Positions 1 to 64,000 of a stretch of 64,000 nucleotides of DNA are shown piece by piece. Each line of letters begins with the position of its first letter. Within the stretch, counting starts at the first letter, position 1. The notes below the pieces were generated by a model. The model searched no databases. It was given only the letters and a program-made list of their open reading frames with translations, and was not told the DNA's origin. This DNA comes from Limnovirga soli. Its GTDB lineage: Bacteria > Bacteroidota > Bacteroidia > Chitinophagales > Chitinophagaceae. The stretch covers positions 1 to 64,000 of the forward strand of contig NZ_WHPF01000008.1 in NCBI RefSeq assembly GCF_013106755.1, in the 5' to 3' direction. Both the position numbers and the translations under genes were made by a program.

Positions 1-744
1 AGCATAAGTGCTAAGCATAGCCGCAGTATCTGAGATGTTCAATTTATTAACTACCAGATTATTAATGCCTGCTGTTTTTGCATAGGGGCTTAACATATCA
101 GCGGTATCGCTGATATTTAATTTGCCCGCAGTGACATTTGCAAGATTTTCTTTAGAAGCATAAGCGCTTAACATGGTTGCTGTATCAGAAGTGTTTAGCT
201 TGCTATTAATTAACGAAACAACCACATCAGTTAATTTTACAAGTCCTACGCTTCCATCAGCTATTTTATTGGAGGTGATAGCATTGTTTGCAATGGTTGG
301 TGCAGGGTAAGTGCCGCTTAAATCGCCGTGTGCATTACCGGATGGCGTTGCACTTAAAGCATAAGCTACACTTTGTAATTGTGTTATACCTGCAAGTCCA
401 AAATTATTTAGCCCATTGGGATCTATTTCCAGCTTAATGTATTTTTTACCGGTAGACCAGTTTACACTTTCAACAGAGCCAATCAAATCTGTGGCGCCGT
501 TGCTGCCTATCACAATATTAAATAGGCCCGCATAATTGGTTAATACCCTCCTTGTTTCACGATATGCAATCTGTCCATTAGTAGCACTGTCAATAATTGA
601 CAGTCTAACAGTGATGTTTTGATAGGCAATTGGGCTGCCTGTTGCATTGCGGGCAATGCCCTGGTAATTTAATTGTTGGGGCACCTGCGCTTTTGCAATG
701 ACAAAAAAACTCATCATCAAAGCAGTGAATAGGATGTTTTTCAT
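1..744 (-). CDS. Repeat-containing exported surface protein, C-terminus beyond window
   Basis: The reading frame starts at the ATG at 744-742 and is still open at base 1, so at least 248 residues are present and the C-terminus is missing. It begins with a signal peptide (MKNILFTALMMSFFVIAKAQ), followed by 'VPQQLNYQGIARNATG', the usual opening of a large group of Bacteroidota cell-surface proteins. From about residue 175 a 26-residue unit is repeated with the core KLNxSDTAxMLSxYA; three copies are visible before the edge (about 78 bp period). Such proteins are often very long and resemble tail-fibre or collagen-like stalks; a role in adhesion is inference only. The start lies 6 bp after the stop of the 188-residue T9SS protein, so the two are probably co-transcribed. 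Confidence 0.8.
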   Translation of the reverse strand, partial: MKNILFTALMMSFFVIAKAQVPQQLNYQGIARNATGSPIAYQNITVRLSIIDSATNGQIAYRETRRVLTNYAGLFNIVIGSNGATDLIGSVESVNWSTGKKYIKLEIDPNGLNNFGLAGITQLQSVAYALSATPSGNAHGDLSGTYPAPTIANNAITSNKIADGSVGLVKLTDVVVSLINSKLNTSDTATMLSAYASKENLANVTAGKLNISDTADMLSPYAKTAGINNLVVNKLNISDTAAMLSTYA

Positions 745-750
745 AAGTGG

Positions 751-1317
751 TTATTTGATTTTGTCTACTTTAAATGAACCTTGTTTTAATACATCACCTT
801 TGGGTGACGTTAGGAGTATTTTGAAGTAATATAATCCGGAAGCATAGCTGGTTAAATTCCATGTTACAGTGTTATTGCCACTGTATTGGAAGAATTCTTT
901 TACACCCAGAAACTTGCCATCACGGGAATATAATTGAACAGAAATTTTTCCCGGTGCAACAGTTCTGAAATTAATGGATACAAAGTCTTTGGCAGGTACA
1001 GGATATAACCTTATTTCCTGGTTGGTCCAGTTGGGTATCAATGGATTAAAAATAATATGTGTATTATCGTATGGCTGCAATATACCGCTGGTTAAATTCC
1101 AACGGTTACCAACAACCGTATTGGGTACTGCATTTAAACCATAAAATGTTTCTATTATGGTAGACTCGCCAATACTCCAGTCTATAATAAAATCTGCAGT
1201 AATGGCGTGTGTGCCTCCACCCATATTTACGGTGGATTGGGTATTGGGTGCCACCTGGGTTTGAGCAATTGCCTGCATGCCAAAAAGCATAAATCCGCCT
1301 AGTAAAATTTTTCGCAT
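751..1317 (-). CDS. Small secreted protein with T9SS type A sorting domain
   Basis: 188 residues. The N-terminus is a signal peptide ending near MQAIAQ. The first half (about 20-90) is unrecognised, with 'DWSIGESTIIETF', a motif common in short Bacteroidota secreted proteins. The last ~85 residues form a type IX secretion C-terminal domain: 'LYPVPAKDFVSINF' (variant of YPNPxxD), then beta strands and 'YASGLYYFKI', ending in a Lys-rich tail. The protein should cross the outer membrane through the T9SS and be anchored or released. The gene is 6 bp upstream of the repeat-containing surface protein and probably shares its transcript. No enzymatic role is visible. Confidence 0.85.
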   Translation of the reverse strand: MRKILLGGFMLFGMQAIAQTQVAPNTQSTVNMGGGTHAITADFIIDWSIGESTIIETFYGLNAVPNTVVGNRWNLTSGILQPYDNTHIIFNPLIPNWTNQEIRLYPVPAKDFVSINFRTVAPGKISVQLYSRDGKFLGVKEFFQYSGNNTVTWNLTSYASGLYYFKILLTSPKGDVLKQGSFKVDKIK

Positions 1318-1660
1318 ATACCAGTTTTTACGGGGGTAATGATTGTTATGGTTTTTCGAAAATAGCTATGGTGTAGTATGCCTTTTTGTGAGTTAAAGGC
1401 ATTACATCATTTTACGGGCAGCACAAATTTGCGTTTTGTAAATTGCTCATAGGATAAGGTAGTTTATGTTGTTAGGAATACGGATATTGTACAAACATAT
1501 ATTAATGAAAAATGAATATTTGTAGACTTATTACTACAAATTGCAATATTTAAAAAATTGTAGTTTTTTATACAAAATGCTTAAACAAAAAATTCGATTT
1601 ATTTGATGCAGTTGTTACAATAATCCATTTAAAATAATAAGTGCTGCATGTGGATATGGC

Positions 1661-1686
1661 GTACTTGTGTGCAACGTAAGTAAAGC
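1661..1686 (+). repeat. Dispersed intergenic repeat, copy 1 (degenerate)
   Basis: Reads gtacttgtgtgcaacgtaag then taaagc, matching the core TACAAGTGTGCGACGCAA with three changes. It lies about 175 bp after the stop of the minus-strand phosphodiesterase and pairs in inverted orientation with copy 2. Confidence 0.6.
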
Positions 1687-1765
1687 AGATAATTTAACAG
1701 AAAGCAGGGCCAATAATATCTTTTAAAAATTTGTTGATCCAGGCATTTAAATTCAATTCAACATC

Positions 1766-1785
1766 CTTGCGTCGCACACTTCTAC
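1766..1785 (-). repeat. Dispersed intergenic repeat, copy 2
   Basis: Reads cttgcgtcgcacacttctac on the plus strand, one mismatch to the core in reverse orientation. It is about 75 bp after the phosphodiesterase stop. Confidence 0.75.
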
Positions 1786-1861
1786 TGCAGTAATGCTTTG
1801 CAACAAATACAATATAGATTGAGTTTTTGGGTTTGATTTATTTGATAAGATATTTTCAGTA

Positions 1862-2692
1862 TTAACGCAATCCTTTTTTTATAAGAAAGTTAATTAAAGC
1901 TTTTGGATGATCTGTTTGCAGACCGGGAAAACCCAATGCCAGTGCCTTGTTCCAGCTTTCTTCATTTTCATTGGCAGATTGTATATCAGCCCAAATGGGA
2001 ATATGTTTTTCTTTGGCAGCCATAACAGTTGCCGGTGTATAATCATCAGCATCGCCATCTAAAACATCTATTTGCAGCGAGTCTAATAATTGAAACATTT
2101 CTTCCTTTGTTTTAACTGCTTTGGGCAAGCTTATCATTAATGGCATTTGCGGTGCTATGTTGCGCCAGCTGCTAAACTGTGCCGGCTGATTGATATATAC
2201 CACTATGTTTTTTTCCATGCCTGCATTACATATTTCCTGATAAGCTGTTACAACAGCAGCTTCCTTATAATCCAGATAAATATTTATTTTTCCCTTACAT
2301 AAAGCTAATACCTGTTTAAAGGTGGGAATGGGTTGCGTACCCCATTCGGCATGTTGTGGTTGGGTTAGTTGAATGGTTTGTAATTGGGCAAGTGTAAAAT
2401 CCTTAACAAGTCCTTTATTGCCTGTCATTCTATCAACAGTGGCATCATGCATTATAACCAGTGCACTGTCTTTAGTAGTGCGTAAATCTATTTCTACAAA
2501 ATCTGCACCTGCATCAATAGCATTTTGACAGGCAGCCAGACTGTTTTCAGGCGCGTTAGTATGATCTCCACGGTGTGCTATAATTACCATTTTATTTTTG
2601 CTGGCGGGCAGGGGGCGTGTTTGTGTAAAAGCATTCATGGAGATTAGAATAAATGCCAATGGCAGGAATAGTGAACTAAGAAAAGCTTTCAT
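1862..2692 (-). CDS. Exported glycerophosphodiester phosphodiesterase family protein
   Basis: 276 residues with a signal peptide (about 1-23, ending NAFTQ), so it acts in the periplasm or at the surface. The GDPD TIM-barrel signature is clear: HRGD at 40-43 (His40, Arg41 catalytic), 'APENSLAA' with Glu49, 'VEIDLRTTKD' with Glu67/Asp69 as metal ligands, and His82-Asp83 as general acid. The family hydrolyses glycerophosphodiesters to glycerol-3-phosphate and an alcohol, using Ca2+ or Mg2+. The length is normal for bacterial GlpQ/UgpQ relatives. It stands alone, divergent from the exporter operon. The substrate is not shown by the sequence. Confidence 0.88.
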   Translation of the reverse strand: MKAFLSSLFLPLAFILISMNAFTQTRPLPASKNKMVIIAHRGDHTNAPENSLAACQNAIDAGADFVEIDLRTTKDSALVIMHDATVDRMTGNKGLVKDFTLAQLQTIQLTQPQHAEWGTQPIPTFKQVLALCKGKINIYLDYKEAAVVTAYQEICNAGMEKNIVVYINQPAQFSSWRNIAPQMPLMISLPKAVKTKEEMFQLLDSLQIDVLDGDADDYTPATVMAAKEKHIPIWADIQSANENEESWNKALALGFPGLQTDHPKALINFLIKKGLR

Positions 2693-2861
2693 AGCATATT
2701 TTATTCAGCAAAATAATACAACAATTGTTTGGGTAAATTATTTTTAAATGAAGTTTGTTTTATTATGTTGGTTTTTACGAATATGACCACACTTGCGTGT
2801 TAAATGTAGTTGGTGCACCTCCTCAATGGTTTGCAATATGTATGCTGCATTTGGTTGTGTA

Positions 2862-2888
2862 GTACAAGTGTGCGACGCAAGTAAAGCC
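2862..2888 (+). repeat. Dispersed intergenic repeat, copy 3
   Basis: A perfect core (TACAAGTGTGCGACGCAA) followed by GTAAAGCC. The tail AAGCCC can pair with GGGCTT at 2907-2912, giving a hairpin. It is one of only two core copies in a divergent region, with no stop codon on either side. Confidence 0.85.
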
Positions 2889-3021
2889 CAGTAAGTGATT
2901 ACGGCCGGGCTTCAAAAATTAAGCATAATAATTTGTATACGCTAATTATGCCGTATCAATGCACCAGGTGGTATAAGTTTGATTAGCTTTAATATGATAT
3001 TAGTCATAGCCCCCTGGCTAA

Positions 3022-3029
3022 TATATTTG
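3022..3029 (+). promoter_or_regulatory. Putative -7 box (TATATTTG)
   Basis: Exact match to the Bacteroidota consensus TAnnTTTG, 33 bp before the ATG of the adaptor gene. No TTG was found at the expected -33 spacing, so the assignment rests on the -7 box and its position. Confidence 0.5.
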
Positions 3030-3062
3030 TACTTTCATTTTTTATTATAAGCACAACAGGAT

Positions 3063-4148
3063 ATGACACGAACAGCCCTTTGGAGCAGCTTTGTTTTATT
3101 AGTGCTCTTCTCTTGCAAAAGCAAACAGGAATCGATACAACCGGTAGAAGAAAAAATAACGGCATCGGTCTATGCTTCTGGGATTGTAAAAAGCAATAAC
3201 CAGTACCAGGTATTTTCATCGGCGAATGGCATTATTGCAGCAGTGTTGGTTAAAGAAGGCGATGAAGTAAAAAAGGGTGATGCACTTATGCGCCTTACCA
3301 ATACCACTGCGAGGTTAAATGCCGAAAATGCTACTATTGCCGCAGATTATGCCGCTGTTACCGCTAATACAGAAAAATTACATGAGCTTGTTTTAAATGT
3401 TGATTTGGCTAAAACCAAAATGGATAACGATGCTTTATTACTGCAACGCCAACGCAATTTGTGGGATCAGCAAATTGGTACGCGTAATGAGCTGGACCAA
3501 CGGGAACTGGCATACAAAAGCTCCACAAGCGCCTGGGAGGCCGCTAAACTGCGTTTGGTTGATTTGCAAAAACAAATCAGCTTTCAGGAAAAACAATCCA
3601 AAAAGAATGTAGAAATTTCTACCACCATTGCCGGTGATTATACTATAAAAAGTGAGGCAGATGGCAAAGTATATAGCCTGTTGAAAGAAAAGGGCGAAAT
3701 GGTAAACACCCAAACACCTGTAGCATTAATTGGTGATGCCAGCGTTTTTATGCTGGAATTGCAGGTGGATGAATATGATATTACCAAAATTGTCATCGGA
3801 CAAACCGTATTGTTAAATATGGATAGTTATAAGGGGCAAGTGTTTGAGGCGGTAGTTACCAAAATAAATCCCAGCATGAATGAGCGCTCAAAATCTTTTA
3901 CCATTGAAGCAGCTTTTAAACAGGCACCGGCAGCTTTATACCCAAATCTAACATGTGAAGCCAATATTGTTATAAACGAAAAGGCAAAAGCTATTACCAT
4001 TCCCCGCAACTACCTGCTAAGTGGCGATTATGTGCTTTTGGAGAATAATGAAAAAAGAAAAGTAGTCACGGGTTTAAAAGACTACCAGAAAGTTGAAATA
4101 ATTAGTGGGTTAACAGTGAACGATCATATTCTTAAGCCCATACAATGA
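3063..4148 (+). CDS. HlyD-type periplasmic adaptor lipoprotein of an ABC exporter
   Basis: 361 residues. A lipobox 'VLFSC' places the lipidated Cys at residue 18, so the protein is membrane-anchored in the periplasm. A split biotinyl-lipoyl-like domain (around 45-80, 'VLVKEGDEVKKGDALMRL', and again around 190-220, 'DGKVYSLLKEKGEMV') flanks an alpha-helical hairpin (about 85-180). A beta-barrel domain follows ('DEYDITKIVIGQTVLLNMDS') with a C-terminal membrane-proximal region. These are the features of HlyD/MacA-type adaptors that join an inner-membrane pump to an outer-membrane channel. Its stop overlaps the start of the permease by ATGA, so the two are translationally coupled. The substrate is unknown, and no TolC-like gene is in the window. 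Confidence 0.85.
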   Translation: MTRTALWSSFVLLVLFSCKSKQESIQPVEEKITASVYASGIVKSNNQYQVFSSANGIIAAVLVKEGDEVKKGDALMRLTNTTARLNAENATIAADYAAVTANTEKLHELVLNVDLAKTKMDNDALLLQRQRNLWDQQIGTRNELDQRELAYKSSTSAWEAAKLRLVDLQKQISFQEKQSKKNVEISTTIAGDYTIKSEADGKVYSLLKEKGEMVNTQTPVALIGDASVFMLELQVDEYDITKIVIGQTVLLNMDSYKGQVFEAVVTKINPSMNERSKSFTIEAAFKQAPAALYPNLTCEANIVINEKAKAITIPRNYLLSGDYVLLENNEKRKVVTGLKDYQKVEIISGLTVNDHILKPIQ

Positions 4149-5404
4149 ACCTTAGCTTAATTATCAGCATTGCCAAATCACTTTTATTGGCACGGTGGAA
4201 ACAAACACTGGTGGCCGCTATTGGCGTTACTTTTAGCATTACGATGTTTATTACATTGCTTAGCTTTATGACGGGTTTAAACGACTTACTGGATGGATTA
4301 ATTTTAAACCGCACACCGCATGTGCGTTTATACAATGATATTAAACCCAGTGAGCACCAACCAATAAATATGGATACTGCTTACAGCGGGGGGCATAATT
4401 TTATACAATCCATTAAATCGGGTAATAGCCGGCAGGAGATTTATAACAGTGCCACCATAATGCGCACCCTTAATAATGATACCCGTGTGGCTGGCTATGC
4501 GCCAAAGATAATTACGCAGGTGTTTTTTAATGATGGCAGTATAGATATTTCCGGCGTAGTGAATGGTATTGATGTTGAAGCAGAAACCCGGCTTTTTCAT
4601 TTTGCAGATTATATTATTGCAGGTAATGCGGCTGATATTTCAAGGCAGGCCAACAGTATTGTTTTGGGTAAGGGGCTTGCCGATAAATTACTGGTAAATA
4701 TTGGAGATGTGGTGCAGGTAACCACTGCTAAGGGCGAATTGTTCCCATTAAAAGTAGTAGGCTATTTTCAATCCGGGTTACAGGAGCTGGATAAGGTGCA
4801 GAGCTATGCTTCTATTGCCACCGTACAAAAACTAATGGGTAAACCCGGCAATTTTATAACCGATATTCAAATAAAATTAACCAACCTGGAAATAGCGCCT
4901 CCCGTAGCAAAAGAATATGCCAGCCTGTTTAATGTAGATGCCGAAGATATACAAACTGCCAACTCGCAATTTGAAACAGGTAGCTCAATACGTACCCTTA
5001 TTTCATATGCTGTTGGCATTACTTTATTAATTGTGGCAGGCTTTGGCATTTACAATATTTTAAACATGATGATTTATGAAAAAATGGATTCTATTGCCAT
5101 TTTAAAAGCTACCGGTTTTTCGGGCCGTGATGTAAAAAGAATTTTTATTGTAATTGCAATTAGCATTGGCTTTTTTGGCGGACTGGTAGGTCTGCTGTTT
5201 GGGTTTGGCTTGTCGTATGGCATTGATCAAATTCCATTTAATACAGCATCATTGCCTACAATAAAAACTTATCCTATCAATTACAATCCCATGTTTTATG
5301 TAATAGGGTCTTCGTTTTCTTTAATCACTACTTATATGGCCGGTTGGTTTCCATCACGTAAAGCCAGTAAAGTAGATCCTGTAGTAATTATAAGAGGAAA
5401 ATAA
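4145..5404 (+). CDS. FtsX-like ABC transporter permease
   Basis: 419 residues. One transmembrane helix near 20-45 is followed by a large extracytoplasmic domain (about 50-275, MacB_PCD type) and three C-terminal helices (about 285-310, 330-360, 385-405), the MacB/LolC/DevC layout. The end 'SRKASKVDPVVIIRGK' is the typical FtsX-family tail ('P...I.RG'). It partners the adaptor upstream and the ATPase one base downstream. Type VII ABC systems of this kind do not carry substrate through the membrane; they move periplasmic substrate outward by mechanotransmission. The substrate (antibiotic, lipid or peptide) cannot be told from sequence. Confidence 0.87.
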   Translation: MNLSLIISIAKSLLLARWKQTLVAAIGVTFSITMFITLLSFMTGLNDLLDGLILNRTPHVRLYNDIKPSEHQPINMDTAYSGGHNFIQSIKSGNSRQEIYNSATIMRTLNNDTRVAGYAPKIITQVFFNDGSIDISGVVNGIDVEAETRLFHFADYIIAGNAADISRQANSIVLGKGLADKLLVNIGDVVQVTTAKGELFPLKVVGYFQSGLQELDKVQSYASIATVQKLMGKPGNFITDIQIKLTNLEIAPPVAKEYASLFNVDAEDIQTANSQFETGSSIRTLISYAVGITLLIVAGFGIYNILNMMIYEKMDSIAILKATGFSGRDVKRIFIVIAISIGFFGGLVGLLFGFGLSYGIDQIPFNTASLPTIKTYPINYNPMFYVIGSSFSLITTYMAGWFPSRKASKVDPVVIIRGK

Positions 5405-5405
5405 A

Positions 5406-6083
5406 ATGGGCAATACAATACTCGAGGCAAAAAATATCAATAAGGAGTTTCACGATCCCATAACAGTGCAGGTATTAACAGATATAAATTTTTCCGTTAA
5501 TAAGGGAGATTTTGTTGCCATTACCGGTAAATCGGGTTGCGGTAAGTCTACGCTTTTGTATATCCTTTCTACCATGGATACAGATTATACCGGAGAGTTA
5601 CATATTGATGGCGAAGCCATGGGCAATAAAAAAGAGGCAGAGCTGGCCCGGGTGCGTAATGAGAAAATTGGTTTTGTATTTCAGTTTCACTATTTGTTAA
5701 ACGAATTTTCGGTTATTGAAAATGTTATGCTACCCGGCTTAAAACTAAATAAATTTAACAGACAGGAAGTAGAACACCGTGCCATGGAGCGACTAAAGAT
5801 GCTGGATATTGGCCATCTTGCCCTAAAAAATGCCAATCAGGTTTCTGGCGGTGAAAAACAAAGGGTTGCCATTGCAAGGGCCCTCATCAACGATCCTTTT
5901 ATCATTATGGGCGATGAGCCAACCGGCAACCTGGATAAAAAAAACAGCGAACTGGTTTTTGATATTTTTAAACGCCTTGCTGAGGAATTTAATCAAACCC
6001 TGTTAATTGTAACCCACGACCAAAGTTTTGCCCAGCGTACCCATCGCATCATTCAAATGGAGGATGGTAAAATAATTGCATAA
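5406..6083 (+). CDS. ABC transporter ATP-binding protein (MacB/LolD/DevA type)
   Basis: 225 residues with every nucleotide-binding motif: Walker A GKSGCGKST at 41-49, Q-loop Gln93, signature VSGGE at 146-150, Walker B 'FIIMGDEPTGNLD' with Asp170-Glu171, and the switch His in 'LIVTHDQ'. 'GDEPTGNLD' is the hallmark of the LolD/MacB/FtsE branch. It energises the adjacent FtsX-like permease. The order adaptor-permease-ATPase is that of the cyanobacterial DevBCA exporter. The gene starts one base after the permease stop and is the last gene of the operon. Confidence 0.93.
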   Translation: MGNTILEAKNINKEFHDPITVQVLTDINFSVNKGDFVAITGKSGCGKSTLLYILSTMDTDYTGELHIDGEAMGNKKEAELARVRNEKIGFVFQFHYLLNEFSVIENVMLPGLKLNKFNRQEVEHRAMERLKMLDIGHLALKNANQVSGGEKQRVAIARALINDPFIIMGDEPTGNLDKKNSELVFDIFKRLAEEFNQTLLIVTHDQSFAQRTHRIIQMEDGKIIA

Positions 6084-6123
6084 CTGTATTTTGTTACCGG
6101 CTTTTCTACTACTATATAGCATC

Positions 6124-6143
6124 GTTGTGTCACTCCCTTGTAC
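6124..6143 (-). repeat. Dispersed intergenic repeat, copy 4 (GTGTCAC variant)
   Basis: Reads gttgtgtcactcccttgtac. On the other strand it is TACAAGGGAGTGACACAA, the same length as the main core with changes at four fixed positions. It begins 41 bp after the ATPase stop. Confidence 0.75.
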
Positions 6144-6427
6144 TGCATAACCAATTTCAGCAGTCCTCAAACATAGTTGGTAAACAGTTTTTATCGTGTT
6201 TAGCTGTTCTGATAAGCAATTATTTTAAAGGTATTGGCGTACGGCCTAACAATGTATTGTGGTTGTCTATTACATCAGTAGACTATTTCCCCAATGGCAT
6301 ATAGCCTATAAAATAATCCGTGTATATTTTGGGGCAAATGCTGCCTTAATGCCGTGTATAGTGTAGTAAATTGTTGTTTTTGCAATTAATGGTTTTATGC
6401 TGCTGGTAGCTGCTAAGTGTTATACAG

Positions 6428-6446
6428 CACAAGTGTGCGACGCAAC
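6428..6446 (+). repeat. Dispersed intergenic repeat, copy 5
   Basis: Reads cacaagtgtgcgacgcaac, a near-perfect core, followed within 35 bp by GCCGGGCCC. Confidence 0.8.
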
Positions 6447-6540
6447 CGGGATGCCATAAATAACCCTTAGCCGGGCCCATAAAGCACATTTTTCTTCTTA
6501 AACTGTGAGAAACTAAAAATGGAGATGTATAATTAGTTTT

Positions 6541-6548
6541 TACTTTTG
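6541..6548 (+). promoter_or_regulatory. Putative -7 box (TACTTTTG) that decides the downstream start
   Basis: Exact TAnnTTTG match. Transcription would begin near 6553-6556, downstream of the GTG at 6550. This supports the ATG at 6607 as the real start of the phosphosulfolactate-synthase homologue. Confidence 0.55.
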
Positions 6549-6606
6549 CGTGCACAAAATTGGTGGTAATGCTAATTTTGCAATCTTTAACAACAATCAT
6601 ATACAG

Positions 6607-7368
6607 ATGAATTTCAACTTGTCTCAAATGCCGCAAAGGAATGTAAGACCACGTACAGATGGTATTACAATGATCATGGATAAAGGCCTTAGCATAGCAG
6701 AAGTACATAATTTCATTAGCGTTGCCGAGCCTCATATTGATATTGTTAAACTGGGTTTTGGTACCTCTTATGTTACGCCCAACCTGCGTGCAAAAATTGA
6801 AGCTTATCAGAGTTATGGCATTCCGGTATATTTTGGCGGCACCCTGTTTGAAGCCTTTTTAATACGCAACCAGTTTGAAGATTATATTGCCATGTGTAAA
6901 GATTACCAGATTACACATATGGAAGTAAGTGATGGATCTATCATAATACCCCATACCGAAAAATGTGGTTATATAGAAAAACTTACCAAATACGGCACCG
7001 TATTAAGCGAAGTAGGTAGTAAAGATGCTGCCCATATAATACCACCCTATAAATGGATTGAATTAATGAAAGCTGAGCTGGAAGCCGGTTCTACCTACGT
7101 AATTGCCGAAGCCCGTGAAGCCGGTAATGTTGGTATTTACCGCGGCAGCGGCGAGGTACGCGAAGGACTGGTACAGGAAATACTTACCCAAATACCCGGT
7201 GAGAAAATTTTATGGGAAGCGCCACAAAAAGCACAGCAATTATACTTTTTAGAATTACTGGGCTGTAATGTAAACCTGGGTAATATTGCTCCATCAGAAA
7301 TATTGTCTTTAGAAGCCATGCGTATAGGTTTACGTGGCGATACTTTTGATTTGTACTTAAACAAATAA
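6607..7368 (+). CDS. comA: Phosphosulfolactate synthase (ComA) family protein
   Basis: 253 residues from the ATG at 6607. A longer frame from the GTG at 6550 begins upstream of the predicted transcription start and adds a sequence unlike the family. The TIM-barrel family signatures are present: 'DKGLSIAEVHNF', 'DIVKLGFGTSYV', 'YFGGTLFEAF', 'MEVSDGSI', 'LSEVGSK' and 'IAEAREAGNVGIY', ending 'EILSLEAMRIGLRGDTF'. In methanogens ComA adds sulfite to phosphoenolpyruvate, the first step to coenzyme M. Homologues are common in bacteria that do not make coenzyme M, where the product is unsettled. ComB and ComC homologues are not in this window. It lies 9 bp before aroE and is probably co-transcribed with it. 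Confidence 0.85.
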   Translation: MNFNLSQMPQRNVRPRTDGITMIMDKGLSIAEVHNFISVAEPHIDIVKLGFGTSYVTPNLRAKIEAYQSYGIPVYFGGTLFEAFLIRNQFEDYIAMCKDYQITHMEVSDGSIIIPHTEKCGYIEKLTKYGTVLSEVGSKDAAHIIPPYKWIELMKAELEAGSTYVIAEAREAGNVGIYRGSGEVREGLVQEILTQIPGEKILWEAPQKAQQLYFLELLGCNVNLGNIAPSEILSLEAMRIGLRGDTFDLYLNK

Positions 7369-7377
7369 CCCGTTTAT

Positions 7378-8115
7378 ATGCGTGAATATGGGTTAATAGG
7401 TTATCCTTTATCGCATTCTTTTTCTCAAAAATATTTTACAGAGAAATTTATCCGCGAAGGAATTGCAGATGCTGTTTTTCATGCATTTGCAATTCCTTCT
7501 ATTACGGATTTGCCGCCTACCCTGCAATCCCATCCTGCCTTACAAGGCTTTGCTATTACTATTCCATATAAGCGGGCTATAATACCCTACCTGCATCAGG
7601 CGCATGGCGCAGTAGTAGAAATGGATGCTTGTAACTGCGTAAAAATAATCAATGGCCAATTGTATGGTTATAATACAGATGTAATTGGTTTTGAAAAATC
7701 CTTTCTTGAAAAGCGGCTGCCACAACACAATAAAGCCCTGGTTTTAGGTACCGGTGGGGCAGCATCAGCGGTGGCTTTTGTGTTAAACAAGCTGAGTATC
7801 CCCTTTCAGTATGTTTCAAGAACAGCAAATATTAGTACCGGCACACTTGCTTATGGTGATATTACTGCTGATATCATGGCCCAGTTTAATATCATCATCA
7901 ATTGCACGCCATTGGGCACTTATCCGCAAATAGACACTGCGCCGGATTTGCCTTATCATTTATTAAACGCCTCCCATTATTTGTTCGATCTGGTGTATAA
8001 TCCATCCAAAACCAAATTCCTTCAATTAGGCGAAGCACAGGGTGCCACCATAAAAAACGGCTACGATATGCTAGTATTACAGGCCGAAGAAAACTGGATT
8101 ATCTGGAATAGTTAA
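7378..8115 (+). CDS. aroE: Shikimate dehydrogenase
   Basis: 245 residues. It reduces 3-dehydroshikimate to shikimate with NADPH in aromatic amino-acid synthesis. The substrate domain shows 'LIGYPLSHSFS' at 6-16, the catalytic lysine in 'TIPYKR' (Lys65), Asn86 and the catalytic Asp101 in 'GYNTDVIGF'. The NADP-binding loop GTGGAAS is at 124-130. The usual 'NVT' before the lysine strand is 'AIT' here. The length is a little short of the 270-residue enterobacterial enzyme but normal for Bacteroidota. It follows the comA homologue by 9 bp. Confidence 0.93.
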   Translation: MREYGLIGYPLSHSFSQKYFTEKFIREGIADAVFHAFAIPSITDLPPTLQSHPALQGFAITIPYKRAIIPYLHQAHGAVVEMDACNCVKIINGQLYGYNTDVIGFEKSFLEKRLPQHNKALVLGTGGAASAVAFVLNKLSIPFQYVSRTANISTGTLAYGDITADIMAQFNIIINCTPLGTYPQIDTAPDLPYHLLNASHYLFDLVYNPSKTKFLQLGEAQGATIKNGYDMLVLQAEENWIIWNS

Positions 8116-8147
8116 ATGTATTGGCCCAGCTTCAAAGCCATAGGCAA

Positions 8148-8172
8148 CTTTACTTGCGTCGCACACTTGTAC
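8148..8172 (-). repeat. Dispersed intergenic repeat, copy 6
   Basis: Reads CTTTACTT then GCGTCGCACACTTGTAC, 32 bp after the aroE stop, in the commonest orientation relative to the preceding gene. Confidence 0.88.
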
Positions 8173-8231
8173 TTTCTAACAGAAATGCAGCAAATACTAT
8201 CAAAATTTATGTATAACATCACTACGCATAA

Positions 8232-8239
8232 ATCAAATA
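8232..8239 (+). promoter_or_regulatory. Possible -7 box (TATCTTTA)
   Basis: Seven of eight matches to TAnnTTTG, 27 bp before the permease ATG. It would make the five-gene catabolic set an operon separate from aroE. Confidence 0.3.
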
Positions 8240-8266
8240 GTTATCTTTAAGGCTTAACCAAATTTA

Positions 8267-9607
8267 ATGCAGCAAACTACCAGCTCCGGTTCTTCCACTC
8301 CACATTTAGAAAGAACGCTTGGCCCGCTTATGTTATGGGGTTTAGGTGTAGGTTATGTAATCTCAGGTATGTATTTTGGCTGGAACCTGGGCCTAGCCGA
8401 AGGTGGTACACTAGGCCTGGCAATAGCCACGGGTTTTATCATCATCATGTACATTACCTTCACTTTTTCTTATACAGAATTGGCCTGTGCCATACCCAAA
8501 GCCGGCGGCGTGTTTGATTATGCCACCAGGGCACTGGGCAAAGAATGGGGCTTTATTGCGGGCATGGCCCAAATAATTGAATTTGTGTTTGCACCACCTG
8601 CCATTGCTGCTGCTATTGGCGCTTATTTTCATATTTTCTTTCCGGGTATATCCGTTACCACTATTGCTATTGCCGCCTATTTTGTGTTTACTGTGCTCAA
8701 TATATCCGGTTTAAAAGCCGCCGCCACTTTCGAATTAATCATCACCGTTTTTGCTGTATTTGAATTATTACTTTTTTGCGGGGTAACGCTGCCACATTTT
8801 AGCGTGGCTAACTTACAACACAATGCATTTCCAAATGGCTGGGAAGGTGTTTGGGCATCTGTACCATTTGCCATCTGGTTTTTTTTAGGCCTGGAGGGTG
8901 TTGCCAATGTGGCCGAAGAAACAGTAAATCCGCAACGCAATGTGCTAATTGGTTTTGGTTCTGCATTGCTTACCTTAATTGTATTATGTGTGCTGGTATT
9001 CATAGCTTCTGTAGGTGTTGGTGGTTGGGAAGCAGTGGTTTATCCCAGCCCTGGAGCTGCCCCTTCGGATAGTCCATTGCCCATGGCTTTGGCACAAATC
9101 ACCGGTAACAGCGGATTGTTATACCATTTGCTTATTACCATCGGACTAATGGGTTTGGTAGCATCATTTCATGGCCTAATTCTGGCCGCCAGCCGGGCTA
9201 CATACGAGTTTGGCAGAATAAAGTGTATACCTCAGGTATTTGGTAAGGTGCACCCTAAATTTAAAACACCTGCCAATGCATTAATTGTAAATATGGTGGC
9301 AGGTATAATTGCTTTGCTTTCGGGTAAAACAGCAGAAATTATTACCATCGCCTGTTTTGGTGCAATTTGCCTGTATATTATTGCTATGGTGGCCATGTTG
9401 GTCCTTAGAAAAAAAGCACCCGAAATGCCCAGACCGTTTAAAGTACCTTTTTACCCCTACTTCCCTATAATAGCTTTAGTTATTGCATCGGTAAGTTTGG
9501 TGGCAATGGTAAAATTGAATATAAATTTATCGCTCATATATTTTGCAATTCTTGCTGTTGCTTATATTTGGTTTCACTTCTTTGTAAAAAATTCACTCGA
9601 TGTCTGA
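8267..9607 (+). CDS. APC-family amino acid/amine permease, ethanolamine-permease-like
   Basis: 446 residues, about 12 hydrophobic helices, cytoplasmic membrane. The N-terminus 'LGPLMLWGLGVGYVISGMYFGWNLGL' and 'TFTFSYTELACAIPKAGGVFDYATRALG' are typical of APC transporters of the ethanolamine permease (Eat) branch, as are 'WFFLGLEGVANVAEE' and 'ILAASRATYEFGR'. Family knowledge suggests import of ethanolamine or a similar small amine. The next gene (a glutamine-synthetase-like ligase) starts 8 bp before this stop, so the two are translationally coupled and the permease substrate is probably what the ligase conjugates. Exact specificity is inferred. Confidence 0.82.
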   Translation: MQQTTSSGSSTPHLERTLGPLMLWGLGVGYVISGMYFGWNLGLAEGGTLGLAIATGFIIIMYITFTFSYTELACAIPKAGGVFDYATRALGKEWGFIAGMAQIIEFVFAPPAIAAAIGAYFHIFFPGISVTTIAIAAYFVFTVLNISGLKAAATFELIITVFAVFELLLFCGVTLPHFSVANLQHNAFPNGWEGVWASVPFAIWFFLGLEGVANVAEETVNPQRNVLIGFGSALLTLIVLCVLVFIASVGVGGWEAVVYPSPGAAPSDSPLPMALAQITGNSGLLYHLLITIGLMGLVASFHGLILAASRATYEFGRIKCIPQVFGKVHPKFKTPANALIVNMVAGIIALLSGKTAEIITIACFGAICLYIIAMVAMLVLRKKAPEMPRPFKVPFYPYFPIIALVIASVSLVAMVKLNINLSLIYFAILAVAYIWFHFFVKNSLDV

Positions 9608-10970
9608 TAAAAATTATGCCGCCGAAATAGTTCAGTTACTGGCAGATAAAGGAACTGAAAAGGTGAAATTGGCCATTACCGATATTGATGGTATTCTGCG
9701 TGGTAAAATGGTAAGCTTTGAAAAATTTGCTTCCATTGTTGAAAAGGGTTTTGGCTTTTGTAATGTGGTTTTTGGATGGGATGCTGCCGATGTAGCCTAT
9801 GATAATGTAACCATTACCGGCTGGCATTCTGGTTATCCTGATGTGAATGCCGTAATTGATTTAAATACCTTTCGCGAAATACCATGGGAGAATAATGTAC
9901 CCCTCTTTCTGGCTGATTTCAGAGATGAAAACGGTGGTGATTTACCAGTTTGTCCAAGAAGTTTATTAAAGAAAATTATTCAGCAATGTACCGATGCCGG
10001 CTATATTCCTTTTTGTTCGCAGGAGTTTGAGTGGTTTAATGTTGAAAATAATGTAGACCAATTGTATGCCGGTAATTTTCGGAATATAAAACCGATGACG
10101 CATGGTATGTTTGGCTACAGCGTGCTGCGTTCCTCACAAAAGAATGATTTTTTCCAGGATCTTTTTGACCAGCTAAAAAAATTCAAAGTACCACTCGAGG
10201 GGCTGCATACTGAAACCGGCCCCGGCGTTTACGAAGCTGCCATTACCTACTCAGGCATTTTAGAAGCTGCTGATAGAGCGGTACTCTTTAAAACAGGCAC
10301 CAAACAAATTGCCCATCAGCATGGTGTAATTGCCACTTTTATGGCAAAGTTTAACGAGAACCTGCCCGGTTGTAGCGGCCATGTACACCAAAGCCTTTGG
10401 AGTGCCGATAAAAAGCAAAACCTTTTTTACGATAAAAAATCAAAAACGGGTATCAGCCCTTTAATGCAACAATATATTGCCGGCCAGTTATATTGCCTGC
10501 CATATATTTTGCCTATGGTGGCACCCACTATAAACAGTTATAAACGATTGGTAGAAGGCGCATGGGCGCCCACTACTTTAACCTGGGCAATAGATAACAG
10601 AACCACTGCATTGCGTGTATTGCCCGGCAGCGCAACTGCCACCAGGTTAGAAACCAGGGTGGTAGGCAGCGATAGTAACCCATACCTTGCCATGGCCGCT
10701 TGCCTGGCTGCAGGTTTGTATGGTATAAAAAACAAGTTGAAATTAAAAGTGCCGGCTACTATTGGTAATGGATATGCCGATAAAGGCAATGGCATTTTAC
10801 CCCGCAATTTATGGGAAGCCACACAGGCTATGAAAGAATCGGCTGTAGCAAAGGAATTGTTTGGAGATGCCTTTGTACAACACTTTACCGCAACCAGGGA
10901 ATGGGAGTGGAGACAGTTTGCCAAAGTAGTAACCGATTGGGAACTAAAAAGGTATCTGGAAATTATTTAA
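9600..10970 (+). CDS. Glutamine-synthetase-like gamma-glutamyl-amine ligase
   Basis: 456 residues. The GS catalytic fold is evident: 'FCSQEFEWF' (metal-binding Glu pair), 'HTETGPGVYEAAI', 'GCSGHVHQSLW' (the ammonium/ATP-site region, differing from the NGSGMHxH of true GS), 'NRTTALRVL' and 'RLETRVVGSDSNPYLAMAACLA'. The N-terminal region ('AITDIDGILRGKMVSFEKF') matches PuuA/IpuC-type ligases rather than the GlnA used for ammonia assimilation. These enzymes join glutamate through its gamma-carboxyl to an amine using ATP. With the neighbouring permease, alcohol dehydrogenase, aldehyde dehydrogenase and gamma-glutamyl hydrolase, the best inference is gamma-glutamylation of ethanolamine or a similar amino alcohol. 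Confidence 0.85.
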   Translation: MSDKNYAAEIVQLLADKGTEKVKLAITDIDGILRGKMVSFEKFASIVEKGFGFCNVVFGWDAADVAYDNVTITGWHSGYPDVNAVIDLNTFREIPWENNVPLFLADFRDENGGDLPVCPRSLLKKIIQQCTDAGYIPFCSQEFEWFNVENNVDQLYAGNFRNIKPMTHGMFGYSVLRSSQKNDFFQDLFDQLKKFKVPLEGLHTETGPGVYEAAITYSGILEAADRAVLFKTGTKQIAHQHGVIATFMAKFNENLPGCSGHVHQSLWSADKKQNLFYDKKSKTGISPLMQQYIAGQLYCLPYILPMVAPTINSYKRLVEGAWAPTTLTWAIDNRTTALRVLPGSATATRLETRVVGSDSNPYLAMAACLAAGLYGIKNKLKLKVPATIGNGYADKGNGILPRNLWEATQAMKESAVAKELFGDAFVQHFTATREWEWRQFAKVVTDWELKRYLEII

Positions 10971-11002
10971 AACTATTGTCCCGGCAGTAGTATAGGTGGC
11001 TG

Positions 11003-11028
11003 GCTTTACTTGCGTCGCACACTTGTAC
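11003..11028 (-). repeat. Dispersed intergenic repeat, copy 7
   Basis: Reads GCTTTACTT then GCGTCGCACACTTGTAC, 32 bp after the ligase stop. With copy 8 it forms an inverted pair inside the catabolic operon. Confidence 0.88.
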
Positions 11029-11090
11029 TGTTGAATAGGGGGCGGCAAAAATAAATTGGAAAAAAGCTTTGCTGCACAAAGCGCCAAACG

Positions 11091-11109
11091 CACAAGAGTG
11101 CGACGCAAC
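11091..11109 (+). repeat. Dispersed intergenic repeat, copy 8
   Basis: Reads cacaagagtgcgacgcaac, opposed to copy 7 at about 60 bp. In RNA the two could form a stem of about 17 pairs just upstream of the alcohol dehydrogenase start. Confidence 0.85.
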
Positions 11110-11158
11110 GGATGCTTAATTGGAAATAAATAGTTGGGTTCAAAAAATATATAATCGT

Positions 11159-12310
11159 ATGACAGATTTTAATATCGTTAGGCAGTATAATTTCCCCACC
11201 GTTATTCGTTTTGGGGCAGGTGCAATAAAAGAATTACCACAGCACCTGGCATCTATGGGTTTTTCTAAGCCGCTATTGGTTACTGATCCTATTGTTGCCG
11301 GCCTTGATTTTTTTAAGGACATAAAAAACAGCCTTAGTGCAAAAGGTTTATCGGTAGAAGTATTTGCTGATATTCATAAAAATCCGGTAAAAAGTGATGT
11401 ATTAAAAGGAGGTGATGTTTTTGCTGAAACGCACCGGGATTGCGTTGTAGGTATTGGTGGTGGTGCTGCCCTGGATGTAGCACGTGCCATTGTGCTAAGG
11501 GTAAACCACCGCAGGGATTTATTTGATTATGATGACCTTATTGGTGGCGATCAATATGTAACAGAAGAAGTGCCTTATTTTGTAACGGTACCTACTACCA
11601 GTGGTACCGGAAGTGAAGTTGGCCGCAGCGCTATAATTTCTGAAGACGATACACATAGAAAGCGAATTTTATTCGCCCCCAAATTATTGGCTAAAATTGT
11701 ATTTGCAGATCCATTACTAACTATGGAATTACCTGCTTTTGTTACGGCGGCCACGGGCATGGATGCATTAACGCATAATATGGAAGCCTATATAGCCAAA
11801 GGGTTTCATCCAATGGCCGAGGGTATTGCATTGGAAGGTATGGCTTTGATAAACAGTGCCATTGCAGATGCAGTTAACAAACCCGATCTGGCATCTAGAA
11901 GCAAGATGATGATTGCATCGCTTATGGGAGCTGTGGCTTTTCAAAAAGGCCTTGGGGTGGTGCATTCACTGGCACATCCATTGTCTTCCTTACTGGACAC
12001 ACATCATGGTTTGGCAAATGCAGTAAATCTGCCCTACGGAATGCGTTACAATGCACCCGGTTTGGAAACACAGTTTAAACGCATGGCTATGGCCATGGAT
12101 ATTACTGATACCACGGGTGAAGGGGTAGTGCAACATTTATTTGCATTAAACCAGCAATTAGGCCTGCCCTTACATTTAAGAGATATTGGGGTTAAGGAGG
12201 AACATATAGAAACGCTGAGTGATTTGGCATTGGCAGATTTTTGCCATCCCAATAATCCCAAGCCCGTAAGCAGGGAAGATTTTAAGCAATTGTATCTGGA
12301 AGCATTATAA
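11159..12310 (+). CDS. Iron-containing alcohol dehydrogenase
   Basis: 383 residues from the ATG at 11159. A TTG at 11120 would add 13 residues and start 10 bp after repeat copy 8, so the ATG is preferred. The fold is the group III (Fe-type) ADH: 'GIGGGAALDVAR' and 'VTVPTTSGTGSEVG' bind NAD(P), and metal ligands are an Asp near 184, His206 in 'MDALTHNMEA', His273 in 'SLAHPLSS' and His283 in 'THHGLANAV'. It oxidises primary alcohols to aldehydes. Sitting after the GS-like ligase and before the hydrolase and aldehyde dehydrogenase, it takes the place held by the amine oxidase PuuB in putrescine clusters. That points to a substrate with a free hydroxyl group, such as gamma-glutamyl-ethanolamide. 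Confidence 0.87.
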   Translation: MTDFNIVRQYNFPTVIRFGAGAIKELPQHLASMGFSKPLLVTDPIVAGLDFFKDIKNSLSAKGLSVEVFADIHKNPVKSDVLKGGDVFAETHRDCVVGIGGGAALDVARAIVLRVNHRRDLFDYDDLIGGDQYVTEEVPYFVTVPTTSGTGSEVGRSAIISEDDTHRKRILFAPKLLAKIVFADPLLTMELPAFVTAATGMDALTHNMEAYIAKGFHPMAEGIALEGMALINSAIADAVNKPDLASRSKMMIASLMGAVAFQKGLGVVHSLAHPLSSLLDTHHGLANAVNLPYGMRYNAPGLETQFKRMAMAMDITDTTGEGVVQHLFALNQQLGLPLHLRDIGVKEEHIETLSDLALADFCHPNNPKPVSREDFKQLYLEAL

Positions 12311-12317
12311 GCCAATT

Positions 12318-13031
12318 ATGAAAATAGGATTAACGCATACAGGTACCGAAGAAAAGCATCAGAATTATATTCGGTGGTTGCAAAGTTCGCCAGGGGTAGA
12401 GGTAATTACTTTGTCAGCCGAAACACAGGTGGATGATGAGGTTTTTGGTTCTTTGGATGGTATTGTCATCTCGGGTGGTGTAGATGTGCACCCTTCCTTT
12501 TACAAAATGCAAACAGGCTATGCCAACCAACCCGATACATTTAATGAATCAAGAGACCGTTTTGAAACCCGGCTTTTTGAATTTAGTCAGGCAAAGCAGA
12601 TTCCTTTATTAGGTGTTTGCAGGGCATTACAATTAATCAATTGTATACTGGGTGGTACCTTAATACAGGATATAGGCGAAACCGCAAATGCAATTCACCG
12701 GTTTGATGTAAATGATAAAGCGCATGGCGTTTCAATTATCCCTAATACGCTGTTGCATACTATTGCCGGCAAAGAAAGGCTGGTAACCAATAGCGCACAT
12801 CACCAGGCAATTGGCCGTTTGGGTAGTGGACTAAAAGTTAACTGTACTTCTGATGATGGTTTAATTGAGGGAATTGAATGGGCAGACCCCTTAAACCGAG
12901 TTTTTTTTCTCGCAGTACAATGGCACCCGGAACGTTTGTTTAAATGTGGTTTGGAGGACGGGCCATTGTCAAGAAATATCAGGGAGTATTTTATAAAAGT
13001 AATTGAACAATCAAAGAAAGCAGATTTATGA
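12318..13031 (+). CDS. Gamma-glutamyl hydrolase, class I amidotransferase-like (PuuD-type)
   Basis: 237 residues of peptidase C26 type. The nucleophile is Cys101 in 'LLGVCRALQLIN' and its partners are His203 and Glu205 in 'AVQWHPERL'; 'VISGGVDVHPSFY' and 'TNSAHHQAI' are also family marks. PuuD and IpuF, the nearest functional models, cleave gamma-glutamyl-GABA and gamma-glutamyl-alanine and return glutamate. In this cluster it would release glycine (or another amino acid) and glutamate from the oxidised conjugate. It starts 7 bp after the alcohol dehydrogenase stop and overlaps the aldehyde dehydrogenase start by 4 bp (ATGA). Confidence 0.86.
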   Translation: MKIGLTHTGTEEKHQNYIRWLQSSPGVEVITLSAETQVDDEVFGSLDGIVISGGVDVHPSFYKMQTGYANQPDTFNESRDRFETRLFEFSQAKQIPLLGVCRALQLINCILGGTLIQDIGETANAIHRFDVNDKAHGVSIIPNTLLHTIAGKERLVTNSAHHQAIGRLGSGLKVNCTSDDGLIEGIEWADPLNRVFFLAVQWHPERLFKCGLEDGPLSRNIREYFIKVIEQSKKADL

Positions 13032-14392
13032 AGATAATTAACCCGGCAACTGAGGCCGTTATCACAGAATTAGCCGAAGACACCAGCACCAGCATTAATG
13101 AAAAATATCAATTATTAAAGGAGGGGCAGGCCGCCTGGGCAATGGTGCCTTTAGCTGAGCGCATAGCTTGTATTGCAACATTCTACGATTTGCTGGACAC
13201 AGAGAAAGACGAGCTGGCTAGAACTCTTACCAGCGAAATGGGTAAACCCCTGCAACAGGCCTATAACGAAATTAACGGGGCACGTGGCCGTATAAAATTT
13301 TTTATCGACCAATCAGCAAAATACCTGGCAGAAGAATGGATAATCACCGAAGGTGCTACCAAAGAAAAAATTGTTTACGAGCCATTGGGCATAATTGCCA
13401 ATATATCGGCCTGGAACTATCCTTTTTTGGTTGGGGTAAATGTATTTATTCCTGCATTAATAGGTGGCAATGCTGTTTTTTATAAACCTTCTGAATATTC
13501 TACACTTACCGGTTTACACATACAACGCTTATTATTAAAAGCGGGTATTCCCGATAATTGTTTTCAAACAGCAATAGGTAAAGGTGCTGTAGGAGAGCAA
13601 TTGCTGCAATTGCCTTTAGATGGGTATTTCTTTACAGGCAGTTATCGTACAGGTAAATATATTGCAGAAAGGGTTGCCTCAAAATTAGTGCCCTGCCAGC
13701 TGGAACTGGGTGGGAAAGATCCCCTGTATGTAATGGATGATGTGGCAGATATTGCCAATGTAGCCGCCAATGCATTAGAAGGGGTAGTGTATAATAATGG
13801 ACAAAGCTGTTGCGCGGTAGAGCGTATATATGTACATGAAAAAGTGTATGATGCATTTGTAGCCAGCTATGTAGCGCAATTACAAAAATTGGTGGTGGGC
13901 GACCCTTTGGATGCAGCTACCGATATTGGCCCTCTCAGCCGTAAAGAGCAAATGGAATTTTTGATTTCCCAGATAAATGATGCAGAAGATAAGGGCGCTA
14001 CCGTTTTAGCAGGTGGTAATATGCTCGACAGGGAAGGCTATTTTCTGGAACCAACCGTATTGGTAAACGTAAACCATCATATGAAAATAATGATGGAAGA
14101 AAGCTTTGGCCCTGTAGTTGGTATTCAAAAAGTAGCAGATGATGCAGAAGCAATTAGCCTGATGCAGGACACAGAATATGGATTAACCGCTTCTATTTAT
14201 TCCGCCACCTACGAAAGGGCAGAAGTATTAATGAAACAGCTAAATACAGGTACCGTTTATTGGAACTGTTGCGATAGGGTGAGTGCCAACCTGCCCTGGA
14301 GTGGCCGTAAAAGCTCAGGATTGGGAAGTACACTTTCCTATCAGGGCATACGTGCATTTGTACAACCCAAAGCCTATCATATACGAGGCTAA
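13028..14392 (+). CDS. NAD(P)-dependent aldehyde dehydrogenase
   Basis: 454 residues, ALDH superfamily, succinate-semialdehyde-dehydrogenase-like branch. 'NISAWNYPFLVGVNVFIPAL' and 'GGNAVFYKPSE' bind the cofactor, the general base is Glu226 in 'LELGGKDP', and the nucleophile is Cys261 in 'NNGQSCCAVER'. It is coupled to the hydrolase by an ATGA overlap and ends the operon. It is expected to oxidise the gamma-glutamyl aldehyde made by the iron dehydrogenase to the acid, which the hydrolase then splits. A role on free aldehydes cannot be excluded. Confidence 0.9.
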   Translation: MKIINPATEAVITELAEDTSTSINEKYQLLKEGQAAWAMVPLAERIACIATFYDLLDTEKDELARTLTSEMGKPLQQAYNEINGARGRIKFFIDQSAKYLAEEWIITEGATKEKIVYEPLGIIANISAWNYPFLVGVNVFIPALIGGNAVFYKPSEYSTLTGLHIQRLLLKAGIPDNCFQTAIGKGAVGEQLLQLPLDGYFFTGSYRTGKYIAERVASKLVPCQLELGGKDPLYVMDDVADIANVAANALEGVVYNNGQSCCAVERIYVHEKVYDAFVASYVAQLQKLVVGDPLDAATDIGPLSRKEQMEFLISQINDAEDKGATVLAGGNMLDREGYFLEPTVLVNVNHHMKIMMEESFGPVVGIQKVADDAEAISLMQDTEYGLTASIYSATYERAEVLMKQLNTGTVYWNCCDRVSANLPWSGRKSSGLGSTLSYQGIRAFVQPKAYHIRG

Positions 14393-14432
14393 TACCAATT
14401 ACAAAATAGTAGGTAAATTTTATAGACCAGGC

Positions 14433-14454
14433 TAAAGCCCTATCCCGGGCTTTA
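14433..14454. terminator. Palindromic hairpin at convergent gene ends
   Basis: TAAAGCCC / TATCCC / GGGCTTTA is a perfect 8-bp stem with a 6-nt loop between the convergent aldehyde dehydrogenase and thioesterase genes. It runs straight into repeat copy 9, showing the hairpin-plus-core form of the repeat clearly. The U-tract is weak, so efficient termination is not certain. Confidence 0.55.
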
Positions 14455-14474
14455 CTTGCGTCGCACTCTTGTAC
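14449..14474 (-). repeat. Dispersed intergenic repeat, copy 9
   Basis: Reads GCTTTACTT then GCGTCGCACTCTTGTAC, overlapping the 3' arm of the hairpin at 14433-14454. Confidence 0.9.
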
Positions 14475-14507
14475 AGCAACAATACTATGCAGCATTGGAG
14501 CTTTACA

Positions 14508-14945
14508 TTATATCGCGGAAGAAAATAGCCCGATAGTTTTCTCAGAAATTGGCATCAATTTCTTATTGTTATAATCATAACAAAGCATGGCAGTTTTTGC
14601 TTTGCAGGCTAAAATAATAGTATCAGCTTTGCTTACTTCCAGCTTGTAAAAAATATCAAAACCATATTTGTCAAATCCGTTGGCGGCTACAGATATTTTT
14701 ACAATATCTCCATAACTTAATTCCTTTTTATATTCAAGGGCGGCATCAGCAAGTATTAAACCATAGCCATCAAAATTTAATTCACTGCAGCCGTAGTGTA
14801 ATAAAAACTGTTGTCTGGCTTCATGTATTAAAGAAAGAAATACATCATTACCAACATGACCACCATAATTCAAATCGGTAATGCGAATGGCAATTTGGGT
14901 GCTAAAGGGGAACGTGGCTGGTAAGTTAACTTTCACTCGGTCCAT
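14508..14945 (-). CDS. Acyl-CoA thioesterase (4HBT hot-dog family)
   Basis: 145 residues, a single hot-dog domain. 'IRITDLNYGGHVGNDVFLSLIHEARQQFL' is the family's first strand and central helix: the Asp/Asn of 'DLNYGGHVGN' are in the position of the 4HBT catalytic region and 'HEARQQFL' is the hot-dog helix. 'LILADAALEYKKELSYGDIVKISV' follows. The family hydrolyses acyl-CoA thioesters in the cytoplasm; the acyl chain is unknown. Its start overlaps the end of the upstream rdgB by 20 bp, so the two form an operon. Confidence 0.82.
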   Translation of the reverse strand: MDRVKVNLPATFPFSTQIAIRITDLNYGGHVGNDVFLSLIHEARQQFLLHYGCSELNFDGYGLILADAALEYKKELSYGDIVKISVAANGFDKYGFDIFYKLEVSKADTIILACKAKTAMLCYDYNNKKLMPISEKTIGLFSSAI

Positions 14946-15531
14946 AAGTGTAATTATTTAAAAATGCGATTAATGCATCGGTAGCTTTACGCCTGTGACT
15001 AAATGTATTTTTTTCTTCTATGCTCATTTCAGCAAATGTTTTATCGCTGCCAACAGGTATAAAAACCGGATCGTAACCAAAACCTTGTAAGCCCTGCTGC
15101 TTTTCAATAATATAGCCTTCGCAGATGCCTTCAAAAAAATAGGTTTTGCTATTGATGATAAGGGTAATTACCGTTCTAAACCTTGCATTTCTATTGCTGT
15201 GCGATGTAAGATTAGCAATAAGTTTATCAATATTTGCCTGAAAATCCCGGCCATCACCAGCATAACGGGCACTTTTAACACCTGGTTCGCCGTTTAAAGC
15301 TGCTACTTCCAATCCGGTATCTTCACTAAAACAGTTTTGTTGGGTAAGGTTATAAATGGTTTCAGCTTTTTCCTGTGCGTTGGCTTCCAGGGTATCGTGT
15401 GGTTCCGGAATATCAATATCAATACCTGCTTCTTTTAAGGTGATGATGTTGAAATGATCTCCAATTACCGAACGTATTTCTGTTACCTTATGCTGGTTGT
15501 TGGTAGCAAAAATGAGTATTGGCTTTTGCAT
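14926..15531 (-). CDS. rdgB: dITP/XTP pyrophosphatase (RdgB/HAM1 family)
   Basis: 201 residues. It hydrolyses dITP, ITP and XTP to monophosphates and so keeps deaminated purines out of DNA and RNA. Family motifs: 'FATNNQHKVTEI' at 8-19 (the (S/T)xNxxK nucleotide-binding site), 'SEDTGLEVAALNGEPGVKSARYAG' with the acidic catalytic residues, 'FGYDPVFIP' and 'FAEMSIEEKNTFSHRRKA'. The length is normal. It is upstream of and overlaps the thioesterase gene. Confidence 0.94.
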   Translation of the reverse strand: MQKPILIFATNNQHKVTEIRSVIGDHFNIITLKEAGIDIDIPEPHDTLEANAQEKAETIYNLTQQNCFSEDTGLEVAALNGEPGVKSARYAGDGRDFQANIDKLIANLTSHSNRNARFRTVITLIINSKTYFFEGICEGYIIEKQQGLQGFGYDPVFIPVGSDKTFAEMSIEEKNTFSHRRKATDALIAFLNNYTYGPSES

Positions 15532-15599
15532 GGTTGGTTAGGTATTTGATTTTTTGGTGGTTGTAATAATTACAGGTTTTTGCTGCCATTGGTTAAGCA

Positions 15600-15626
15600 G
15601 TACAAGAGTGCGACGCAAGTAAAGCC
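15600..15626 (+). repeat. Dispersed intergenic repeat, copy 10
   Basis: A perfect core (TACAAGAGTGCGACGCAA) with GTAAAGCC tail, then GCCGGGC near 15643. It is 29 bp after the stop of the minus-strand unknown gene. Confidence 0.9.
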
Positions 15627-15654
15627 ACATATTTAACTGATGCCGGGCTAATAA

Positions 15655-16197
15655 TTAAATATTAAAAATAATTTTTAGTTTATCCCATAGCTTTCTTTTT
15701 TCGGCCTTTGTAGCATCGTCTGTGGCTTCGCTAAGCGTATTAGCCTGGGCGGCCATAAAAGTACAGCCTGCATGGTTGTATACCTGATAATCGGGAATTA
15801 CAAAAGGTAATTGCAGGTCTTTGGCACTTACACTAAACAGGAATACTTTTTGAGGAGCCAATTGTTCTTTTATTTGACTGAAGCTTGCCGGGTTCTGATG
15901 CATATTTACGATGGCCACCGCGCCAATATTAAGTTTACAGGCAGATAATAATTTACCTAATGTGGCCAGCCAGGTGTCGTTTATATAGAGTGCAGATGCA
16001 TCGTTGATAACAATGGTGATATGATTATTATTGTCACCAAAAAACCATTTTTTGGATGGGGTACTGGCTGCGGGTGCTTGTTTTTCTTTTTTGTTTGTAA
16101 CTTGCTGGCGATTTACGGGTGCAGTGGTATCTTCTATTAATACCAAACTGTTTTTGTACAATCCTGCAATTACAATATCTGGCAATTGTGTTTCCAT
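15655..16197 (-). CDS. Conserved-looking protein of unknown function
   Basis: 180 residues, cytoplasmic (no signal peptide or membrane helix). A short N-terminal piece ('DIVIAGLYKNSLVLI') and a low-complexity linker rich in Thr, Lys and Ala (about 25-50) precede a compact domain with alternating strands and helices ('HITIVINDASALYINDTWLATLGKLLSACKLNIGAVAIVNM', then 'KVFLFSV', and a final helix 'EKRKLWDKLKIIFNI'). I do not recognise the family. The layout of the second domain and the C-terminal Leu-Trp helix recall the psi subunit of DNA polymerase III (HolD), but this is a visual resemblance, not a detected homology. The two residues after codon 4 and coding-like composition support a real gene. 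Confidence 0.65.
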   Translation of the reverse strand: METQLPDIVIAGLYKNSLVLIEDTTAPVNRQQVTNKKEKQAPAASTPSKKWFFGDNNNHITIVINDASALYINDTWLATLGKLLSACKLNIGAVAIVNMHQNPASFSQIKEQLAPQKVFLFSVSAKDLQLPFVIPDYQVYNHAGCTFMAAQANTLSEATDDATKAEKRKLWDKLKIIFNI

Positions 16198-16267
16198 TTA
16201 TATAAGAATGAAGTTAACCGTTGTTAGTTTTCTCTATTTATAGTTTATTTGCAACAAATTTAGCGAT

Positions 16268-17332
16268 ATGACAGCAGCACTTGACATTAATGTTACGAAG
16301 GCAGAACAAAGTAAGCTAAGCAATTTGAATTTGGAGAATTTGCCTTTTGGTAAGTTTTTTACCGATCATATGCTGGAAGCTGATTATGAGGATGGGGAAT
16401 GGAAAAGTATTGAGATTAAGCCTTACCAGCCTTTGTTGCTGGATCCGTCACTTTCTGCTTTACATTATGGCCAATCTATTTTTGAAGGCATTAAAGCCTA
16501 TAAGGATGAAAATGGTAATCCATTTATATTCAGGCCATATGATAATTTTAAACGTTTTAATACATCAGCTGCAAGGATGAATATGCCCGAAGTACCCGAG
16601 GAGATTTTTATGGAAGGTATGCGCAAGTTAATTGCACTGGATAGTAAGTGGATACCGGCTATAAAGGATCATTCCTTATATATAAGGCCATTTATGTTTG
16701 CAACAGATCCTATGCTGGGCGTAAAACCATCCGGCACCTATAAGTTTTTAATTATTCTAAGCCCGTCTGGCCCCTATTATGCTACACCCATGAAGATTGC
16801 AGTAGAAGAAACCTATACCAGGGCAGCACCCGGTGGAGTAGGATTTTCCAAGAATGCAGGTAACTATGGTGGCAGCATGCTGGCTGCTACGGTGGCCAAA
16901 GAGCATGGATATGATCAGGTATTGTGGACAGATGCTTTTGAGCATAAATGGCTGCAGGAAGTGGGTATGATGAACGTATTTTTTAAAATTGATGATATTA
17001 TTATCACACCCTCTTTAGAAGAAGGCACCATATTGGCTGGCGTTACCAGAAGCAGCGCTATAACTGGTTTAGAGGAAATGGGATTTAAGGTAGAAGAGCG
17101 CAAAATAAGTATTGACGAGTTAGTAGAAGCCCATAAGGCCGGTAAATTGCAGGAAGTTTTTGGAACCGGCACCGCCGCTACCATTGCTTATATAAAAGAA
17201 TTGAAATATAAAGACTATATCATGGAGTTTGATATTGCAGCTTTAAAAACAGCTACTGCCATTAAAAACTGGTTAGCAGCCATTAGGGAAGGAAAAACCG
17301 CCGATAAATATGGCTGGATCTATAAAATTTAA
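16268..17332 (+). CDS. ilvE: Branched-chain amino acid aminotransferase
   Basis: 354 residues, class IV PLP aminotransferase of the longer type II form. It transfers the amino group between glutamate and the keto acids of Leu, Ile and Val. The PLP lysine is Lys195 in 'GVGFSKNAGNYGGSM'; 'ALHYGQSIFEGIKAY' at 64-78 and 'FGTGTAATIAYI' near 300 are family signatures. It is monocistronic by position: 135 bp separate it from rpsL, which has its own promoter. Confidence 0.94.
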   Translation: MTAALDINVTKAEQSKLSNLNLENLPFGKFFTDHMLEADYEDGEWKSIEIKPYQPLLLDPSLSALHYGQSIFEGIKAYKDENGNPFIFRPYDNFKRFNTSAARMNMPEVPEEIFMEGMRKLIALDSKWIPAIKDHSLYIRPFMFATDPMLGVKPSGTYKFLIILSPSGPYYATPMKIAVEETYTRAAPGGVGFSKNAGNYGGSMLAATVAKEHGYDQVLWTDAFEHKWLQEVGMMNVFFKIDDIIITPSLEEGTILAGVTRSSAITGLEEMGFKVEERKISIDELVEAHKAGKLQEVFGTGTAATIAYIKELKYKDYIMEFDIAALKTATAIKNWLAAIREGKTADKYGWIYKI

Positions 17333-17436
17333 ATAGTTAGGTACAAAAACAAAGTTCAAATCATAAAAAAGACGGTTTTCTGGGTAATTCTTGTAAAATT
17401 TTTTATTTTAATTTTCCTTTTTACAATATAGACCCT

Positions 17437-17444
17437 TACCTTTG
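17437..17444 (+). promoter_or_regulatory. Putative rpsL-rpsG -7 box (TACCTTTG)
   Basis: Exact TAnnTTTG match 25 bp before the rpsL ATG at 17469. Transcription would start near 17450, which rules out a TTG start at 17442. Confidence 0.6.
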
Positions 17445-17468
17445 CCGTCCCAAAATAATTGGTATAGA

Positions 17469-17852
17469 ATGCCTACAATACAACAGTTAGTAAGAAAGGG
17501 CCGTGAAATAATCAGGGCAAAAAGTAAATCCAGGGCACTGGATGCATGTCCTCAAAGAAGAGGCGTATGTACAAGGGTGTATACAACAACTCCTAAAAAG
17601 CCGAATTCTGCGTTACGTAAAGTAGCCAAAGTTCGTTTAACCAATAAGATTGAGGTTATTGCTTACATTCCGGGAGAAGGTCATAACCTGCAGGAACACT
17701 CAATTGTACTTATACGTGGTGGTCGTGTTAAAGATTTACCAGGTGTACGTTATCATATTGTACGTGGTAGCTTAGATACTGCCGGTGTAAAAGACCGTAA
17801 AAAGAGCCGTTCTAAATACGGTACCAAGAAAGAAAAAGCAAAGAAAAAATAA
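17469..17852 (+). CDS. rpsL: 30S ribosomal protein S12
   Basis: 127 residues from the ATG at 17469 ([13 protein letters not shown], the conserved S12 N-terminus). It sits at the decoding centre of the 30S subunit. The loops '[12 protein letters not shown]' and '[13 protein letters not shown]' are intact, including the lysines whose substitution gives streptomycin resistance in other bacteria, so a streptomycin-sensitive form is predicted. The C-terminus is the usual lysine-rich tail. rpsG follows after 24 bp. Confidence 0.97.
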
Positions 17853-17876
17853 TTCATAAAAGTAATCTTCTGAGAT

Positions 17877-18344
17877 ATGCGTAAAGCGCAAGCCAAAAAA
17901 CTACCGTTAGCACCGGATCCTCGTTTTAACGACAAACTGGTTACCCGTTTCATTAACAATTTAATGTGGCAGGGTAAAAAAAGTACGGCTATCATCATTT
18001 TTTATGATGCAATAGATAAAGTATCAAAAATCACTAATGAGGATGGTTATGAAGTGTGGAAAAAAGCACTTTCTAACGTTACTCCTGGTGTTGAGGTACG
18101 TAGCCGCAGAATTGGTGGTGCAACATTCCAGATTCCGTCTGAAGTTCGTCCTGACAGGAAAATTTCCTTAAGTATGAAATGGATGATTCGCTACAGCCGC
18201 GATAGGAACGGTAAAACAATGGCTGATAAACTTGCCAACGAAATCATCGCAGCAAGTAAAGGTGAAGGTGCTGCTTTCAAAAAGAAAGAAGATACCCACC
18301 GTATGGCTGAAGCTAACAAAGCTTTCTCCCACTTTAAAATCTAA
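17877..18344 (+). CDS. rpsG: 30S ribosomal protein S7
   Basis: 155 residues, starting [19 protein letters not shown]. It nucleates assembly of the 30S head and contacts E-site tRNA. Conserved S7 elements include '[17 protein letters not shown]', '[23 protein letters not shown]' and '[14 protein letters not shown]'. It is followed by a strong terminator at 18362-18393; fusA and tuf, which usually follow in str operons, are not here. Confidence 0.97.
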
Positions 18345-18361
18345 TTACAGATTATATAAGT

Positions 18362-18393
18362 AAAGCCGCTTGTAACAACAAGCGGCTTTTTTG
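18362..18393 (+). terminator. Intrinsic terminator of rpsL-rpsG
   Basis: AAGCCGCTTGT pairs with ACAAGCGGCTT around a 4-nt loop and is followed by a run of T. It closes the operon 17 bp after rpsG. Confidence 0.9.
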
Positions 18394-18467
18394 TTTGGCC
18401 CAAAGCCATCGTATTTAAATGTTTACCAGAAATGCATTGTTTGGCCAGGCTTGAGGTAATCTATATG

Positions 18468-18493
18468 GCTTTACTTGCGTCGCACTCTTGTAC
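18468..18493 (-). repeat. Dispersed intergenic repeat, copy 11
   Basis: Reads GCTTTACTT then GCGTCGCACTCTTGTAC, beyond the rpsG terminator (123 bp after the stop). Confidence 0.9.
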
Positions 18494-18621
18494 GTTCATA
18501 TCCTTACCCGGCAGTGGGTTGCTATGGCTTGTGTTGCAGCTGGTTTGGTAATGCACTATTAATACAATCCATTAAGTATGGTTGTTAATGAATTATGAAT
18601 TGTATTGCCGGGGATTATTCC

Positions 18622-18651
18622 GTACCTCAAAGTGTGCGACGCAAGTAAAGC
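18622..18651 (+). repeat. Dispersed intergenic repeat, copy 12 (with small insertion)
   Basis: GTACCTCAAAGTGTGCGACG then CAAGTAAAGC: the core is split by about three extra bases after GTAC. GCCCGG lies about 18 bp further on. Confidence 0.8.
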
Positions 18652-18691
18652 TGCGTTATGTACTATTGCCCGGTACAAAAGAGTATAAATG

Positions 18692-18725
18692 AAAAAGCCG
18701 CTTTATTGGAATAAAGCGGCTTTTT
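18692..18725 (-). terminator. Terminator of the CxxCH protein gene
   Basis: AAAAAGCCGCTTTAT and ATAAAGCGGCTTTTT form a long stem, 20 bp after the stop of the minus-strand gene. A- and T-tracts on both sides make it potentially bidirectional. Confidence 0.85.
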
Positions 18726-18745
18726 AAATGTAATTATCTTGGCTA

Positions 18746-20734
18746 TTAATGCACCATAGAAGTTGGCTGATACATTAACTGATTTCTAATTGCAAAAGGC
18801 GTCGTACAGGTAGTAATAGAGAAATCCTTAAGATCTCTGGCCCTTCTAAGTATATCGTTAAACATACGTAGTGTTGGATTTGATGCGGGTCTTAAAGCTG
18901 CATCCCTCATCATAAAGCTATCATTCTCAGGAATAAAATCAAAATCAATAGCACCACCAGCGCCGGCCCTTCCGGATAAGAAACCTGATAAACTTGTTTC
19001 TGTACCAAAGAATACAGGATCTACATGGGTGTAATGTGTTTGTAATTCACCAGCATGACAACCTGTGCAGGTATTTAATGAAAATACGTGACGGGCAGTG
19101 GTGTTTTTAATAAAGTAAGGTGTATTTCTTTGCTCTGTACCATCCCAGAACCAAAGATTGGTTAAGCCAACAGGCTCTGCCAGTATATGTGCGGCTCCTG
19201 CTACAAAAGGCACATTGTTAAATGTATCTGGTACAGTATAGTTATCTTTTATAATGTTTTTTCTTTCCTGGTTAACATAAAGCACCATGGTTGCTACATC
19301 AGGATTGCCAACACCCCTTCCATTAAATTTGTCAGCAGGTATTTGAGAACATGTTGTTTCAATAAAATTACCTGTTATTGCATTTAATCTAAACTCCCTG
19401 AATTCAGCAGTATCACCAAGTGTTAAAGCCCTGTCATTTGTTCTTACTGTACTTAGAGAGCTTTGGTTGGTTTTATTTCTGTTAGAGCCAGATTTTGAGA
19501 ACTGATCGGTGATGTTTTGTAAAGCTGCATTGTAGGCAGGTGTTCCCAAATCGTAGTTTTTTAAATTAAACCATTGGTCGGCCCATGAATGTAAAGAATC
19601 ACATTTGTTGGGTTTAGGAATGGAATATTCCACAATCATAGTGAAATTCTCTTTATCTGTACAGTCGGCATTTATTAAACAGAAAGTAAACCTGCACTCA
19701 CCTGCGGGAATACCTGCAAATCGGTCTCTTAAATCGAAACGGTTAAGTATAGCCGTTAATTTAAAAGGTGCAAACTTCATATCCAGTTGACCAGTAGGGC
19801 CTCCAGCTGCTTCACTTTTGGCAATCCAGGGGTTTAAAATTTTGTCTAATACCAATGGTCTTGGATTTACTGTATCACCATTAATGATTCTTCTAACTGC
19901 ATAGTTAGTAAGCCATATTTTTATAAAATCTGATAATTCAGCATCGGTAGCTATATTTTGAGGAGTAGTTGAAGCCAACTGCCTGAATATCTCTCCAAAA
20001 GTCCATGGACCATTTACTACACCTGTTTGGGTGCAGGGATTCCAGGTTCTTGTGGGGTCCTCTACTACATTTAAATCTGTAATGAAAATACAATTTCTTC
20101 TTACAGAGTCAATTAACTCACTATTTAATACAGCGCCGGTGGCTGCTATAGATACTGGTTGAAATGCATCAAATTTGGCTGCATTAAAAGGTTCAGCAGC
20201 ATCTGCATCAGCAGTAATCATACGATTTACAAATTTGTATGAAGCACCTGTTTTCTTTTGTTCAAGCGCCATTTTTACTGCCTGCTTTCTAAAGTCTGCA
20301 ACATCAGCATAAATTTTGGCAGTATAAATACCGTCACCAGCTTTTTTATCATCGCCGATGCCATTGTCTTTTAATTCAATCTGGTTTTCGTCATCACCAA
20401 TTACAATACTTGATTCTTTAAAAGATTCTTTTGAGTAAAAAGCCATTATTAAAATATGACTGTTGTCTCCCGGAATTCTTTGTACCAGCACATCTTCGGC
20501 TGCGGGAATCCTTTTTTTATTAGTTTTATCGGTATAGCTATACCAGTCAGCATTTGCTTCCAGGGCACTTAATTCCTGATCTGATAAGTTTTCATTATCA
20601 TTCCAGTGATGGATAGCCAGCTTATTAGCGGCATTATTGCCGGTAATGGGGAACGCAAATTTGTTCCATGAAAGTAGCAGAGTTGTGAGGGCTACAACTG
20701 CAAAGACTGCCAGGGTTTTTGTTGTAAATTTCAT
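18746..20734 (-). CDS. Large exported protein with choice-of-anchor-X-like domain and one CxxCH motif
   Basis: 662 residues. An N-terminal hydrophobic segment (about 8-30) should direct export. At about 75-170 the segment 'ELKDNGIGDDKKAGDGIYTAKIY' matches the choice-of-anchor X type of beta-sandwich. The middle is unrecognised, with several cysteines ('CRFTFCLINADC', 'WNPCTQTGV'). Near residue 555 'NTCTGCHAGELQTHYTHVDP' gives a single CxxCH, the covalent haem c attachment motif, with His and Met residues downstream that could act as distal ligand. No cytochrome maturation or oxidase genes are adjacent, so a redox role is inference; a structural CxxCH is the alternative. The gene is monocistronic, with a strong terminator. 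Confidence 0.75.
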   Translation of the reverse strand: MKFTTKTLAVFAVVALTTLLLSWNKFAFPITGNNAANKLAIHHWNDNENLSDQELSALEANADWYSYTDKTNKKRIPAAEDVLVQRIPGDNSHILIMAFYSKESFKESSIVIGDDENQIELKDNGIGDDKKAGDGIYTAKIYADVADFRKQAVKMALEQKKTGASYKFVNRMITADADAAEPFNAAKFDAFQPVSIAATGAVLNSELIDSVRRNCIFITDLNVVEDPTRTWNPCTQTGVVNGPWTFGEIFRQLASTTPQNIATDAELSDFIKIWLTNYAVRRIINGDTVNPRPLVLDKILNPWIAKSEAAGGPTGQLDMKFAPFKLTAILNRFDLRDRFAGIPAGECRFTFCLINADCTDKENFTMIVEYSIPKPNKCDSLHSWADQWFNLKNYDLGTPAYNAALQNITDQFSKSGSNRNKTNQSSLSTVRTNDRALTLGDTAEFREFRLNAITGNFIETTCSQIPADKFNGRGVGNPDVATMVLYVNQERKNIIKDNYTVPDTFNNVPFVAGAAHILAEPVGLTNLWFWDGTEQRNTPYFIKNTTARHVFSLNTCTGCHAGELQTHYTHVDPVFFGTETSLSGFLSGRAGAGGAIDFDFIPENDSFMMRDAALRPASNPTLRMFNDILRRARDLKDFSITTCTTPFAIRNQLMYQPTSMVH

Positions 20735-21270
20735 AGTTGATGTTTATTACTTTAAAAATGTATTTATTCAATTTGGAAATTAGATCTTAATGAACGTAAA
20801 TTTTAATGTTTAGGTTTTGAAAAGACTATACTAAAATGAATAATCGCACCGGAAAATTAGTTAAAAAAATGCATTTGGTAGGAATCTGAAAGAGGTATTA
20901 ATAATAGATTAAACCAATTGAACTTGATTAAGGTATGTTTTTTAATGTCACACCTTTTATTAGGGTAATTAAAACCTCAAATGTGAAATAAGTTAAACTG
21001 ATTTTAGGCTTATTTATGAAACAGGTTTGATTTTTAGGGCATTAACTTAAACAAAGCGTATTTAAAGTAGTATTATGTTTTTTAGATATTTATAAAATGC
21101 AACCCTAAAAATTAAGTAATTTTTAAATGAGATTTTTGGCTATTTTTTTCACTTTTTGGCTTTTCTCTGCCTTATGTGCCTGTATAAATTGATGTTAATT
21201 AGACAGTTGTTATGCAGTACAAGTGAGTGACACAACGATGCATCATAGTAGCAAAGCAGCTGATTTACTA
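20735..21270. other. AT-rich intergenic region (536 bp)
   Basis: Upstream region of the CxxCH protein gene and 3' flank of the DUF4954 gene. It is unusually AT-rich with several T/A runs. Apart from repeat copy 13 (21217-21235) nothing was recognised: no ORF with coding character and no RNA gene. Confidence 0.5.
21217..21235 (+). repeat. Dispersed intergenic repeat, copy 13 (GTGACAC variant)
   Basis: Reads GTACAAGTGAGTGACACAA, the same variant type as copies 4 and 24, 35 bp after the DUF4954 stop. Confidence 0.8.
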
Positions 21271-23487
21271 TTAATCTAACACCTTATGCAACTGGGCTAT
21301 TTTTTTTGCATAGAGCTTTAATTGCGCCTTTTGTTCTTTTATAAAGCTATTTCCACCAAGATTACCTACTACTTTTTCCATTTCTTCTGGCGTATCATAC
21401 ACCATCTTTCTAAAATGGCTGCTAAAGTCTTTGGCCTTTGAATCGTAAATGCTTTTAACCATCCAGCTTTTGGTATCCAGGGCTTCCTGCAACAAGTCTT
21501 TTATTTGCAGGCTGCTCAACTTCTTTAAAGTTTGCCCGTTAATTTCGGCCAAACTGCTTAAGGCATGTTGCCTTTTTTGTTCCTGATAGCTACTTGCTTC
21601 TGTTTCATAAATCGCATGCAACATTTCCCATGATTTTATTTTTCCTGCTTTTACCTTAGTTTTTATAATATTTACGGCCGTTTCTTTAATAAGCTGTCCG
21701 CCAATATTGATCCAATTGGTTCGCATTTTACGGTTGGGAAGTATTTGCAACAGATGGTTGGCATCTCTTATGGGATTTAATTCCATACAATCTATAAGTG
21801 CAGAAATGCCGTAAAAACGGATCATTTGTATAAAAAGGTCATATGATTGCTGAATTTTTATAATTATCGTTTTGCGTTTGGCATTTTCAAAACCATCAGC
21901 AATTATTTCCAGTGAATTGATAATAGTGTCTTTATTTGCTAGTAATTGCCGCCCTTTTTCCATACAGGCTTCATCGGAGAACTTTTTGCCGGGATTTTCC
22001 CTTGTATAAAATGCTTTGCCGGTAAACAGTTCAAATAAACCAATGGCTGTAAACATTTCATTAATGGTATCGGGCGCCAAATAATCATATTCCATATGTT
22101 GAATGGGCTTAATACGTTTATCCCGGTCGGCATATTTCCAAGAGTTTCTTGCCAGCGCATACATATTATACATAAACCAGTAAGCAGGCATAATTACCAG
22201 CTTGTCATTGGCAATATCAATACTTACCAGTGAAAAGGGAATGGGAATATCGAGCTCGTAACTATAATCAGCCTTGGCCAAAATGGTAAAACTGGCAAAC
22301 CTTGAATTGTGTTTTAAGCTAACACATAAGCCTGGCCAAAAGCCCCGGCCGGCAATAATTTCCCCATCGGCACCACGTGAGTTATGGTTAGAGCCAATGG
22401 TTGCCCCGGCAGGTATATTACTTTGACCCATTATAAGGGCAGCACATAAAAATGAATTATTATGGTGCTGCTCATGGGCTGGAAAAATCAGGGAGTTAAG
22501 CACCTCGCAGCAGGAAATGGTGGCGTTATTGCCCAAATACGAGTTAATTAAACGTGCCCCATATTTTAATTGTGAATTAGAACCCATTATAAACCTTACA
22601 GCTTTTACCCCATAAAAAACCCTGCAGCCAAAACCAATAATACCATTTACAATTTCGCAGCCTTCCCCAATTTGAGATTTGCCTTCAGGGCTTGAATTTA
22701 TAGTGAGGTTCTTAAGTTTGTTAGCACCCTTAATATAGGCATCGCTGCCAATCCACACATCTTTTATAATAGCCGTGTTTTTAATTACGGTGCGATCGCC
22801 AATTTTACCGTAATAACCACGTTCTTTTTTAAACTCCTGCTCTGTTAATAACTTAAACTGCTGCAACAGGGCTTCATCATCGCGGTATTTACTCCAAAGC
22901 CAGGCATCGCCGGGCAGCATGCCATTAAAAGGAATTACACTGCGGCCACCATTTTCGTTGCATATTTCTAACCAAATACGTAACGATTCGGGTTCCCCTT
23001 CCTTAATAATACCATTGCCAAACTTAGCATGATCTGATGTGGCCAATTCATTTACATTAAATATAATTACCTCATTACCAATTACATAATTGGATAAATG
23101 GTTTACATTACTAATTACCACATTATCCCCTAAATCGCTGCTAATAATGGTTGAATTGTATAAACCCACAGCCAGTTTTATATCACTAAATTCCAGGCAG
23201 TAGGGTTCCAGTTTGCCAATACGTACCAATCCAAAAAACTTACAGCTCTTAACCAGTTCGGGGTTAAATGCATCGCTCACCAAAATTTTATTCCAATCGT
23301 CGCTGCTATTATTATTTCTAACCAATAACTCAATTTCGTAAGCAGATAAATGGCGGTAATTAATGCCACTGCGGTTTTGTATATTTCTCAGGTAATATTC
23401 ATCTTTTCCGGCAGGTAAATATTCAGGCTTTATAAAATTATAGCCCAGCTGGTCTATGGGGCTTTTTTTTATCTGGTTTTCGGCCAT
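21271..23487 (-). CDS. DUF4954 family protein with left-handed beta-helix-like core
   Basis: 738 residues, no signal peptide, so probably cytoplasmic. The opening 'SPIDQLGYNFIKPEYLPAGKDEYYLRNIQNR' matches the DUF4954 family of Bacteroidota and Spirochaetes as I know it. From about 235 to 400 short strands with turns ('VIKNTAIIKDVWIGSDAYIKGANKLKNLTI', 'GEGCEIVNGIIGFGCRVFYGV', 'NATISCCEVLNS', 'GASIGS'-like turns) resemble the hexapeptide-repeat beta-helix of sugar-nucleotide acyltransferases and pyrophosphorylases. The C-terminal third (about 530-738) is helical. Catalytic function is not established; a nucleotide-sugar or acyl-transfer link is inferred from the fold only. It is a single gene, divergent from the Crp/Fnr regulator. 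Confidence 0.8.
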   Translation of the reverse strand: MAENQIKKSPIDQLGYNFIKPEYLPAGKDEYYLRNIQNRSGINYRHLSAYEIELLVRNNNSSDDWNKILVSDAFNPELVKSCKFFGLVRIGKLEPYCLEFSDIKLAVGLYNSTIISSDLGDNVVISNVNHLSNYVIGNEVIIFNVNELATSDHAKFGNGIIKEGEPESLRIWLEICNENGGRSVIPFNGMLPGDAWLWSKYRDDEALLQQFKLLTEQEFKKERGYYGKIGDRTVIKNTAIIKDVWIGSDAYIKGANKLKNLTINSSPEGKSQIGEGCEIVNGIIGFGCRVFYGVKAVRFIMGSNSQLKYGARLINSYLGNNATISCCEVLNSLIFPAHEQHHNNSFLCAALIMGQSNIPAGATIGSNHNSRGADGEIIAGRGFWPGLCVSLKHNSRFASFTILAKADYSYELDIPIPFSLVSIDIANDKLVIMPAYWFMYNMYALARNSWKYADRDKRIKPIQHMEYDYLAPDTINEMFTAIGLFELFTGKAFYTRENPGKKFSDEACMEKGRQLLANKDTIINSLEIIADGFENAKRKTIIIKIQQSYDLFIQMIRFYGISALIDCMELNPIRDANHLLQILPNRKMRTNWINIGGQLIKETAVNIIKTKVKAGKIKSWEMLHAIYETEASSYQEQKRQHALSSLAEINGQTLKKLSSLQIKDLLQEALDTKSWMVKSIYDSKAKDFSSHFRKMVYDTPEEMEKVVGNLGGNSFIKEQKAQLKLYAKKIAQLHKVLD

Positions 23488-23627
23488 ATAATACGGATTT
23501 TATGTAAAACGAATGTATGTATTAACTTTTATATCAGGCTTATATAACAATTACCCGGTTTAGCCATAGTAGCAAAAGGCAAATTTGTTTATTATTAGCC
23601 CGGCTCTGGAAATAATAATTGAGCCCG

Positions 23628-23647
23628 GTTGCGTCGCACTCTTGTAC
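23628..23647 (-). repeat. Dispersed intergenic repeat, copy 14
   Basis: Reads gttgcgtcgcactcttgtac, between divergent genes. Two direct GCCCGG motifs precede it (23599 and 23623). Confidence 0.88.
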
Positions 23648-23729
23648 GCCATAACTTATGGCAGCAAAAAACCACCTGCTGCAAGTATTCCCAAACAGGC
23701 TAAGCGAACAATAATCCAACTCTTAGGGT

Positions 23730-23737
23730 TATTTTTG
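23730..23737 (+). promoter_or_regulatory. Putative -7 box (TATTTTTG)
   Basis: Exact TAnnTTTG match just before the Crp/Fnr gene. Transcription starting near 23743 would leave almost no leader before the ATG at 23751, so this message may be leaderless or use another promoter. Confidence 0.4.
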
Positions 23738-23741
23738 CGTT

Positions 23742-24332
23742 GTGGAAAAAATGAATGAGATATTCGATTTGTTGTTTAAAAAAGTAAATGAAAAAGTAAG
23801 CCTTTCTGAAGCTGAGCAGGAAATATGTAAGAGCTTTTTTATTTATAAAAAGATACGCAAAAGGCAATACCTGCTGCAGGAGAGTGAGGTATGTAAATAC
23901 ACTGCTTTTGTTGTAAAGGGTAGTTTGCGTTTATATACAGTGAACGAAAAAGGGGCGGAGCATGTACTGCAGTTTGCGCTGGAAGGCTGGATCATTGCCG
24001 ATTTATATAGCTTTATTACAGGGGAGCCATCATCCTATAATATAGATGCACTGGAAGATACGGAAGTACTTTTATTAAGTAAATCCGCGCAGGAAGAAAT
24101 GGTGCAGCTGGTACCAGCCATACAACAATACTATTATTTGCTTATGCAAAATGCCTATGTGGCACTGCAAAGGCGTATGACCATTGCCATAAGCCAAACT
24201 GCTGACGAAAAATACAATAATCTGCTGGCCACCTACCCCGAGATTATTCAAAGGGTGCCACAGCATATGATCGCTTCTTATCTGGGTTTTAAACCCGAAA
24301 CACTAAGCCGTATCCGCAGAAAAAATTTATAA
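23742..24332 (+). CDS. Crp/Fnr family transcriptional regulator
   Basis: 196 residues from the GTG at 23742; the ATG at 23751 (three codons later) is equally possible. Residues about 25-130 form a cyclic-nucleotide-binding-like beta-roll ('RKRQYLLQESEVCKYTAFVVKGSLRLYTV', 'FALEGWIIADLYSFITGEPS', 'DALEDTEVLLLS'). The C-terminal 'QHMIASYLGFKPETLSRIRRKNL' is a Crp-type helix-turn-helix. Only two cysteines are present, so it lacks the FNR iron-sulfur cluster; the usual cAMP-contact Arg/Glu pattern is not obvious, as is common in Bacteroidota members. A palindrome of Crp/Fnr form lies 8 bp after the stop, upstream of yceI, suggesting that this protein controls that gene. Confidence 0.88.
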   Translation: MEKMNEIFDLLFKKVNEKVSLSEAEQEICKSFFIYKKIRKRQYLLQESEVCKYTAFVVKGSLRLYTVNEKGAEHVLQFALEGWIIADLYSFITGEPSSYNIDALEDTEVLLLSKSAQEEMVQLVPAIQQYYYLLMQNAYVALQRRMTIAISQTADEKYNNLLATYPEIIQRVPQHMIASYLGFKPETLSRIRRKNL

Positions 24333-24340
24333 GCGTTTTC

Positions 24341-24354
24341 TTGACAAATGTCAA
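24341..24354. promoter_or_regulatory. Crp/Fnr-type operator palindrome
   Basis: TTGACAAATGTCAA is a perfect inverted repeat of the form TTGAC-N4-GTCAA, like FNR/CRP half-site pairs. Its centre is about 65 bp upstream of the predicted yceI transcription start, a normal position for an activator, and the regulator gene ends 8 bp before it. Confidence 0.6.
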
Positions 24355-24377
24355 TGCTTTTTCTTGCGTATTCTCAA

Positions 24378-24407
24378 TTGCCTGTAAATTAGATGTATGT
24401 ACATTTG
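24378..24407 (+). promoter_or_regulatory. yceI promoter (TTG / 19 bp / TACATTTG)
   Basis: TTG at 24378-24380, a 19-bp spacer and TACATTTG at 24400-24407 fit the Bacteroidota sigma-ABfr consensus at both boxes. It is the best promoter in the window. The predicted start is near 24413, 15 bp before the ATG. Confidence 0.75.
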
Positions 24408-24427
24408 TATTATAAAATTACAAAACG

Positions 24428-25012
24428 ATGAAAAAAGCACTAGTACTTGCTGTGATAGCATTCATAAGTACCTCAGTATTTGCACAAACAAAATGGACAG
24501 TTGATGCAGTACATTCTTCAGTAAAATTTACTGTAACGCACCTGGTTATTTCTGAAGTAGAAGGATCTTTTAAAAAGTTTGATGGTAGCATTACCGCTGC
24601 AAAACCCGATTTTACTGATGCCTCAATTAACTTTACTGTTGATGTTAATAGTATTAGTACCGATAACGATATGCGTGACAAGCACCTGAAATCAGACGAT
24701 TTCTTTAATGCAGAAAAATTTCCGGCCATGACTTTTAAAAGCACTGGCTTTAAAAAACTAACCGCCAATAAATATGCATTAAGTGGTAACCTTACCATTC
24801 GCGATGTTACTAAACCTGTTGTGTTTAACGTTGTATATGGCGGTACAGTAAAAGATGGTTATGGTAATACAAAAGCAGGTTTTAAAGCAACTGCAGCTAT
24901 TAACCGTTTTGATTATAATTTAAAATGGAATGCCTTAACAGAAGCTGGTGGTGCCACTGTAGGTAAAGATATTAATATGGAAATTCGCCTTGAATTTGCA
25001 CAGGCAAAATAG
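24428..25012 (+). CDS. YceI family periplasmic protein
   Basis: 194 residues with a signal peptide (MKKALVLAVIAFISTSVFAQ). The mature protein is a YceI-like lipocalin-type barrel: 'KWTVDAVHSSVKFTVTHLVISEVEGSF' at the start, 'SISTDNDMRDKHLKSDDFFNAEKFPAMTFKS' in the middle and 'INRFDYNLKWN...VGKDINMEIRLEF' at the end. YceI proteins bind polyprenoid or fatty-amide lipids; in other bacteria they are induced by osmotic, pH or oxidative stress. It has its own promoter with an upstream Crp/Fnr-like operator and a strong terminator. Confidence 0.92.
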   Translation: MKKALVLAVIAFISTSVFAQTKWTVDAVHSSVKFTVTHLVISEVEGSFKKFDGSITAAKPDFTDASINFTVDVNSISTDNDMRDKHLKSDDFFNAEKFPAMTFKSTGFKKLTANKYALSGNLTIRDVTKPVVFNVVYGGTVKDGYGNTKAGFKATAAINRFDYNLKWNALTEAGGATVGKDINMEIRLEFAQAK

Positions 25013-25030
25013 TTTGGACATGAGAATTGT

Positions 25031-25059
25031 AAAAGCAGATGCCTGGCATCTGCTTTTTT
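25031..25059 (+). terminator. Intrinsic terminator of yceI
   Basis: AAAAGCAGATGCC and GGCATCTGCTTTT form a stem with a 1-2 nt loop followed by T residues, 18 bp after the stop. Confidence 0.9.
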
Positions 25060-25363
25060 TGTGGATATAACCCAAAGTTTTACGATTTACCTGCTATTTT
25101 AATCAGGCAGAGGTGTATGGGTATAAGTTTTTTTATAAAAATATCCACCGCAAATATTTCCGCAAACGTTACCGGTTTTTAGAAATGGCTTTACCATGTT
25201 TTTTATGTGGAACTAATATTATTTTTATTTGAGCAAAGCATTTACAATAATATTATTTACATAATTCTCATAGGCAGGCTTTCATAAAGTTGCTTAACGG
25301 GTCTATCTTTCCAGATTGACCCTCATTTTTTTTAAGGCCTTTGCTGCCATGAAAGTGGAACCA

Positions 25364-25388
25364 TGAACCGAGCGTGGCAAGTAAAGCC
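25364..25388 (+). repeat. Diverged repeat relative A (GAGCGTGGC core)
   Basis: TGAACCGAGCGTGGC is followed by AAGTAAAGCC, the same tail as the main repeat. The core differs but is shared exactly with 30643-30660 and 56245-56262. It lies 54 bp after the stop of the CotH lipoprotein gene. Confidence 0.7.
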
Positions 25389-25442
25389 TAATGGTAGTTC
25401 TACTGCTTTGGCCACAAAAAATAGCAATTCTTGTTATTGGTA

Positions 25443-26999
25443 TTATTTAAATCTGTCTCCGTTAAACTGGAAATCTAACCAGGTAATTCTATTGGTGAGA
25501 AATGTTTTTAGATAAGCTACTTCTGCCTCGTACGAACCTGCCACCTGAAAATTGAGATACACATTGGTTTGTAAAATTGGCCAGGCAATAAAATTGGTTT
25601 TTTGAGAAATGGATAGTTTGGCTGCCAGCTCATCAACATAGGCTGTTATCGTTTTTACCTTATCGGTTTTAACTGCATTCCAACGGTTGCGAATGGCAAT
25701 GCGAAAAGCGGGGTCTTCCATTAAGCGCCGTATCCATACTTTGGGTTCGTGCGCCACATCTATCATTAAGGCATTTACCACATTACCCAAACGAATATCG
25801 TTATTGGCGGCAATATCAAAATCCCATACCGGGCCGGTATATATTTTTGCATTATCCCTGTCTTTATACATATAGGTACTCCAAAACGTATCGGGGTTGG
25901 CAATAATTTCATTCACCAGGTACCAGTTAATATAAGAATCAATATCAAAATACTGTTTATAGCCTGTTGCGGCATTATCAAATCCAGCGGAGAATAAGCT
26001 GTTTTCGAACATGCCTACATAATTGGTTATATAGTTACGCTGGACATCGTTTATGTCTTCATCATCCGGGTAGTGAACGGTAACCCCCATGCCTAAGGGT
26101 GTTAAAAAATTTACCGGCTCTGCATAAGAAAAACCATCCATTTCAAATAAATAACCACCACTAATGCCTGGCAATGTAGTAGTAGCTATATCCTGTTCGG
26201 CAATATTTACCTTGTCATCATCTACATCTATTTGTTCCACCAGTTCATAGTTGCCAATATACTTGCCATTTAAAATCACATCGGCATAGCGACTATCGGT
26301 AGTATAAGCCAGCCCTAAACGCCGGCTAAGTTCAAATGCCACTTCGTTACGCATTAATGTTTTATCGGCATAGTTGGCCAATAAAACCCATTGTTTACTG
26401 GTATGCATTTCCAATAAACCTGCTTTTTTCTCCAGTTTAAATTTATAGGGTTGTTTTGGCATACCCCAGGTTGAGTTGCCTCTGCCTCTTATTTCCAAAT
26501 TGCCCTGGTATTGTTCTGTACCCGGCATACCGGCTTTAATACTAATATTACCGGCAACATAATCTACTGTACTTACTATGGGTGTATTGTTGGTAGAAAT
26601 ATAAATGGCAGGCAGTTTGGTATCTGTAAAAACAATATAGCAGTTTTTGGTACGCCCATCCTGGGCTGTAATAGTGTACACCACCAGTTTGGTAAAATCC
26701 TGAGCGGTTACGCCAGATTGTTGTACAGTATTATTTACGGTAACTTTTATGCCATCGCTGCCAAAGTCGGGGATTAAAGCACTAATATCAGTACCAGAAA
26801 AAGTAGCGGCATATACCGTATCGTTTTGAATGGTGCAGGTTATATTTTGGTACAGCGTTTTATTTTTAGCCGTAGTAAATTGAAATGAGGTAATACCTTT
26901 AATAGCCGCTGCGGGTGTTACGTCCTTTGTTTTACTGCAACCCAACACCATTAACAAAACCATACACGTAACACCAATTTTACCCAATTGCTTATTCAT
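25443..26999 (-). CDS. CotH kinase-like lipoprotein
   Basis: 518 residues. A lipobox 'LMVLGC' puts the lipidated Cys near residue 21. After a ~120-residue domain of repeated beta strands (bacterial Ig-like, 'FTTAKNKTLYQNITCTIQNDTVYA'), the CotH domain spans about 165-500: 'NLEIRGRGNSTWGMPKQPYKFKL', 'SKQWVLLANYADKTLMRNEVAFELSRRLGL', 'ADVILNGKYIGNYELVEQIDVDDDKVNI', and the metal-binding-like 'GPVWDFDIAANND'. CotH proteins of Bacillus spores are atypical secreted protein kinases, and many bacterial members are surface lipoproteins. It is a paralogue of the T9SS CotH protein at 41775-43400 but has no polyphosphate-polymerase partner beside it. Confidence 0.87.
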   Translation of the reverse strand: MNKQLGKIGVTCMVLLMVLGCSKTKDVTPAAAIKGITSFQFTTAKNKTLYQNITCTIQNDTVYAATFSGTDISALIPDFGSDGIKVTVNNTVQQSGVTAQDFTKLVVYTITAQDGRTKNCYIVFTDTKLPAIYISTNNTPIVSTVDYVAGNISIKAGMPGTEQYQGNLEIRGRGNSTWGMPKQPYKFKLEKKAGLLEMHTSKQWVLLANYADKTLMRNEVAFELSRRLGLAYTTDSRYADVILNGKYIGNYELVEQIDVDDDKVNIAEQDIATTTLPGISGGYLFEMDGFSYAEPVNFLTPLGMGVTVHYPDDEDINDVQRNYITNYVGMFENSLFSAGFDNAATGYKQYFDIDSYINWYLVNEIIANPDTFWSTYMYKDRDNAKIYTGPVWDFDIAANNDIRLGNVVNALMIDVAHEPKVWIRRLMEDPAFRIAIRNRWNAVKTDKVKTITAYVDELAAKLSISQKTNFIAWPILQTNVYLNFQVAGSYEAEVAYLKTFLTNRITWLDFQFNGDRFK

Positions 27000-27146
27000 A
27001 TTACATTTTAAACTTTAATCAGGAGCTACCTATAAAAAGCAAGGCTGTTTTAATAGAAGCCCTTGAAAAAGTGTTAGAAATTATTTTATCTCAACAATAA
27101 TAAAAAGCAGGTTTATTAACCCAGCTATATCTAAAGCATACAGCAT

Positions 27147-27167
27147 ACTTGCGTCGCACTCTTGTAC
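27147..27167 (-). repeat. Dispersed intergenic repeat, copy 15
   Basis: Reads acttgcgtcgcactcttgta then c, only 19 bp after the stop of the minus-strand T9SS protein and in the less common orientation for that gene. Confidence 0.88.
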
Positions 27168-27185
27168 TGCAACAAATAATGCTGC

Positions 27186-30100
27186 TTATCTAATCAATGT
27201 TACTGTGCCTTTTCCTGTTTGCTTGTTATTATTATAGTCTGTTAAATCAATTATCCAAACATAAGTTCCCATATCCATTTTTACGCCTTTCAAATTACCA
27301 TCCCATCCGTTTCGGGGATTGGTTGTTTCAAATATTTGCTGCCCCCAGCGGTTAAAAACAACCAGATGAAAGGTTTTTATAAACTCAGGATATTTAACCC
27401 TAAATATATCATTAAGCCCATCACCGTTAGGGGTAAAGGCTGTAGGCATTTGCAAAATGCATGCACCTGTTTTAATCAAAATATCATCTGTTGTTGACCC
27501 GCATTTATTGGTAGCAGTAACATAATAATACCCTGTATCCTTAATGGTTAACTGAGGCAATACGCTACCGTCTTGCCAAATATAGGTAATGTCGCCTGCT
27601 AATGATGGGTGTAAAACCATTTCCTGCCCCAGGCATAGCAGGGTATCATTTCCTAACGTGAAAAATGGTTTTGTAATGTAGTTGATATTAATATCATCAG
27701 TTGCAATACACCCGTTTAAATTAACGCTAACATGGTAGCTGCCTGCCTGTTTTACTGTATATTGAGATTGGGAACTATTATCCTGCCATAAATAGGTGGC
27801 ACCGGTATTAAATGCATTCAAAGTCAACATATCAGTTATACAAAGTGTGGTATCATTGCCCAGCGTTACAATGGGCAATGGCTTATAAGTAACTACAATG
27901 GAGTCTTTGGTGGCGCAGCCGTTGGCAGTGGCAATTACAGCATAATTCCCTGGGGAGCTAATAGTATAATTACCCAATGTGTTGCCATCATTCCATAGAT
28001 AGCTGGTGCCAGCCTGGTTAAAATTAAAACTAAGCACAGTGTTTTGGCAAAGGGTAGTATCGGGGCCTAATTCAATCACCGGCAATGGCGATACGGTAAT
28101 GGTAATACTGTCTCGGCCTATACAACCATTATTATCTGTAACGCGAACAATATAATTTCCGGTGGTGCTTGCTGTAAAAACGGGTTGTATGCTGTTGTCT
28201 TGCCATAAATAACCACTTCCATTTATAATACCGGCATTTAGCAATACATGTTCACCGGTACAAATACCGGTATCGTTTCCTAAATTAATAATGGGTAAGG
28301 GAAGATATTGCACCATAATGGTATCCATATTTATGCATCCAGCATACTTGTAATGCACCCAATAGTTGCCTGTTTGCTGCACCTTAAAGCTGCTTGCAGT
28401 GGAACCATCCTGCCATATAAAACTTCCTCCGCTTACATTGGGTTGCAATAGTAATTGTTCGCCTGTGCATAATGCTGTATCTGCACCTAACCAAACAGGT
28501 ACGTGGGCTGCTACTGTAACATGAATCGTATCGTATAAAGTACAGGCACCATTGGTAACCTTTACCCAATAGCTGCCGGTATTTTTCACTATGATTTGTT
28601 GGGTGTTGGCTCCGGTGCTCCATAAATAAGTGGCATTGGCAATATTGGGCTTTAACACAATACTATCTCCCTCGCAAATGGTTGTGTCAGCGCCCAGAGA
28701 AACTGTTTCTCCACTTACGTAGTTAATGGTAATGGTATCTTTTACTATGCAGCCATTAAAGCTTACCGAACCCCAATAGGTACCCTGCGATTGTATTACC
28801 AAACTATCATCGCTACTACCATCACTCCATGTATATTCCGGATTCCAGAAAGAATTTTTTTGCGGCAATAAATGCAAGGCTAACGTGGCGTTATTGCATA
28901 AGGTTGTATCTGCCCCAAAATCTGCACTCGGATAATATTGATAGTATACCCCAATGGTATCACTTGTAAAACACCCATTGCTATCATTGGCACTAATAAT
29001 ACAATAGCTGTCTTTGTAAATAAGAGAGTCTTTTGCACTGCTTCCGTTTTGCCAGGCTATATTGGTATAACCATCTGGGATAGTTAATAAATAGGTTGTT
29101 TTTGGGCATAGAAAAGTATCTTTTCCCAGATATAGTTTTTTTGCTTTATCCTCAACATTAATATAGCCATATCCATCCGGACAACTAAAGCCGGTGCTGC
29201 CAGTTAACACACTATATACGCCAGCTTTTTTAACGGTAATAGATTGTGTGGTATCGCCTGTATTCCATTGGTAACTTTCCCAGCCATCGGGTGCTTTTAT
29301 GGTAAATGAACCAAAACAAATAGCTGTATCCTTACCTAAATCCAGGGTGGCTATGGCAGCGGCTTTTGGGTCTTTAATAAAATCATTTACAAGATCCGGA
29401 AAGCCAGACATTACAATGGGCAAATAGGTAGGGTTTACATTACACGCAAATTTTGGCAGGTTGGGGCACATAACAGCGCCGGTAAATTCCTGGTATTCGC
29501 CATCAACCAATTTGGTGTTTTTTGAAATATAGATTTTCCCATCTGGTGCCAGCTGCATGGTAAACATAATGCCATTGGGTTCGCTATACACTTTTGTTAA
29601 GGAGGCACCCACATCTGCTTCATTTAAATCGTATTGGTAAAGGCTTTCCCAGTTTAAATAATAAAGTTTGCTATCGTCTGGCGAAAACTGGATTTTTGAA
29701 ACTGATTCCTTTGCCGGCAGTGTACGATAATTACTAATAATGCCTGTGGCATTATCAAAATTAAATAGCTGTATTACATTAGGTGTTACGGCGGAATATC
29801 CTGCCAGTCTATCACCGGTATGCGATGCGGTTAATGTACCTTGTACACTGTAAAATCCACCATTTACAACGGGACCAATATTACTATACACAGCCGGCTG
29901 TACCCCATTGGAAGTAAATAAAAATGCCATATAAGTATTGGATGAATACCCATGTACAATTACCCAAACATCTTTTCCATTGGCATGTTTTACAGTGGTA
30001 ATTTGCCCGGTAAACCCGGCTGTAATTTGGTTGTTTATTTCTGCAAAATCTCCTAAGCCATTATTTAGGGTAAGGTCTACAATAGAGTATCCCAACCCAA

Positions 30101-30554
30101 TGGCATTGGGGCAACGTACCTGCAAACCGGTTTCCTGTTGTAACAAATCAGCACCTGCATCCTGAAACTGAACCACATAAAATTTATTCGGGTTATCACC
30201 AAATGGTATAATATGGTACGAATATTCATCCGGGCAGGATCGTAAAAAATAATCGTTTGGGAAAGATTCGAAATTTTTACTAAACGCCAAACGATTGGCT
30301 ACCAAAAACCGCATTTCACCGGTTGCGGGGTCGGAGTAGGAGATGCCTGCATTTCCGAAACTCCAATAATAATAGTTAAAAAAATCAGTTTCTGGCGGTA
30401 CCGGGTTTATATAATCATAAAAAATTTCCGGGTGCCCGGTTTTAAAACTAATCATGGAGTTACGGCCATTATACCAATTTGTCCACTCCTTTTGTGCATG
30501 GGTACAAAAAGGCAAATAACAAAATATTATGCCGTATAACAACCATTTTTTCAT
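27186..30554 (-). CDS. Very large T9SS type B secreted repeat protein
   Basis: About 1122 residues from the ATG at 30554, which starts the signal peptide MKKWLLYGIIFCYLPFCTHAQ; a TTG nine bases upstream is less likely. The first ~390 residues look like a beta-propeller with WD/kelch-like strands ('GDRLAGYSAVTPNVIQLFNFDNATGIISNYRTL'). Then nine Ig-like units of about 75 residues follow, each opening LGxDTxxC and containing 'YxWxDGS' and 'GxYxVxVxxxGC'. The end 'MPTAFTPNGDGLNDIFRV...YVWIIDLTD' is the gliding-motility type B sorting domain, so the protein should leave the cell through the T9SS. No enzymatic site was seen; surface adhesion is plausible. Confidence 0.88.
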   Translation of the reverse strand: MKKWLLYGIIFCYLPFCTHAQKEWTNWYNGRNSMISFKTGHPEIFYDYINPVPPETDFFNYYYWSFGNAGISYSDPATGEMRFLVANRLAFSKNFESFPNDYFLRSCPDEYSYHIIPFGDNPNKFYVVQFQDAGADLLQQETGLQVRCPNAIGLGYSIVDLTLNNGLGDFAEINNQITAGFTGQITTVKHANGKDVWVIVHGYSSNTYMAFLFTSNGVQPAVYSNIGPVVNGGFYSVQGTLTASHTGDRLAGYSAVTPNVIQLFNFDNATGIISNYRTLPAKESVSKIQFSPDDSKLYYLNWESLYQYDLNEADVGASLTKVYSEPNGIMFTMQLAPDGKIYISKNTKLVDGEYQEFTGAVMCPNLPKFACNVNPTYLPIVMSGFPDLVNDFIKDPKAAAIATLDLGKDTAICFGSFTIKAPDGWESYQWNTGDTTQSITVKKAGVYSVLTGSTGFSCPDGYGYINVEDKAKKLYLGKDTFLCPKTTYLLTIPDGYTNIAWQNGSSAKDSLIYKDSYCIISANDSNGCFTSDTIGVYYQYYPSADFGADTTLCNNATLALHLLPQKNSFWNPEYTWSDGSSDDSLVIQSQGTYWGSVSFNGCIVKDTITINYVSGETVSLGADTTICEGDSIVLKPNIANATYLWSTGANTQQIIVKNTGSYWVKVTNGACTLYDTIHVTVAAHVPVWLGADTALCTGEQLLLQPNVSGGSFIWQDGSTASSFKVQQTGNYWVHYKYAGCINMDTIMVQYLPLPIINLGNDTGICTGEHVLLNAGIINGSGYLWQDNSIQPVFTASTTGNYIVRVTDNNGCIGRDSITITVSPLPVIELGPDTTLCQNTVLSFNFNQAGTSYLWNDGNTLGNYTISSPGNYAVIATANGCATKDSIVVTYKPLPIVTLGNDTTLCITDMLTLNAFNTGATYLWQDNSSQSQYTVKQAGSYHVSVNLNGCIATDDININYITKPFFTLGNDTLLCLGQEMVLHPSLAGDITYIWQDGSVLPQLTIKDTGYYYVTATNKCGSTTDDILIKTGACILQMPTAFTPNGDGLNDIFRVKYPEFIKTFHLVVFNRWGQQIFETTNPRNGWDGNLKGVKMDMGTYVWIIDLTDYNNNKQTGKGTVTLIR

Positions 30555-30642
30555 GTGGTACAAAGTAATAGTTTATAATGGTTGATACAGCACCATTTAT
30601 ATAATTTTATGTAGCCGGCTATAGATTATTAATGCAGCTTTT

Positions 30643-30660
30643 CTTGCCACGCTCGGTTCA
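30643..30660 (-). repeat. Diverged repeat relative B (GAGCGTGGC core)
   Basis: Reads CTTGCCACGCTCGGTTCA, the exact reverse complement of the core of relative A. It lies upstream of the T9SS type B gene, in the same intergenic region as copy 16. Confidence 0.7.
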
Positions 30661-30764
30661 GGGTTCGGGTTACATGGCAGCTAATTAATTACATGCTTAT
30701 TATGCCTGTGTGTTTATAATAAACCCTTTCCGTAACTAAAAGTTTTGCAGCAATATTTGTTACA

Positions 30765-30785
30765 GTACAAGAGTGCGACGCAAGT
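30765..30785 (+). repeat. Dispersed intergenic repeat, copy 16
   Basis: A perfect core (TACAAGAGTGCGACGCAA) but with a GTGCAGC tail instead of GTAAAGC. It is 72 bp after the stop of the FG-GAP lipoprotein. Confidence 0.88.
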
Positions 30786-30856
30786 GCAGCTGATTGATGA
30801 ACTGCTGTTTGGTTCAAAAAATTGCTTCCTAATTTGTATGGTGGAATGGCTTTATC

Positions 30857-33800
30857 TTATTGGTTTTGTATGGTTCTGGTTAATACACTTCCGTTATAGA
30901 ATTGTACCATTTTTACCGATGTATTTAATTGTACAAACCTGGCGCTCTGCGATAAGAATGAACTGCCAAAATAAAATTCCTCCTTTCTTTTGTTGCCATT
31001 TTGTAAAGTAATAAAAGCCATTGTTTCCTGTGGTTGCAAAGGAATATTTTTAGCCGTATTATTATTGCGGAAAACCTGCAAAGGCCCCTGATTTTGTGCG
31101 CCTACAATAGCTGTTTGCTGATTGATGCTCAGGGTTAACAGGCCCTTGCCATTGCCGGGGATAAATATGCCGCTTTTAGCTGCTTTTATAACGGTAAAAT
31201 TGCCCTTGCCATCACCCGCAAGCAATAAACCATTCAATGCATCATTTCTACCCAAATCTGGCGACATCGAAAATTCGTTGCCGTTTAATGCAATATCTAT
31301 ATTGCCATCGGCATTAAAATCTTTTGCTACTATACCATATACCGGCGACCATTGTGCCTGTGCCGGTAAAGCATGTAGAATAAATTCGTTGTTGCCCTTA
31401 TTTTCTATCCATGAACTGGAAAAGTTGGTGGCACTCAAATGCAATTCATTATCCCTGTTTAGTGGCTTCAATACATCGCTCATAGTGGCTTTGCCGTAGA
31501 GCGAATAATTATTGAATTGTTTTTTAATCAAAGGCATTTGCTCGGCCAGCTGGTCACGGGATGCAGCAGGAAATTCCTCCTTTTCTCCATGTGGCTTTAT
31601 AGCCCTTTTAAAGCTTAACAGCACGTCAAATCCATTATTGCCATCATAGTCTTTTGCATACAAATTTACAGGCTCAGTTTCACTGGCTTTATATAAGCCG
31701 TTTAAACCATAATTGCCTGCAATAAAGTCCATATCGCCATCATTATCTATATCAGCGGAAGTAATACTGTTCCACCAGCCAATGGCTTTGCCGGCAGGCG
31801 TTTCGAGCGGTATAAAATGGCCCTTGTTGTTAGTGAAAAAACGAATACCCATCCATTCGCCGGTAATAATTAAATCAGGGTCGTTATCATTATCAATGTC
31901 AGAAAAAACGGCATCCGTTATCATGCCAATATTTTCCAAATCTGGTGCCAATGATTGTGTAGCTAAGGAAAATTGTACTTTGCCATTGCTGCTATTATTT
32001 ACCAACAAATAGCCTGATTCAGGTTTGGGATATTCGCCGGGAATAACCCTGCCGCCAACAAATAAATCCAGGTCTCCATCGGCATCAATATCTGCAGCCT
32101 TAACGCAACTTTTACTGCCAGGCAATGCAGGTATGGCAAGTGTATCTGCCACAAAATTACCCTTGCCATCATTCAGGTAAAGTTTATCGGCATAGGCTGC
32201 ATTTCCTTTGGCCAAAGCAAAGCCTGATTTTGTGATATAAACATCAGGGTCAGTATCATTATCTGCATCAAAAATACAGATGCCACCATCCTCTGTTTGC
32301 TGCTGTTGCATTAACTGGGTAAATAACTGAAGGCCAAATTTTCCATCTGCTTTTTGTATAAATAATAATGGGGGTTGTTTGGTACCGCCGGCAGTTATTA
32401 TGTCATCCAGGCCATCGGCATTTACATCAGCTGCTGCAATGGCCGGGCCATAGGAGGTAAATTTATGAGGTATAAGCCGTTGGCTATTAAAGTCAACAAA
32501 ATCATTTTGTTCATGTAAAAAGCCAAGCCCGGTTTTACTGGTAATATTGCTAAACCAATTGCCTGTTGCCAATGCAGGTGGAATAATGCCATTTTGTTTT
32601 TGTGAAGTTGCATAATTTACCAATAAAGTTTGATTGGTATTTACCTGCTGTTGAACTGTTTTCTTCCCATCAGGCCATGTAATAACCAGGGAATCGATGA
32701 TAGTAGTATTGCCAGTGCCAAAATGCAACACCTGCTCCATGGTTGACATATAGCCCCGAAATGGTGAATACTCAGCCTGTTGGTGATTGCCCTTGTAAAA
32801 TATATCAGCCGTGGCACCAATGGCATTTCTATTGCTGCTATCGCCTTGTAGTTGAATACGTAAAAAATTAGGTGGGTTTTTCTGTTGGTTAATGGTGTTT
32901 TCTAAAATAGAAGCCGGCATATTGGTATTGTTAATTACTACATCCATATCCCCATCTCCGTCAAAATCTGCATAGGCAATCCCAGATGAAAAAGTGGGCA
33001 TATCCCAACCCCATTGTGTTGTTTTATCAGTAAATGTGGCATCGCCGTTATTGCGATAAATATAATTGCTTAATTGTACTGCAGGTAATTTTTGCAAAAG
33101 TTCTTCGGGCTTTAAGTTGCTGTTTTGTTCCCGGTAAGCAATAAAATCAAGATCTGTAATATCTTTTGGTAAACCATTGGTTACCATCAGGTCTTTAAAC
33201 CCATCCTGGTCTACATCCAGCAACAATGGGGCCCAGCTCCAGTCAGTAAATGCAATGCCGCTATAATATCCTGTTTCGCTAAAATAGGGGTTGGTTAAAC
33301 TATCCCCTTCAATAATGCCCGGGCCCATATTTATTTGTAGGGTATTGCGCACTGTTTGATAGGGAAACCCAAATTGTTTTGTATATAAATACCAATTATA
33401 ATCTACCGGGTTCATCATCATTTTGCTTCGGTAATTATCTTCGGCGGCCATATCGGTTTCAATAATATCTACCAATCCGTCATTATTAATATCACCCGCA
33501 TCATTTCCCATGGCGTTTAAACTGGTATGTTTAAAATATTGTTGCACCCTGTTGGTAAATGTGCCGTTTTTATTGTTGATGTAAAGAATATCTCCTGATA
33601 AATAATCGTTGCTTACCAGCACATCTTTCCATCCATCTTTATTAATATCCAGAACATTAACGCCCAATCCATAGCCTTCCCATGTTATACCAGCCTGTTT
33701 TGAAACGTTGGTAAAATAAGCATGTTTTAAAGTGGGGTTATAATCATTTCTGTACAATCGGTCGGTTGTTGGTGCGCTTCCATCGCTTCTTGGTGTACGA

Positions 33801-34417
33801 AAAGTATTGGGTCGTTCCTGATTTAAATCGTTTACCAATAAGTATACATCCAGGTCGCCATCATTATCATAATCAAAAAAATTGGCCATATGGGTACTGG
33901 TAGTATCTGCAAGGCCATATTCAGCAGCCATATCTTTAAAAAATGGTAGTCCGGTATTGCCTTTAAAACCCTGATTGATATATAATAAATTTTTACGCTG
34001 CTCCGGGTTTTGCCAGGTAGATGCACAAACATACATATCCAGTAAACCATCATTGTTAATATCTACAATGGCCACACCGCGGCACCAGCGTTTATCTCCA
34101 CCTACGCCGGCTTGCTCTGTAATATCTTCAAAATGAAAATTGCCCCGGTTAAGGTATAATTTATTACCGCTAAGGCTGGCTGTAAAATATATATCCGCCA
34201 TGCCATCATGATTAAAATCGCCAATACCCACGCCACCTCCATTGTACAGGTATTCGTAATTCAACATGTTAATCATGCTATTCTCGGTAATAGAATTACT
34301 AAAACTAATGCCGCTTTCTTCGGCAGAAATAGCTTTAAATAGCACAGGGCTATTGGTATTACAGGCAGAAGCTATAAAAATTAAAATAGTACAAGCAATG
34401 GCTATACGCATAAACAA
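30857..34417 (-). CDS. FG-GAP/VCBS and ASPIC/UnbV repeat lipoprotein
   Basis: 1186 residues; the second Met (34411) is an alternative start. The lipobox 'IASAC' marks an exported lipoprotein. It carries two sets of FG-GAP/VCBS calcium-binding repeats of the type 'GDFNHDGMADIYFTAS', 'VDINNDGLLDMYVC', 'FDYDNDGDLDVYLL', forming integrin-like propellers. Between them (about 510-590) is an ASPIC/UnbV segment, 'FRGYMSTMEQVLHFGTGNTTIIDSLVITWPDGKK'. Such proteins are abundant in Bacteroidota, often linked to SusCD glycan loci, but no SusC/D pair is in the window. Function is unknown; a surface binding role is inferred from the domains. Confidence 0.9.
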   Translation of the reverse strand: MFMRIAIACTILIFIASACNTNSPVLFKAISAEESGISFSNSITENSMINMLNYEYLYNGGGVGIGDFNHDGMADIYFTASLSGNKLYLNRGNFHFEDITEQAGVGGDKRWCRGVAIVDINNDGLLDMYVCASTWQNPEQRKNLLYINQGFKGNTGLPFFKDMAAEYGLADTTSTHMANFFDYDNDGDLDVYLLVNDLNQERPNTFRTPRSDGSAPTTDRLYRNDYNPTLKHAYFTNVSKQAGITWEGYGLGVNVLDINKDGWKDVLVSNDYLSGDILYINNKNGTFTNRVQQYFKHTSLNAMGNDAGDINNDGLVDIIETDMAAEDNYRSKMMMNPVDYNWYLYTKQFGFPYQTVRNTLQINMGPGIIEGDSLTNPYFSETGYYSGIAFTDWSWAPLLLDVDQDGFKDLMVTNGLPKDITDLDFIAYREQNSNLKPEELLQKLPAVQLSNYIYRNNGDATFTDKTTQWGWDMPTFSSGIAYADFDGDGDMDVVINNTNMPASILENTINQQKNPPNFLRIQLQGDSSNRNAIGATADIFYKGNHQQAEYSPFRGYMSTMEQVLHFGTGNTTIIDSLVITWPDGKKTVQQQVNTNQTLLVNYATSQKQNGIIPPALATGNWFSNITSKTGLGFLHEQNDFVDFNSQRLIPHKFTSYGPAIAAADVNADGLDDIITAGGTKQPPLLFIQKADGKFGLQLFTQLMQQQQTEDGGICIFDADNDTDPDVYITKSGFALAKGNAAYADKLYLNDGKGNFVADTLAIPALPGSKSCVKAADIDADGDLDLFVGGRVIPGEYPKPESGYLLVNNSSNGKVQFSLATQSLAPDLENIGMITDAVFSDIDNDNDPDLIITGEWMGIRFFTNNKGHFIPLETPAGKAIGWWNSITSADIDNDGDMDFIAGNYGLNGLYKASETEPVNLYAKDYDGNNGFDVLLSFKRAIKPHGEKEEFPAASRDQLAEQMPLIKKQFNNYSLYGKATMSDVLKPLNRDNELHLSATNFSSSWIENKGNNEFILHALPAQAQWSPVYGIVAKDFNADGNIDIALNGNEFSMSPDLGRNDALNGLLLAGDGKGNFTVIKAAKSGIFIPGNGKGLLTLSINQQTAIVGAQNQGPLQVFRNNNTAKNIPLQPQETMAFITLQNGNKRKEEFYFGSSFLSQSARFVQLNTSVKMVQFYNGSVLTRTIQNQ

Positions 34418-34546
34418 CTTTTATTGGAGAATTAAAAGTAAAGATTCCTCTTTTAATCAGTTCATGCATAATTAACACATGAAAGTAAAATGGGGATAAA
34501 GGCGTGTATTGATGTATTATGGGCCCGGCTATTAGTAATGCATCGG

Positions 34547-34572
34547 GCTTTACTTGCGTCGCACACTTGTAC
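34547..34572 (-). repeat. Dispersed intergenic repeat, copy 17
   Basis: Reads GCTTTACTT then GCGTCGCACACTTGTAC. It is preceded by a hairpin, GCCCG at 34523 with CGGGC at 34544. Confidence 0.9.
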
Positions 34573-34616
34573 TTAGGGTTAAGGGGCAGCTAAAAGACAA
34601 TAGGTTGCTATTAAAT

Positions 34617-34648
34617 AAAAAACGCCGCAGTAAAACTGCAGCGTTTGA
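34617..34648 (-). terminator. Terminator of the RRM protein gene
   Basis: On the minus strand, AACGCTGCAG and CTGCGGCGTT form a stem around a TTTTA loop and are followed by a T-run, directly after the stop at 34655. Confidence 0.85.
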
Positions 34649-34654
34649 ATATAA

Positions 34655-34990
34655 TTAATATCTGTTTCTGTCTCGGTTGGGATATCCACCACCACTGTTT
34701 CCGCCACCTCCACGGTAACCACCACCGCCACCACCACTTGGTTTTTTGGGGCGATCTTCAGCTTGTTTAACAACTAATGGTTTTTTACCCAGTGCAATAT
34801 CATTTAAGCCATCAATGGCTTCTTTGGCTTCATCATCATTTTCCATTTCTACAAAACCAAATCCCCGGCTTTTACCGGTTTCTTTATCAATAGCCACTTT
34901 TGCAGAGTTGATCTTACCAAATTTCTCGAAGATTTCTTCTAATTCGGCGTCATCTAGGTCGTATGGAAGGCCAGCAACAAATAAATTCAT
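34655..34990 (-). CDS. RNA-recognition-motif (RRM) RNA-binding protein
   Basis: 111 residues from the ATG at 34990 (MNLFVAGLPYDLDDAELEEIF); a longer frame upstream adds ten residues that the family lacks. A single RRM holds RNP2 'LFVAGL' at 3-8 and RNP1 'SRGFGFVEM' near 42-50. The tail is glycine- and arginine-rich ('GGGGGGYRGGGG', ending NRDRNRY), like the cyanobacterial Rbp and Bacteroidota RbpB-type proteins. Such proteins bind single-stranded RNA and are thought to act in post-transcriptional control where Hfq is absent. Monocistronic, with its own terminator. Confidence 0.92.
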   Translation of the reverse strand: MNLFVAGLPYDLDDAELEEIFEKFGKINSAKVAIDKETGKSRGFGFVEMENDDEAKEAIDGLNDIALGKKPLVVKQAEDRPKKPSGGGGGGYRGGGGNSGGGYPNRDRNRY

Positions 34991-35129
34991 AGTGATGTTT
35001 TTTGTAAAGGTACAAAACAAAAATGGCTTTGCTTTGGTGTTTTAGGTAATTTATATGTCATAAAACCAGCTCACTGTAATTTCTTGTGCTGTAATTATGG
35101 CCTTAGATGCTGCTTATTGTAGACATTAT

Positions 35130-35315
35130 CTAAAATATTGCATTTAATGCAACTGCTAAAGCGGTAAAATAAACCACGATAAATACCAGCAGATTTTTTT
35201 TGCCAGCCAATTTAGATTTTGCCCTTTGCTTTACCGGGCTGTAGCTACTGTTGCTATACAAAAAATTAGCTGAGTAACCTGCGTTCATCTGTGTTGTGGT
35301 AAATGCTTGCTGCAT
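35130..35315 (-). CDS. Small single-helix membrane protein, unknown
   Basis: 61 residues. A polar N-terminus rich in Gln, Asn, Ser and Tyr ('QMNAGYSANFLYSNSSYSP') is followed by a basic stretch (KQRAKSKLAGKK) and one C-terminal transmembrane helix (about 42-60, 'NLLVFIVVYFTALAVALNAIF'). Basic residues before the helix predict a cytoplasmic N-terminus. It has no overlapping longer gene and lies alone between the RRM gene and the IgGFc-like protein, which supports it. I do not recognise a family; translation is not certain. Confidence 0.5.
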   Translation of the reverse strand: MQQAFTTTQMNAGYSANFLYSNSSYSPVKQRAKSKLAGKKNLLVFIVVYFTALAVALNAIF

Positions 35316-35512
35316 AGGATTGATGTTTTGGATATTAATTGATATTGGTGACCTGCTGGTTAAACAGGAAGACTAAATTAGTTTACCTGTGTTTAGGTAT
35401 TGAGCACAAATACCTTAATGAATAGCCGTATCAGACAAACTTTTAATGTGTGTTTTTATTGGGAGCAAACCATGTACTGGTATGTTTATGAATTTGCTGC
35501 CATTTTGTTGCC

Positions 35513-35532
35513 GCACAAGAGTGCGACGCAAG
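35513..35532 (+). repeat. Dispersed intergenic repeat, copy 18
   Basis: Reads GCACAAGAGTGCGACGCAAG, with GCCGGG 27 bp beyond, 40 bp after the stop of the minus-strand T9SS gene. Confidence 0.88.
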
Positions 35533-35571
35533 CGGTGTTGCATTTGGAATTTACTGCCGGGTTCAAAAAAA

Positions 35572-38500
35572 TTATCTGAGCAGTTGTACCCAACCAGAGA
35601 TAGGCTCTTTTCTATAGCCGTCGTTTAAATGCAGCACATAATAATAAGTGCCTGTGGGTAATGGCTTATTGTTATAAGTGCCATCCCATGGTGTGGGATA
35701 GCCTGTAGTGCTGAATACAATTTGCCCGTTGCGGTTAAATACTTCCAGTTTGGCTGCGGCGAAAGAGTACAAGCCATCTAATTGCCATTTATCGTTTATG
35801 CCATCTCCATTTGGAGAGAATGCATTTGGAATGCCTATTTTTTTAAGCACTCTTATATAAATAGCATCTGTGGCAGTACAATCATCTGTAGTAGTTACGG
35901 TTAGCGTGTAAGTGATATCCAGTTTTGGACTTGCCACAGGCTGTTGGGCACCTGAATTATTTAAGCCGGTAATGGGAGCCCATGCATATGTTTTAATATC
36001 GCCGGTGGTAATGGGAGATAAAATTATGCTGCTGCCTTCGATAATCACCTGATCCTCGCCTGCATTGGCAGATGGGGTTGGGTAAACGGTAATAGGCTGT
36101 TCCGCATAGCTAATACATCCATTAAAAGCAGTATATGTATAGCGAATGGTATGTGTGCCAATACCCGCTGTAGTAGGCGAGAAGTAGCCAATGCTGCTGA
36201 CACCTTCACCGGTAAATTCACCTGCACCATTTATGCCCGAAGTTTCAGTAGCGGTATTGATAGTAAAGCCGGGCTTTTCTAAACAAATATTTTGTACTGG
36301 CGTAAATACCACTACCGGACTTGGATTAATTGACACATCCAGCGAGTCACTATCTATACATCCATTAGCTGTAATGGTAAGAATAAACCTGCCTGCATCA
36401 GCATAATTAGCACTTGTAATGGAAGGGCTTTGCTGTGTTGAGGAGAAATTATTGGGTCCGCTCCAGGCATAAAAACTATTGGGTGCTGTATTGTTATTGG
36501 TAAACTGGAACAGCTGGTCAACACAGCCAAAAACCTTTGCACTTATACTGGCATCCGGAGCCTGATAAACAATGGTATTAACCGTATCTGCACTACTGCA
36601 ATTAAGCAAAGATGTGGTTAAAATATAAGTGCCTGTTGCTGCGGTAGCGGGCTGATTGATGATTATGTTTTGCTGATTGCTATTAAGGTTATTGGGGCCT
36701 TTCCAATTATAACTGGTACCCGGTAATGTTGTGGCGGCATTTAGGGTAAGAATGGTATTGGTACAAGCGGTGTTGCTAATGGTAGCCTGCGCCTGTGGAA
36801 TGGGGTTTACAGTAACCTGTACACTGCCCACAGAATCGCCACAGGCAGGGGCGTTTACGGTTAAAGTGTACTGGCCGGTTAATGAAAGATCTGCATTATA
36901 TAATACGTTACGTTGTTTGTTACTGGTGAAACCGTTGGGGCCAAGCCAGGAAAATGCTGCTGTATTGTCTAAAGCCCAGGCAGGAATTGGTGTATCTAAC
37001 ACGATAGAATCGCCGGTGCAAAAGGGGCTTGCTGTAAATGGGTGTGCACCCGGATTAACATCTACCCGAATAGTTACTGAATCTTTTATAATACAACTGT
37101 TTCTGGCAATGGTTACATTGTATTGACCGGTGTTTTTGCCAAATGCAGTAAAGGACGGATTTCTTAAAGTGCTGCTAAATCCAGCAGGTCCGCTCCAGTT
37201 ATAGGTAACTCCGGCTCCTGCATCGGTTGCATTTAATTGCAAAAGCTGTCCAGCACACAAACTGTCTGGTGCGGTTACAGTGCTAACTGGTATATCACTT
37301 ACTAAAACCGTAATACTGGTGGTATCTATTTTACAGCCGGCCTTGGTGGCAATACAGGTATATATACCAGAGTAGGCCGGTATAGCATTGCCAAGCACAG
37401 GGTTTTGATCAGTAGAACTAAAACCCTGCGGTCCGTTCCATTGAAAGGTAACATCGTTGGTGGCGCCCACATCGCAGGTAAGGTTTAAATCCTGACCCGT
37501 ACATAATGACCCATTTAATGGTGTATTACTACCGGCAACTGCAGTTAAACTATTATAATCGCTAAAATAGCCATACCTGCAGCCCGTTTGTGCATCACCA
37601 TGAATTATACTTAATTGAAATGCCTGCAGGTTGTTTTTTACAATAGCGGCAGCACCGGCAGCTAATTGTGCCGTACTAAGCTGGATGCGGGCATATTTCC
37701 AGGCACCATTGGTATTTGATACATCGGTAAATTGGCTAGAATTAATGGTGCTGGTATTGCCATTAAATGTAAAACCTGCTTCTCCACCTTTTGGCACAAG
37801 AATATTCATAAACAAAGGCTCCGTAGTTGCCCTGGTAAAGCCCACTGTTTTAGAACCGGTACATTCAATTTGTGGCAATAATGCTTCTGCCACTTCGCAG
37901 CCAAAGCCAGATAATTGAAATACATAGGTAGGCTTGCTGGTTTCTATATAAAATACGTTATTATAAGATTTTTGTAAAAAGGTTTCTCCTTTTTGTACAT
38001 TTCTTGTTAATGCGCCGTTTACATAAATGTCAGTATTGTCTTCGGTACCTAAAATAAAAATATTATCAGTAGGCTGGCCTAATGGAATGTTTAAATAACC
38101 GGGTAGGGTAATATACTTGGTACCAATCAGATTAAGAGGTACAATTTGGTCGCCCCCAATATCATAGCAGCCTCCATAACCGCCACCGGTAATTGAATCA
38201 TCTTTTACAGTTATGGCAATGGGTTTATCTGCAGTTACTACAGAGCCCATCAGGTGTTGATTGCCCGTAAGCCCGCTGGCTACTGCCGAATAGGTTTCGC
38301 CCTTATTTAAAACAATGGTAAATGGTACACCTGCCTGATGACCCGTTATGCCATTCTTGGGAGTAATGGTAACTGTGGTATTATTTTCGGTGGCAACAAT
38401 ATCAAATGATGAATTGGCGGGTGGCGTAAATACCACATTATCCATAATGTTTTGCGATGGAATCATAAAACTCTTACCCAACGCATTTCGCCCTTTTAGC

Positions 38501-38874
38501 GAGAATATATCTGTATTATTGGTTCTGCCTGTTTCGTAATAAGCCGTTATAAAGGCAGATGATCGAATATATATGCCGTATTTTAATTTTTGGTCGGCGG
38601 GTTTGTTCTCAATAATATCTATAGAGGAAGTAAGGTCCAGTGTTCTGGAGCTATTGGCGTTTAAACTTATGGTAATGGGTGCAAAACTGCTATTGGCCGG
38701 TTGCGATACCACAATAGTAGCTGGTTTGTCCAAAGAGGTAAAGCGAAGAAATATCGGTCTGTCGCCATGGGTGCTGGTTACCTCGGGTGCCACAAACCAA
38801 AAACTGGTATCTGTTTGGGCAAATATTTTAAAACTGCATAGCAGGCAAATAGCAACCGTACATATTTTTTTCAT
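35572..38874 (-). CDS. T9SS type B protein with IgGFc-binding-like N-terminal domain
   Basis: About 1100 residues from the ATG at 38874 (signal peptide MKKICTVAICLLCSFKIFAQ); a start 21 bp upstream is possible. Residues about 25-420 resemble the IgGFc-binding protein N-terminal domain: 'FWFVAPEVTSTHGDRPIFLRF', 'YGIYIRSSAFITAYYE', 'GKSFMIPSQN', 'FDIVATENNTTVTITP', 'DKPIAITVKDDS' and 'GGDQIVPLNLIGTKYI'. About six Ig-like units follow, each with 'W.GP.GFSS' and 'G.Y...'. The C-terminus 'IPNAFSPNGDGINDKW...GTYYYVLHLNDG' is a type B T9SS sorting domain. Adhesion or matrix binding is inferred; binding to antibody is not implied. Confidence 0.88.
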   Translation of the reverse strand: MKKICTVAICLLCSFKIFAQTDTSFWFVAPEVTSTHGDRPIFLRFTSLDKPATIVVSQPANSSFAPITISLNANSSRTLDLTSSIDIIENKPADQKLKYGIYIRSSAFITAYYETGRTNNTDIFSLKGRNALGKSFMIPSQNIMDNVVFTPPANSSFDIVATENNTTVTITPKNGITGHQAGVPFTIVLNKGETYSAVASGLTGNQHLMGSVVTADKPIAITVKDDSITGGGYGGCYDIGGDQIVPLNLIGTKYITLPGYLNIPLGQPTDNIFILGTEDNTDIYVNGALTRNVQKGETFLQKSYNNVFYIETSKPTYVFQLSGFGCEVAEALLPQIECTGSKTVGFTRATTEPLFMNILVPKGGEAGFTFNGNTSTINSSQFTDVSNTNGAWKYARIQLSTAQLAAGAAAIVKNNLQAFQLSIIHGDAQTGCRYGYFSDYNSLTAVAGSNTPLNGSLCTGQDLNLTCDVGATNDVTFQWNGPQGFSSTDQNPVLGNAIPAYSGIYTCIATKAGCKIDTTSITVLVSDIPVSTVTAPDSLCAGQLLQLNATDAGAGVTYNWSGPAGFSSTLRNPSFTAFGKNTGQYNVTIARNSCIIKDSVTIRVDVNPGAHPFTASPFCTGDSIVLDTPIPAWALDNTAAFSWLGPNGFTSNKQRNVLYNADLSLTGQYTLTVNAPACGDSVGSVQVTVNPIPQAQATISNTACTNTILTLNAATTLPGTSYNWKGPNNLNSNQQNIIINQPATAATGTYILTTSLLNCSSADTVNTIVYQAPDASISAKVFGCVDQLFQFTNNNTAPNSFYAWSGPNNFSSTQQSPSITSANYADAGRFILTITANGCIDSDSLDVSINPSPVVVFTPVQNICLEKPGFTINTATETSGINGAGEFTGEGVSSIGYFSPTTAGIGTHTIRYTYTAFNGCISYAEQPITVYPTPSANAGEDQVIIEGSSIILSPITTGDIKTYAWAPITGLNNSGAQQPVASPKLDITYTLTVTTTDDCTATDAIYIRVLKKIGIPNAFSPNGDGINDKWQLDGLYSFAAAKLEVFNRNGQIVFSTTGYPTPWDGTYNNKPLPTGTYYYVLHLNDGYRKEPISGWVQLLR

Positions 38875-38991
38875 CAAACCTCTTTTCTTTTGCACGAAAG
38901 GTAATTAATACTCTTAAGAAACTACTTTTCCGGTTTATTGTTGTGTGTAAAATTTCTTTGTAATAAATAATTTGGGCGTTCCCCTGCGGGG

Positions 38992-39053
38992 CCGGGCTTT
39001 TCGCTGCAAGTCCTCGCCACCAGTGGTGGCTGCGGGCTTTACGCTGCAATCCC
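38992..39053 (-). repeat. 62-bp GC-rich element, copy 1
   Basis: The reverse complement begins GGGATTGCAGCG and ends AAAAGCCCGG, with GAGGACTTGCA inside. The central 13 bases (CACCACTGGTGGC) contain a near-perfect palindrome. It sits between divergent genes; a CCCCTGCGGGG palindrome adjoins it at 38980-38990. Confidence 0.85.
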
Positions 39054-39117
39054 TAACGCATTTTATAGTATACACTTACGCTATTGTAAAACAATATTTT
39101 TAATGTTAATTTTAGCC

Positions 39118-39828
39118 ATGGCAATAACAACTCCAGTTTATACAAAAAAATCTTTGCTGGCTGGTATACTATTTTGTTTGGCATTGGTTTTTGGTGCACT
39201 TTTATTGTCGGCCGTATATTTAATGCCTTTTTTAAAAGCGCATCAGGTGGCGGCCGATTTGGTATTTCTTTCCTCCAGGTTATTATTATGGCTGGTGTTG
39301 CTGCTTTTGTATTTGTATGTTATAAAAACGGAGGCTGGTCCATTTTTGATTTGGGGTAATACCACTTTAACAATAAAGAAATCCATTATGCTGGTTGCAG
39401 GCATATTATTGGGTATTTTTTGCTGTGGTATGCTGTCGGCTATAATTGCCAAAGTATTTGGATGGAATATGCAAAGTGCCAGATTTAATGAGGCTGTAAA
39501 ATTATTTATTCATTATCCTTATCTGGTATATTTTACTGCTATAACCGCTGGTATTACTGAGGAATTGTTGTTTAGGGGGTATTTGTTACCCAGGTTGCAA
39601 TTGCTGGTAAATAATTCAATGTTTTCTATACTGCTTTCTTCCTTGCTTTTTGGACTTTTACATTTTGGCTATGGCACTTTGTTTAATATGCTGGGGCCCT
39701 TTTTTATGGGAATTGTATTTGCTTTTTTTTATAATAAATACAGGCATATGGGTATTTTAATTATTGCACATAGTTTATGGGATATATTGGCCATTCTTGC
39801 CAAAACATCGGTAGCTCCATTGAAATAG
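39118..39828 (+). CDS. CPBP family intramembrane metalloprotease
   Basis: 236 residues from the ATG at 39118; an ATG at 39103 would add five residues. Six to eight hydrophobic helices. The catalytic motifs are present: 'AGITEELLFRGYLLP' (EExxxR), 'LLFGLLHFGYG' (HxxF-like second motif) and 'IIAHSLWDILA' (HxxxD). The family includes Rce1 prenyl proteases and bacterial self-immunity proteins for bacteriocins. No peptide precursor or transporter is adjacent, so the role is open. A TTG at 39084, 20 bp from TAATTTTA at 39107, may be the promoter. Confidence 0.87.
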   Translation: MAITTPVYTKKSLLAGILFCLALVFGALLLSAVYLMPFLKAHQVAADLVFLSSRLLLWLVLLLLYLYVIKTEAGPFLIWGNTTLTIKKSIMLVAGILLGIFCCGMLSAIIAKVFGWNMQSARFNEAVKLFIHYPYLVYFTAITAGITEELLFRGYLLPRLQLLVNNSMFSILLSSLLFGLLHFGYGTLFNMLGPFFMGIVFAFFYNKYRHMGILIIAHSLWDILAILAKTSVAPLK

Positions 39829-39874
39829 AGGCGAGTGGCAGGTGATAAAATCTTTGCTGCATATAGGCCCGAAC

Positions 39875-39894
39875 GTACAAGAGTGCGACGCAAG
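39875..39894 (+). repeat. Dispersed intergenic repeat, copy 19
   Basis: GTACAAGAGTGCGACGCAAG between convergent genes, 46 bp after the protease stop and 70 bp from the kinase stop. Confidence 0.9.
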
Positions 39895-39964
39895 AATGCA
39901 TCATGTATAGGTTACTGCCTGGCACAAAAAATGGTTAACTATAGCGTATTAGTGCAATGCGTAT

Positions 39965-41524
39965 TTAAACCGTTGTTTCGTTGAAATGAATAATAAATGT
40001 AGTGCCCTTATCTACTTCGCTTATGGCATGTATGTTTCCACCAAGTGATTCTATTTGGTTGCGGGTTATAAATAGGCCCACGCCTCTGGCATCTGGATGA
40101 TTATGAAATGTTTTGTGCAAGGAGAACAATTTATTGCCATGTTTAATCATGTCAATGCCTTGTCCGTTATCGGTACAAACCAAAGTAATAAGGCCAGTTT
40201 CGCTTATATTAGTTTCGAAATATATCTCTGGAATACGATTGGGTGATGCATATTTAAGTGCATTGGTTAACAGGTTTAACATAATGCTTTCCAGATAAAC
40301 TTTGGGATATTGTACCTGAGGGCAACTGGTAAAATTGTAAGTAATTTTTGCTTTTGCATCTGTTATTTGTGCATATAAACTTTCTATTAAATGGAACAAC
40401 ATGTCTTCGAAACTAAGGTTGGTTCGTTCAATATCAGTATTGGTAGTAATGTTTACAACCTGGGTAAGTTCCTGCACTGTGGTGGATAATTGCGCCTGCA
40501 CATCAAATATTTTCTGCATCACAAATGTTTTTACTCCATCATTTTTTTCTTTCTTGTATAAGGCTGTTAGGGCATGCAAATTGGCAATAGGTGAACGCAG
40601 GTTATGCGATACCATGTAAGAAAAATCCTGTAACCTTTTTCTTTTTAATTCAAGCCTTTTGGTTAACTGGTTTAATTCCTCAATGGTTTGAATTAGTTTA
40701 ATTTCATTGTTTTTACTTTCACTAATATTTTTTGTAATAGTTAAAACCGATTCAACTTCGTTATTGGATTGATTGATTAAAGGAATCATTTGAACAGCAA
40801 AAAAGGCAATACCCTGTTTTTCTGTAACACTTTCTATTTCATATTGTAAAGAAGTGGCTGTACTAAACACTTTTTTTATGCTTTCGGTAAATTGGTGGGT
40901 ATGCGGGTGATTGGGCAATACTTCGTACGGGGTTTTACCCAGGTAAAAATCCAGGCTGGTTGAAGTAAGTGTTTGCATAGATTCGTTAATGAATTCGTAT
41001 TGCAAATGTTTATTAAAGCGAGTAATAATATCGGGATTGTTGTTTACCAATGCCTTAAACCTGAGTTCACTTTCCTGTAATGCGGCATTGGCTTTGGTAA
41101 GTTGTAAGGTTTGTTCTTCAATTATTTTTTTTAGTTGTGCCGGTGTTTTTAATTCCAATGCTTTTGGAATATTTTTTATAAGTACGTAAACAGTAATCCA
41201 GGATATAATGGCTGTAATAAATAAGAACAGCGCATTTAAACGATATACCGGAAACCAAAACATAATGGCATCGGTAAAATGGGTGATGCCACAGCCTATT
41301 ATAAAAAGATTAAACCATGTGAAAATATTTAGAAAGGGCAGGTCCTTCTTTTTTCTTATAAAGGAGAATATGAGAAAGGGTATAGTAAAATAGGCTGCCC
41401 AAATAGCCAAATTGGAAATAATGTACAACCAGCCATGCATTTCGGTCCATTTCCCACACATCCATCTGGGCATAAATCCGCTTGTGTCGAAAAGGGTTTT
41501 AAAAAAATCTTCAATTGATTGCAT
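39965..41524 (-). CDS. Histidine kinase with ethylene-receptor-like membrane domain
   Basis: 519 residues. The N-terminal ~115 residues hold three transmembrane helices of the plant ETR1 ethylene-binding type: 'IISNLAIWAAYFTIPFLIF' (helix 1, with Tyr45 and Pro49 matching ETR1 Tyr32 and Pro36) and 'LFIIGCGITHFTDAIMFW' (helix 2, with Cys78 and His82 matching the copper ligands Cys65 and His69). Asn38 stands where ETR1 has Asp25. A PAS domain (about 150-270) follows, then HisKA with 'VSHNLRSPIANL' and HATPase motifs 'NLLTNALKYA', 'DNGQGID', 'GVGLFI'. It is a membrane sensor kinase without a partner regulator beside it. Ligand binding (ethylene or copper) is inference. Confidence 0.88.
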   Translation of the reverse strand: MQSIEDFFKTLFDTSGFMPRWMCGKWTEMHGWLYIISNLAIWAAYFTIPFLIFSFIRKKKDLPFLNIFTWFNLFIIGCGITHFTDAIMFWFPVYRLNALFLFITAIISWITVYVLIKNIPKALELKTPAQLKKIIEEQTLQLTKANAALQESELRFKALVNNNPDIITRFNKHLQYEFINESMQTLTSTSLDFYLGKTPYEVLPNHPHTHQFTESIKKVFSTATSLQYEIESVTEKQGIAFFAVQMIPLINQSNNEVESVLTITKNISESKNNEIKLIQTIEELNQLTKRLELKRKRLQDFSYMVSHNLRSPIANLHALTALYKKEKNDGVKTFVMQKIFDVQAQLSTTVQELTQVVNITTNTDIERTNLSFEDMLFHLIESLYAQITDAKAKITYNFTSCPQVQYPKVYLESIMLNLLTNALKYASPNRIPEIYFETNISETGLITLVCTDNGQGIDMIKHGNKLFSLHKTFHNHPDARGVGLFITRNQIESLGGNIHAISEVDKGTTFIIHFNETTV

Positions 41525-41774
41525 AGTTGTTTGTTTACAAAAAATGATGGATAAAACAAATGTTGAACTTTGCCAAATTTGGCTAAACTAAAAAGCAATT
41601 CTTAAGAAATTGGAATGGCTTTTTTGGGTATTGAATTCTTTTTAGAAATATAAATCTACACTAAAATGGAAGTTTTTTAAACCTTACCAAATTACACAAA
41701 TTAGTTTGAATTGTTATATGTGAATTATATAAAGTAGGAGATTTATTGTAGCTTGCATTAAATCTCAGTCCTTA

Positions 41775-43400
41775 ATGTTGAAACGATTGCTTGTATCCAT
41801 TATCTTATGGTTAGCTATGCCTGTTTTAAAGGCACAGGTAAATTTTACATCCTCTAATTTGCCGGTTTTTGTTATAAATACCCATGGTCAGTATATTCCC
41901 GACGAGCCAAAAATTACGGCCGATTTAGGTGTAATCAATAATGGCGCAGGTAAACGCAATAACCTTGGCGATGCATTTAATGAGTATAATGGAAAAGTGG
42001 GTATAGAAATGCGTGGACAATCCTCACAAGGTTTCCCTATGAATTCGTATACCATTGAGCTTAGAAACGATACCGGTGCCGAAGTAAAAACCACTTTGCT
42101 GGGTATGCCCGAAGAAAGCGACTGGGTGCTGTATGCGCCTTATACCGATAAAACTTTAATGCACAATTTTTTGGCCTATACCTTTTCGGCCAGTCTGGGC
42201 CATTGGGCGCCGCGTTGCCGTTTTGTAGAAGTAATGCTTAATAACCAATATATTGGTGTATATGTTTGCATGGAAAAAATAAAACGCGATAAAAACCGGG
42301 TAGACATAAAAAAGCTTGAATCACCGGATATTGCAGGTGATGCACTCACAGGGGGATATATTTTTAGTATTGACAAAGAAGCCAATGCCTGGTTTTCGCC
42401 CTATCATCCAAATAATAACCCCAATGCTTACCTGCAATACTCCTATGTTTATCCAAAGCCAGAGGATATAGTAGCACCGCAACAACAATATATTCAACAG
42501 TATGTAGACAGCTTCGAAAATGCTTTGGCGGGGCCTACTTTCCAAAGCCCCGCTACCGGTTTTAGAAAATATGCTGATGAGAACTCTTTTATTGACTATC
42601 TTATTGTAAACGAAATAAGCCGTAACGTAGATGGCTACCGGTTAAGCAGTTATTTCCATAAAGATCAAAGTAGTATTAACGGTAAAATTGTTGCCGGTCC
42701 TGTTTGGGATTATGATCTGGCCTTTAGAAATGCAGATTATTGCGATGGCTCGCTTACCCATGGATGGGCCTATAATTTTAACCAGGTTTGCCCGGGCGAT
42801 TATTACCAAATGCCATTTTGGTGGCAGCGTTTTATGCAGGATACCACCTTTCAGGCAAATCTCTACTGCCGTTGGCAACAGGTAAGGCAAACAGTATTGA
42901 GCAATACAAGAATTTTTGCCATTATAGATTCTGCGTACAACGTAGTACAGGAGGCCCAGCAAAGGCATTTTACACAATGGCCTATTTTGGGGCAATATGT
43001 ATGGCCAAATCCCCAACCTATACCCACCAGTTACGACGGGGAAATAAGCACCCTTAAAACCTGGCTTACCCAACGGCTAAGTTGGTTAGATGATAATATG
43101 CCCAAAACAGGCATATGTGTAAACTGGCCAGCCACTAATAAGGGCACTATAATATTAAAAATACCCAATCCGGTTATTAATTTTTACCTGGGCAATATAC
43201 AATCCAAACAATCGCAAACATTGTATGTACGCGTAATAGATATGCTGGGTAGGGTAGTGTATGCAAACACTATGCAGGCGCAGGCGGGGGCAAATGCTTT
43301 CCCTGGTGCAGCTGGCTTAAATAGCTTGCAAACAGGAATATATTTTATACAAATTATTAGCGAAACTGGTGAAAAAGTAGTGATGAAAGTGTTACGTTAA
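41775..43400 (+). CDS. CotH kinase-like secreted protein with T9SS type A tail
   Basis: 541 residues: signal peptide (to about 20, VLKAQ), a CotH domain (about 70-440) and a C-terminal type A sorting domain ('VRVIDMLGRVVYANTM...LQTGIYFIQIISETGEKVVMKVLR'). CotH motifs: 'VGIEMRGQSSQGFPMNSYTIEL', 'SDWVLYAPYTDKTLMHNFLAY', 'VEVMLNNQYIGVYVCMEKIKRDKNRVDI', 'GPVWDYDLAFRNADYCDG' (the DYD/DFD metal site). It precedes a VTC-type polyphosphate polymerase, DUF4956 and DUF2490 on the same strand, a neighbourhood I know from other bacteria. A phospho-transfer role at the surface, linked to polyphosphate, is the inference. Confidence 0.88.
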   Translation: MLKRLLVSIILWLAMPVLKAQVNFTSSNLPVFVINTHGQYIPDEPKITADLGVINNGAGKRNNLGDAFNEYNGKVGIEMRGQSSQGFPMNSYTIELRNDTGAEVKTTLLGMPEESDWVLYAPYTDKTLMHNFLAYTFSASLGHWAPRCRFVEVMLNNQYIGVYVCMEKIKRDKNRVDIKKLESPDIAGDALTGGYIFSIDKEANAWFSPYHPNNNPNAYLQYSYVYPKPEDIVAPQQQYIQQYVDSFENALAGPTFQSPATGFRKYADENSFIDYLIVNEISRNVDGYRLSSYFHKDQSSINGKIVAGPVWDYDLAFRNADYCDGSLTHGWAYNFNQVCPGDYYQMPFWWQRFMQDTTFQANLYCRWQQVRQTVLSNTRIFAIIDSAYNVVQEAQQRHFTQWPILGQYVWPNPQPIPTSYDGEISTLKTWLTQRLSWLDDNMPKTGICVNWPATNKGTIILKIPNPVINFYLGNIQSKQSQTLYVRVIDMLGRVVYANTMQAQAGANAFPGAAGLNSLQTGIYFIQIISETGEKVVMKVLR

Positions 43401-43466
43401 AGCAGGCTGTAAACAATAGCAGTAAAGCAATGGTGGGCCGGGCTATTGCACTACCATTTAGCAGCC

Positions 43467-43486
43467 GTTGCGTCGCACTCTTGTAC
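43467..43486 (-). repeat. Dispersed intergenic repeat, copy 20
   Basis: Reads gttgcgtcgcactcttgtac, 66 bp after the CotH stop, preceded by GCCGGGC at 43437. Confidence 0.9.
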
Positions 43487-43578
43487 GTTCAACGCTACAG
43501 GCAGCAATAGTAAGGGTGCAATTTACGTTCATTACATACTGCAAAGCCAATATTCAACTTTAAAAATTTTATTAGATT

Positions 43579-44352
43579 TTGTATACGCAACTAACAGCAG
43601 GTTTTGAAATACTATCTCTTGAAAGCTTAAACGAACGGGCTTTATTACAAAACAGGCACGATATAAAATATGTATTTCCTATAAGCATGCTAAACAATAT
43701 CCTGGCAGCATTAAAGCAGGATTATGCAGTATTAAGCATCAATAATAATTGCGTATTTGAATATGAAACCATGTATTACGATACACCGGAATTATATTTT
43801 TACCAACAGCACCACCTGGGCAGAACTAACCGAATTAAGGTGCGTAAAAGAACTTATGTAGATGCCAATACCCATTACCTGGAAGTAAAAATTAAAAACA
43901 ATAAAGGCCTTACAGAAAAGTTCAGAGAACCTATCTCCATGGAAGAAAGCAAGGCACCGCCTGCTGCATATAATCGCTTTTTTAGCAGGTTTATACCCGG
44001 CACCATAACCAATTTGCAGGAAATACTTACCGTGCATTATAACCGCATAACGCTGTTGCATAAAACCAATATCGAAAAAGTAACACTAGATATTGCACCA
44101 TGTTTTATGCACGATAACCAAAAAGCAGTTTATCAGCAATTGGTAATTGCAGAAGTAAAGGTAGAAACAAAAGAAAATGCCAGCTTTTGCGCACTAATGA
44201 AAGCGCATCATATAAAAGCAAGATCGTTAAGCAAATACTGTTTGGGTGTTATATCATTAAATAAAACCATAAAGTATAATAATTTTAAAAAGCAGTTTAC
44301 TCATATCATAAAAACCAATAACCAAAATGAACTTGTTACAGATATTGAATAA
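43579..44352 (+). CDS. VTC-domain polyphosphate polymerase, TTG start
   Basis: 257 residues. The family motif 'NRHDIKYVF' lies at 25-33, an in-frame TAG is at 43573, and no ATG or GTG lies between, so the start must be the TTG at 43579. The VTC tunnel residues are present: 'NRHDIKYVF', 'YYDTPELYFY', 'NRIKVRKRTY' (basic strand), 'HYLEVKIKNNKGLTEKFR', 'VIAEVKVE' and 'RSLSKYCLG'. Yeast Vtc4 makes polyphosphate from ATP in this fold; bacterial stand-alone forms are annotated as polyphosphate polymerases. It overlaps the DUF4956 gene by 26 bp, as in many genomes. Confidence 0.83.
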   Translation: MYTQLTAGFEILSLESLNERALLQNRHDIKYVFPISMLNNILAALKQDYAVLSINNNCVFEYETMYYDTPELYFYQQHHLGRTNRIKVRKRTYVDANTHYLEVKIKNNKGLTEKFREPISMEESKAPPAAYNRFFSRFIPGTITNLQEILTVHYNRITLLHKTNIEKVTLDIAPCFMHDNQKAVYQQLVIAEVKVETKENASFCALMKAHHIKARSLSKYCLGVISLNKTIKYNNFKKQFTHIIKTNNQNELVTDIE

Positions 44353-44929
44353 TTTTTCCTTCACTGAACTTAATGCAGCCATGGGCTTTAGGTATGTTAT
44401 TAATATGGTGGCAGTTTTTGTATTAATAAGAGGTATCTATTACAATACCTATCATCGTAAAGATTTATTTCTAACTTTTTTCTCTTTTAATACCATCATT
44501 TTCTTTGTTACTTATTTGCTTAATAAGGTAGAAATGACAACAGGTGCAGCTTTTGGTTTATTTGCAGTGTTCTCTATACTCCGGTATCGTACAGAAGGTA
44601 TTTCTGCAAAAGATATGACCTATGTTTTTTTATGTATTGCTATTGGTTTGTTAACCGCTGTAAGCAATGGTTCATGGCTAGATGAATTGCTTATTTGCGC
44701 TTTAATAATTATACTTACCTATTTATTGGAAAGTAGTAAATGGGTTAAAAAAGAAAGTAGTAAAACGGTGTATTACGATAACATTCAACTGGTACACGAA
44801 AGCAATAAAGAAAAATTGTTGCAAGATCTTATCTTGCGCACCGGACTTACCATACACCGTATTGAAATTGTAGATATCGACTTTTTAAAAGATTCCAGTA
44901 AAATAATTGTTTTTTATTTTGAAAAATAA
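44327..44929 (+). CDS. DUF4956 membrane protein
   Basis: 200 residues with about four transmembrane helices in the first 140 residues ('FRYVINMVAVFVLIRGIYY', 'LFLTFFSFNTIIFFVTYLL', 'AAFGLFAVFSILRYRTEGI', 'MTYVFLCIAIGLLTAVSNG', 'LLICALIIILTYLLE'), then a cytoplasmic alpha/beta domain. The segment 'GAAFGLFAVFSILRYRTEGISAKDMTYVF' is the DUF4956 hallmark and resembles MgtC-type turns. It overlaps the VTC gene, so the pair is translationally coupled; a joint membrane complex that makes or moves polyphosphate is plausible but unproven. Confidence 0.87.
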   Translation: MNLLQILNNFSFTELNAAMGFRYVINMVAVFVLIRGIYYNTYHRKDLFLTFFSFNTIIFFVTYLLNKVEMTTGAAFGLFAVFSILRYRTEGISAKDMTYVFLCIAIGLLTAVSNGSWLDELLICALIIILTYLLESSKWVKKESSKTVYYDNIQLVHESNKEKLLQDLILRTGLTIHRIEIVDIDFLKDSSKIIVFYFEK

Positions 44930-44934
44930 CTGCC

Positions 44935-45636
44935 ATGACATTCAAGTATAATAAAGGGTACTATTTTTTAATCCTGCTTTTTTTGGGCAACACAGTATTT
45001 GCGCAAACCACTAAAGAAGATCCGGTTGACTGGCAGGGATGGTATGGTGCTTCTTTAGATGCTGACCTGCCAAATAAATGGGCTGCCAGCCTGGAATATC
45101 AGGCCCGCTATTTTAATAACCTGCAAACTTACAACGGTTCTTATATTAGCCTGGGTGGTTCTAAAAAAGTAGCTGAGTATTTAAAAATTTTGGGACAGTA
45201 CAGGATTTCTTTTGTACAAAATGGCACTTATCAGCGGTTTACAATTGGCGCAGAAGCCAGTACAAAAATTAACGCCTTTGAGTTAAGTGGTCGTGCCCTT
45301 TTGCAAAATAGTGTGCAGGATTTTGACGATAATACCAAAGCAACAGATCAAAGCACGTCCTGGCGGGTAAGGGCGCAAACAAAGTATCGCATTTCAAAGG
45401 GTTTATCGGCTTATGCTTCGGTAGAACCCATTATGCAATTTGGTGGCCGCCATTTTGTAGATAACCTTCGTAATACTGTAGGACTAAAGGCTAAAATTGC
45501 CAAAAATACAAAGCTGGATGTATATTATATTCTACGTGCAGATTACGCTAAAAAATACAACCGCACATTTAATATTATAGGTGTTGATTTTAATTATACC
45601 CTTAAGTTTAAGAATCAAAAGGCAAATTCAAAATAG
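44935..45636 (+). CDS. DUF2490 outer-membrane beta-barrel-like protein
   Basis: 233 residues with a signal peptide (to about residue 25, VFAQ). The mature part has amphipathic strands: 'DWQGWYGASLDADLPNKWAASLEYQARYFNNL', 'LKILGQYRISFVQNGTYQRFTIGAE', 'YRISKGLSAYASVEPIMQFGG' and a closing 'FNIIGVDFNYTLKFKN'. This fits DUF2490, a predicted outer-membrane barrel. It starts 5 bp after DUF4956 and ends the set with CotH and VTC, so it may give the polyphosphate system an outer-membrane component. Confidence 0.82.
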   Translation: MTFKYNKGYYFLILLFLGNTVFAQTTKEDPVDWQGWYGASLDADLPNKWAASLEYQARYFNNLQTYNGSYISLGGSKKVAEYLKILGQYRISFVQNGTYQRFTIGAEASTKINAFELSGRALLQNSVQDFDDNTKATDQSTSWRVRAQTKYRISKGLSAYASVEPIMQFGGRHFVDNLRNTVGLKAKIAKNTKLDVYYILRADYAKKYNRTFNIIGVDFNYTLKFKNQKANSK

Positions 45637-45700
45637 CCCAATGGCTGTTAATGGGTAATTGGTTATTCTAATACCAGCTGTTGATTAAATGGCATCGCCT

Positions 45701-45726
45701 GTTGCGTCGCAAGCACTTTATCGTTC
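45701..45726 (-). repeat. Dispersed intergenic repeat, copy 21 (degenerate)
   Basis: GTTGCGTCGCAAGCACTTTA keeps the 5' half of the core, but the CTCTTGTAC half is altered. It is 64 bp after the DUF2490 stop and pairs with copy 22. Confidence 0.55.
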
Positions 45727-45789
45727 AATTCTTTATTGGGCAAATGCGAGTTTTTGATTGCCGTTTTTTTGCTGCATGTATTGGTGAAA

Positions 45790-45815
45790 GTACAAGTGTG
45801 CGACGCAAGTAAAGC
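45790..45815 (+). repeat. Dispersed intergenic repeat, copy 22
   Basis: GTACAAGTGTGCGACGCAA then GTAAAGC, followed by GCCCGGC at 45831. It is 43 bp after the stop of the receiver gene. Confidence 0.92.
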
Positions 45816-45857
45816 TGCATTTTGTACTTAGGCCCGGCCAATAATGATTAGGATAGA

Positions 45858-46280
45858 TTAATGAAAGTAATTTGCTACCGCCGGATGGTTTTTAAGCGTT
45901 TCAAGATACTCGATAGTTAGTGGCTTTGGCACAAAGCTTAGTACCAGTGGATGGTTATTGGCTTTGGCTTCGTCTAAAGGGTTAACGCTGGAAGAAAGCA
46001 CAATAATTTTTATTTGCTGATGAAGCGATTGGTAGTCGTTGGCAAATACATCCAAAAATTCCCAGCCATCCATTACCGGCATATTAATATCTAAAAAAAT
46101 GAGTTGGGGCATTTCTCTTTCGGCTGCTGGTTTTGCCATTTGCTCAACAAAATAATCGCAGGCAAATTTGCCGTCCTGCAGCTGAATGATTTTACTGCAG
46201 AATTGTGTATCATTAAGCATTATTTCGCTTAATACCTGCACCATATCATCATCGTCTACACACATTACAACAGGTATCAT
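45858..46280 (-). CDS. Single-domain response regulator
   Basis: 140 residues, a CheY-like receiver only: acidic pocket 'CVDDDD' near 7-12, phospho-acceptor Asp in 'LIFLDINMPVMDG' (about 65), Thr/Ser switch in 'IIVLSSSV' and the conserved Lys in 'SFVPKPLT'. It has no output domain. It overlaps the upstream hybrid kinase by 4 bp (ATGA), so it is almost certainly made with it and takes part in its phosphorelay. Confidence 0.92.
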   Translation of the reverse strand: MIPVVMCVDDDDMVQVLSEIMLNDTQFCSKIIQLQDGKFACDYFVEQMAKPAAEREMPQLIFLDINMPVMDGWEFLDVFANDYQSLHQQIKIIVLSSSVNPLDEAKANNHPLVLSFVPKPLTIEYLETLKNHPAVANYFH

Positions 46281-49200
46281 GCTTCGGTTTGTTTGAAGGT
46301 TATTGTAAATGTGGTTCCTTTATTTTCTTCGCTATCTATTTCAATTTTACCACCCAGTGATGTAATTTGAGCATGTACCAGATAAAGGCCAATTCCTTTA
46401 CTGTCTGGGTGGCGGTGAAATTTTTGATGTAAGCCGAAAATTTTATTTTTCACCTTATCCATGTTTAAGCCGGAACCATTATCTGCAAATATAAGTTGTA
46501 TATGGCCATTGTGAATATGTGTAGAGATATTTAATATTAATGCCCTGCCTGGTTGTGCATATTTGATGGCATTGGTTATTAAATTAAGAAATATACTTTC
46601 CATATACTGTTTATTAAACAATACTATGTTGGCTGCACTGAAATTGGCATTTATGCTGCCTTTTGAAGCTTTTATTAGCGATTTAATAGAATTGGTTACG
46701 CTGGCAAAAGTATTGGTAAGGTTAACTTCTACATATTCATGTGTAGTATTTTTTTTGATGATGAGGATATCAATTAAATCATTTAGTGTTTCATTTAGCT
46801 GGTAGGTAGAGTTTTTAAAGCCTGAAATGAGCTTTTTGCTTCTGTCGTCAGTAATTTTTTCTATATCCAGCAGGTTTACAAATGAAATTAAATTGGTAAG
46901 TGGCGCCCTTAAATTATGGGAGGTGATATAGGAGAATTGCTGCAATTCATTGTTGTTTTTAAGCAATTCTGTTATCAGCTGTTTTCTTTCTTCTTCGCTT
47001 TTCTTTTTATCGGTAACATCCTGTAATGCGCCAATCATTCTAACGGCTTTGCCTTCGGGGTCTCTAATTACAATCCCTTTGTTTTGCACGTAGGCATAGC
47101 TGCGATCTGTTTTTCTAAAGCGATACTCATCTGTCCAGCTATTTTCTTTGCTTTTTATAAGTGCTTTTATTTTATTGATTACCCCCTCTGCATCTTCAGG
47201 GTGAATGTTTTTTAACCAAATGGCAATGTTTTTTGCACTATCAGTGGTGTCGTATCCAAACAAAATAGTGAAATTTTCTCCGCAATATAAATTGCCGGTT
47301 TGTATATCCCAATCCCAAATAGCATCCGATGTAGCTTTGGTGGCATATTCGTAGCGCTCATTACTTATTCTAAGCTCATTTTCTGCTATTTTTCTTTCGG
47401 TAATATCTCTGCCAATACCCAACAATCCAATAATTTCACCTGAAGTATTATACAGGGGCAATTTAGAGGTAAGTAAGTAGCCTGGTTTACCGGTTTTTCG
47501 GTTTATAAAAACATCTTCCTGATTAAGAATAGGTATTCCGCTGTGCAAAATCTGCATATCATGCCAGTATCCTTCTCTTCCATTGGCATCTTTAAATATT
47601 TCAATATCTGTTTTGCCAATTATTTCATACTCATCCTTAACGCCCATAATTTCCATGTCAACCGGATTGGTAATTATTTTACGGCCCTTAATGTCTTTAA
47701 TATAAATGGCATCGGGTAAATTATTAATTAGGGTACGTAACTGGTTTCGTTCTTCTTTAATGGCTTCGTCTGCCTGCTTGCGTGCTGTAACATCACGTGA
47801 GCTAATTATAATTGCTTTTATGGCAGGATTTTTTAACTGGTTATTTCCCTGCGCTTCCATATACAGGTATTTCCCACTTTTGCTTCTATATTTAAACTCC
47901 ACAATAGGAGAGTAGCCGTGTTCTTTTACTAAACTTTTAAATTCATTAGCTGTTTTAACAATATCATCAGGATGTAGCATGTCAAAAACATTAGTACCAA
48001 TTAATTCATATTCCGTATAACCAAGTACTTGCTGAATTGAGGAGCTTTCATACAGTATTAATCCGTTTTCATCAACAAGGGTAATAATATCAGAAATGTT
48101 ATGAATTAATGACCTGAATTTTTCTTCGCTGTTTCTAATATCTTCTTCAGCTTTTTTTCTGGCATCAACATCAACCCATGTAAGTGCTACACCTATAACA
48201 TTTTTTAACTTATCCTGTATGGGGACAACCGAGAAATTTACCCAGCCATTATTTTTTTCAAAGGGCAATTGATATTCTTTTTGAACAATACTTCCATTTA
48301 GTGCAGCTTGTATATCCTTGTGAAAGTCAATAAGGCTTGTTGAGTGTATATATTTTCTTATATCATCACCAATTGTTACCTGTATGTCAAATAGATGCTT
48401 AACAAATCTTTCGTACACCTTATTAAAAGTGAGTATGGTGTATTCATTGCTGATAAGCACAATCGAATCAGACGAGCTATTAAAATATGCTGATAATTTG
48501 TTTTCTGATTCTGTAATTCTGGCTTCATCTTTTTTACGTTCGGTAATATCTGTAGCCATTCCACAAATAGCAGTAGGCTTTCCTTCTTCATCAGGTATAA
48601 CAAACTTAATAATGTTTAAATCGTACGAAACACCCTGAATACATAAGGTTTGTTCATAGGTTACCGGAGTTTGAAAATCAATTACCTCATTGTCTGTTTC
48701 AACAGAAATGGCAGCAATGTCAGCAGGTAAAATCTCATCATCAGTTTTGCCAAGCAAATCCAACTCCTGCAGTTTCATTATATTCTGATAGGAGTAATTG
48801 GCCATTAGATATTTTCTGTTCAGGTCTTTTATCCAAATGCTAAATGGTGCATTGTTTAATACAGATTGCAGCCGGTTTTCACTTTCCCTTAGCTTGTCTT
48901 CAGCAGCTTTTAGTTGGGTAATATTGGTGCCAATACCAAGTAACCCTGAAATGTTTTTTTGCTCATCATAAAGTGGCACTTTCGAAGTCAGTAGCCATTG
49001 TGTAAATCCCTTATTATTAATAAAAACTTCTTCTTTGTTTATAATTCTTTCTCCATTTTGTAATACCCTTAAATCATCGTTGTAAAAACTGTTTCCGGCT
49101 TCTTCATTAAATATTTCCGTGTCTTTTTTTCCAATCATATCAGCCTCACTGCTTACACCTGCAAAAGATAAGTCAACGGGGTTGGCCATAATTTTCCGGC

Positions 49201-50425
49201 CTTTAATATCTTTAACATAAATAGAATTTGGTAAATGATCAATCAGTGTTTTTAACAGGTTACGTTCTTTTTTTATTGATTCTTCGGCTAGTTTATTTTT
49301 TATTTCAGCCAGTTTGTTTTCGGTTATATCCAAACAGGCCCCAAACATCTTAACTGGCTGACCAAACTCGTCAAGGGTAACCAATCCCCATGATTTTAAA
49401 TGGCGTATTTCCCCATTTGGTCTTATAATACGTTCTTCAAAATCAATCTGCTCCTTTTTCTCTATGGCAACCTGCAATAGCCGTTTCACCCTATCCTTAT
49501 CTTCCTCATGTACCAAGTTCAAATACCCGACAAATGAAGGATTGAAATTGGTTTTGTCAAGGCCAAAAATATTAAATAACTCTTCCGACCATGTAACGGC
49601 ATCTGATGTTAAATCCCATTGCCAATTACCCATATGAGACATTTTTTGGGCCTGCAACATCAAAATACTGCTTTCTTTCAAAGCCTCATCGGTAAGTATT
49701 CTGGTGGTAATATCCCTGCCCACACAGTAAAAAGAATCTCCGGAAGGAGTCGCATTCCATTCAATAAACTTATAACTCCCATTCTTGGCCTGATAACGGT
49801 TAATAAACGATTCAATAATGGATCCTTTAAACAATTTTTCAGCAATGATAGTGGTGGCAGCTTTATCATCCGGGTGAACAAATTGAATATAGGGGATGGC
49901 ATAAATATCTTTTTCTGTATAGCCTAGCGTATTGGTAAAGGCTTTATTTACTTTTAAAAAATAGCCCTTCTCGTTGGTAATGCCAATAATGTCAATGGTA
50001 GTATTTAAAAAAGTGTTTAGGTCGTGTTCCGTTTTTCTGCGCATCTTTCTGTCTGCGGCATCTTCCAGTTCTCTTTTTACCACAGCTCCTAATCTAAGCA
50101 GGTTGCCCTTCATTAGGTAATCATTAGCACCAGCTTTCATCATGCTAACAGCAATTTCTTCCCCTACCGTACCCGATACCAATATAAAAGGAGTGTCTTC
50201 ATCCACCTGCTTCAGCGTATTCAATATATCAGAACCATTAAAACCTGGCAGCCTGTAATCAGAAATAATAATATCCCATTTTTCACCTATCGCTGCTTCA
50301 AATAGGGCCATCGATTCTACCCGTGTAAAGGTTACGTCGTAATTAGACTTTTCCAATTGTCTAATTAATAGCGCTGCATCGCTTTCATTATCTTCAATAA
50401 GTAATAATTTCAAGGGTTGTTTCAT
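46277..50425 (-). CDS. Soluble multi-PAS histidine kinase with N-terminal receiver
   Basis: 1382 residues and no membrane helix, so a cytoplasmic sensor. Order: receiver domain (1-125; 'LLLIEDNESDAALL', 'IIISDYRLPGFNG', 'YLMKGN'), then about eight PAS modules (near 132, 255, 388, 517, 645, 770, 895 and 1020), HisKA-like 'ITSHNLRAPLTNLISFVNLL' near 1165, and HATPase ('NLITNAIKYA', 'DNGSGLNMDKV', 'GIGLYLVHAQI'). PAS modules 3 and 7 are close duplicates (both with 'IYxKDIKGRKIxxNPVD'). The HisKA/HATPase region is very similar to that of the ETR1-like kinase. It is flanked by receiver genes 9 bp upstream and overlapping downstream. Signals sensed are unknown. Confidence 0.92.
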   Translation of the reverse strand: MKQPLKLLLIEDNESDAALLIRQLEKSNYDVTFTRVESMALFEAAIGEKWDIIISDYRLPGFNGSDILNTLKQVDEDTPFILVSGTVGEEIAVSMMKAGANDYLMKGNLLRLGAVVKRELEDAADRKMRRKTEHDLNTFLNTTIDIIGITNEKGYFLKVNKAFTNTLGYTEKDIYAIPYIQFVHPDDKAATTIIAEKLFKGSIIESFINRYQAKNGSYKFIEWNATPSGDSFYCVGRDITTRILTDEALKESSILMLQAQKMSHMGNWQWDLTSDAVTWSEELFNIFGLDKTNFNPSFVGYLNLVHEEDKDRVKRLLQVAIEKKEQIDFEERIIRPNGEIRHLKSWGLVTLDEFGQPVKMFGACLDITENKLAEIKNKLAEESIKKERNLLKTLIDHLPNSIYVKDIKGRKIMANPVDLSFAGVSSEADMIGKKDTEIFNEEAGNSFYNDDLRVLQNGERIINKEEVFINNKGFTQWLLTSKVPLYDEQKNISGLLGIGTNITQLKAAEDKLRESENRLQSVLNNAPFSIWIKDLNRKYLMANYSYQNIMKLQELDLLGKTDDEILPADIAAISVETDNEVIDFQTPVTYEQTLCIQGVSYDLNIIKFVIPDEEGKPTAICGMATDITERKKDEARITESENKLSAYFNSSSDSIVLISNEYTILTFNKVYERFVKHLFDIQVTIGDDIRKYIHSTSLIDFHKDIQAALNGSIVQKEYQLPFEKNNGWVNFSVVPIQDKLKNVIGVALTWVDVDARKKAEEDIRNSEEKFRSLIHNISDIITLVDENGLILYESSSIQQVLGYTEYELIGTNVFDMLHPDDIVKTANEFKSLVKEHGYSPIVEFKYRSKSGKYLYMEAQGNNQLKNPAIKAIIISSRDVTARKQADEAIKEERNQLRTLINNLPDAIYIKDIKGRKIITNPVDMEIMGVKDEYEIIGKTDIEIFKDANGREGYWHDMQILHSGIPILNQEDVFINRKTGKPGYLLTSKLPLYNTSGEIIGLLGIGRDITERKIAENELRISNERYEYATKATSDAIWDWDIQTGNLYCGENFTILFGYDTTDSAKNIAIWLKNIHPEDAEGVINKIKALIKSKENSWTDEYRFRKTDRSYAYVQNKGIVIRDPEGKAVRMIGALQDVTDKKKSEEERKQLITELLKNNNELQQFSYITSHNLRAPLTNLISFVNLLDIEKITDDRSKKLISGFKNSTYQLNETLNDLIDILIIKKNTTHEYVEVNLTNTFASVTNSIKSLIKASKGSINANFSAANIVLFNKQYMESIFLNLITNAIKYAQPGRALILNISTHIHNGHIQLIFADNGSGLNMDKVKNKIFGLHQKFHRHPDSKGIGLYLVHAQITSLGGKIEIDSEENKGTTFTITFKQTEA

Positions 50426-50434
50426 GGTTGTACT

Positions 50435-50878
50435 TTAAAGTGGTTGAGGTGGAGCTTCATTCAATACTAGCCAATACAACCCAAGTTGTCTAATAACTTC
50501 TGCAAATTGGGTAAAATCTACAGGTTTTCTTATATAACTATTCACGCCCAAATCATAGCTTATGGCTAAATCCATTTCCTCCTTAGATGATGTTAGTACT
50601 ACAACAGGCAATCTTTTGGTAAGTATATTGCCTCTAATCGCTTTTAATACTTCTAAGCCATCCACTATCGGTAATTTAAGGTCAAGTAATACAATGGTAG
50701 GTAAATCATTTTTATCTCTTTGGCTAAATGGCCCTTCAGCAAATAAATAATCCAGTGCTTCCTGACCATCTTCTGCCACCTGCAATGGGTTTGCAATATT
50801 GGCTTTTTTAAAAGCTCTTTTGGTTAATGCAATATCACTTTGGTTATCTTCTACCAAAAGAATTGTTTTATTATTCAT
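50435..50878 (-). CDS. Rcp1-type response regulator
   Basis: 147 residues, receiver domain only. 'ILLVEDNQSDIALTKRAFKKANI' with the DN pair, 'TIVLLDLKLPIVDGLEVL' with phospho-acceptor Asp near 68, 'VVVLTSSKEE' and 'GVNSYIRKPVDFTQF' with the invariant Lys. The 'DYLFAEGPFSQRDKNDLP' insertion and 'LYWLVLNEAP' end are typical of Rcp1-type partners of phytochrome-class kinases. It is 9 bp upstream of the multi-PAS kinase and 204 bp downstream of another PAS kinase of the phytochrome type, so either may phosphorylate it. Confidence 0.92.
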   Translation of the reverse strand: MNNKTILLVEDNQSDIALTKRAFKKANIANPLQVAEDGQEALDYLFAEGPFSQRDKNDLPTIVLLDLKLPIVDGLEVLKAIRGNILTKRLPVVVLTSSKEEMDLAISYDLGVNSYIRKPVDFTQFAEVIRQLGLYWLVLNEAPPQPL

Positions 50879-51007
50879 TGTAAACTATTTTATGGCAGCA
50901 GTCTTCTCTAAGTTAAATCATTTAAAAAACAACTACGCCTATCTTATATAATTTAAAACCAAACTGCTTAATTTTTAACATTGGCCACACAGCAAAAATG
51001 CTATTAA

Positions 51008-51033
51008 GCTTTACTTGCGTCGCACACTTGTAC
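51008..51033 (-). repeat. Dispersed intergenic repeat, copy 23
   Basis: GCTTTACTT then GCGTCGCACACTTGTAC, between the two kinase operons, 49 bp after the stop of the upstream PAS kinase. Confidence 0.92.
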
Positions 51034-51082
51034 GTCAGAATGAATGTCAGCAAAAATCAATTCAAACCAATCCCAATCCTTG

Positions 51083-53359
51083 CTACTCATGTAAAGTAAA
51101 AAAGAAAGTAGCTCCATTATTTATTTCAGCTTCTGCCCAAACAGTACCCTGATGCATACTTATAATTCTTTGCACTGTGGCAAGGCCAATTCCAGTACCT
51201 TCAAAATCTGATTGCTTATGCATTCTCTGAAAAGCCCCAAATAGTTTTTTACTCTTATCCATATTAAAACCAACACCTCTGTCTTTAATGTAAAATGTAG
51301 CTTTTCCTTCAATAGCAATTTTTCCAAAATAAATAGTTACTTCCTCCTTTTTGCCAGAAAACTTTACTGCATTATGAATTAGGTTAGTAAGCATAATTTC
51401 CAATAAATTGGCATCTCCCTCTGTTATAAGATTATCTGAAATATGGGCAATAATCGGTGGGGTATTGCCTAAATCCCTTATTCGGTTAATAATGCTGTTG
51501 GCAATAACACTCATATTTACTAATTCCCTTTTTAATGCCGTTCTGGCAATTTGAGATAGTTTCAACATCTCATCTATAAGAACACCCATTCTTTGGGTTT
51601 CGGTACGTACCCTTTCTAAATAGGCCATGGCAGTTTCATCCAGTAAATGACCATAATCTTCCAGTAAAGCAAGGCTCCATCCATCAATGCCCCTAAGAGG
51701 TGCTCTTAAGTCGTGCGATACGGAATAAGAAAATGCCTCCAGTTCTTTTTTGCTTTTTTCCAGCCTCAATTCCAAACTTTTTTGATTGGTAATATCCCAG
51801 TTCATGCCAATCAATCTTATAGGAGCCCCCATTTCGTTTTTTTGCACAAATCCGTAACCTTTAATAAAATGAATACTTTTATCGGGCCAAATAATTCTAA
51901 AATCAAAATCAAGTTCATTGCCGCTTTCAAGTGCCTCCTGTACCTTTTTATTACTAATGTCTTTGTCGTCTGGGTGTACGGTCGCTTCCCATGCCTCATA
52001 AGCGCCGGTAAATTTGTTGGAAGGCACATTAAATACCTCATACATCTCCTCATCCCATACCAAAATATTATTCACCACATCCCAGTCAAATACACCAATA
52101 TGGGCTGCCTTTTTTGCCATGGAAAAGCGTTCTGTCATCACCTTCAAATCCCTGGTACGTTCATTTACTTTAAACTCGAGCTCTTCATTTAGTTTTTTTA
52201 TTTGTTCGTCGGCTTTCTTGCGGTTATTAATATTCATTACCATAGCCAGTGCGCCGTCATATTCACCGTTCTTGTACATGGGGCCGGTTTCAATCAACAC
52301 CCATAGCGGCGTATTGTTTTTGGTAATGAAGCAAAACTCGTGTTGCTCAGGAATACCTTTTTTTCTTTTCTCTAAATTCTCCAGTGCCAGTTTTCTTCCT
52401 GCCTCATCCATAAAATAAAAAAGCTCCTTTCGCATCATCTCATCTACCGAATAGCCCAGCATGTTTGCCATTGCACCATTTACAAAAGTGGTGCAATCTT
52501 GTTTATCAATCATCCAAATACCTTCCTGGGCTGTCTCAACTATAAGCCTGTATTTTTCTTCACTATTTCTAACTTTTTCTTCTGCTTTTTTTCTATCCGT
52601 AATATCCTGAGATGTACCCCTTAAAAACATTTGCCCTGTTGTATCATTTCTGTCAACAACAGATTGTGTGTTAATCCATCTAATACTGCCGTCCTTAAGT
52701 ATAATCCGGTGGTCAATTTGAAATGAGGTTTCACCGGCAATAATATTCTCCCGGGTTTCTGCAAGCTTACCTAAATCATCAGGATGAATGATGCCCATAA
52801 ACATAGCATAGCTGCCATCAAAGTCATTGTCAAACCCAAAAATGCGTAAACACTCTTTAGAAAAATTGTATTTTTCTGTTTGCGGGTCAAAAGTCCAATG
52901 CCCGGTTTTAGCTACTTTTTGTGCCAGTTCTAATTGCAGATTAGCTTCTATTAATGCCCCCTCTGTTTTTTTATATGTGGCATCTTCAGGGGTTATTTTT
53001 GTAGCGGTGGTGCGGATAAGTATTATATTTTCAGTTTCATCCCTGCAAACATCGCTGTTTAATATTAGGGTAATAGTGTTTGTATTTGGTAGTCTAAGGG
53101 TTATTATAAAATCTTTTATAAATCCTGTCGAAAATAAAGGGGGTAAATAAAAATCAGTAAAGTGATGAAGTGTTTCTTCGCTAAAAAAGTCAGATAGTTT
53201 TTTATCTCCTTCTTTTAAATCGGTAGTAGAATCTATCCAATGTGAAAAAGTGGTGTTGGCGCTTATTAATACCAAATCCTTATCGCAGCAGAAATAGCCG
53301 AATGGCGCATTATTAAAAAGCGCTTTTGCATTTTCATACAAAAAGTCTTTTGGTTCCAT
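51083..53359 (-). CDS. Multi-PAS sensor histidine kinase
   Basis: 758 residues, soluble. Four PAS modules (about 10-130, 150-260 with 'FGFDNDFDGSYAMFMGIIHPDD', 265-385, and 405-515), a short coiled coil ('KADEQIKKLNEELEFKVNERTRDLK') between the third and fourth, then HisKA ('SYSVSHDLRAPLRGIDGWSLALLEDYG', phospho-acceptor His) and HATPase ('NLIHNAVKFSGK', 'DRGVGFNMDKSKKLFGAFQRMH', 'GTGIGLATVQRI'). The HisKA/HATPase part is of the bacteriophytochrome class but no GAF or PHY domain is present. Downstream lies an Rcp1-type regulator. Confidence 0.92.
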   Translation of the reverse strand: MEPKDFLYENAKALFNNAPFGYFCCDKDLVLISANTTFSHWIDSTTDLKEGDKKLSDFFSEETLHHFTDFYLPPLFSTGFIKDFIITLRLPNTNTITLILNSDVCRDETENIILIRTTATKITPEDATYKKTEGALIEANLQLELAQKVAKTGHWTFDPQTEKYNFSKECLRIFGFDNDFDGSYAMFMGIIHPDDLGKLAETRENIIAGETSFQIDHRIILKDGSIRWINTQSVVDRNDTTGQMFLRGTSQDITDRKKAEEKVRNSEEKYRLIVETAQEGIWMIDKQDCTTFVNGAMANMLGYSVDEMMRKELFYFMDEAGRKLALENLEKRKKGIPEQHEFCFITKNNTPLWVLIETGPMYKNGEYDGALAMVMNINNRKKADEQIKKLNEELEFKVNERTRDLKVMTERFSMAKKAAHIGVFDWDVVNNILVWDEEMYEVFNVPSNKFTGAYEAWEATVHPDDKDISNKKVQEALESGNELDFDFRIIWPDKSIHFIKGYGFVQKNEMGAPIRLIGMNWDITNQKSLELRLEKSKKELEAFSYSVSHDLRAPLRGIDGWSLALLEDYGHLLDETAMAYLERVRTETQRMGVLIDEMLKLSQIARTALKRELVNMSVIANSIINRIRDLGNTPPIIAHISDNLITEGDANLLEIMLTNLIHNAVKFSGKKEEVTIYFGKIAIEGKATFYIKDRGVGFNMDKSKKLFGAFQRMHKQSDFEGTGIGLATVQRIISMHQGTVWAEAEINNGATFFFTLHE

Positions 53360-53845
53360 AAGTCTGCATTAAAGCGTACGGAGATAATCTGTATAAGGTA
53401 TGGTTATTTATTCCAGATACATATAAATATCCGTTGCACGGGTTAAGTGTTGCTCACAAAATTTAATCAAATAGCCAATCCTAAGTTAGCTAAAAATTAC
53501 ATACAATAAAATTATATATTTTGGTAGGTGCTGGAGTTTTTGTTTAAAAAAATCTGCTTAAAATTGCTTTTTTATATATGATCTTCTGAATAGCTGATTA
53601 TTTAATTTTCGGCTGCAATTGAAACTTGGGATTGTTTTTTTTGTTTAAATAATTTTCGATCGAAAAGAAAGTAAAGAATTGAATTCAGGTTGAATAGTGT
53701 CTTTTAATTTTTATTGCCAGAAATTAAATCATTAAGAAACACAATGATCTAAAAATTTACTTGACATTAGCCCTTCTGTAAATACCAAGCATTTTGGATC
53801 ATTTTTGTACAAATTAAATGCAATACTAGTTGTAGGTATTATTCT
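53360..53845. other. AT-rich intergenic region (486 bp)
   Basis: Upstream region of the PAS kinase and 3' flank of the MFS gene. It is AT-rich with several T-runs. No copy of either repeat family, no ORF of coding character and no RNA gene was recognised. Confidence 0.5.
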
Positions 53846-55123
53846 TTACGCCTTTCCAGCCTTCCACTTATGTCCTTTGATGGCATAAAATAAAATGCAG
53901 CAATAACCGGGTATTACCAGCCAGTAGGCTTGTTGTGGAGAATAGTTTTCTGCAAGTCTGCCGTATAACAAGGGTAGAATGGCGCCGCCGCCAATGGCCA
54001 TGATTAATAATGAGGATCCTTGTTTGGTAAACCTGCCCAGTCCATTAATAGCCAATGGCCAAATGGAGGGCCAGCACAACGCATTGGCCAGGCCCAATAA
54101 GCCAATAAAAATTACAGATACAATCCCACTGCTGCTTAAGGCCACCAACGCAAACACCATACCGGCAATAGCAGATATTTGCAAGGCCTTTTGTTGTTGT
54201 ATAAACCTGGGTACACAAATAATCCCTATCAGGTAACCCAATAACATATTTAAAATGGTGAAGCTGGCAAAAAACCTTGCCACCGAAAGCGATATGCCAA
54301 TGCTGGCGGCATAACTGGTAATGGTGTCTACCGCAATTACTTCTACGCCCACATATAAAAATAGGGTAAGCACACCCATTAACAGGTGTGGAAATTGAAA
54401 TATGCTCCTGGCTTCAATGGATGTATCTGTATCATCGCCTTTTGTTTCCGGATCTGCATCTACCTCGGGCAGGCCCGATTTATAAATCCATACCGCCATA
54501 ACTACCAGTAAAAGTGCAATTACCAGGTAAGGTACAATTACCCTGTTAGCAAGCACCTGCAATTCGGCAGCTTTTGCCATTGCTGTTAATCCACCCAACG
54601 ATTGCTGCAAATGGTCTGCATCCTGTAAAATAATACTACCCAATATTAATGGGGCGGTAACTCCGGCAATGCCATTGCAAATACCCATTACACTAATACG
54701 TTTAGCTGCACTTTCGGGTGGACCTAATAAAACAATATAGGGGTTAGATGCCGTTTGCAAAATGGTAAGTCCGGCACCTTGTATAAATAGGCCCAATAAA
54801 AAAACCGGGTAAAACCTGGCATAGGCCGCCGGAATAAACAATAAAGCGCCAACAGCCATTAACAGCAGGCCCAGCATCATCCCTTTTTTAAACCCTGTTT
54901 TTTGTAATACCCAGCCAGCTGGTAAAGCCATTAATGCATAGGAAATATAAAATGCAAATGCTACAAAATAAGAGGCAAAAGTATTTAACTCACAGGCAAT
55001 TTTTAAATAAGGTATCAGCACCGAGCCCAACCAGGTAACAAACCCAAAAATAAAAAACAAAGCACCAATAATTATGATGCTTCCATTGTTTTCGCTTGCC
55101 GCAGGGAATGGCTTTTCAGGCAT
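53846..55123 (-). CDS. MFS sugar transporter (FucP/NagP-like)
   Basis: 425 residues, about 12 helices. 'GALFFIFGFVTWLGSVLIPYLKIACELN' at the N-terminus, 'YALMALPAGWVLQKTGFKKGMMLGL' and 'GAGLTILQTASNPYIVLLGPPESAAKRI' are signatures of the fucose/glucose/galactose:H+ symporter branch. It lies 17 bp downstream of murQ on the same strand, so the expected cargo is an amino sugar such as MurNAc or GlcNAc; specificity is inferred from context. It ends the operon. Confidence 0.85.
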   Translation of the reverse strand: MPEKPFPAASENNGSIIIIGALFFIFGFVTWLGSVLIPYLKIACELNTFASYFVAFAFYISYALMALPAGWVLQKTGFKKGMMLGLLLMAVGALLFIPAAYARFYPVFLLGLFIQGAGLTILQTASNPYIVLLGPPESAAKRISVMGICNGIAGVTAPLILGSIILQDADHLQQSLGGLTAMAKAAELQVLANRVIVPYLVIALLLVVMAVWIYKSGLPEVDADPETKGDDTDTSIEARSIFQFPHLLMGVLTLFLYVGVEVIAVDTITSYAASIGISLSVARFFASFTILNMLLGYLIGIICVPRFIQQQKALQISAIAGMVFALVALSSSGIVSVIFIGLLGLANALCWPSIWPLAINGLGRFTKQGSSLLIMAIGGGAILPLLYGRLAENYSPQQAYWLVIPGYCCILFYAIKGHKWKAGKA

Positions 55124-55140
55124 ATTGCTGGTGGTTATTT

Positions 55141-55959
55141 TTAGTTGTTTGCTGCGCTAATATGTTCTAAGGCTTTTTGTACACTTCCTTTTTCCAACAG
55201 CAAGGTTTTGGCCGCCTCATAATCGGTTATGGCTCCCTTGTCCATTAGCATGCGTACTGCCCTGTCGGTAATTTTATTGTTGATAAGTTGCACATGCACC
55301 ATCTGATTATCCAATACCCTGCCCAGTTGTATCATGGTGGTGGTACTGATCATATCAAAAATCATTTTTTGTGCAGTGCCGCATTTCATGCGGGTGCTGC
55401 CGGTAATAAACTCCGGACCGGTAATTACTTCTACAGGTATGGTGGCAGCCGCAGCAATGGGCGATTGCGGGTTGCTTACTATACAGCCCGTAGTAATACC
55501 ATGTATGGCGCACTGTTCCAAAGCGCCTAATACAAATGGAGTTGTACCACTGGCGCTAATACCCAGCACAATATCCTTTGAGTTTATTTGTTTCTCTTCA
55601 AGTGCCTGCCAGCCTGCATTAGGGTCATCCTCCATTTGCTCCATGGCATCTATTAATTTATCTACACCACCTGCCAGCACTACGTTTACAATTCCTTTTT
55701 CTATACCATAAGTTGTAGGCAATTCAATGGCATCCAATACCGATAGTCTGCCGCCACTGCCAGCGCCCAAATAAAACAAACGCCCACCAGATCTAAGCGC
55801 ATGGGTAATATGTGCAATCAGCAGGTTTAATTGGGGCAATGCTTTTTCTATGGCCAGTGCTACGGTTTTGTCTTCATGGTTTATAAGTGCCGTAATTTCC
55901 TGTATCGATTTTTGTTCCAGGTGCCTGTGGTGCGATGGTTGCTCAGTAATCTTATTCAT
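55141..55959 (-). CDS. murQ: N-acetylmuramic acid 6-phosphate etherase
   Basis: 272 residues from the ATG at 55959 (MNKITEQPSHHRHLEQKSI, the usual start of this family); a longer frame to 56028 adds an atypical sequence. It cleaves the lactyl ether of MurNAc-6-phosphate, giving GlcNAc-6-phosphate and lactate. The SIS domain shows 'YLGAGSGGRLSVLDAIELPTTYG' with the catalytic Glu, 'GISASGTTPFVLGAL' and 'GPEFITGSTRMKCGTAQKMIFDMIST'. It is part of peptidoglycan amino-sugar salvage. A sugar kinase for MurNAc is not in the window. Confidence 0.94.
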   Translation of the reverse strand: MNKITEQPSHHRHLEQKSIQEITALINHEDKTVALAIEKALPQLNLLIAHITHALRSGGRLFYLGAGSGGRLSVLDAIELPTTYGIEKGIVNVVLAGGVDKLIDAMEQMEDDPNAGWQALEEKQINSKDIVLGISASGTTPFVLGALEQCAIHGITTGCIVSNPQSPIAAAATIPVEVITGPEFITGSTRMKCGTAQKMIFDMISTTTMIQLGRVLDNQMVHVQLINNKITDRAVRMLMDKGAITDYEAAKTLLLEKGSVQKALEHISAANN

Positions 55960-56089
55960 ATTTATGCAAAGTGTTTGAACCGTTTTAAAACAAATGAAAG
56001 ATATTTGATAAGCTTGATAAACTGCCATAAACCGGCAGCATAGATAAAATTACTTTAAAGAATGGTAATCCTATGCATCATTTCGGCCA

Positions 56090-56151
56090 GGGATTGCAGT
56101 GGAAAGCCCGCAGCGAACAAAGTGAGTGAGGACTTGTAACGAAAAGCCCGG
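56090..56151 (+). repeat. 62-bp GC-rich element, copy 2
   Basis: Begins GGGATTGCAGTGG and ends AAAAGCCCGG with GAGGACTTG inside; the same length as the other three. The variable centre is GAACAAAGTGAGT. It lies between the divergent murQ and hexosaminidase genes. Confidence 0.88.
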
Positions 56152-56244
56152 TGCTGCCCCGCAGCAGGCCGCTTGTAAATGGGTAAACGCAACTATGCAA
56201 ATAGTATATTTATGTTACGGGCAAGGGTTCTTCGAGCATCGGCA

Positions 56245-56262
56245 CTTGCCACGCTCGGTTCA
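56245..56262 (-). repeat. Diverged repeat relative C (GAGCGTGGC core)
   Basis: CTTGCCACGCTCGGTTCA, identical to 30643-30660, 53 bp before the hexosaminidase start. Confidence 0.7.
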
Positions 56263-56315
56263 TCGTTCCAGCCTTGTGGCACCATTTAAAACAGCAAAAA
56301 ATGGAATTTGATTTT

Positions 56316-58346
56316 ATGAGAAAAATATATTTCCTGCTTTTTTTGGTGTGGTGCACTAATGCAGTAAACGCGCAAAATAATGTGCTAAATGGTATGCCCA
56401 TGCCGGCACATGTACAAACAAATAATGCAAAGTGCAGGGTAGTAAAATCTTTTAGTGCCGCTGTGGTGGGCCATCCTGGCCAAAGAGTGTATAGCGCAAC
56501 TACCCGTACGTTAAGAAGGCTGGATGAGCGAGTTGGACTTTTTTTTAAACAAGGGAATATTGCCAATATTGATACCAGCCACAATGCCACATTATTAGTG
56601 CAAGTGCACCAACCTGCCCAACTACAATTGTATGAAGATGAAAGCTACCAGCTGCAAATAAGTGATACCCAAATTCGCATTACAGCACCAACCGATCTTG
56701 GTGCTTTACATGCCATGGAAACCTTATTACAAATATTAAGTGTAGATGCGCAGGGCTATTATTTTCCCGGTGTAAATATTACCGATACACCTCGTTTTGC
56801 CTGGCGCGGACTATTACTGGATGTTTGCCTGCACTGGATGCCAATGGATGTTATAAAACGCACACTGGATGGAATGGCCGCAGTAAAACTAAATGTGTTT
56901 CATTTTCATTTTAGCGAAGACCAGGCTTTTAGGGTAGAATCGAAAGTATACCCGCTGTTAACGCAGCTGGGAGCCGAGGGCAATTTTTTTACACAGGATG
57001 AAGTAAAAGAAATCATTGCCTATGCCAGCGATAGAGGCATTAGGGTAGTGCCCGAAATAGATGTGCCCGGCCATGCTACCGCCATGATAAAAGCCTATCC
57101 TGCATTGGCCAGTATACCCCGAAAATATGAATTGCAACGCTATTATGGTGTTTTTGACCCCACCCTGGATGTAACCAAAGAATACACCTACCAATTTCTG
57201 GATACTTTATTTGGCGAAATGGCAGCCTTGTTTCCGGATGCTTATTTTCATATTGGCGGAGATGAGAATACGGGGAAAGATTGGGAGAACAGCCCATCTA
57301 TACAAGCATATATGCAGCAGCATGGCATTGCCAATGGCCACGATTTACAAACAGCTTTTAACAGCCGCCTATTACCAATACTTAATAAATACCATAAAAA
57401 GGTAATGGGCTGGGATGAAATATTACAGCCGGGTGTGCCTAAGGATATTGTTATACAATCCTGGCGAGGTGGCGATCCATTTTATGCGTCAATAAAACAG
57501 GGATATACCGCCCTGTTATCAACCGGTTATTATATTGATTTAATACAGCCGGCTGATTATCATTATCTGGTAGATCCGGCACCGGATAGTATTTTACTTA
57601 GCGATGAAGAACGTAAACGTATTTTGGGCGGAGAAGCCACCATGTGGACGGAACATACGACAGCCGAAACAGTAGATTCGCGTATTTGGCCCAGAACGGC
57701 TGCTATTGCAGAAAGGTTATGGTCGGCAAAAGAGATACGGGATGTAAATGATATGTACAGGCGTTTGGATATAATTAGCCTTAGGCTGGAAGAATTGGGT
57801 AGCACCCACCTGAAAAATAAAGCCATGCTGATGCGTCGCCTTTCCAACGGCTATGATACCAAAGCCCTGGAAGTATTGGTAGATGTGATTGAGCCATTGA
57901 AAATTTACGAACGTAACGAAGGTGATACCATGTACAATGTATTTTCGCCCTATACCAAGATTGCTGATGTAGCTACCCCCGACCAAAAAGTGGCCCGTTC
58001 CTTCAGGAATTTGGTGGATGCTTATTTGGTTAACCCGCAAGTTTCCGTGCAAAAGGAAATTACCGGGCATTTACAATTGTGGCAGGAAAATGATGCAGCA
58101 TTTATGCAGCTGGTGCAACGGTCTCCGGTATTACAGGAGGCGGTGATATTGTCTAAAAACTTATCTATTATTGCAGGTTATGGTTTGCAGGCCATGCAAT
58201 ATTTGAATGGAAAAGCACAGCCTACTACCCAATGGAAGGCAGCGGCAACCACAGCCCTAAAAAAAGCCAGCACACAGGGTGGCCGTTGCGATTTACAGGT
58301 GGTTACTGCTATTGAAAAATTGGTGAATGCCGTTAAAGTCAAATAG
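56316..58346 (+). CDS. Exported beta-N-acetylhexosaminidase (GH20)
   Basis: 676 residues from the ATG at 56316, which begins the signal peptide MRKIYFLLFLVWCTNAVNAQ; ATG 56301 and GTG 56274 are upstream alternatives. A GH20b-type beta domain (about 35-145) precedes the catalytic barrel: 'RGLLLDVCLHWMPMDVIKRTLDGMAAVKLNVFHFHFSEDQAFRVES', 'VPEIDVPGHATAMI', and the catalytic Asp-Glu pair in 'YFHIGGDENTGKDWEN'. The product releases terminal GlcNAc/GalNAc from chitin, peptidoglycan fragments or glycans. With murQ and an MFS transporter nearby it suggests amino-sugar scavenging. No T9SS tail is present. Confidence 0.92.
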   Translation: MRKIYFLLFLVWCTNAVNAQNNVLNGMPMPAHVQTNNAKCRVVKSFSAAVVGHPGQRVYSATTRTLRRLDERVGLFFKQGNIANIDTSHNATLLVQVHQPAQLQLYEDESYQLQISDTQIRITAPTDLGALHAMETLLQILSVDAQGYYFPGVNITDTPRFAWRGLLLDVCLHWMPMDVIKRTLDGMAAVKLNVFHFHFSEDQAFRVESKVYPLLTQLGAEGNFFTQDEVKEIIAYASDRGIRVVPEIDVPGHATAMIKAYPALASIPRKYELQRYYGVFDPTLDVTKEYTYQFLDTLFGEMAALFPDAYFHIGGDENTGKDWENSPSIQAYMQQHGIANGHDLQTAFNSRLLPILNKYHKKVMGWDEILQPGVPKDIVIQSWRGGDPFYASIKQGYTALLSTGYYIDLIQPADYHYLVDPAPDSILLSDEERKRILGGEATMWTEHTTAETVDSRIWPRTAAIAERLWSAKEIRDVNDMYRRLDIISLRLEELGSTHLKNKAMLMRRLSNGYDTKALEVLVDVIEPLKIYERNEGDTMYNVFSPYTKIADVATPDQKVARSFRNLVDAYLVNPQVSVQKEITGHLQLWQENDAAFMQLVQRSPVLQEAVILSKNLSIIAGYGLQAMQYLNGKAQPTTQWKAAATTALKKASTQGGRCDLQVVTAIEKLVNAVKVK

Positions 58347-58377
58347 CTCATTTTTATTGCAACTGCTGATGGGCTGC

Positions 58378-58439
58378 GGGATAGGAGCGGAAAGCCCGGA
58401 CTGAGCGCAGCGAAGGAGGACTTGCAGCGTATAGCCCGA
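58378..58439 (+). repeat. 62-bp GC-rich element, copy 3 (diverged)
   Basis: Keeps GGGATxGxAG, AAAGCCCG, GAGGACTTGCAGCG and AGCCCG at the same spacing; the variable centre is GAGCGCAGCGAAG. It lies between convergent genes. Confidence 0.75.
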
Positions 58440-58495
58440 TATACAGCTGATGCATGATGTACTGTATATAGCCCCAAGAGGTATTTTTACTTATT

Positions 58496-59308
58496 TTATT
58501 TACCCCAGCCCCATTGCAAAAATGCAGGTAGTGCCCTGCCCCAGGTTTCTACATTGTGCTGCCCATCGGGTAATTCCAGGTATTTAATTTGCTCATCGGT
58601 ATAGCCCTTTGTTTTTAGCATACTGATGAGATCCAGCACATCATCAATAGAATCGATGATGCCGTTATTATTACGGTCTTTGGTTTCGTCTAAAGCACCG
58701 CACTGGAAAAAGAAACGCAATTGAGGGGAGTAGTTACCCAGTTTTACCTGCTGGTGCATAATGCGGTCTGTGTCATCGTTGTAGCCATCTTCGTATGCTT
58801 TACTGCGCCACCAGAAAGAGCCACTGAATAAACCCAGTTTACTAAAAGTGTGTGGGTGGTTCCAGCCAATATCCATAGCGCTTAAAGCACCCAGGGAAAA
58901 ACCAGCAAAAGACTTTTCTTTAAAACTGTTAAGGGCATAGGTTTTCTGTATAAAGGGTATAAGTTCTTCAAAAATAAAATTGGTATATGCGGTGGCTTTA
59001 CCGCCGCGGCCCAGGTAATCGGGGGTATTGGCGGTGCCATATTCCATTCTGCGGTCTTCGCCGCAATGAATGCCAATACAAACCAGTGGTTCAATGGCAT
59101 TTTGCAATAACAATTGCCCGAGAATATTGGCAAAAGGCATTTTTGGCAAATCCTGCCCGTCGTTAATTAATAGTAAACTTAGTTGCGATGGGTTGGCAAT
59201 ATTGGTGGGTAAATACGCATCAATTAAAACGGTTCTTTCCAAATAAGTTGAGGTGATGCTGCTACGTTCAACCAAAACACTGCTTACATTCAAATTCTCC
59301 TGCGCCAT
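58496..59308 (-). CDS. Alpha/beta-hydrolase esterase (enterochelin-esterase-like)
   Basis: 270 residues without signal peptide. The esterase-D/Fes-like fold is marked by 'VLIDAYLPTN', 'LLLINDGQDLPKM', the nucleophile elbow 'FAGFSLGALSA' (GxSxG, Ser about 145) and a C-terminal His in 'LPDGQHNVETWGRALP'. The family hydrolyses esters or amides of small molecules, siderophores or peptides. It is convergent with the GH20 gene and divergent from the ATP-grasp/GCS2 pair, so it may share their regulation region. Confidence 0.8.
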   Translation of the reverse strand: MAQENLNVSSVLVERSSITSTYLERTVLIDAYLPTNIANPSQLSLLLINDGQDLPKMPFANILGQLLLQNAIEPLVCIGIHCGEDRRMEYGTANTPDYLGRGGKATAYTNFIFEELIPFIQKTYALNSFKEKSFAGFSLGALSAMDIGWNHPHTFSKLGLFSGSFWWRSKAYEDGYNDDTDRIMHQQVKLGNYSPQLRFFFQCGALDETKDRNNNGIIDSIDDVLDLISMLKTKGYTDEQIKYLELPDGQHNVETWGRALPAFLQWGWGK

Positions 59309-59432
59309 ATTTTCAAAAATAAGGAAACTGGTTTTTGTAAGGCAAAAAGAATTTTTTTAGGGTGTTGCGGTTTATTTCATTTTAGTTCTCTATATTGTAA
59401 TTCTATTTTAAAACACTTAATCCGGTTTTAGT

Positions 59433-60389
59433 ATGAAAAAAATTGGCATCTTACACGGTCAGGAACGCACGTTTCCGCAGGCATTTGTAGAAAGAGTAAA
59501 TAGTAAGAATATCGAGGGTATTACTGCCGAGTCGGTAAGTATTGATAAGGTAATGCAAGGCGAACCTACCGAGTATGCGGTAATTTTCGACCGTATTAGC
59601 CAGGATATCCCTTTTTACCGGGCCTATCTTAAAAATGCGGCAATTTGTGGTACAGCAGTGATCAACAATCCTTTTTGGTGGAGCGCAGATGAAAAGTTTT
59701 TTAATAACTGTTTGGCTACAAAAATTGGTGTGCCGGTACCAAAAACAGTAATTCTGCCTTCCCGTGATTTACCGGATGATACCACCGAAAAATCTTTTTC
59801 AAATCTGGCATATCCGCTGGATTGGGAATCGATTTTTGGCTATACCGGTTTCCCCACTTACATGAAACCATTTGCCGGTGGCGGATGGAAAAACGTATAT
59901 AAGCTCAACAGCATAGAAGAGTTTTTTGATAAGCATGCCGAAACCGGTCAGCTGGTTATGATGCTGCAGGAAGAAATTATTTTTACCGAGTATTACCGTT
60001 GCTATTGCATTGGTGGTAAATATGTACGCATCATGCCTTACGAGCCACGTAACCCGCATCATCTGCGTTATGTGGCCGATTTCTCTCCATCGCCTGAAAG
60101 GTTGAAAGAGATGGAAGACATTGTATTGCGCATAAACAAATACCTCGGTTACGATTTTAATACTGTAGAACTGGCCATTCGCGATGGTGTACCTTATGCC
60201 ATTGATTTTTGTAACCCTGCACCCGATGCCGACCGCAACAGTGTAGGCGAAGAGAATTTTGCATGGGTGGTAGAAACCGCTGCCAACTACGCTATTGAAA
60301 AAGCGCTGGCACATGTAGACAATGCAGATAATCTTACCTGGGGCGAGTACATAAAACGCAGTGCTTTAAAACAGGCATTGTACCCATAG
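59433..60389 (+). CDS. ATP-grasp ligase-like protein
   Basis: 318 residues. The ATP-grasp fold is inferred from 'GVPVPKTVILPSRD' (the linker before the ATP lid), 'GFPTYMKPFAGGGWKNVYKL' (nucleotide-contact Lys and glycine loop), 'VMMLQEEIIF' (the strand with the ribose-binding acidic residues) and 'VELAIRDGVPYAIDFCNPAPDADR' (metal-binding Glu/Asn positions). ATP-grasp enzymes join a carboxylate to an amine, thiol or hydroxyl through an acyl-phosphate. The gene is 102 bp upstream of a GCS2-type carboxylate-amine ligase on the same strand; the two probably make a peptide-like compound together. The substrate is not known. Confidence 0.8.
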   Translation: MKKIGILHGQERTFPQAFVERVNSKNIEGITAESVSIDKVMQGEPTEYAVIFDRISQDIPFYRAYLKNAAICGTAVINNPFWWSADEKFFNNCLATKIGVPVPKTVILPSRDLPDDTTEKSFSNLAYPLDWESIFGYTGFPTYMKPFAGGGWKNVYKLNSIEEFFDKHAETGQLVMMLQEEIIFTEYYRCYCIGGKYVRIMPYEPRNPHHLRYVADFSPSPERLKEMEDIVLRINKYLGYDFNTVELAIRDGVPYAIDFCNPAPDADRNSVGEENFAWVVETAANYAIEKALAHVDNADNLTWGEYIKRSALKQALYP

Positions 60390-60437
60390 GTTGGTTAGTA
60401 TACAGGTGTTACCGGCAAAACAATAAAGCCCGGCACC

Positions 60438-60458
60438 GCTTGTGTCACTCACTTGTAC
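60438..60458 (-). repeat. Dispersed intergenic repeat, copy 24 (GTGTCAC variant)
   Basis: GCTTGTGTCACTCACTTGTA then C, between the two ligase genes, preceded by AAAGCCCGGC. The variant is the same as copy 13. Confidence 0.82.
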
Positions 60459-60491
60459 GGCAACAATACTATTCAGCAATAATATAAGGCT

Positions 60492-61598
60492 ATGGCAAAT
60501 CTTAGTTATAAACATTTTACATTAGGGGTAGAAGAAGAGTACATGGTTATAGACCCTGTTACACGTGAATTAAAAAGCCATGAACAAAAAATTGTAACCG
60601 AAGGGCAAAAAATAATAAAAGACAAAGTAAAGGCCGAAATGCACCAGGCCGTGGTAGAAGTAGGTACCGATATTTGTCAGAATATTGAAGAAGCCTATAA
60701 AGATGTTTCTACCTTACGCAGTACTATTTCGCAAATAGCCGGTGATTTGGGTTTATGGGTTGGTGCCAGCGGTACACACCCTTTTAGCCACTGGCAAAGC
60801 CAGCTAATTACCGATCATGCCCGTTACAACGAAATAGTAAACGAATTGCAGGAAGCTGCCCGAAGCAACCTTATTTTTGGCTTGCATGTGCACGTTGGTA
60901 TGGAAGACCGTAAAATGGGTATTCATATTGCCAACTCGGCCCGTTATTTTTTGCCACACGTGTATGCTTTAAGTACCAACTCGCCTTTTTGGATTGGCAG
61001 AAATACCGGGTACAAATCTTTTAGAACCAAAGTATTTGATAAGTTTCCACGTACAGGTATACCAGATTATTTTGAAAGCATAGAAGCATATGAAAATTAT
61101 GTAAACCTGCTTATAAAAACCAACTGTATTGATAACGCCAAAAAAATATGGTGGGATTTAAGGGTGCATCCCTTCTTTAATACGGTAGAGTTTCGTATTT
61201 GCGATATACCAATGACGATTGATGAAACCATTACCATTGCGGCATTGTTTCAGGCAATTTGTGCCAAGCTATATAAACTACGCAGCCAGAATATGAATTT
61301 TATGATGTACCAACGTGCATTATTAAATGAAAATAAATGGCGGGCCAGCCGTTATGGTATTGATGGAACCTTAATTGACTTTGGTAAAGAATCTGAAGTA
61401 AATACCCGGGTATTAATTTATGAATTGCTGGATTTTGTTGATGATGTAGTGGATGAATTGGGTAGCCGTCATGTTTTAAATAATGTACACAATATGCTGG
61501 AGAAAGGTACAGGTGCCGACAGGCAATTGGCCGTATATAAAGAAACCAATAATCTTATTGATGTGGTGGATTATATACACAACCAGTTTTTGGGCTAA
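60492..61598 (+). CDS. Carboxylate-amine ligase, GCS2/YbdK family
   Basis: 368 residues. The glutamate-cysteine-ligase type 2 fold: 'FTLGVEEEYMVIDPVTRELKS' (metal-binding Glu residues), 'HQAVVEVGTDICQNIEEA', 'GASGTHPFSHWQSQLITDHARY' and 'IFGLHVHVGMEDRKMGIHIANSARYFLPHVYALSTNSPFW'. These enzymes activate a carboxylate with ATP and join it to an amine; E. coli YbdK has weak gamma-glutamylcysteine activity, but most members have unknown substrates. No glutathione synthetase is in the window. The pairing with an ATP-grasp protein suggests a two-step ligation pathway. It ends at a strong terminator. Confidence 0.9.
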   Translation: MANLSYKHFTLGVEEEYMVIDPVTRELKSHEQKIVTEGQKIIKDKVKAEMHQAVVEVGTDICQNIEEAYKDVSTLRSTISQIAGDLGLWVGASGTHPFSHWQSQLITDHARYNEIVNELQEAARSNLIFGLHVHVGMEDRKMGIHIANSARYFLPHVYALSTNSPFWIGRNTGYKSFRTKVFDKFPRTGIPDYFESIEAYENYVNLLIKTNCIDNAKKIWWDLRVHPFFNTVEFRICDIPMTIDETITIAALFQAICAKLYKLRSQNMNFMMYQRALLNENKWRASRYGIDGTLIDFGKESEVNTRVLIYELLDFVDDVVDELGSRHVLNNVHNMLEKGTGADRQLAVYKETNNLIDVVDYIHNQFLG

Positions 61599-61617
61599 TA
61601 AGAAAAAGAGAAATAAA

Positions 61618-61657
61618 ACAATGCCTGCCATACAACCATATGGCAGGCATTGTTTTT
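61618..61657 (+). terminator. Intrinsic terminator of the ligase pair
   Basis: ACAATGCCTGCCATA and TATGGCAGGCATTGT form a 15-bp stem with a 6-nt loop and T-run, 19 bp after the stop. Confidence 0.92.
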
Positions 61658-61701
61658 TATAAAATTGTTTGCTGATTAATATGATACAGCTGAATGGCTG
61701 C

Positions 61702-61763
61702 GGGATTGCAGTGGAAAGCCCGCAGCGAACGCAGTGAGCGAGGACTTGCAACGAAAAGCCCGG
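61702..61763 (+). repeat. 62-bp GC-rich element, copy 4
   Basis: GGGATTGCAGTGG...AAAAGCCCGG with centre GAACGCAGTGAGC. Two direct sub-repeats of the form TTGCAxxGxAAAGCCCG are visible. It lies between convergent genes, after the terminator. Confidence 0.9.
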
Positions 61764-61819
61764 ACTTTATTTGATTAGATTGATATAGCCGGAAGCCCCA
61801 AAGATTTATACCATTAATT

Positions 61820-64000
61820 TTAGTTTGAAGCTACAATAGTAAGATGAGGCAACCATTTTTTAACTGCATTTTCAATGGTTTCAATCAGCACGGGTTTGGT
61901 GATATAATCGTCCATACCGGCTTCTATGCATTTTTCTCTTTCACCCTTTACGGTACCTGCGGTAAGTGCAATAATGGGAATGCGGCTGCCATTTTCCATT
62001 GCCCTAATTTCTGTGGCGGCTTCGTAGCCATTTTTTTCGGGCATTTGCACATCCATAAAAATAATATCTGGTTGTTCTTTTAAATAAATATCAATTGCCT
62101 GATTACCATTTTCGGCTTCAAACAATGTTGCATAAGGTAGCATGCCCTGCAAAATAATGGTGGCCAGCATCATGTTTACAGGGCTATCGTCTGTAACCAG
62201 AATTTTTACAGGGGTATGATCTTCGGTAACAACAGGTTTTTCTGCAATGACAATAGGGGTGTTTTCCTTTTTGGTTTGAAGCCTGGAAAGGGCATCGTAT
62301 AACTGCTGAATTTTAATAGGTTTTACCATTTTGTGAGGCACATTTAATTCTATGCAAGCTGCATTAATTTTTTCATCATCGGCAGAACTGTATAACAAAA
62401 TAATATGCTGATGGTGCATTTCCAGTTCATTTCTTATAATGCGTATGGTTTCAATTCCATCCAGGCCGGGCATTGTAAAGTCGAGCAGTATTACATCGAA
62501 TGCGTGGCCTGATTGTAACATGGCTATCGCTTCGCGGCCATCGGCTGCTTCCAGTGAACGGATATTTTTTAGTGCCAGCATATCGCGTAATATGCGGCGG
62601 TTATTGGTATTGTCGTCAACAATAAGCACTGATTCAATATGATCGATTGCTTCCCATTCTACTGCTTCGCCCTGCATATCGCGAACGCTAATATCAAAAT
62701 AGAAGGTAGAGCCATGGCCTGGTTCGCTTATTAGCACCAGTTTGCTACCCATTAATGATAATAACTTATTGGATATGGTGAGTCCTAAGCCAGTACCACC
62801 AAATTTTCTTGTGGTAGAAGCATCTTCTTGTGAAAAGGCCTCAAATATTTTTTGTTGATTTTTTGGATCAATTCCCAGACCGGTATCCCGAACAGAGAAG
62901 CGAAGCTGTGACTGATCGGGCTCTGTATTACCAAGCAATTCAATTTTTAATTCTATTTCACCATCTTGTGTAAACTTAACCGCATTACTTAATAGGTTAA
63001 CCATGATTTGCCTGATACGAATGGTATCAGCCCAAATATAGCGGGGTACATTGTGGGCAATGTTGAGCAGCATTTCCAGTTTTTTCTTATGCGCCTGGAA
63101 TTTGATCATATCTGCAACCTGACCACATACTTCGTAAATATCTGTTTGCTCGAAGGATAGTTCCAGCTTGCCTGCTTCTATTTTAGAAAAATCAAGTATA
63201 TCGTTAATGATATCCAATAATGAATTGGCAGATTGGAATACCGTAGACATGTATTGCTGCTGCGTTTCATCCAATTTTGTTTTCATTAATAAATCAGTAA
63301 AACCAATAACACCATTTAGTGGTGTACGAATTTCGTGGCTCATATTAGCCAGAAATTCTGATTTGGATTTGCTGGCGGCAATGGCCAATTCCCTGGCTTC
63401 CAGAATTTCTTTTTCGGTTTGTTTTCTTTTTGAGATATCGCGAACAACAATCTGTACAACAATTTCCTCGTTTAATAAAAAGGTATTTAATAAAACCTCG
63501 GCAGGGAAAGTTTCGTTGGTATCAATTCTTTTTTGCAGCCATTCAAATTGCATGGTTCCCGAAGCACGGGCTTTAACCATGTATTTTTTTATCAGTTCTT
63601 CTGATTTTTCTCCATTAAACTGGAATTCAGGTGTTACATCAATGGGTTTTAAACTACATAATTGCTTTTTGGAGCTACAGCCAAAAAGCTTAACTGCCGC
63701 GCTGTTACAATCAAAGAAACCTGTTTCGTTAACCAGTAATACCGCATCGCTGGTTGAATCGTATAGTGTTCTGAATTTTAATTCAGATTTGATAATAGAT
63801 TCTTCCATTTTCTTCTGTTCTGTAATATCGTATGTTACACCTGTCATGCTTACGGGGTAGCCTTTTTCATTTTTGGCTACCCTGGCAAAGGCTTTTAAAT
63901 AGCGTACCTCACCGTTTTTCCAGATGATGCGATATTCTTCATTCAGGTCGTGATCATTCATCACAGCCGCCTGAATACTTTTTATAGCCATTTCCAAATC
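61820..64000 (-). CDS. Hybrid sensor histidine kinase with two receivers, N-terminus beyond window
   Basis: At least 727 residues; the frame is open at base 64000, so the N-terminus is missing and the TTG at 63997 is not a credible start. Order: end of a PAS domain ('YRIIWKNGEVRYLKAFARV...GVTYDITEQKK'), a second PAS (about 75-190), HisKA ('LANMSHEIRTPLNGVIGFTDLL'), HATPase ('NLLSNAVKFTQ', 'DTGLGIDPKNQQKIFEAFSQEDASTTRKFGGTGLGL'), and two receivers: 'VLIVDDNTNNRRIL...VILLDFTMPGLDG' and 'ILVTDDSPVNMMLA...IIFMDVQMPEKNGY'. Both receivers keep the Asp and Lys. It resembles BarA/ArcB-type phosphorelay kinases, but no Hpt domain is in the visible part. Confidence 0.9.
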   Translation of the reverse strand, partial: DLEMAIKSIQAAVMNDHDLNEEYRIIWKNGEVRYLKAFARVAKNEKGYPVSMTGVTYDITEQKKMEESIIKSELKFRTLYDSTSDAVLLVNETGFFDCNSAAVKLFGCSSKKQLCSLKPIDVTPEFQFNGEKSEELIKKYMVKARASGTMQFEWLQKRIDTNETFPAEVLLNTFLLNEEIVVQIVVRDISKRKQTEKEILEARELAIAASKSKSEFLANMSHEIRTPLNGVIGFTDLLMKTKLDETQQQYMSTVFQSANSLLDIINDILDFSKIEAGKLELSFEQTDIYEVCGQVADMIKFQAHKKKLEMLLNIAHNVPRYIWADTIRIRQIMVNLLSNAVKFTQDGEIELKIELLGNTEPDQSQLRFSVRDTGLGIDPKNQQKIFEAFSQEDASTTRKFGGTGLGLTISNKLLSLMGSKLVLISEPGHGSTFYFDISVRDMQGEAVEWEAIDHIESVLIVDDNTNNRRILRDMLALKNIRSLEAADGREAIAMLQSGHAFDVILLDFTMPGLDGIETIRIIRNELEMHHQHIILLYSSADDEKINAACIELNVPHKMVKPIKIQQLYDALSRLQTKKENTPIVIAEKPVVTEDHTPVKILVTDDSPVNMMLATIILQGMLPYATLFEAENGNQAIDIYLKEQPDIIFMDVQMPEKNGYEAATEIRAMENGSRIPIIALTAGTVKGEREKCIEAGMDDYITKPVLIETIENAVKKWLPHLTIVASN

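Follow-up and report, generated by a model that had tools for sequence, protein, structure and literature searches.

Five genes lying in one direction at positions 8267-14392 of the window (the whole 64,000-nucleotide stretch of Limnovirga soli DNA analyzed here) very probably form a catabolic unit for ethanolamine that works through gamma-glutamylation. The open reading frames encode, in order, a permease, a glutamine synthetase (GS)-like ligase, an iron-dependent alcohol dehydrogenase (Fe-ADH), a C26 hydrolase and an aldehyde dehydrogenase (ALDH), so that the combination by which a gamma-glutamylation pathway is recognized, i.e. GS-like ligase, alcohol dehydrogenase, ALDH and gamma-glutamyl-hydrolase-type gene, is encoded together. 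These annotations were given in a preliminary description of the locus, and all five stand when compared with the open reading frames and with TIGR00908, PF00120, PF00465/PF25137, PF07722 and PF00171. The genes are summarized in Table 1.

Table 1. Genes of the proposed ethanolamine operon and the evidence for their predicted functions.
Predicted product	Position	Strand	Evidence
APC-family ethanolamine permease (Eat type)	8267..9607	+	TIGR00908 438.9 bits; ligase-linked permease clade
GS-like ligase, predicted gamma-glutamyl-ethanolamide synthetase	9600..10970	+	PF00120; residues; trees
Fe-dependent alcohol dehydrogenase, predicted gamma-glutamyl-ethanolamide dehydrogenase	11159..12310	+	PF00465 + PF25137; residues; tree
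Class I GATase-like hydrolase, C26/PuuD family, predicted gamma-glutamyl-glycine hydrolase	12318..13031	+	PF07722; residues
Aldehyde dehydrogenase, predicted gamma-glutamyl-aminoacetaldehyde dehydrogenase	13028..14392	+	PF00171; residues

A very common lipid of bacterial membranes carries ethanolamine as its headgroup. Homology and gene context are the basis for the amine, the reaction order and the products predicted here. The Eat-type permease would import ethanolamine, and the ligase, at the cost of ATP, would couple it to glutamate through the gamma-carboxyl, giving gamma-glutamyl-ethanolamide. The free hydroxyl of this amide would then be oxidized to an aldehyde by the Fe-ADH and the aldehyde to gamma-glutamyl-glycine by the ALDH, after which the C26 hydrolase would release glycine and regain the glutamate. 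Because the amine is masked, no free aminoacetaldehyde would be released. Both B12 and a microcompartment would be dispensable in this route, whereas EutBC is a B12-dependent lyase that yields acetaldehyde and ammonia. In agreement with the preliminary description, searches of the whole 5.48-Mb assembly gave 0 matches to EutB and 0 to BMC shell proteins, with positive E. coli controls for both.

The permease passes the curated cut-off of the ethanolamine permease model TIGR00908 (438.9 bits against 381.75). Permeases of this type number 84 and occur in 83 of the 294 sampled genomes of the family; 41 of them have this ligase within 6 kb, 37 have EutB within that distance and 6 have neither nearby. 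EutB was found in 0/40 genomes with a permease-ligase pair versus 46/254 others (Fisher p 8.5e-4, in a test that ignores genome kinship). These counts leave out a second EutB fragment (G247), a sub-cut-off EutB match (G060), ligase matches with E of about 1e-4, a 36% ligase (G244), a 55-residue piece (G112) and secondary ligase fragments in genomes already counted. In the tree, ligase-linked and EutB-linked permeases form two subclades, and the EutB-linked permeases are 41-47% identical to that of the window; membership of one family therefore does not establish that the specificity is the same. Two SDR-type operons have permeases that fall together with the ligase-linked ones (100, starred in the tree). 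Ethanolamine, the substrate named in the preliminary description, is thus supported at the level of sequence by the permease score, by sister genomes in which members of the permease family adjoin either EutB or this ligase, by the same-clade permeases in SDR-type operons and by the apparent kinship of the Fe-ADH described below.

The ligase retains the metal, ATP and most glutamate residues of GS, while GS E327, N264 and Y179 are replaced by W322, P256 and F171 in the alignment. At the three ammonia-site positions considered (GS E327, Y179 and D50), W322 and F171 occupy the first two, and D68 aligns to D50 in a variable stretch. A plain glutamine synthetase (EC 6.3.1.2) was rejected on the loss of these ammonia-site residues; contig C77 of the genome carries further GS-domain matches, whose open frames are 732 and 354 aa long. 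Streptomyces GlnA4 is likewise reported to keep catalytic residues and to lose ammonia-site residues (PMC6529630). The preliminary description had referred to a GS-like gamma-glutamyl-ethanolamide synthetase of Streptomyces. A single clade of the window ligase with the ligases of Phaeobacter-type (TRAP) and SDR-type clusters is rejected (p-AU 5.5e-5, for groups defined once a first tree had been inspected, and with a tree that does not include GlnA4 and the C. salexigens ligase themselves). The Embleya ligase L287, which has no cluster genes beside it, was left out of this test. Since the ligase comes from another lineage than the compared cluster ligases, its step is, on this phylogeny, recruited independently of the Phaeobacter-type and SDR-type clusters.

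A related reading keeps the chemistry and makes another primary amino alcohol (3-aminopropanol, alaninol or similar) the main substrate, with ethanolamine a minor one. The Fe-ADH and ALDH require merely a primary alcohol, and the ipuC-annotated ligase, which has a C26-type gene near it, is 38% identical to the window ligase, compared with 33-35% for ethanolamine-type cluster ligases. Relatives within the ligase lineage also occur in other contexts: ligases of 44-46% identity at two loci adjoin polyamine-type ABC transporters and an aminotransferase, from which it is probable that the lineage serves other amines elsewhere. This reading is nevertheless unlikely, given a permease that scores above the ethanolamine cut-off, a permease family that adjoins EutB in sister genomes, and a lack of P450 or ferredoxin among the proteins scanned around the operon, unlike two Ipu-type plasmid clusters.

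The permease and ligase genes overlap by 8 bp, the Fe-ADH and C26 genes are 7 bp apart, and the C26 and ALDH genes overlap by 4 bp. The preliminary description of genes "mostly overlapping or within 8 bp" is accurate for three of the four junctions, the exception being a ligase to Fe-ADH gap of 149 or 188 bp, depending on whether the Fe-ADH starts at TTG 11120 or ATG 11159 (both are open); this gap contains a genome-wide repeat. A promoter and terminator scan was uninformative, giving fewer sites than shuffled sequences (11 vs 19.2, 4 vs 7.3). The preliminary description also proposed asking whether the genes stay together elsewhere, and they do: all five occur in the same order at 71 loci, window included, which argues that the arrangement is not due to chance. 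Three loci (L083, L092 and L102) are of this type without C26. Predicted catalytic residues are kept across the five-gene loci, namely D202, H206, H269 and H283 of the Fe-ADH (72/72 rows), which we take to be metal ligands, C101, H203 and E205 of the C26 hydrolase (71/71 rows), presumably its catalytic Cys-His-Glu triad, and E226, C261 and C262 of the ALDH (71/71 rows). The C26 hydrolase passes the gathering cut-off of PF07722 (151.3 bits against 20.5). Among the matches listed, no NCBIfam equivalog reached its cut-off for the ligase, Fe-ADH, C26 hydrolase or ALDH (for the ALDH, among the best 25 of 44).

The gamma-glutamyl amide could instead be made for another use, such as detoxification or nitrogen storage, with the neighboring genes only loosely linked to the ligase. 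In the same-genus genome G070 the ligase alone remains at this place, beside aroE and with the permease absent there, and close ligases elsewhere accompany a kinase and a phosphatase, not dehydrogenases. Against the conservation of the five genes together, and with a 79%-identical Fe-ADH located elsewhere in G070, this explanation is quite improbable.

The kinase and phosphatase belong to a ligase-kinase-phosphatase operon that is found in many Bacteroidota and contains the nearest Bacteroidota relatives of the window ligase. The kinase has an APH fold and the phosphatase is of the HAD-IIA type. The conserved positions of the ligases are practically identical in both contexts; no residues separate the two at strict thresholds and only four I/V/L-type columns do so at relaxed ones, so no substrate switch can be read from the sequence. 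It is conceivable, though doubtful, that one Bacteroidota ligase family feeds two pathways, one oxidizing gamma-glutamyl-ethanolamide as in the window and one in which a gamma-glutamyl amino alcohol is phosphorylated at its hydroxyl, and that the window operon recruited its ligase from the latter.

A Puu-type polyamine or diamine route is highly improbable and was rejected: the ligase, ALDH and C26 families of the window resemble PuuA, PuuC and PuuD, and two of the ligase relatives adjoin polyamine-type ABC transporters, but the operon has an alcohol dehydrogenase in place of an amine oxidase (PuuB in E. coli) or transaminase, scores lie far below the cut-offs for gamma-glutamylputrescine synthetase (NF045547, 220.3 bits vs 650), PuuC (234 vs 850) and the gamma-glutamyl-GABA hydrolase PuuD (NF008471, 60.4 vs 266), and in the tree E. 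coli PuuA falls apart from the window ligase, although its very long branch makes that placement unsure. The isopropylamine route, represented by the annotated ipuC of Paenarthrobacter aurescens TC1, was rejected because no P450/ferredoxin set occurs among the proteins scanned around the operon.

The pathway itself is already known. The preliminary description referred to Streptomyces, where the route is indeed published, but it is known more widely, from Phaeobacter and, according to citations in the published work, from Chromohalobacter and Agrobacterium as well. The Streptomyces coelicolor GlnA4 cluster SCO1610-1615 gamma-glutamylates ethanolamine (PMC6529630). As described there, this cluster shares ALDH and amidase with the window, and in some species a permease gene, and has a short-chain dehydrogenase in place of the Fe-ADH. 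The two SDR-type operons contain ligase, SDR, ALDH, GATase and permease, the content given for Streptomyces clusters in that report. The ethanolamine operon of Phaeobacter sp. MED193 comprises ETAGA, GAADDH, GETADH, GGAH and EtoVWX, and is described as related to genes of C. salexigens and A. tumefaciens (PMC10132767); its route is the one predicted here for the window. A Ruegeria locus syntenic with it (L247) encodes an ALDH and an Fe-ADH as its dehydrogenases. In the tree, the Fe-ADHs of the window type appear as sister to those from loci that match the Phaeobacter operon in content and order, L247 included (93/91, below the starred level, with seven background rows and long branches nearby); the sister side also includes the Fe-ADH of L253, which adjoins a PotD-type ABC transporter. 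The window differs from the Phaeobacter type in having an Eat permease rather than TRAP, a C26 hydrolase rather than the N-formylglutamate amidohydrolase of L247, and no RpiR-type gene among the neighboring ORFs scanned. Judging by these comparisons, the window variant is distinct in its ligase lineage and in using a third hydrolase family, and its permease is akin, and its Fe-ADH probably akin, to those of the compared clusters. In the openly licensed literature (CC0/CC BY/CC BY-SA), no paper was found that joins ethanolamine gamma-glutamylation with Bacteroidetes.

The pathway looks modular when these loci are compared: the ligases come from two lineages, the dehydrogenases from two families and the hydrolases from three, and there are two types of transporter. 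This cautions against predicting it from a single marker gene. In the sampled family, two ethanolamine routes, B12-dependent EutBC and a presumably B12-free gamma-glutamylation, adjoin one permease family. As EutB is missing from all 40 genomes that have the permease-ligase pair, the choice between these routes and the replacement of one by the other become testable in culturable relatives, e.g. Pedobacter and Chitinophaga.

The positions and single direction that the preliminary description gave for five forward-strand genes (permease, GS-like ligase, Fe-alcohol dehydrogenase or Fe-ADH, C26 hydrolase and aldehyde dehydrogenase or ALDH) were the same in the ORF calls (table below). The permease and ligase genes overlap by 8 bp, the Fe-ADH gene follows after a gap of 149 bp from a TTG start or 188 bp from an ATG start, a 7 bp gap separates it from the C26 gene, and the C26 and ALDH genes overlap by 4 bp. 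The permease scores above the ethanolamine-permease cut-off of NCBIfam, and Pfam and NCBIfam scans place the other products in the Gln-synt_C ligase, Fe-ADH, Peptidase C26 and ALDH families; for these four, no specific equivalog reached its cut-off among the families listed (25 of 44 for ALDH). The absence of EutB and microcompartment genes noted earlier holds for the whole assembly, with zero EutB and zero BMC shell matches. Judged by homology and context, the substrate and reaction order first proposed, from ethanolamine through gamma-glutamyl-ethanolamide and gamma-glutamyl-glycine to glycine and glutamate, are most likely right.

Coordinates of features in the window and in comparison loci
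Feature	Location	Remark
Phosphosulfolactate-synthase-like gene (PF02679)	window 6550-7368	upstream of aroE
Permease	window 8267-9607	+
GS-like ligase	window 9600-10970	+
Fe-ADH	window 11120/11159-12310	+
C26 hydrolase	window 12318-13031	+
ALDH	window 13028-14392	+
24-base repeat	window 8150-8173, 11006-11029, 14452-14475	9 more copies in window
Fe-ADH of same-genus genome G070	C6:28995-30143	79%
Ligase + APH-fold kinase + HAD-IIA phosphatase	L104:8522-11951; L138:8440-11689	52 other loci, Bacteroidota; HAD hit missing in 3 of the 54
SDR-type operon	L150:8473-13991	other Bacteroidota
Ligase, ALDH, Fe-ADH, GATase	L243:6974-11621	Legionella lytica plasmid

The PF02679 gene of the window scores 258 bits against a ComA equivalog cut-off of 280, and in G070, too, such a gene precedes aroE and the ligase. 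A 24-base repeat occurs 12 times in the window (chance expectation 0). Allowing up to three mismatches, there are 992 copies across the 5.48-Mb genome, against 0 for a reversed-pattern control. In the window it is absent inside the 41 window ORFs checked, which make up 85% of the window. One copy lies in the gap between ligase and Fe-ADH and forms a hairpin by pairing with an inverted copy. The sole PF01797 (Y1_Tnp) match of the genome is flanked by inverted copies, and the repeat and this gene look like a high-density REP/RAYT system.

Whether the five genes stay together was examined in 294 genomes of the family, of which 80 gave a ligase match at E <= 0.001; 72 of these hold real relatives, at 73 places, and the remainder are weak or short matches. 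Besides the window's own, 60 places were taken with flanks (L060-L119) and 12 were left out. All five genes are indeed together in 32 of the 60. The permease alone is missing in six, C26 in three (one of which also lacks the permease), and four hold a partial set. At one (L060, in G070) the ligase adjoins aroE alone, directly 3' of it, and the Fe-ADH lies on a different contig; among the five of 17 candidates scored in this genome, none was an ethanolamine permease at E <= 1e-90. The remaining 14 have no five-gene partner on the ligase strand, and in 13 of them a kinase-like gene adjoins the ligase. Across the phylum, 52 of 395 genomes had a match at E <= 1e-60 (40 at 52-100% identity, 12 at 33-36%). 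Loci L160-L239 come from a capped scan that kept the top 80 of 569 relatives, and are therefore not a survey. Among L060-L239, 71 loci including the window's own carry all five genes in order, not all of them independent cases because identical rows from copies of one species are included (e.g. L066, L167). The four junctions have median gaps of -4, 27, 5 and -4 bp; outliers reach 1770 and -2112, probably in part because of the simple start-codon rule.

Residues whose catalytic roles we presume from their families are retained in all 71 five-gene rows for C26 (C101, H203, E205) and ALDH (E226, C261, C262), and in 72 of 72 rows (the 71 and L189) for Fe-ADH (D202, H206, H269, H283). The ligase was aligned to E. 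coli GlnA (89 rows, 70 tallied in groups), and E129, E131, E212, E220, H269, H271, R321, R339, R344, E357 and R359 are retained in the window ligase and all 70. Replacements are E327 to W322, Y179 to F171 and N264 to P256, and GlnA D50 aligns with D68 in a variable stretch. The published GlnA4 model also lacks E327 (F331 there) and Y179.

The kinase-like gene adjoins the ligase in 54 of 180 loci (L060-L239), and 51 of the 54 also have a HAD gene. At the usual threshold the kinase falls in no Pfam family; relaxing this to E <= 1 gives APH matches for four of 34 members (best 0.0081). Its predicted model (pLDDT 88.9) resembles APH-fold kinases, including amicoumacin, N-acetylhexosamine, homoserine and ethanolamine kinases, and the HAD protein is HAD-IIA, closest to 2hx1. 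An AU test does not reject a single clade of kinase-linked ligases (p-AU 0.36). No column distinguishes them from window-type ligases at strict thresholds, and the four that differ at relaxed thresholds are all I/V/L-type preferences.

Ethanolamine permeases (E <= 1e-90, at most five candidates scored per genome) occupy 84 places in 83 of the 294 family genomes, with the ligase within 6 kb at 41, EutB within 6 kb at 37 and neither at six. EutB is found in none of 40 genomes with a permease-ligase pair versus 46 of 254 others (Fisher p 8.5e-4, kinship of genomes ignored). EutB does occur in seven genomes whose ligase is not next to the permease. In four of them the ligase belongs to the kinase type (L090, L109, L113, L116) and in one it has no partner (L099); the ligases of G183 and G257 are outside the flanked set. 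A quick 44-row permease tree places 17 EutB-linked rows and two without either partner on one side, and 23 ligase-linked rows with the L150 and L154 permeases on the other (100*); the inner placement of these two is less supported (82 and 90). L150 and L154 are SDR-type operons of ligase, SDR, ALDH, class I GATase and ethanolamine permease, a content described for Streptomyces ethanolamine clusters (PMC6529630). One permease clade thus serves two differently built gamma-glutamylation operons.

In a careful tree of 53 selected ligases, with S. coelicolor GlnA4 and the C. salexigens ligase left out, window-type ligases form a single clade (91/97; 97* in a larger quick tree) that first joins kinase-linked Bacteroidota ligases (99/99), with proteobacterial ligases at 44-46% identity joining next (100/99). 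With L287 set aside, ligases of TRAP-type (L247, L252, L254) and SDR-type loci form a separate clade (100/100), and forcing this group and the window-type ligases together costs 72.3 log units (p-AU 5.5e-5, groups picked after the first tree had been seen). The L150 ligase scores 381 bits with PDB chain 5dm3, which we take to be the C. salexigens ligase, and the window ligase scores 261.

The Fe-ADHs of the window type appear sister to those of L247, L252, L254, L146, L147, L243 and L253, with seven other Fe-ADHs falling outside (93/91, unstarred, long branches flagged). The L253 Fe-ADH adjoins a PotD-type ABC transporter, so this sister side is not solely made of ethanolamine-type loci. L243 combines the window-type ligase lineage (44% identity) with Fe-ADH outside Bacteroidota, in one row with ALDH and a GMP-synthase-annotated GATase. 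L247 reads RpiR, N-formylglutamate amidohydrolase, three TRAP genes, ligase, ALDH and Fe-ADH, the gene order reported for Phaeobacter MED193, where phosphorylethanolamine raises the levels of five operon proteins and EtoX has a Kd of 7.9 uM for ethanolamine (PMC10132767). From synteny with L247, the Phaeobacter GETADH would be an Fe-ADH. A search mostly outside subscription papers found no literature joining ethanolamine, gamma-glutamylation and Bacteroidetes, and such papers may exist elsewhere. The gamma-glutamylation pathway is already known, and the Bacteroidota combination, in which the ligase belongs to another lineage, represents a new variant.
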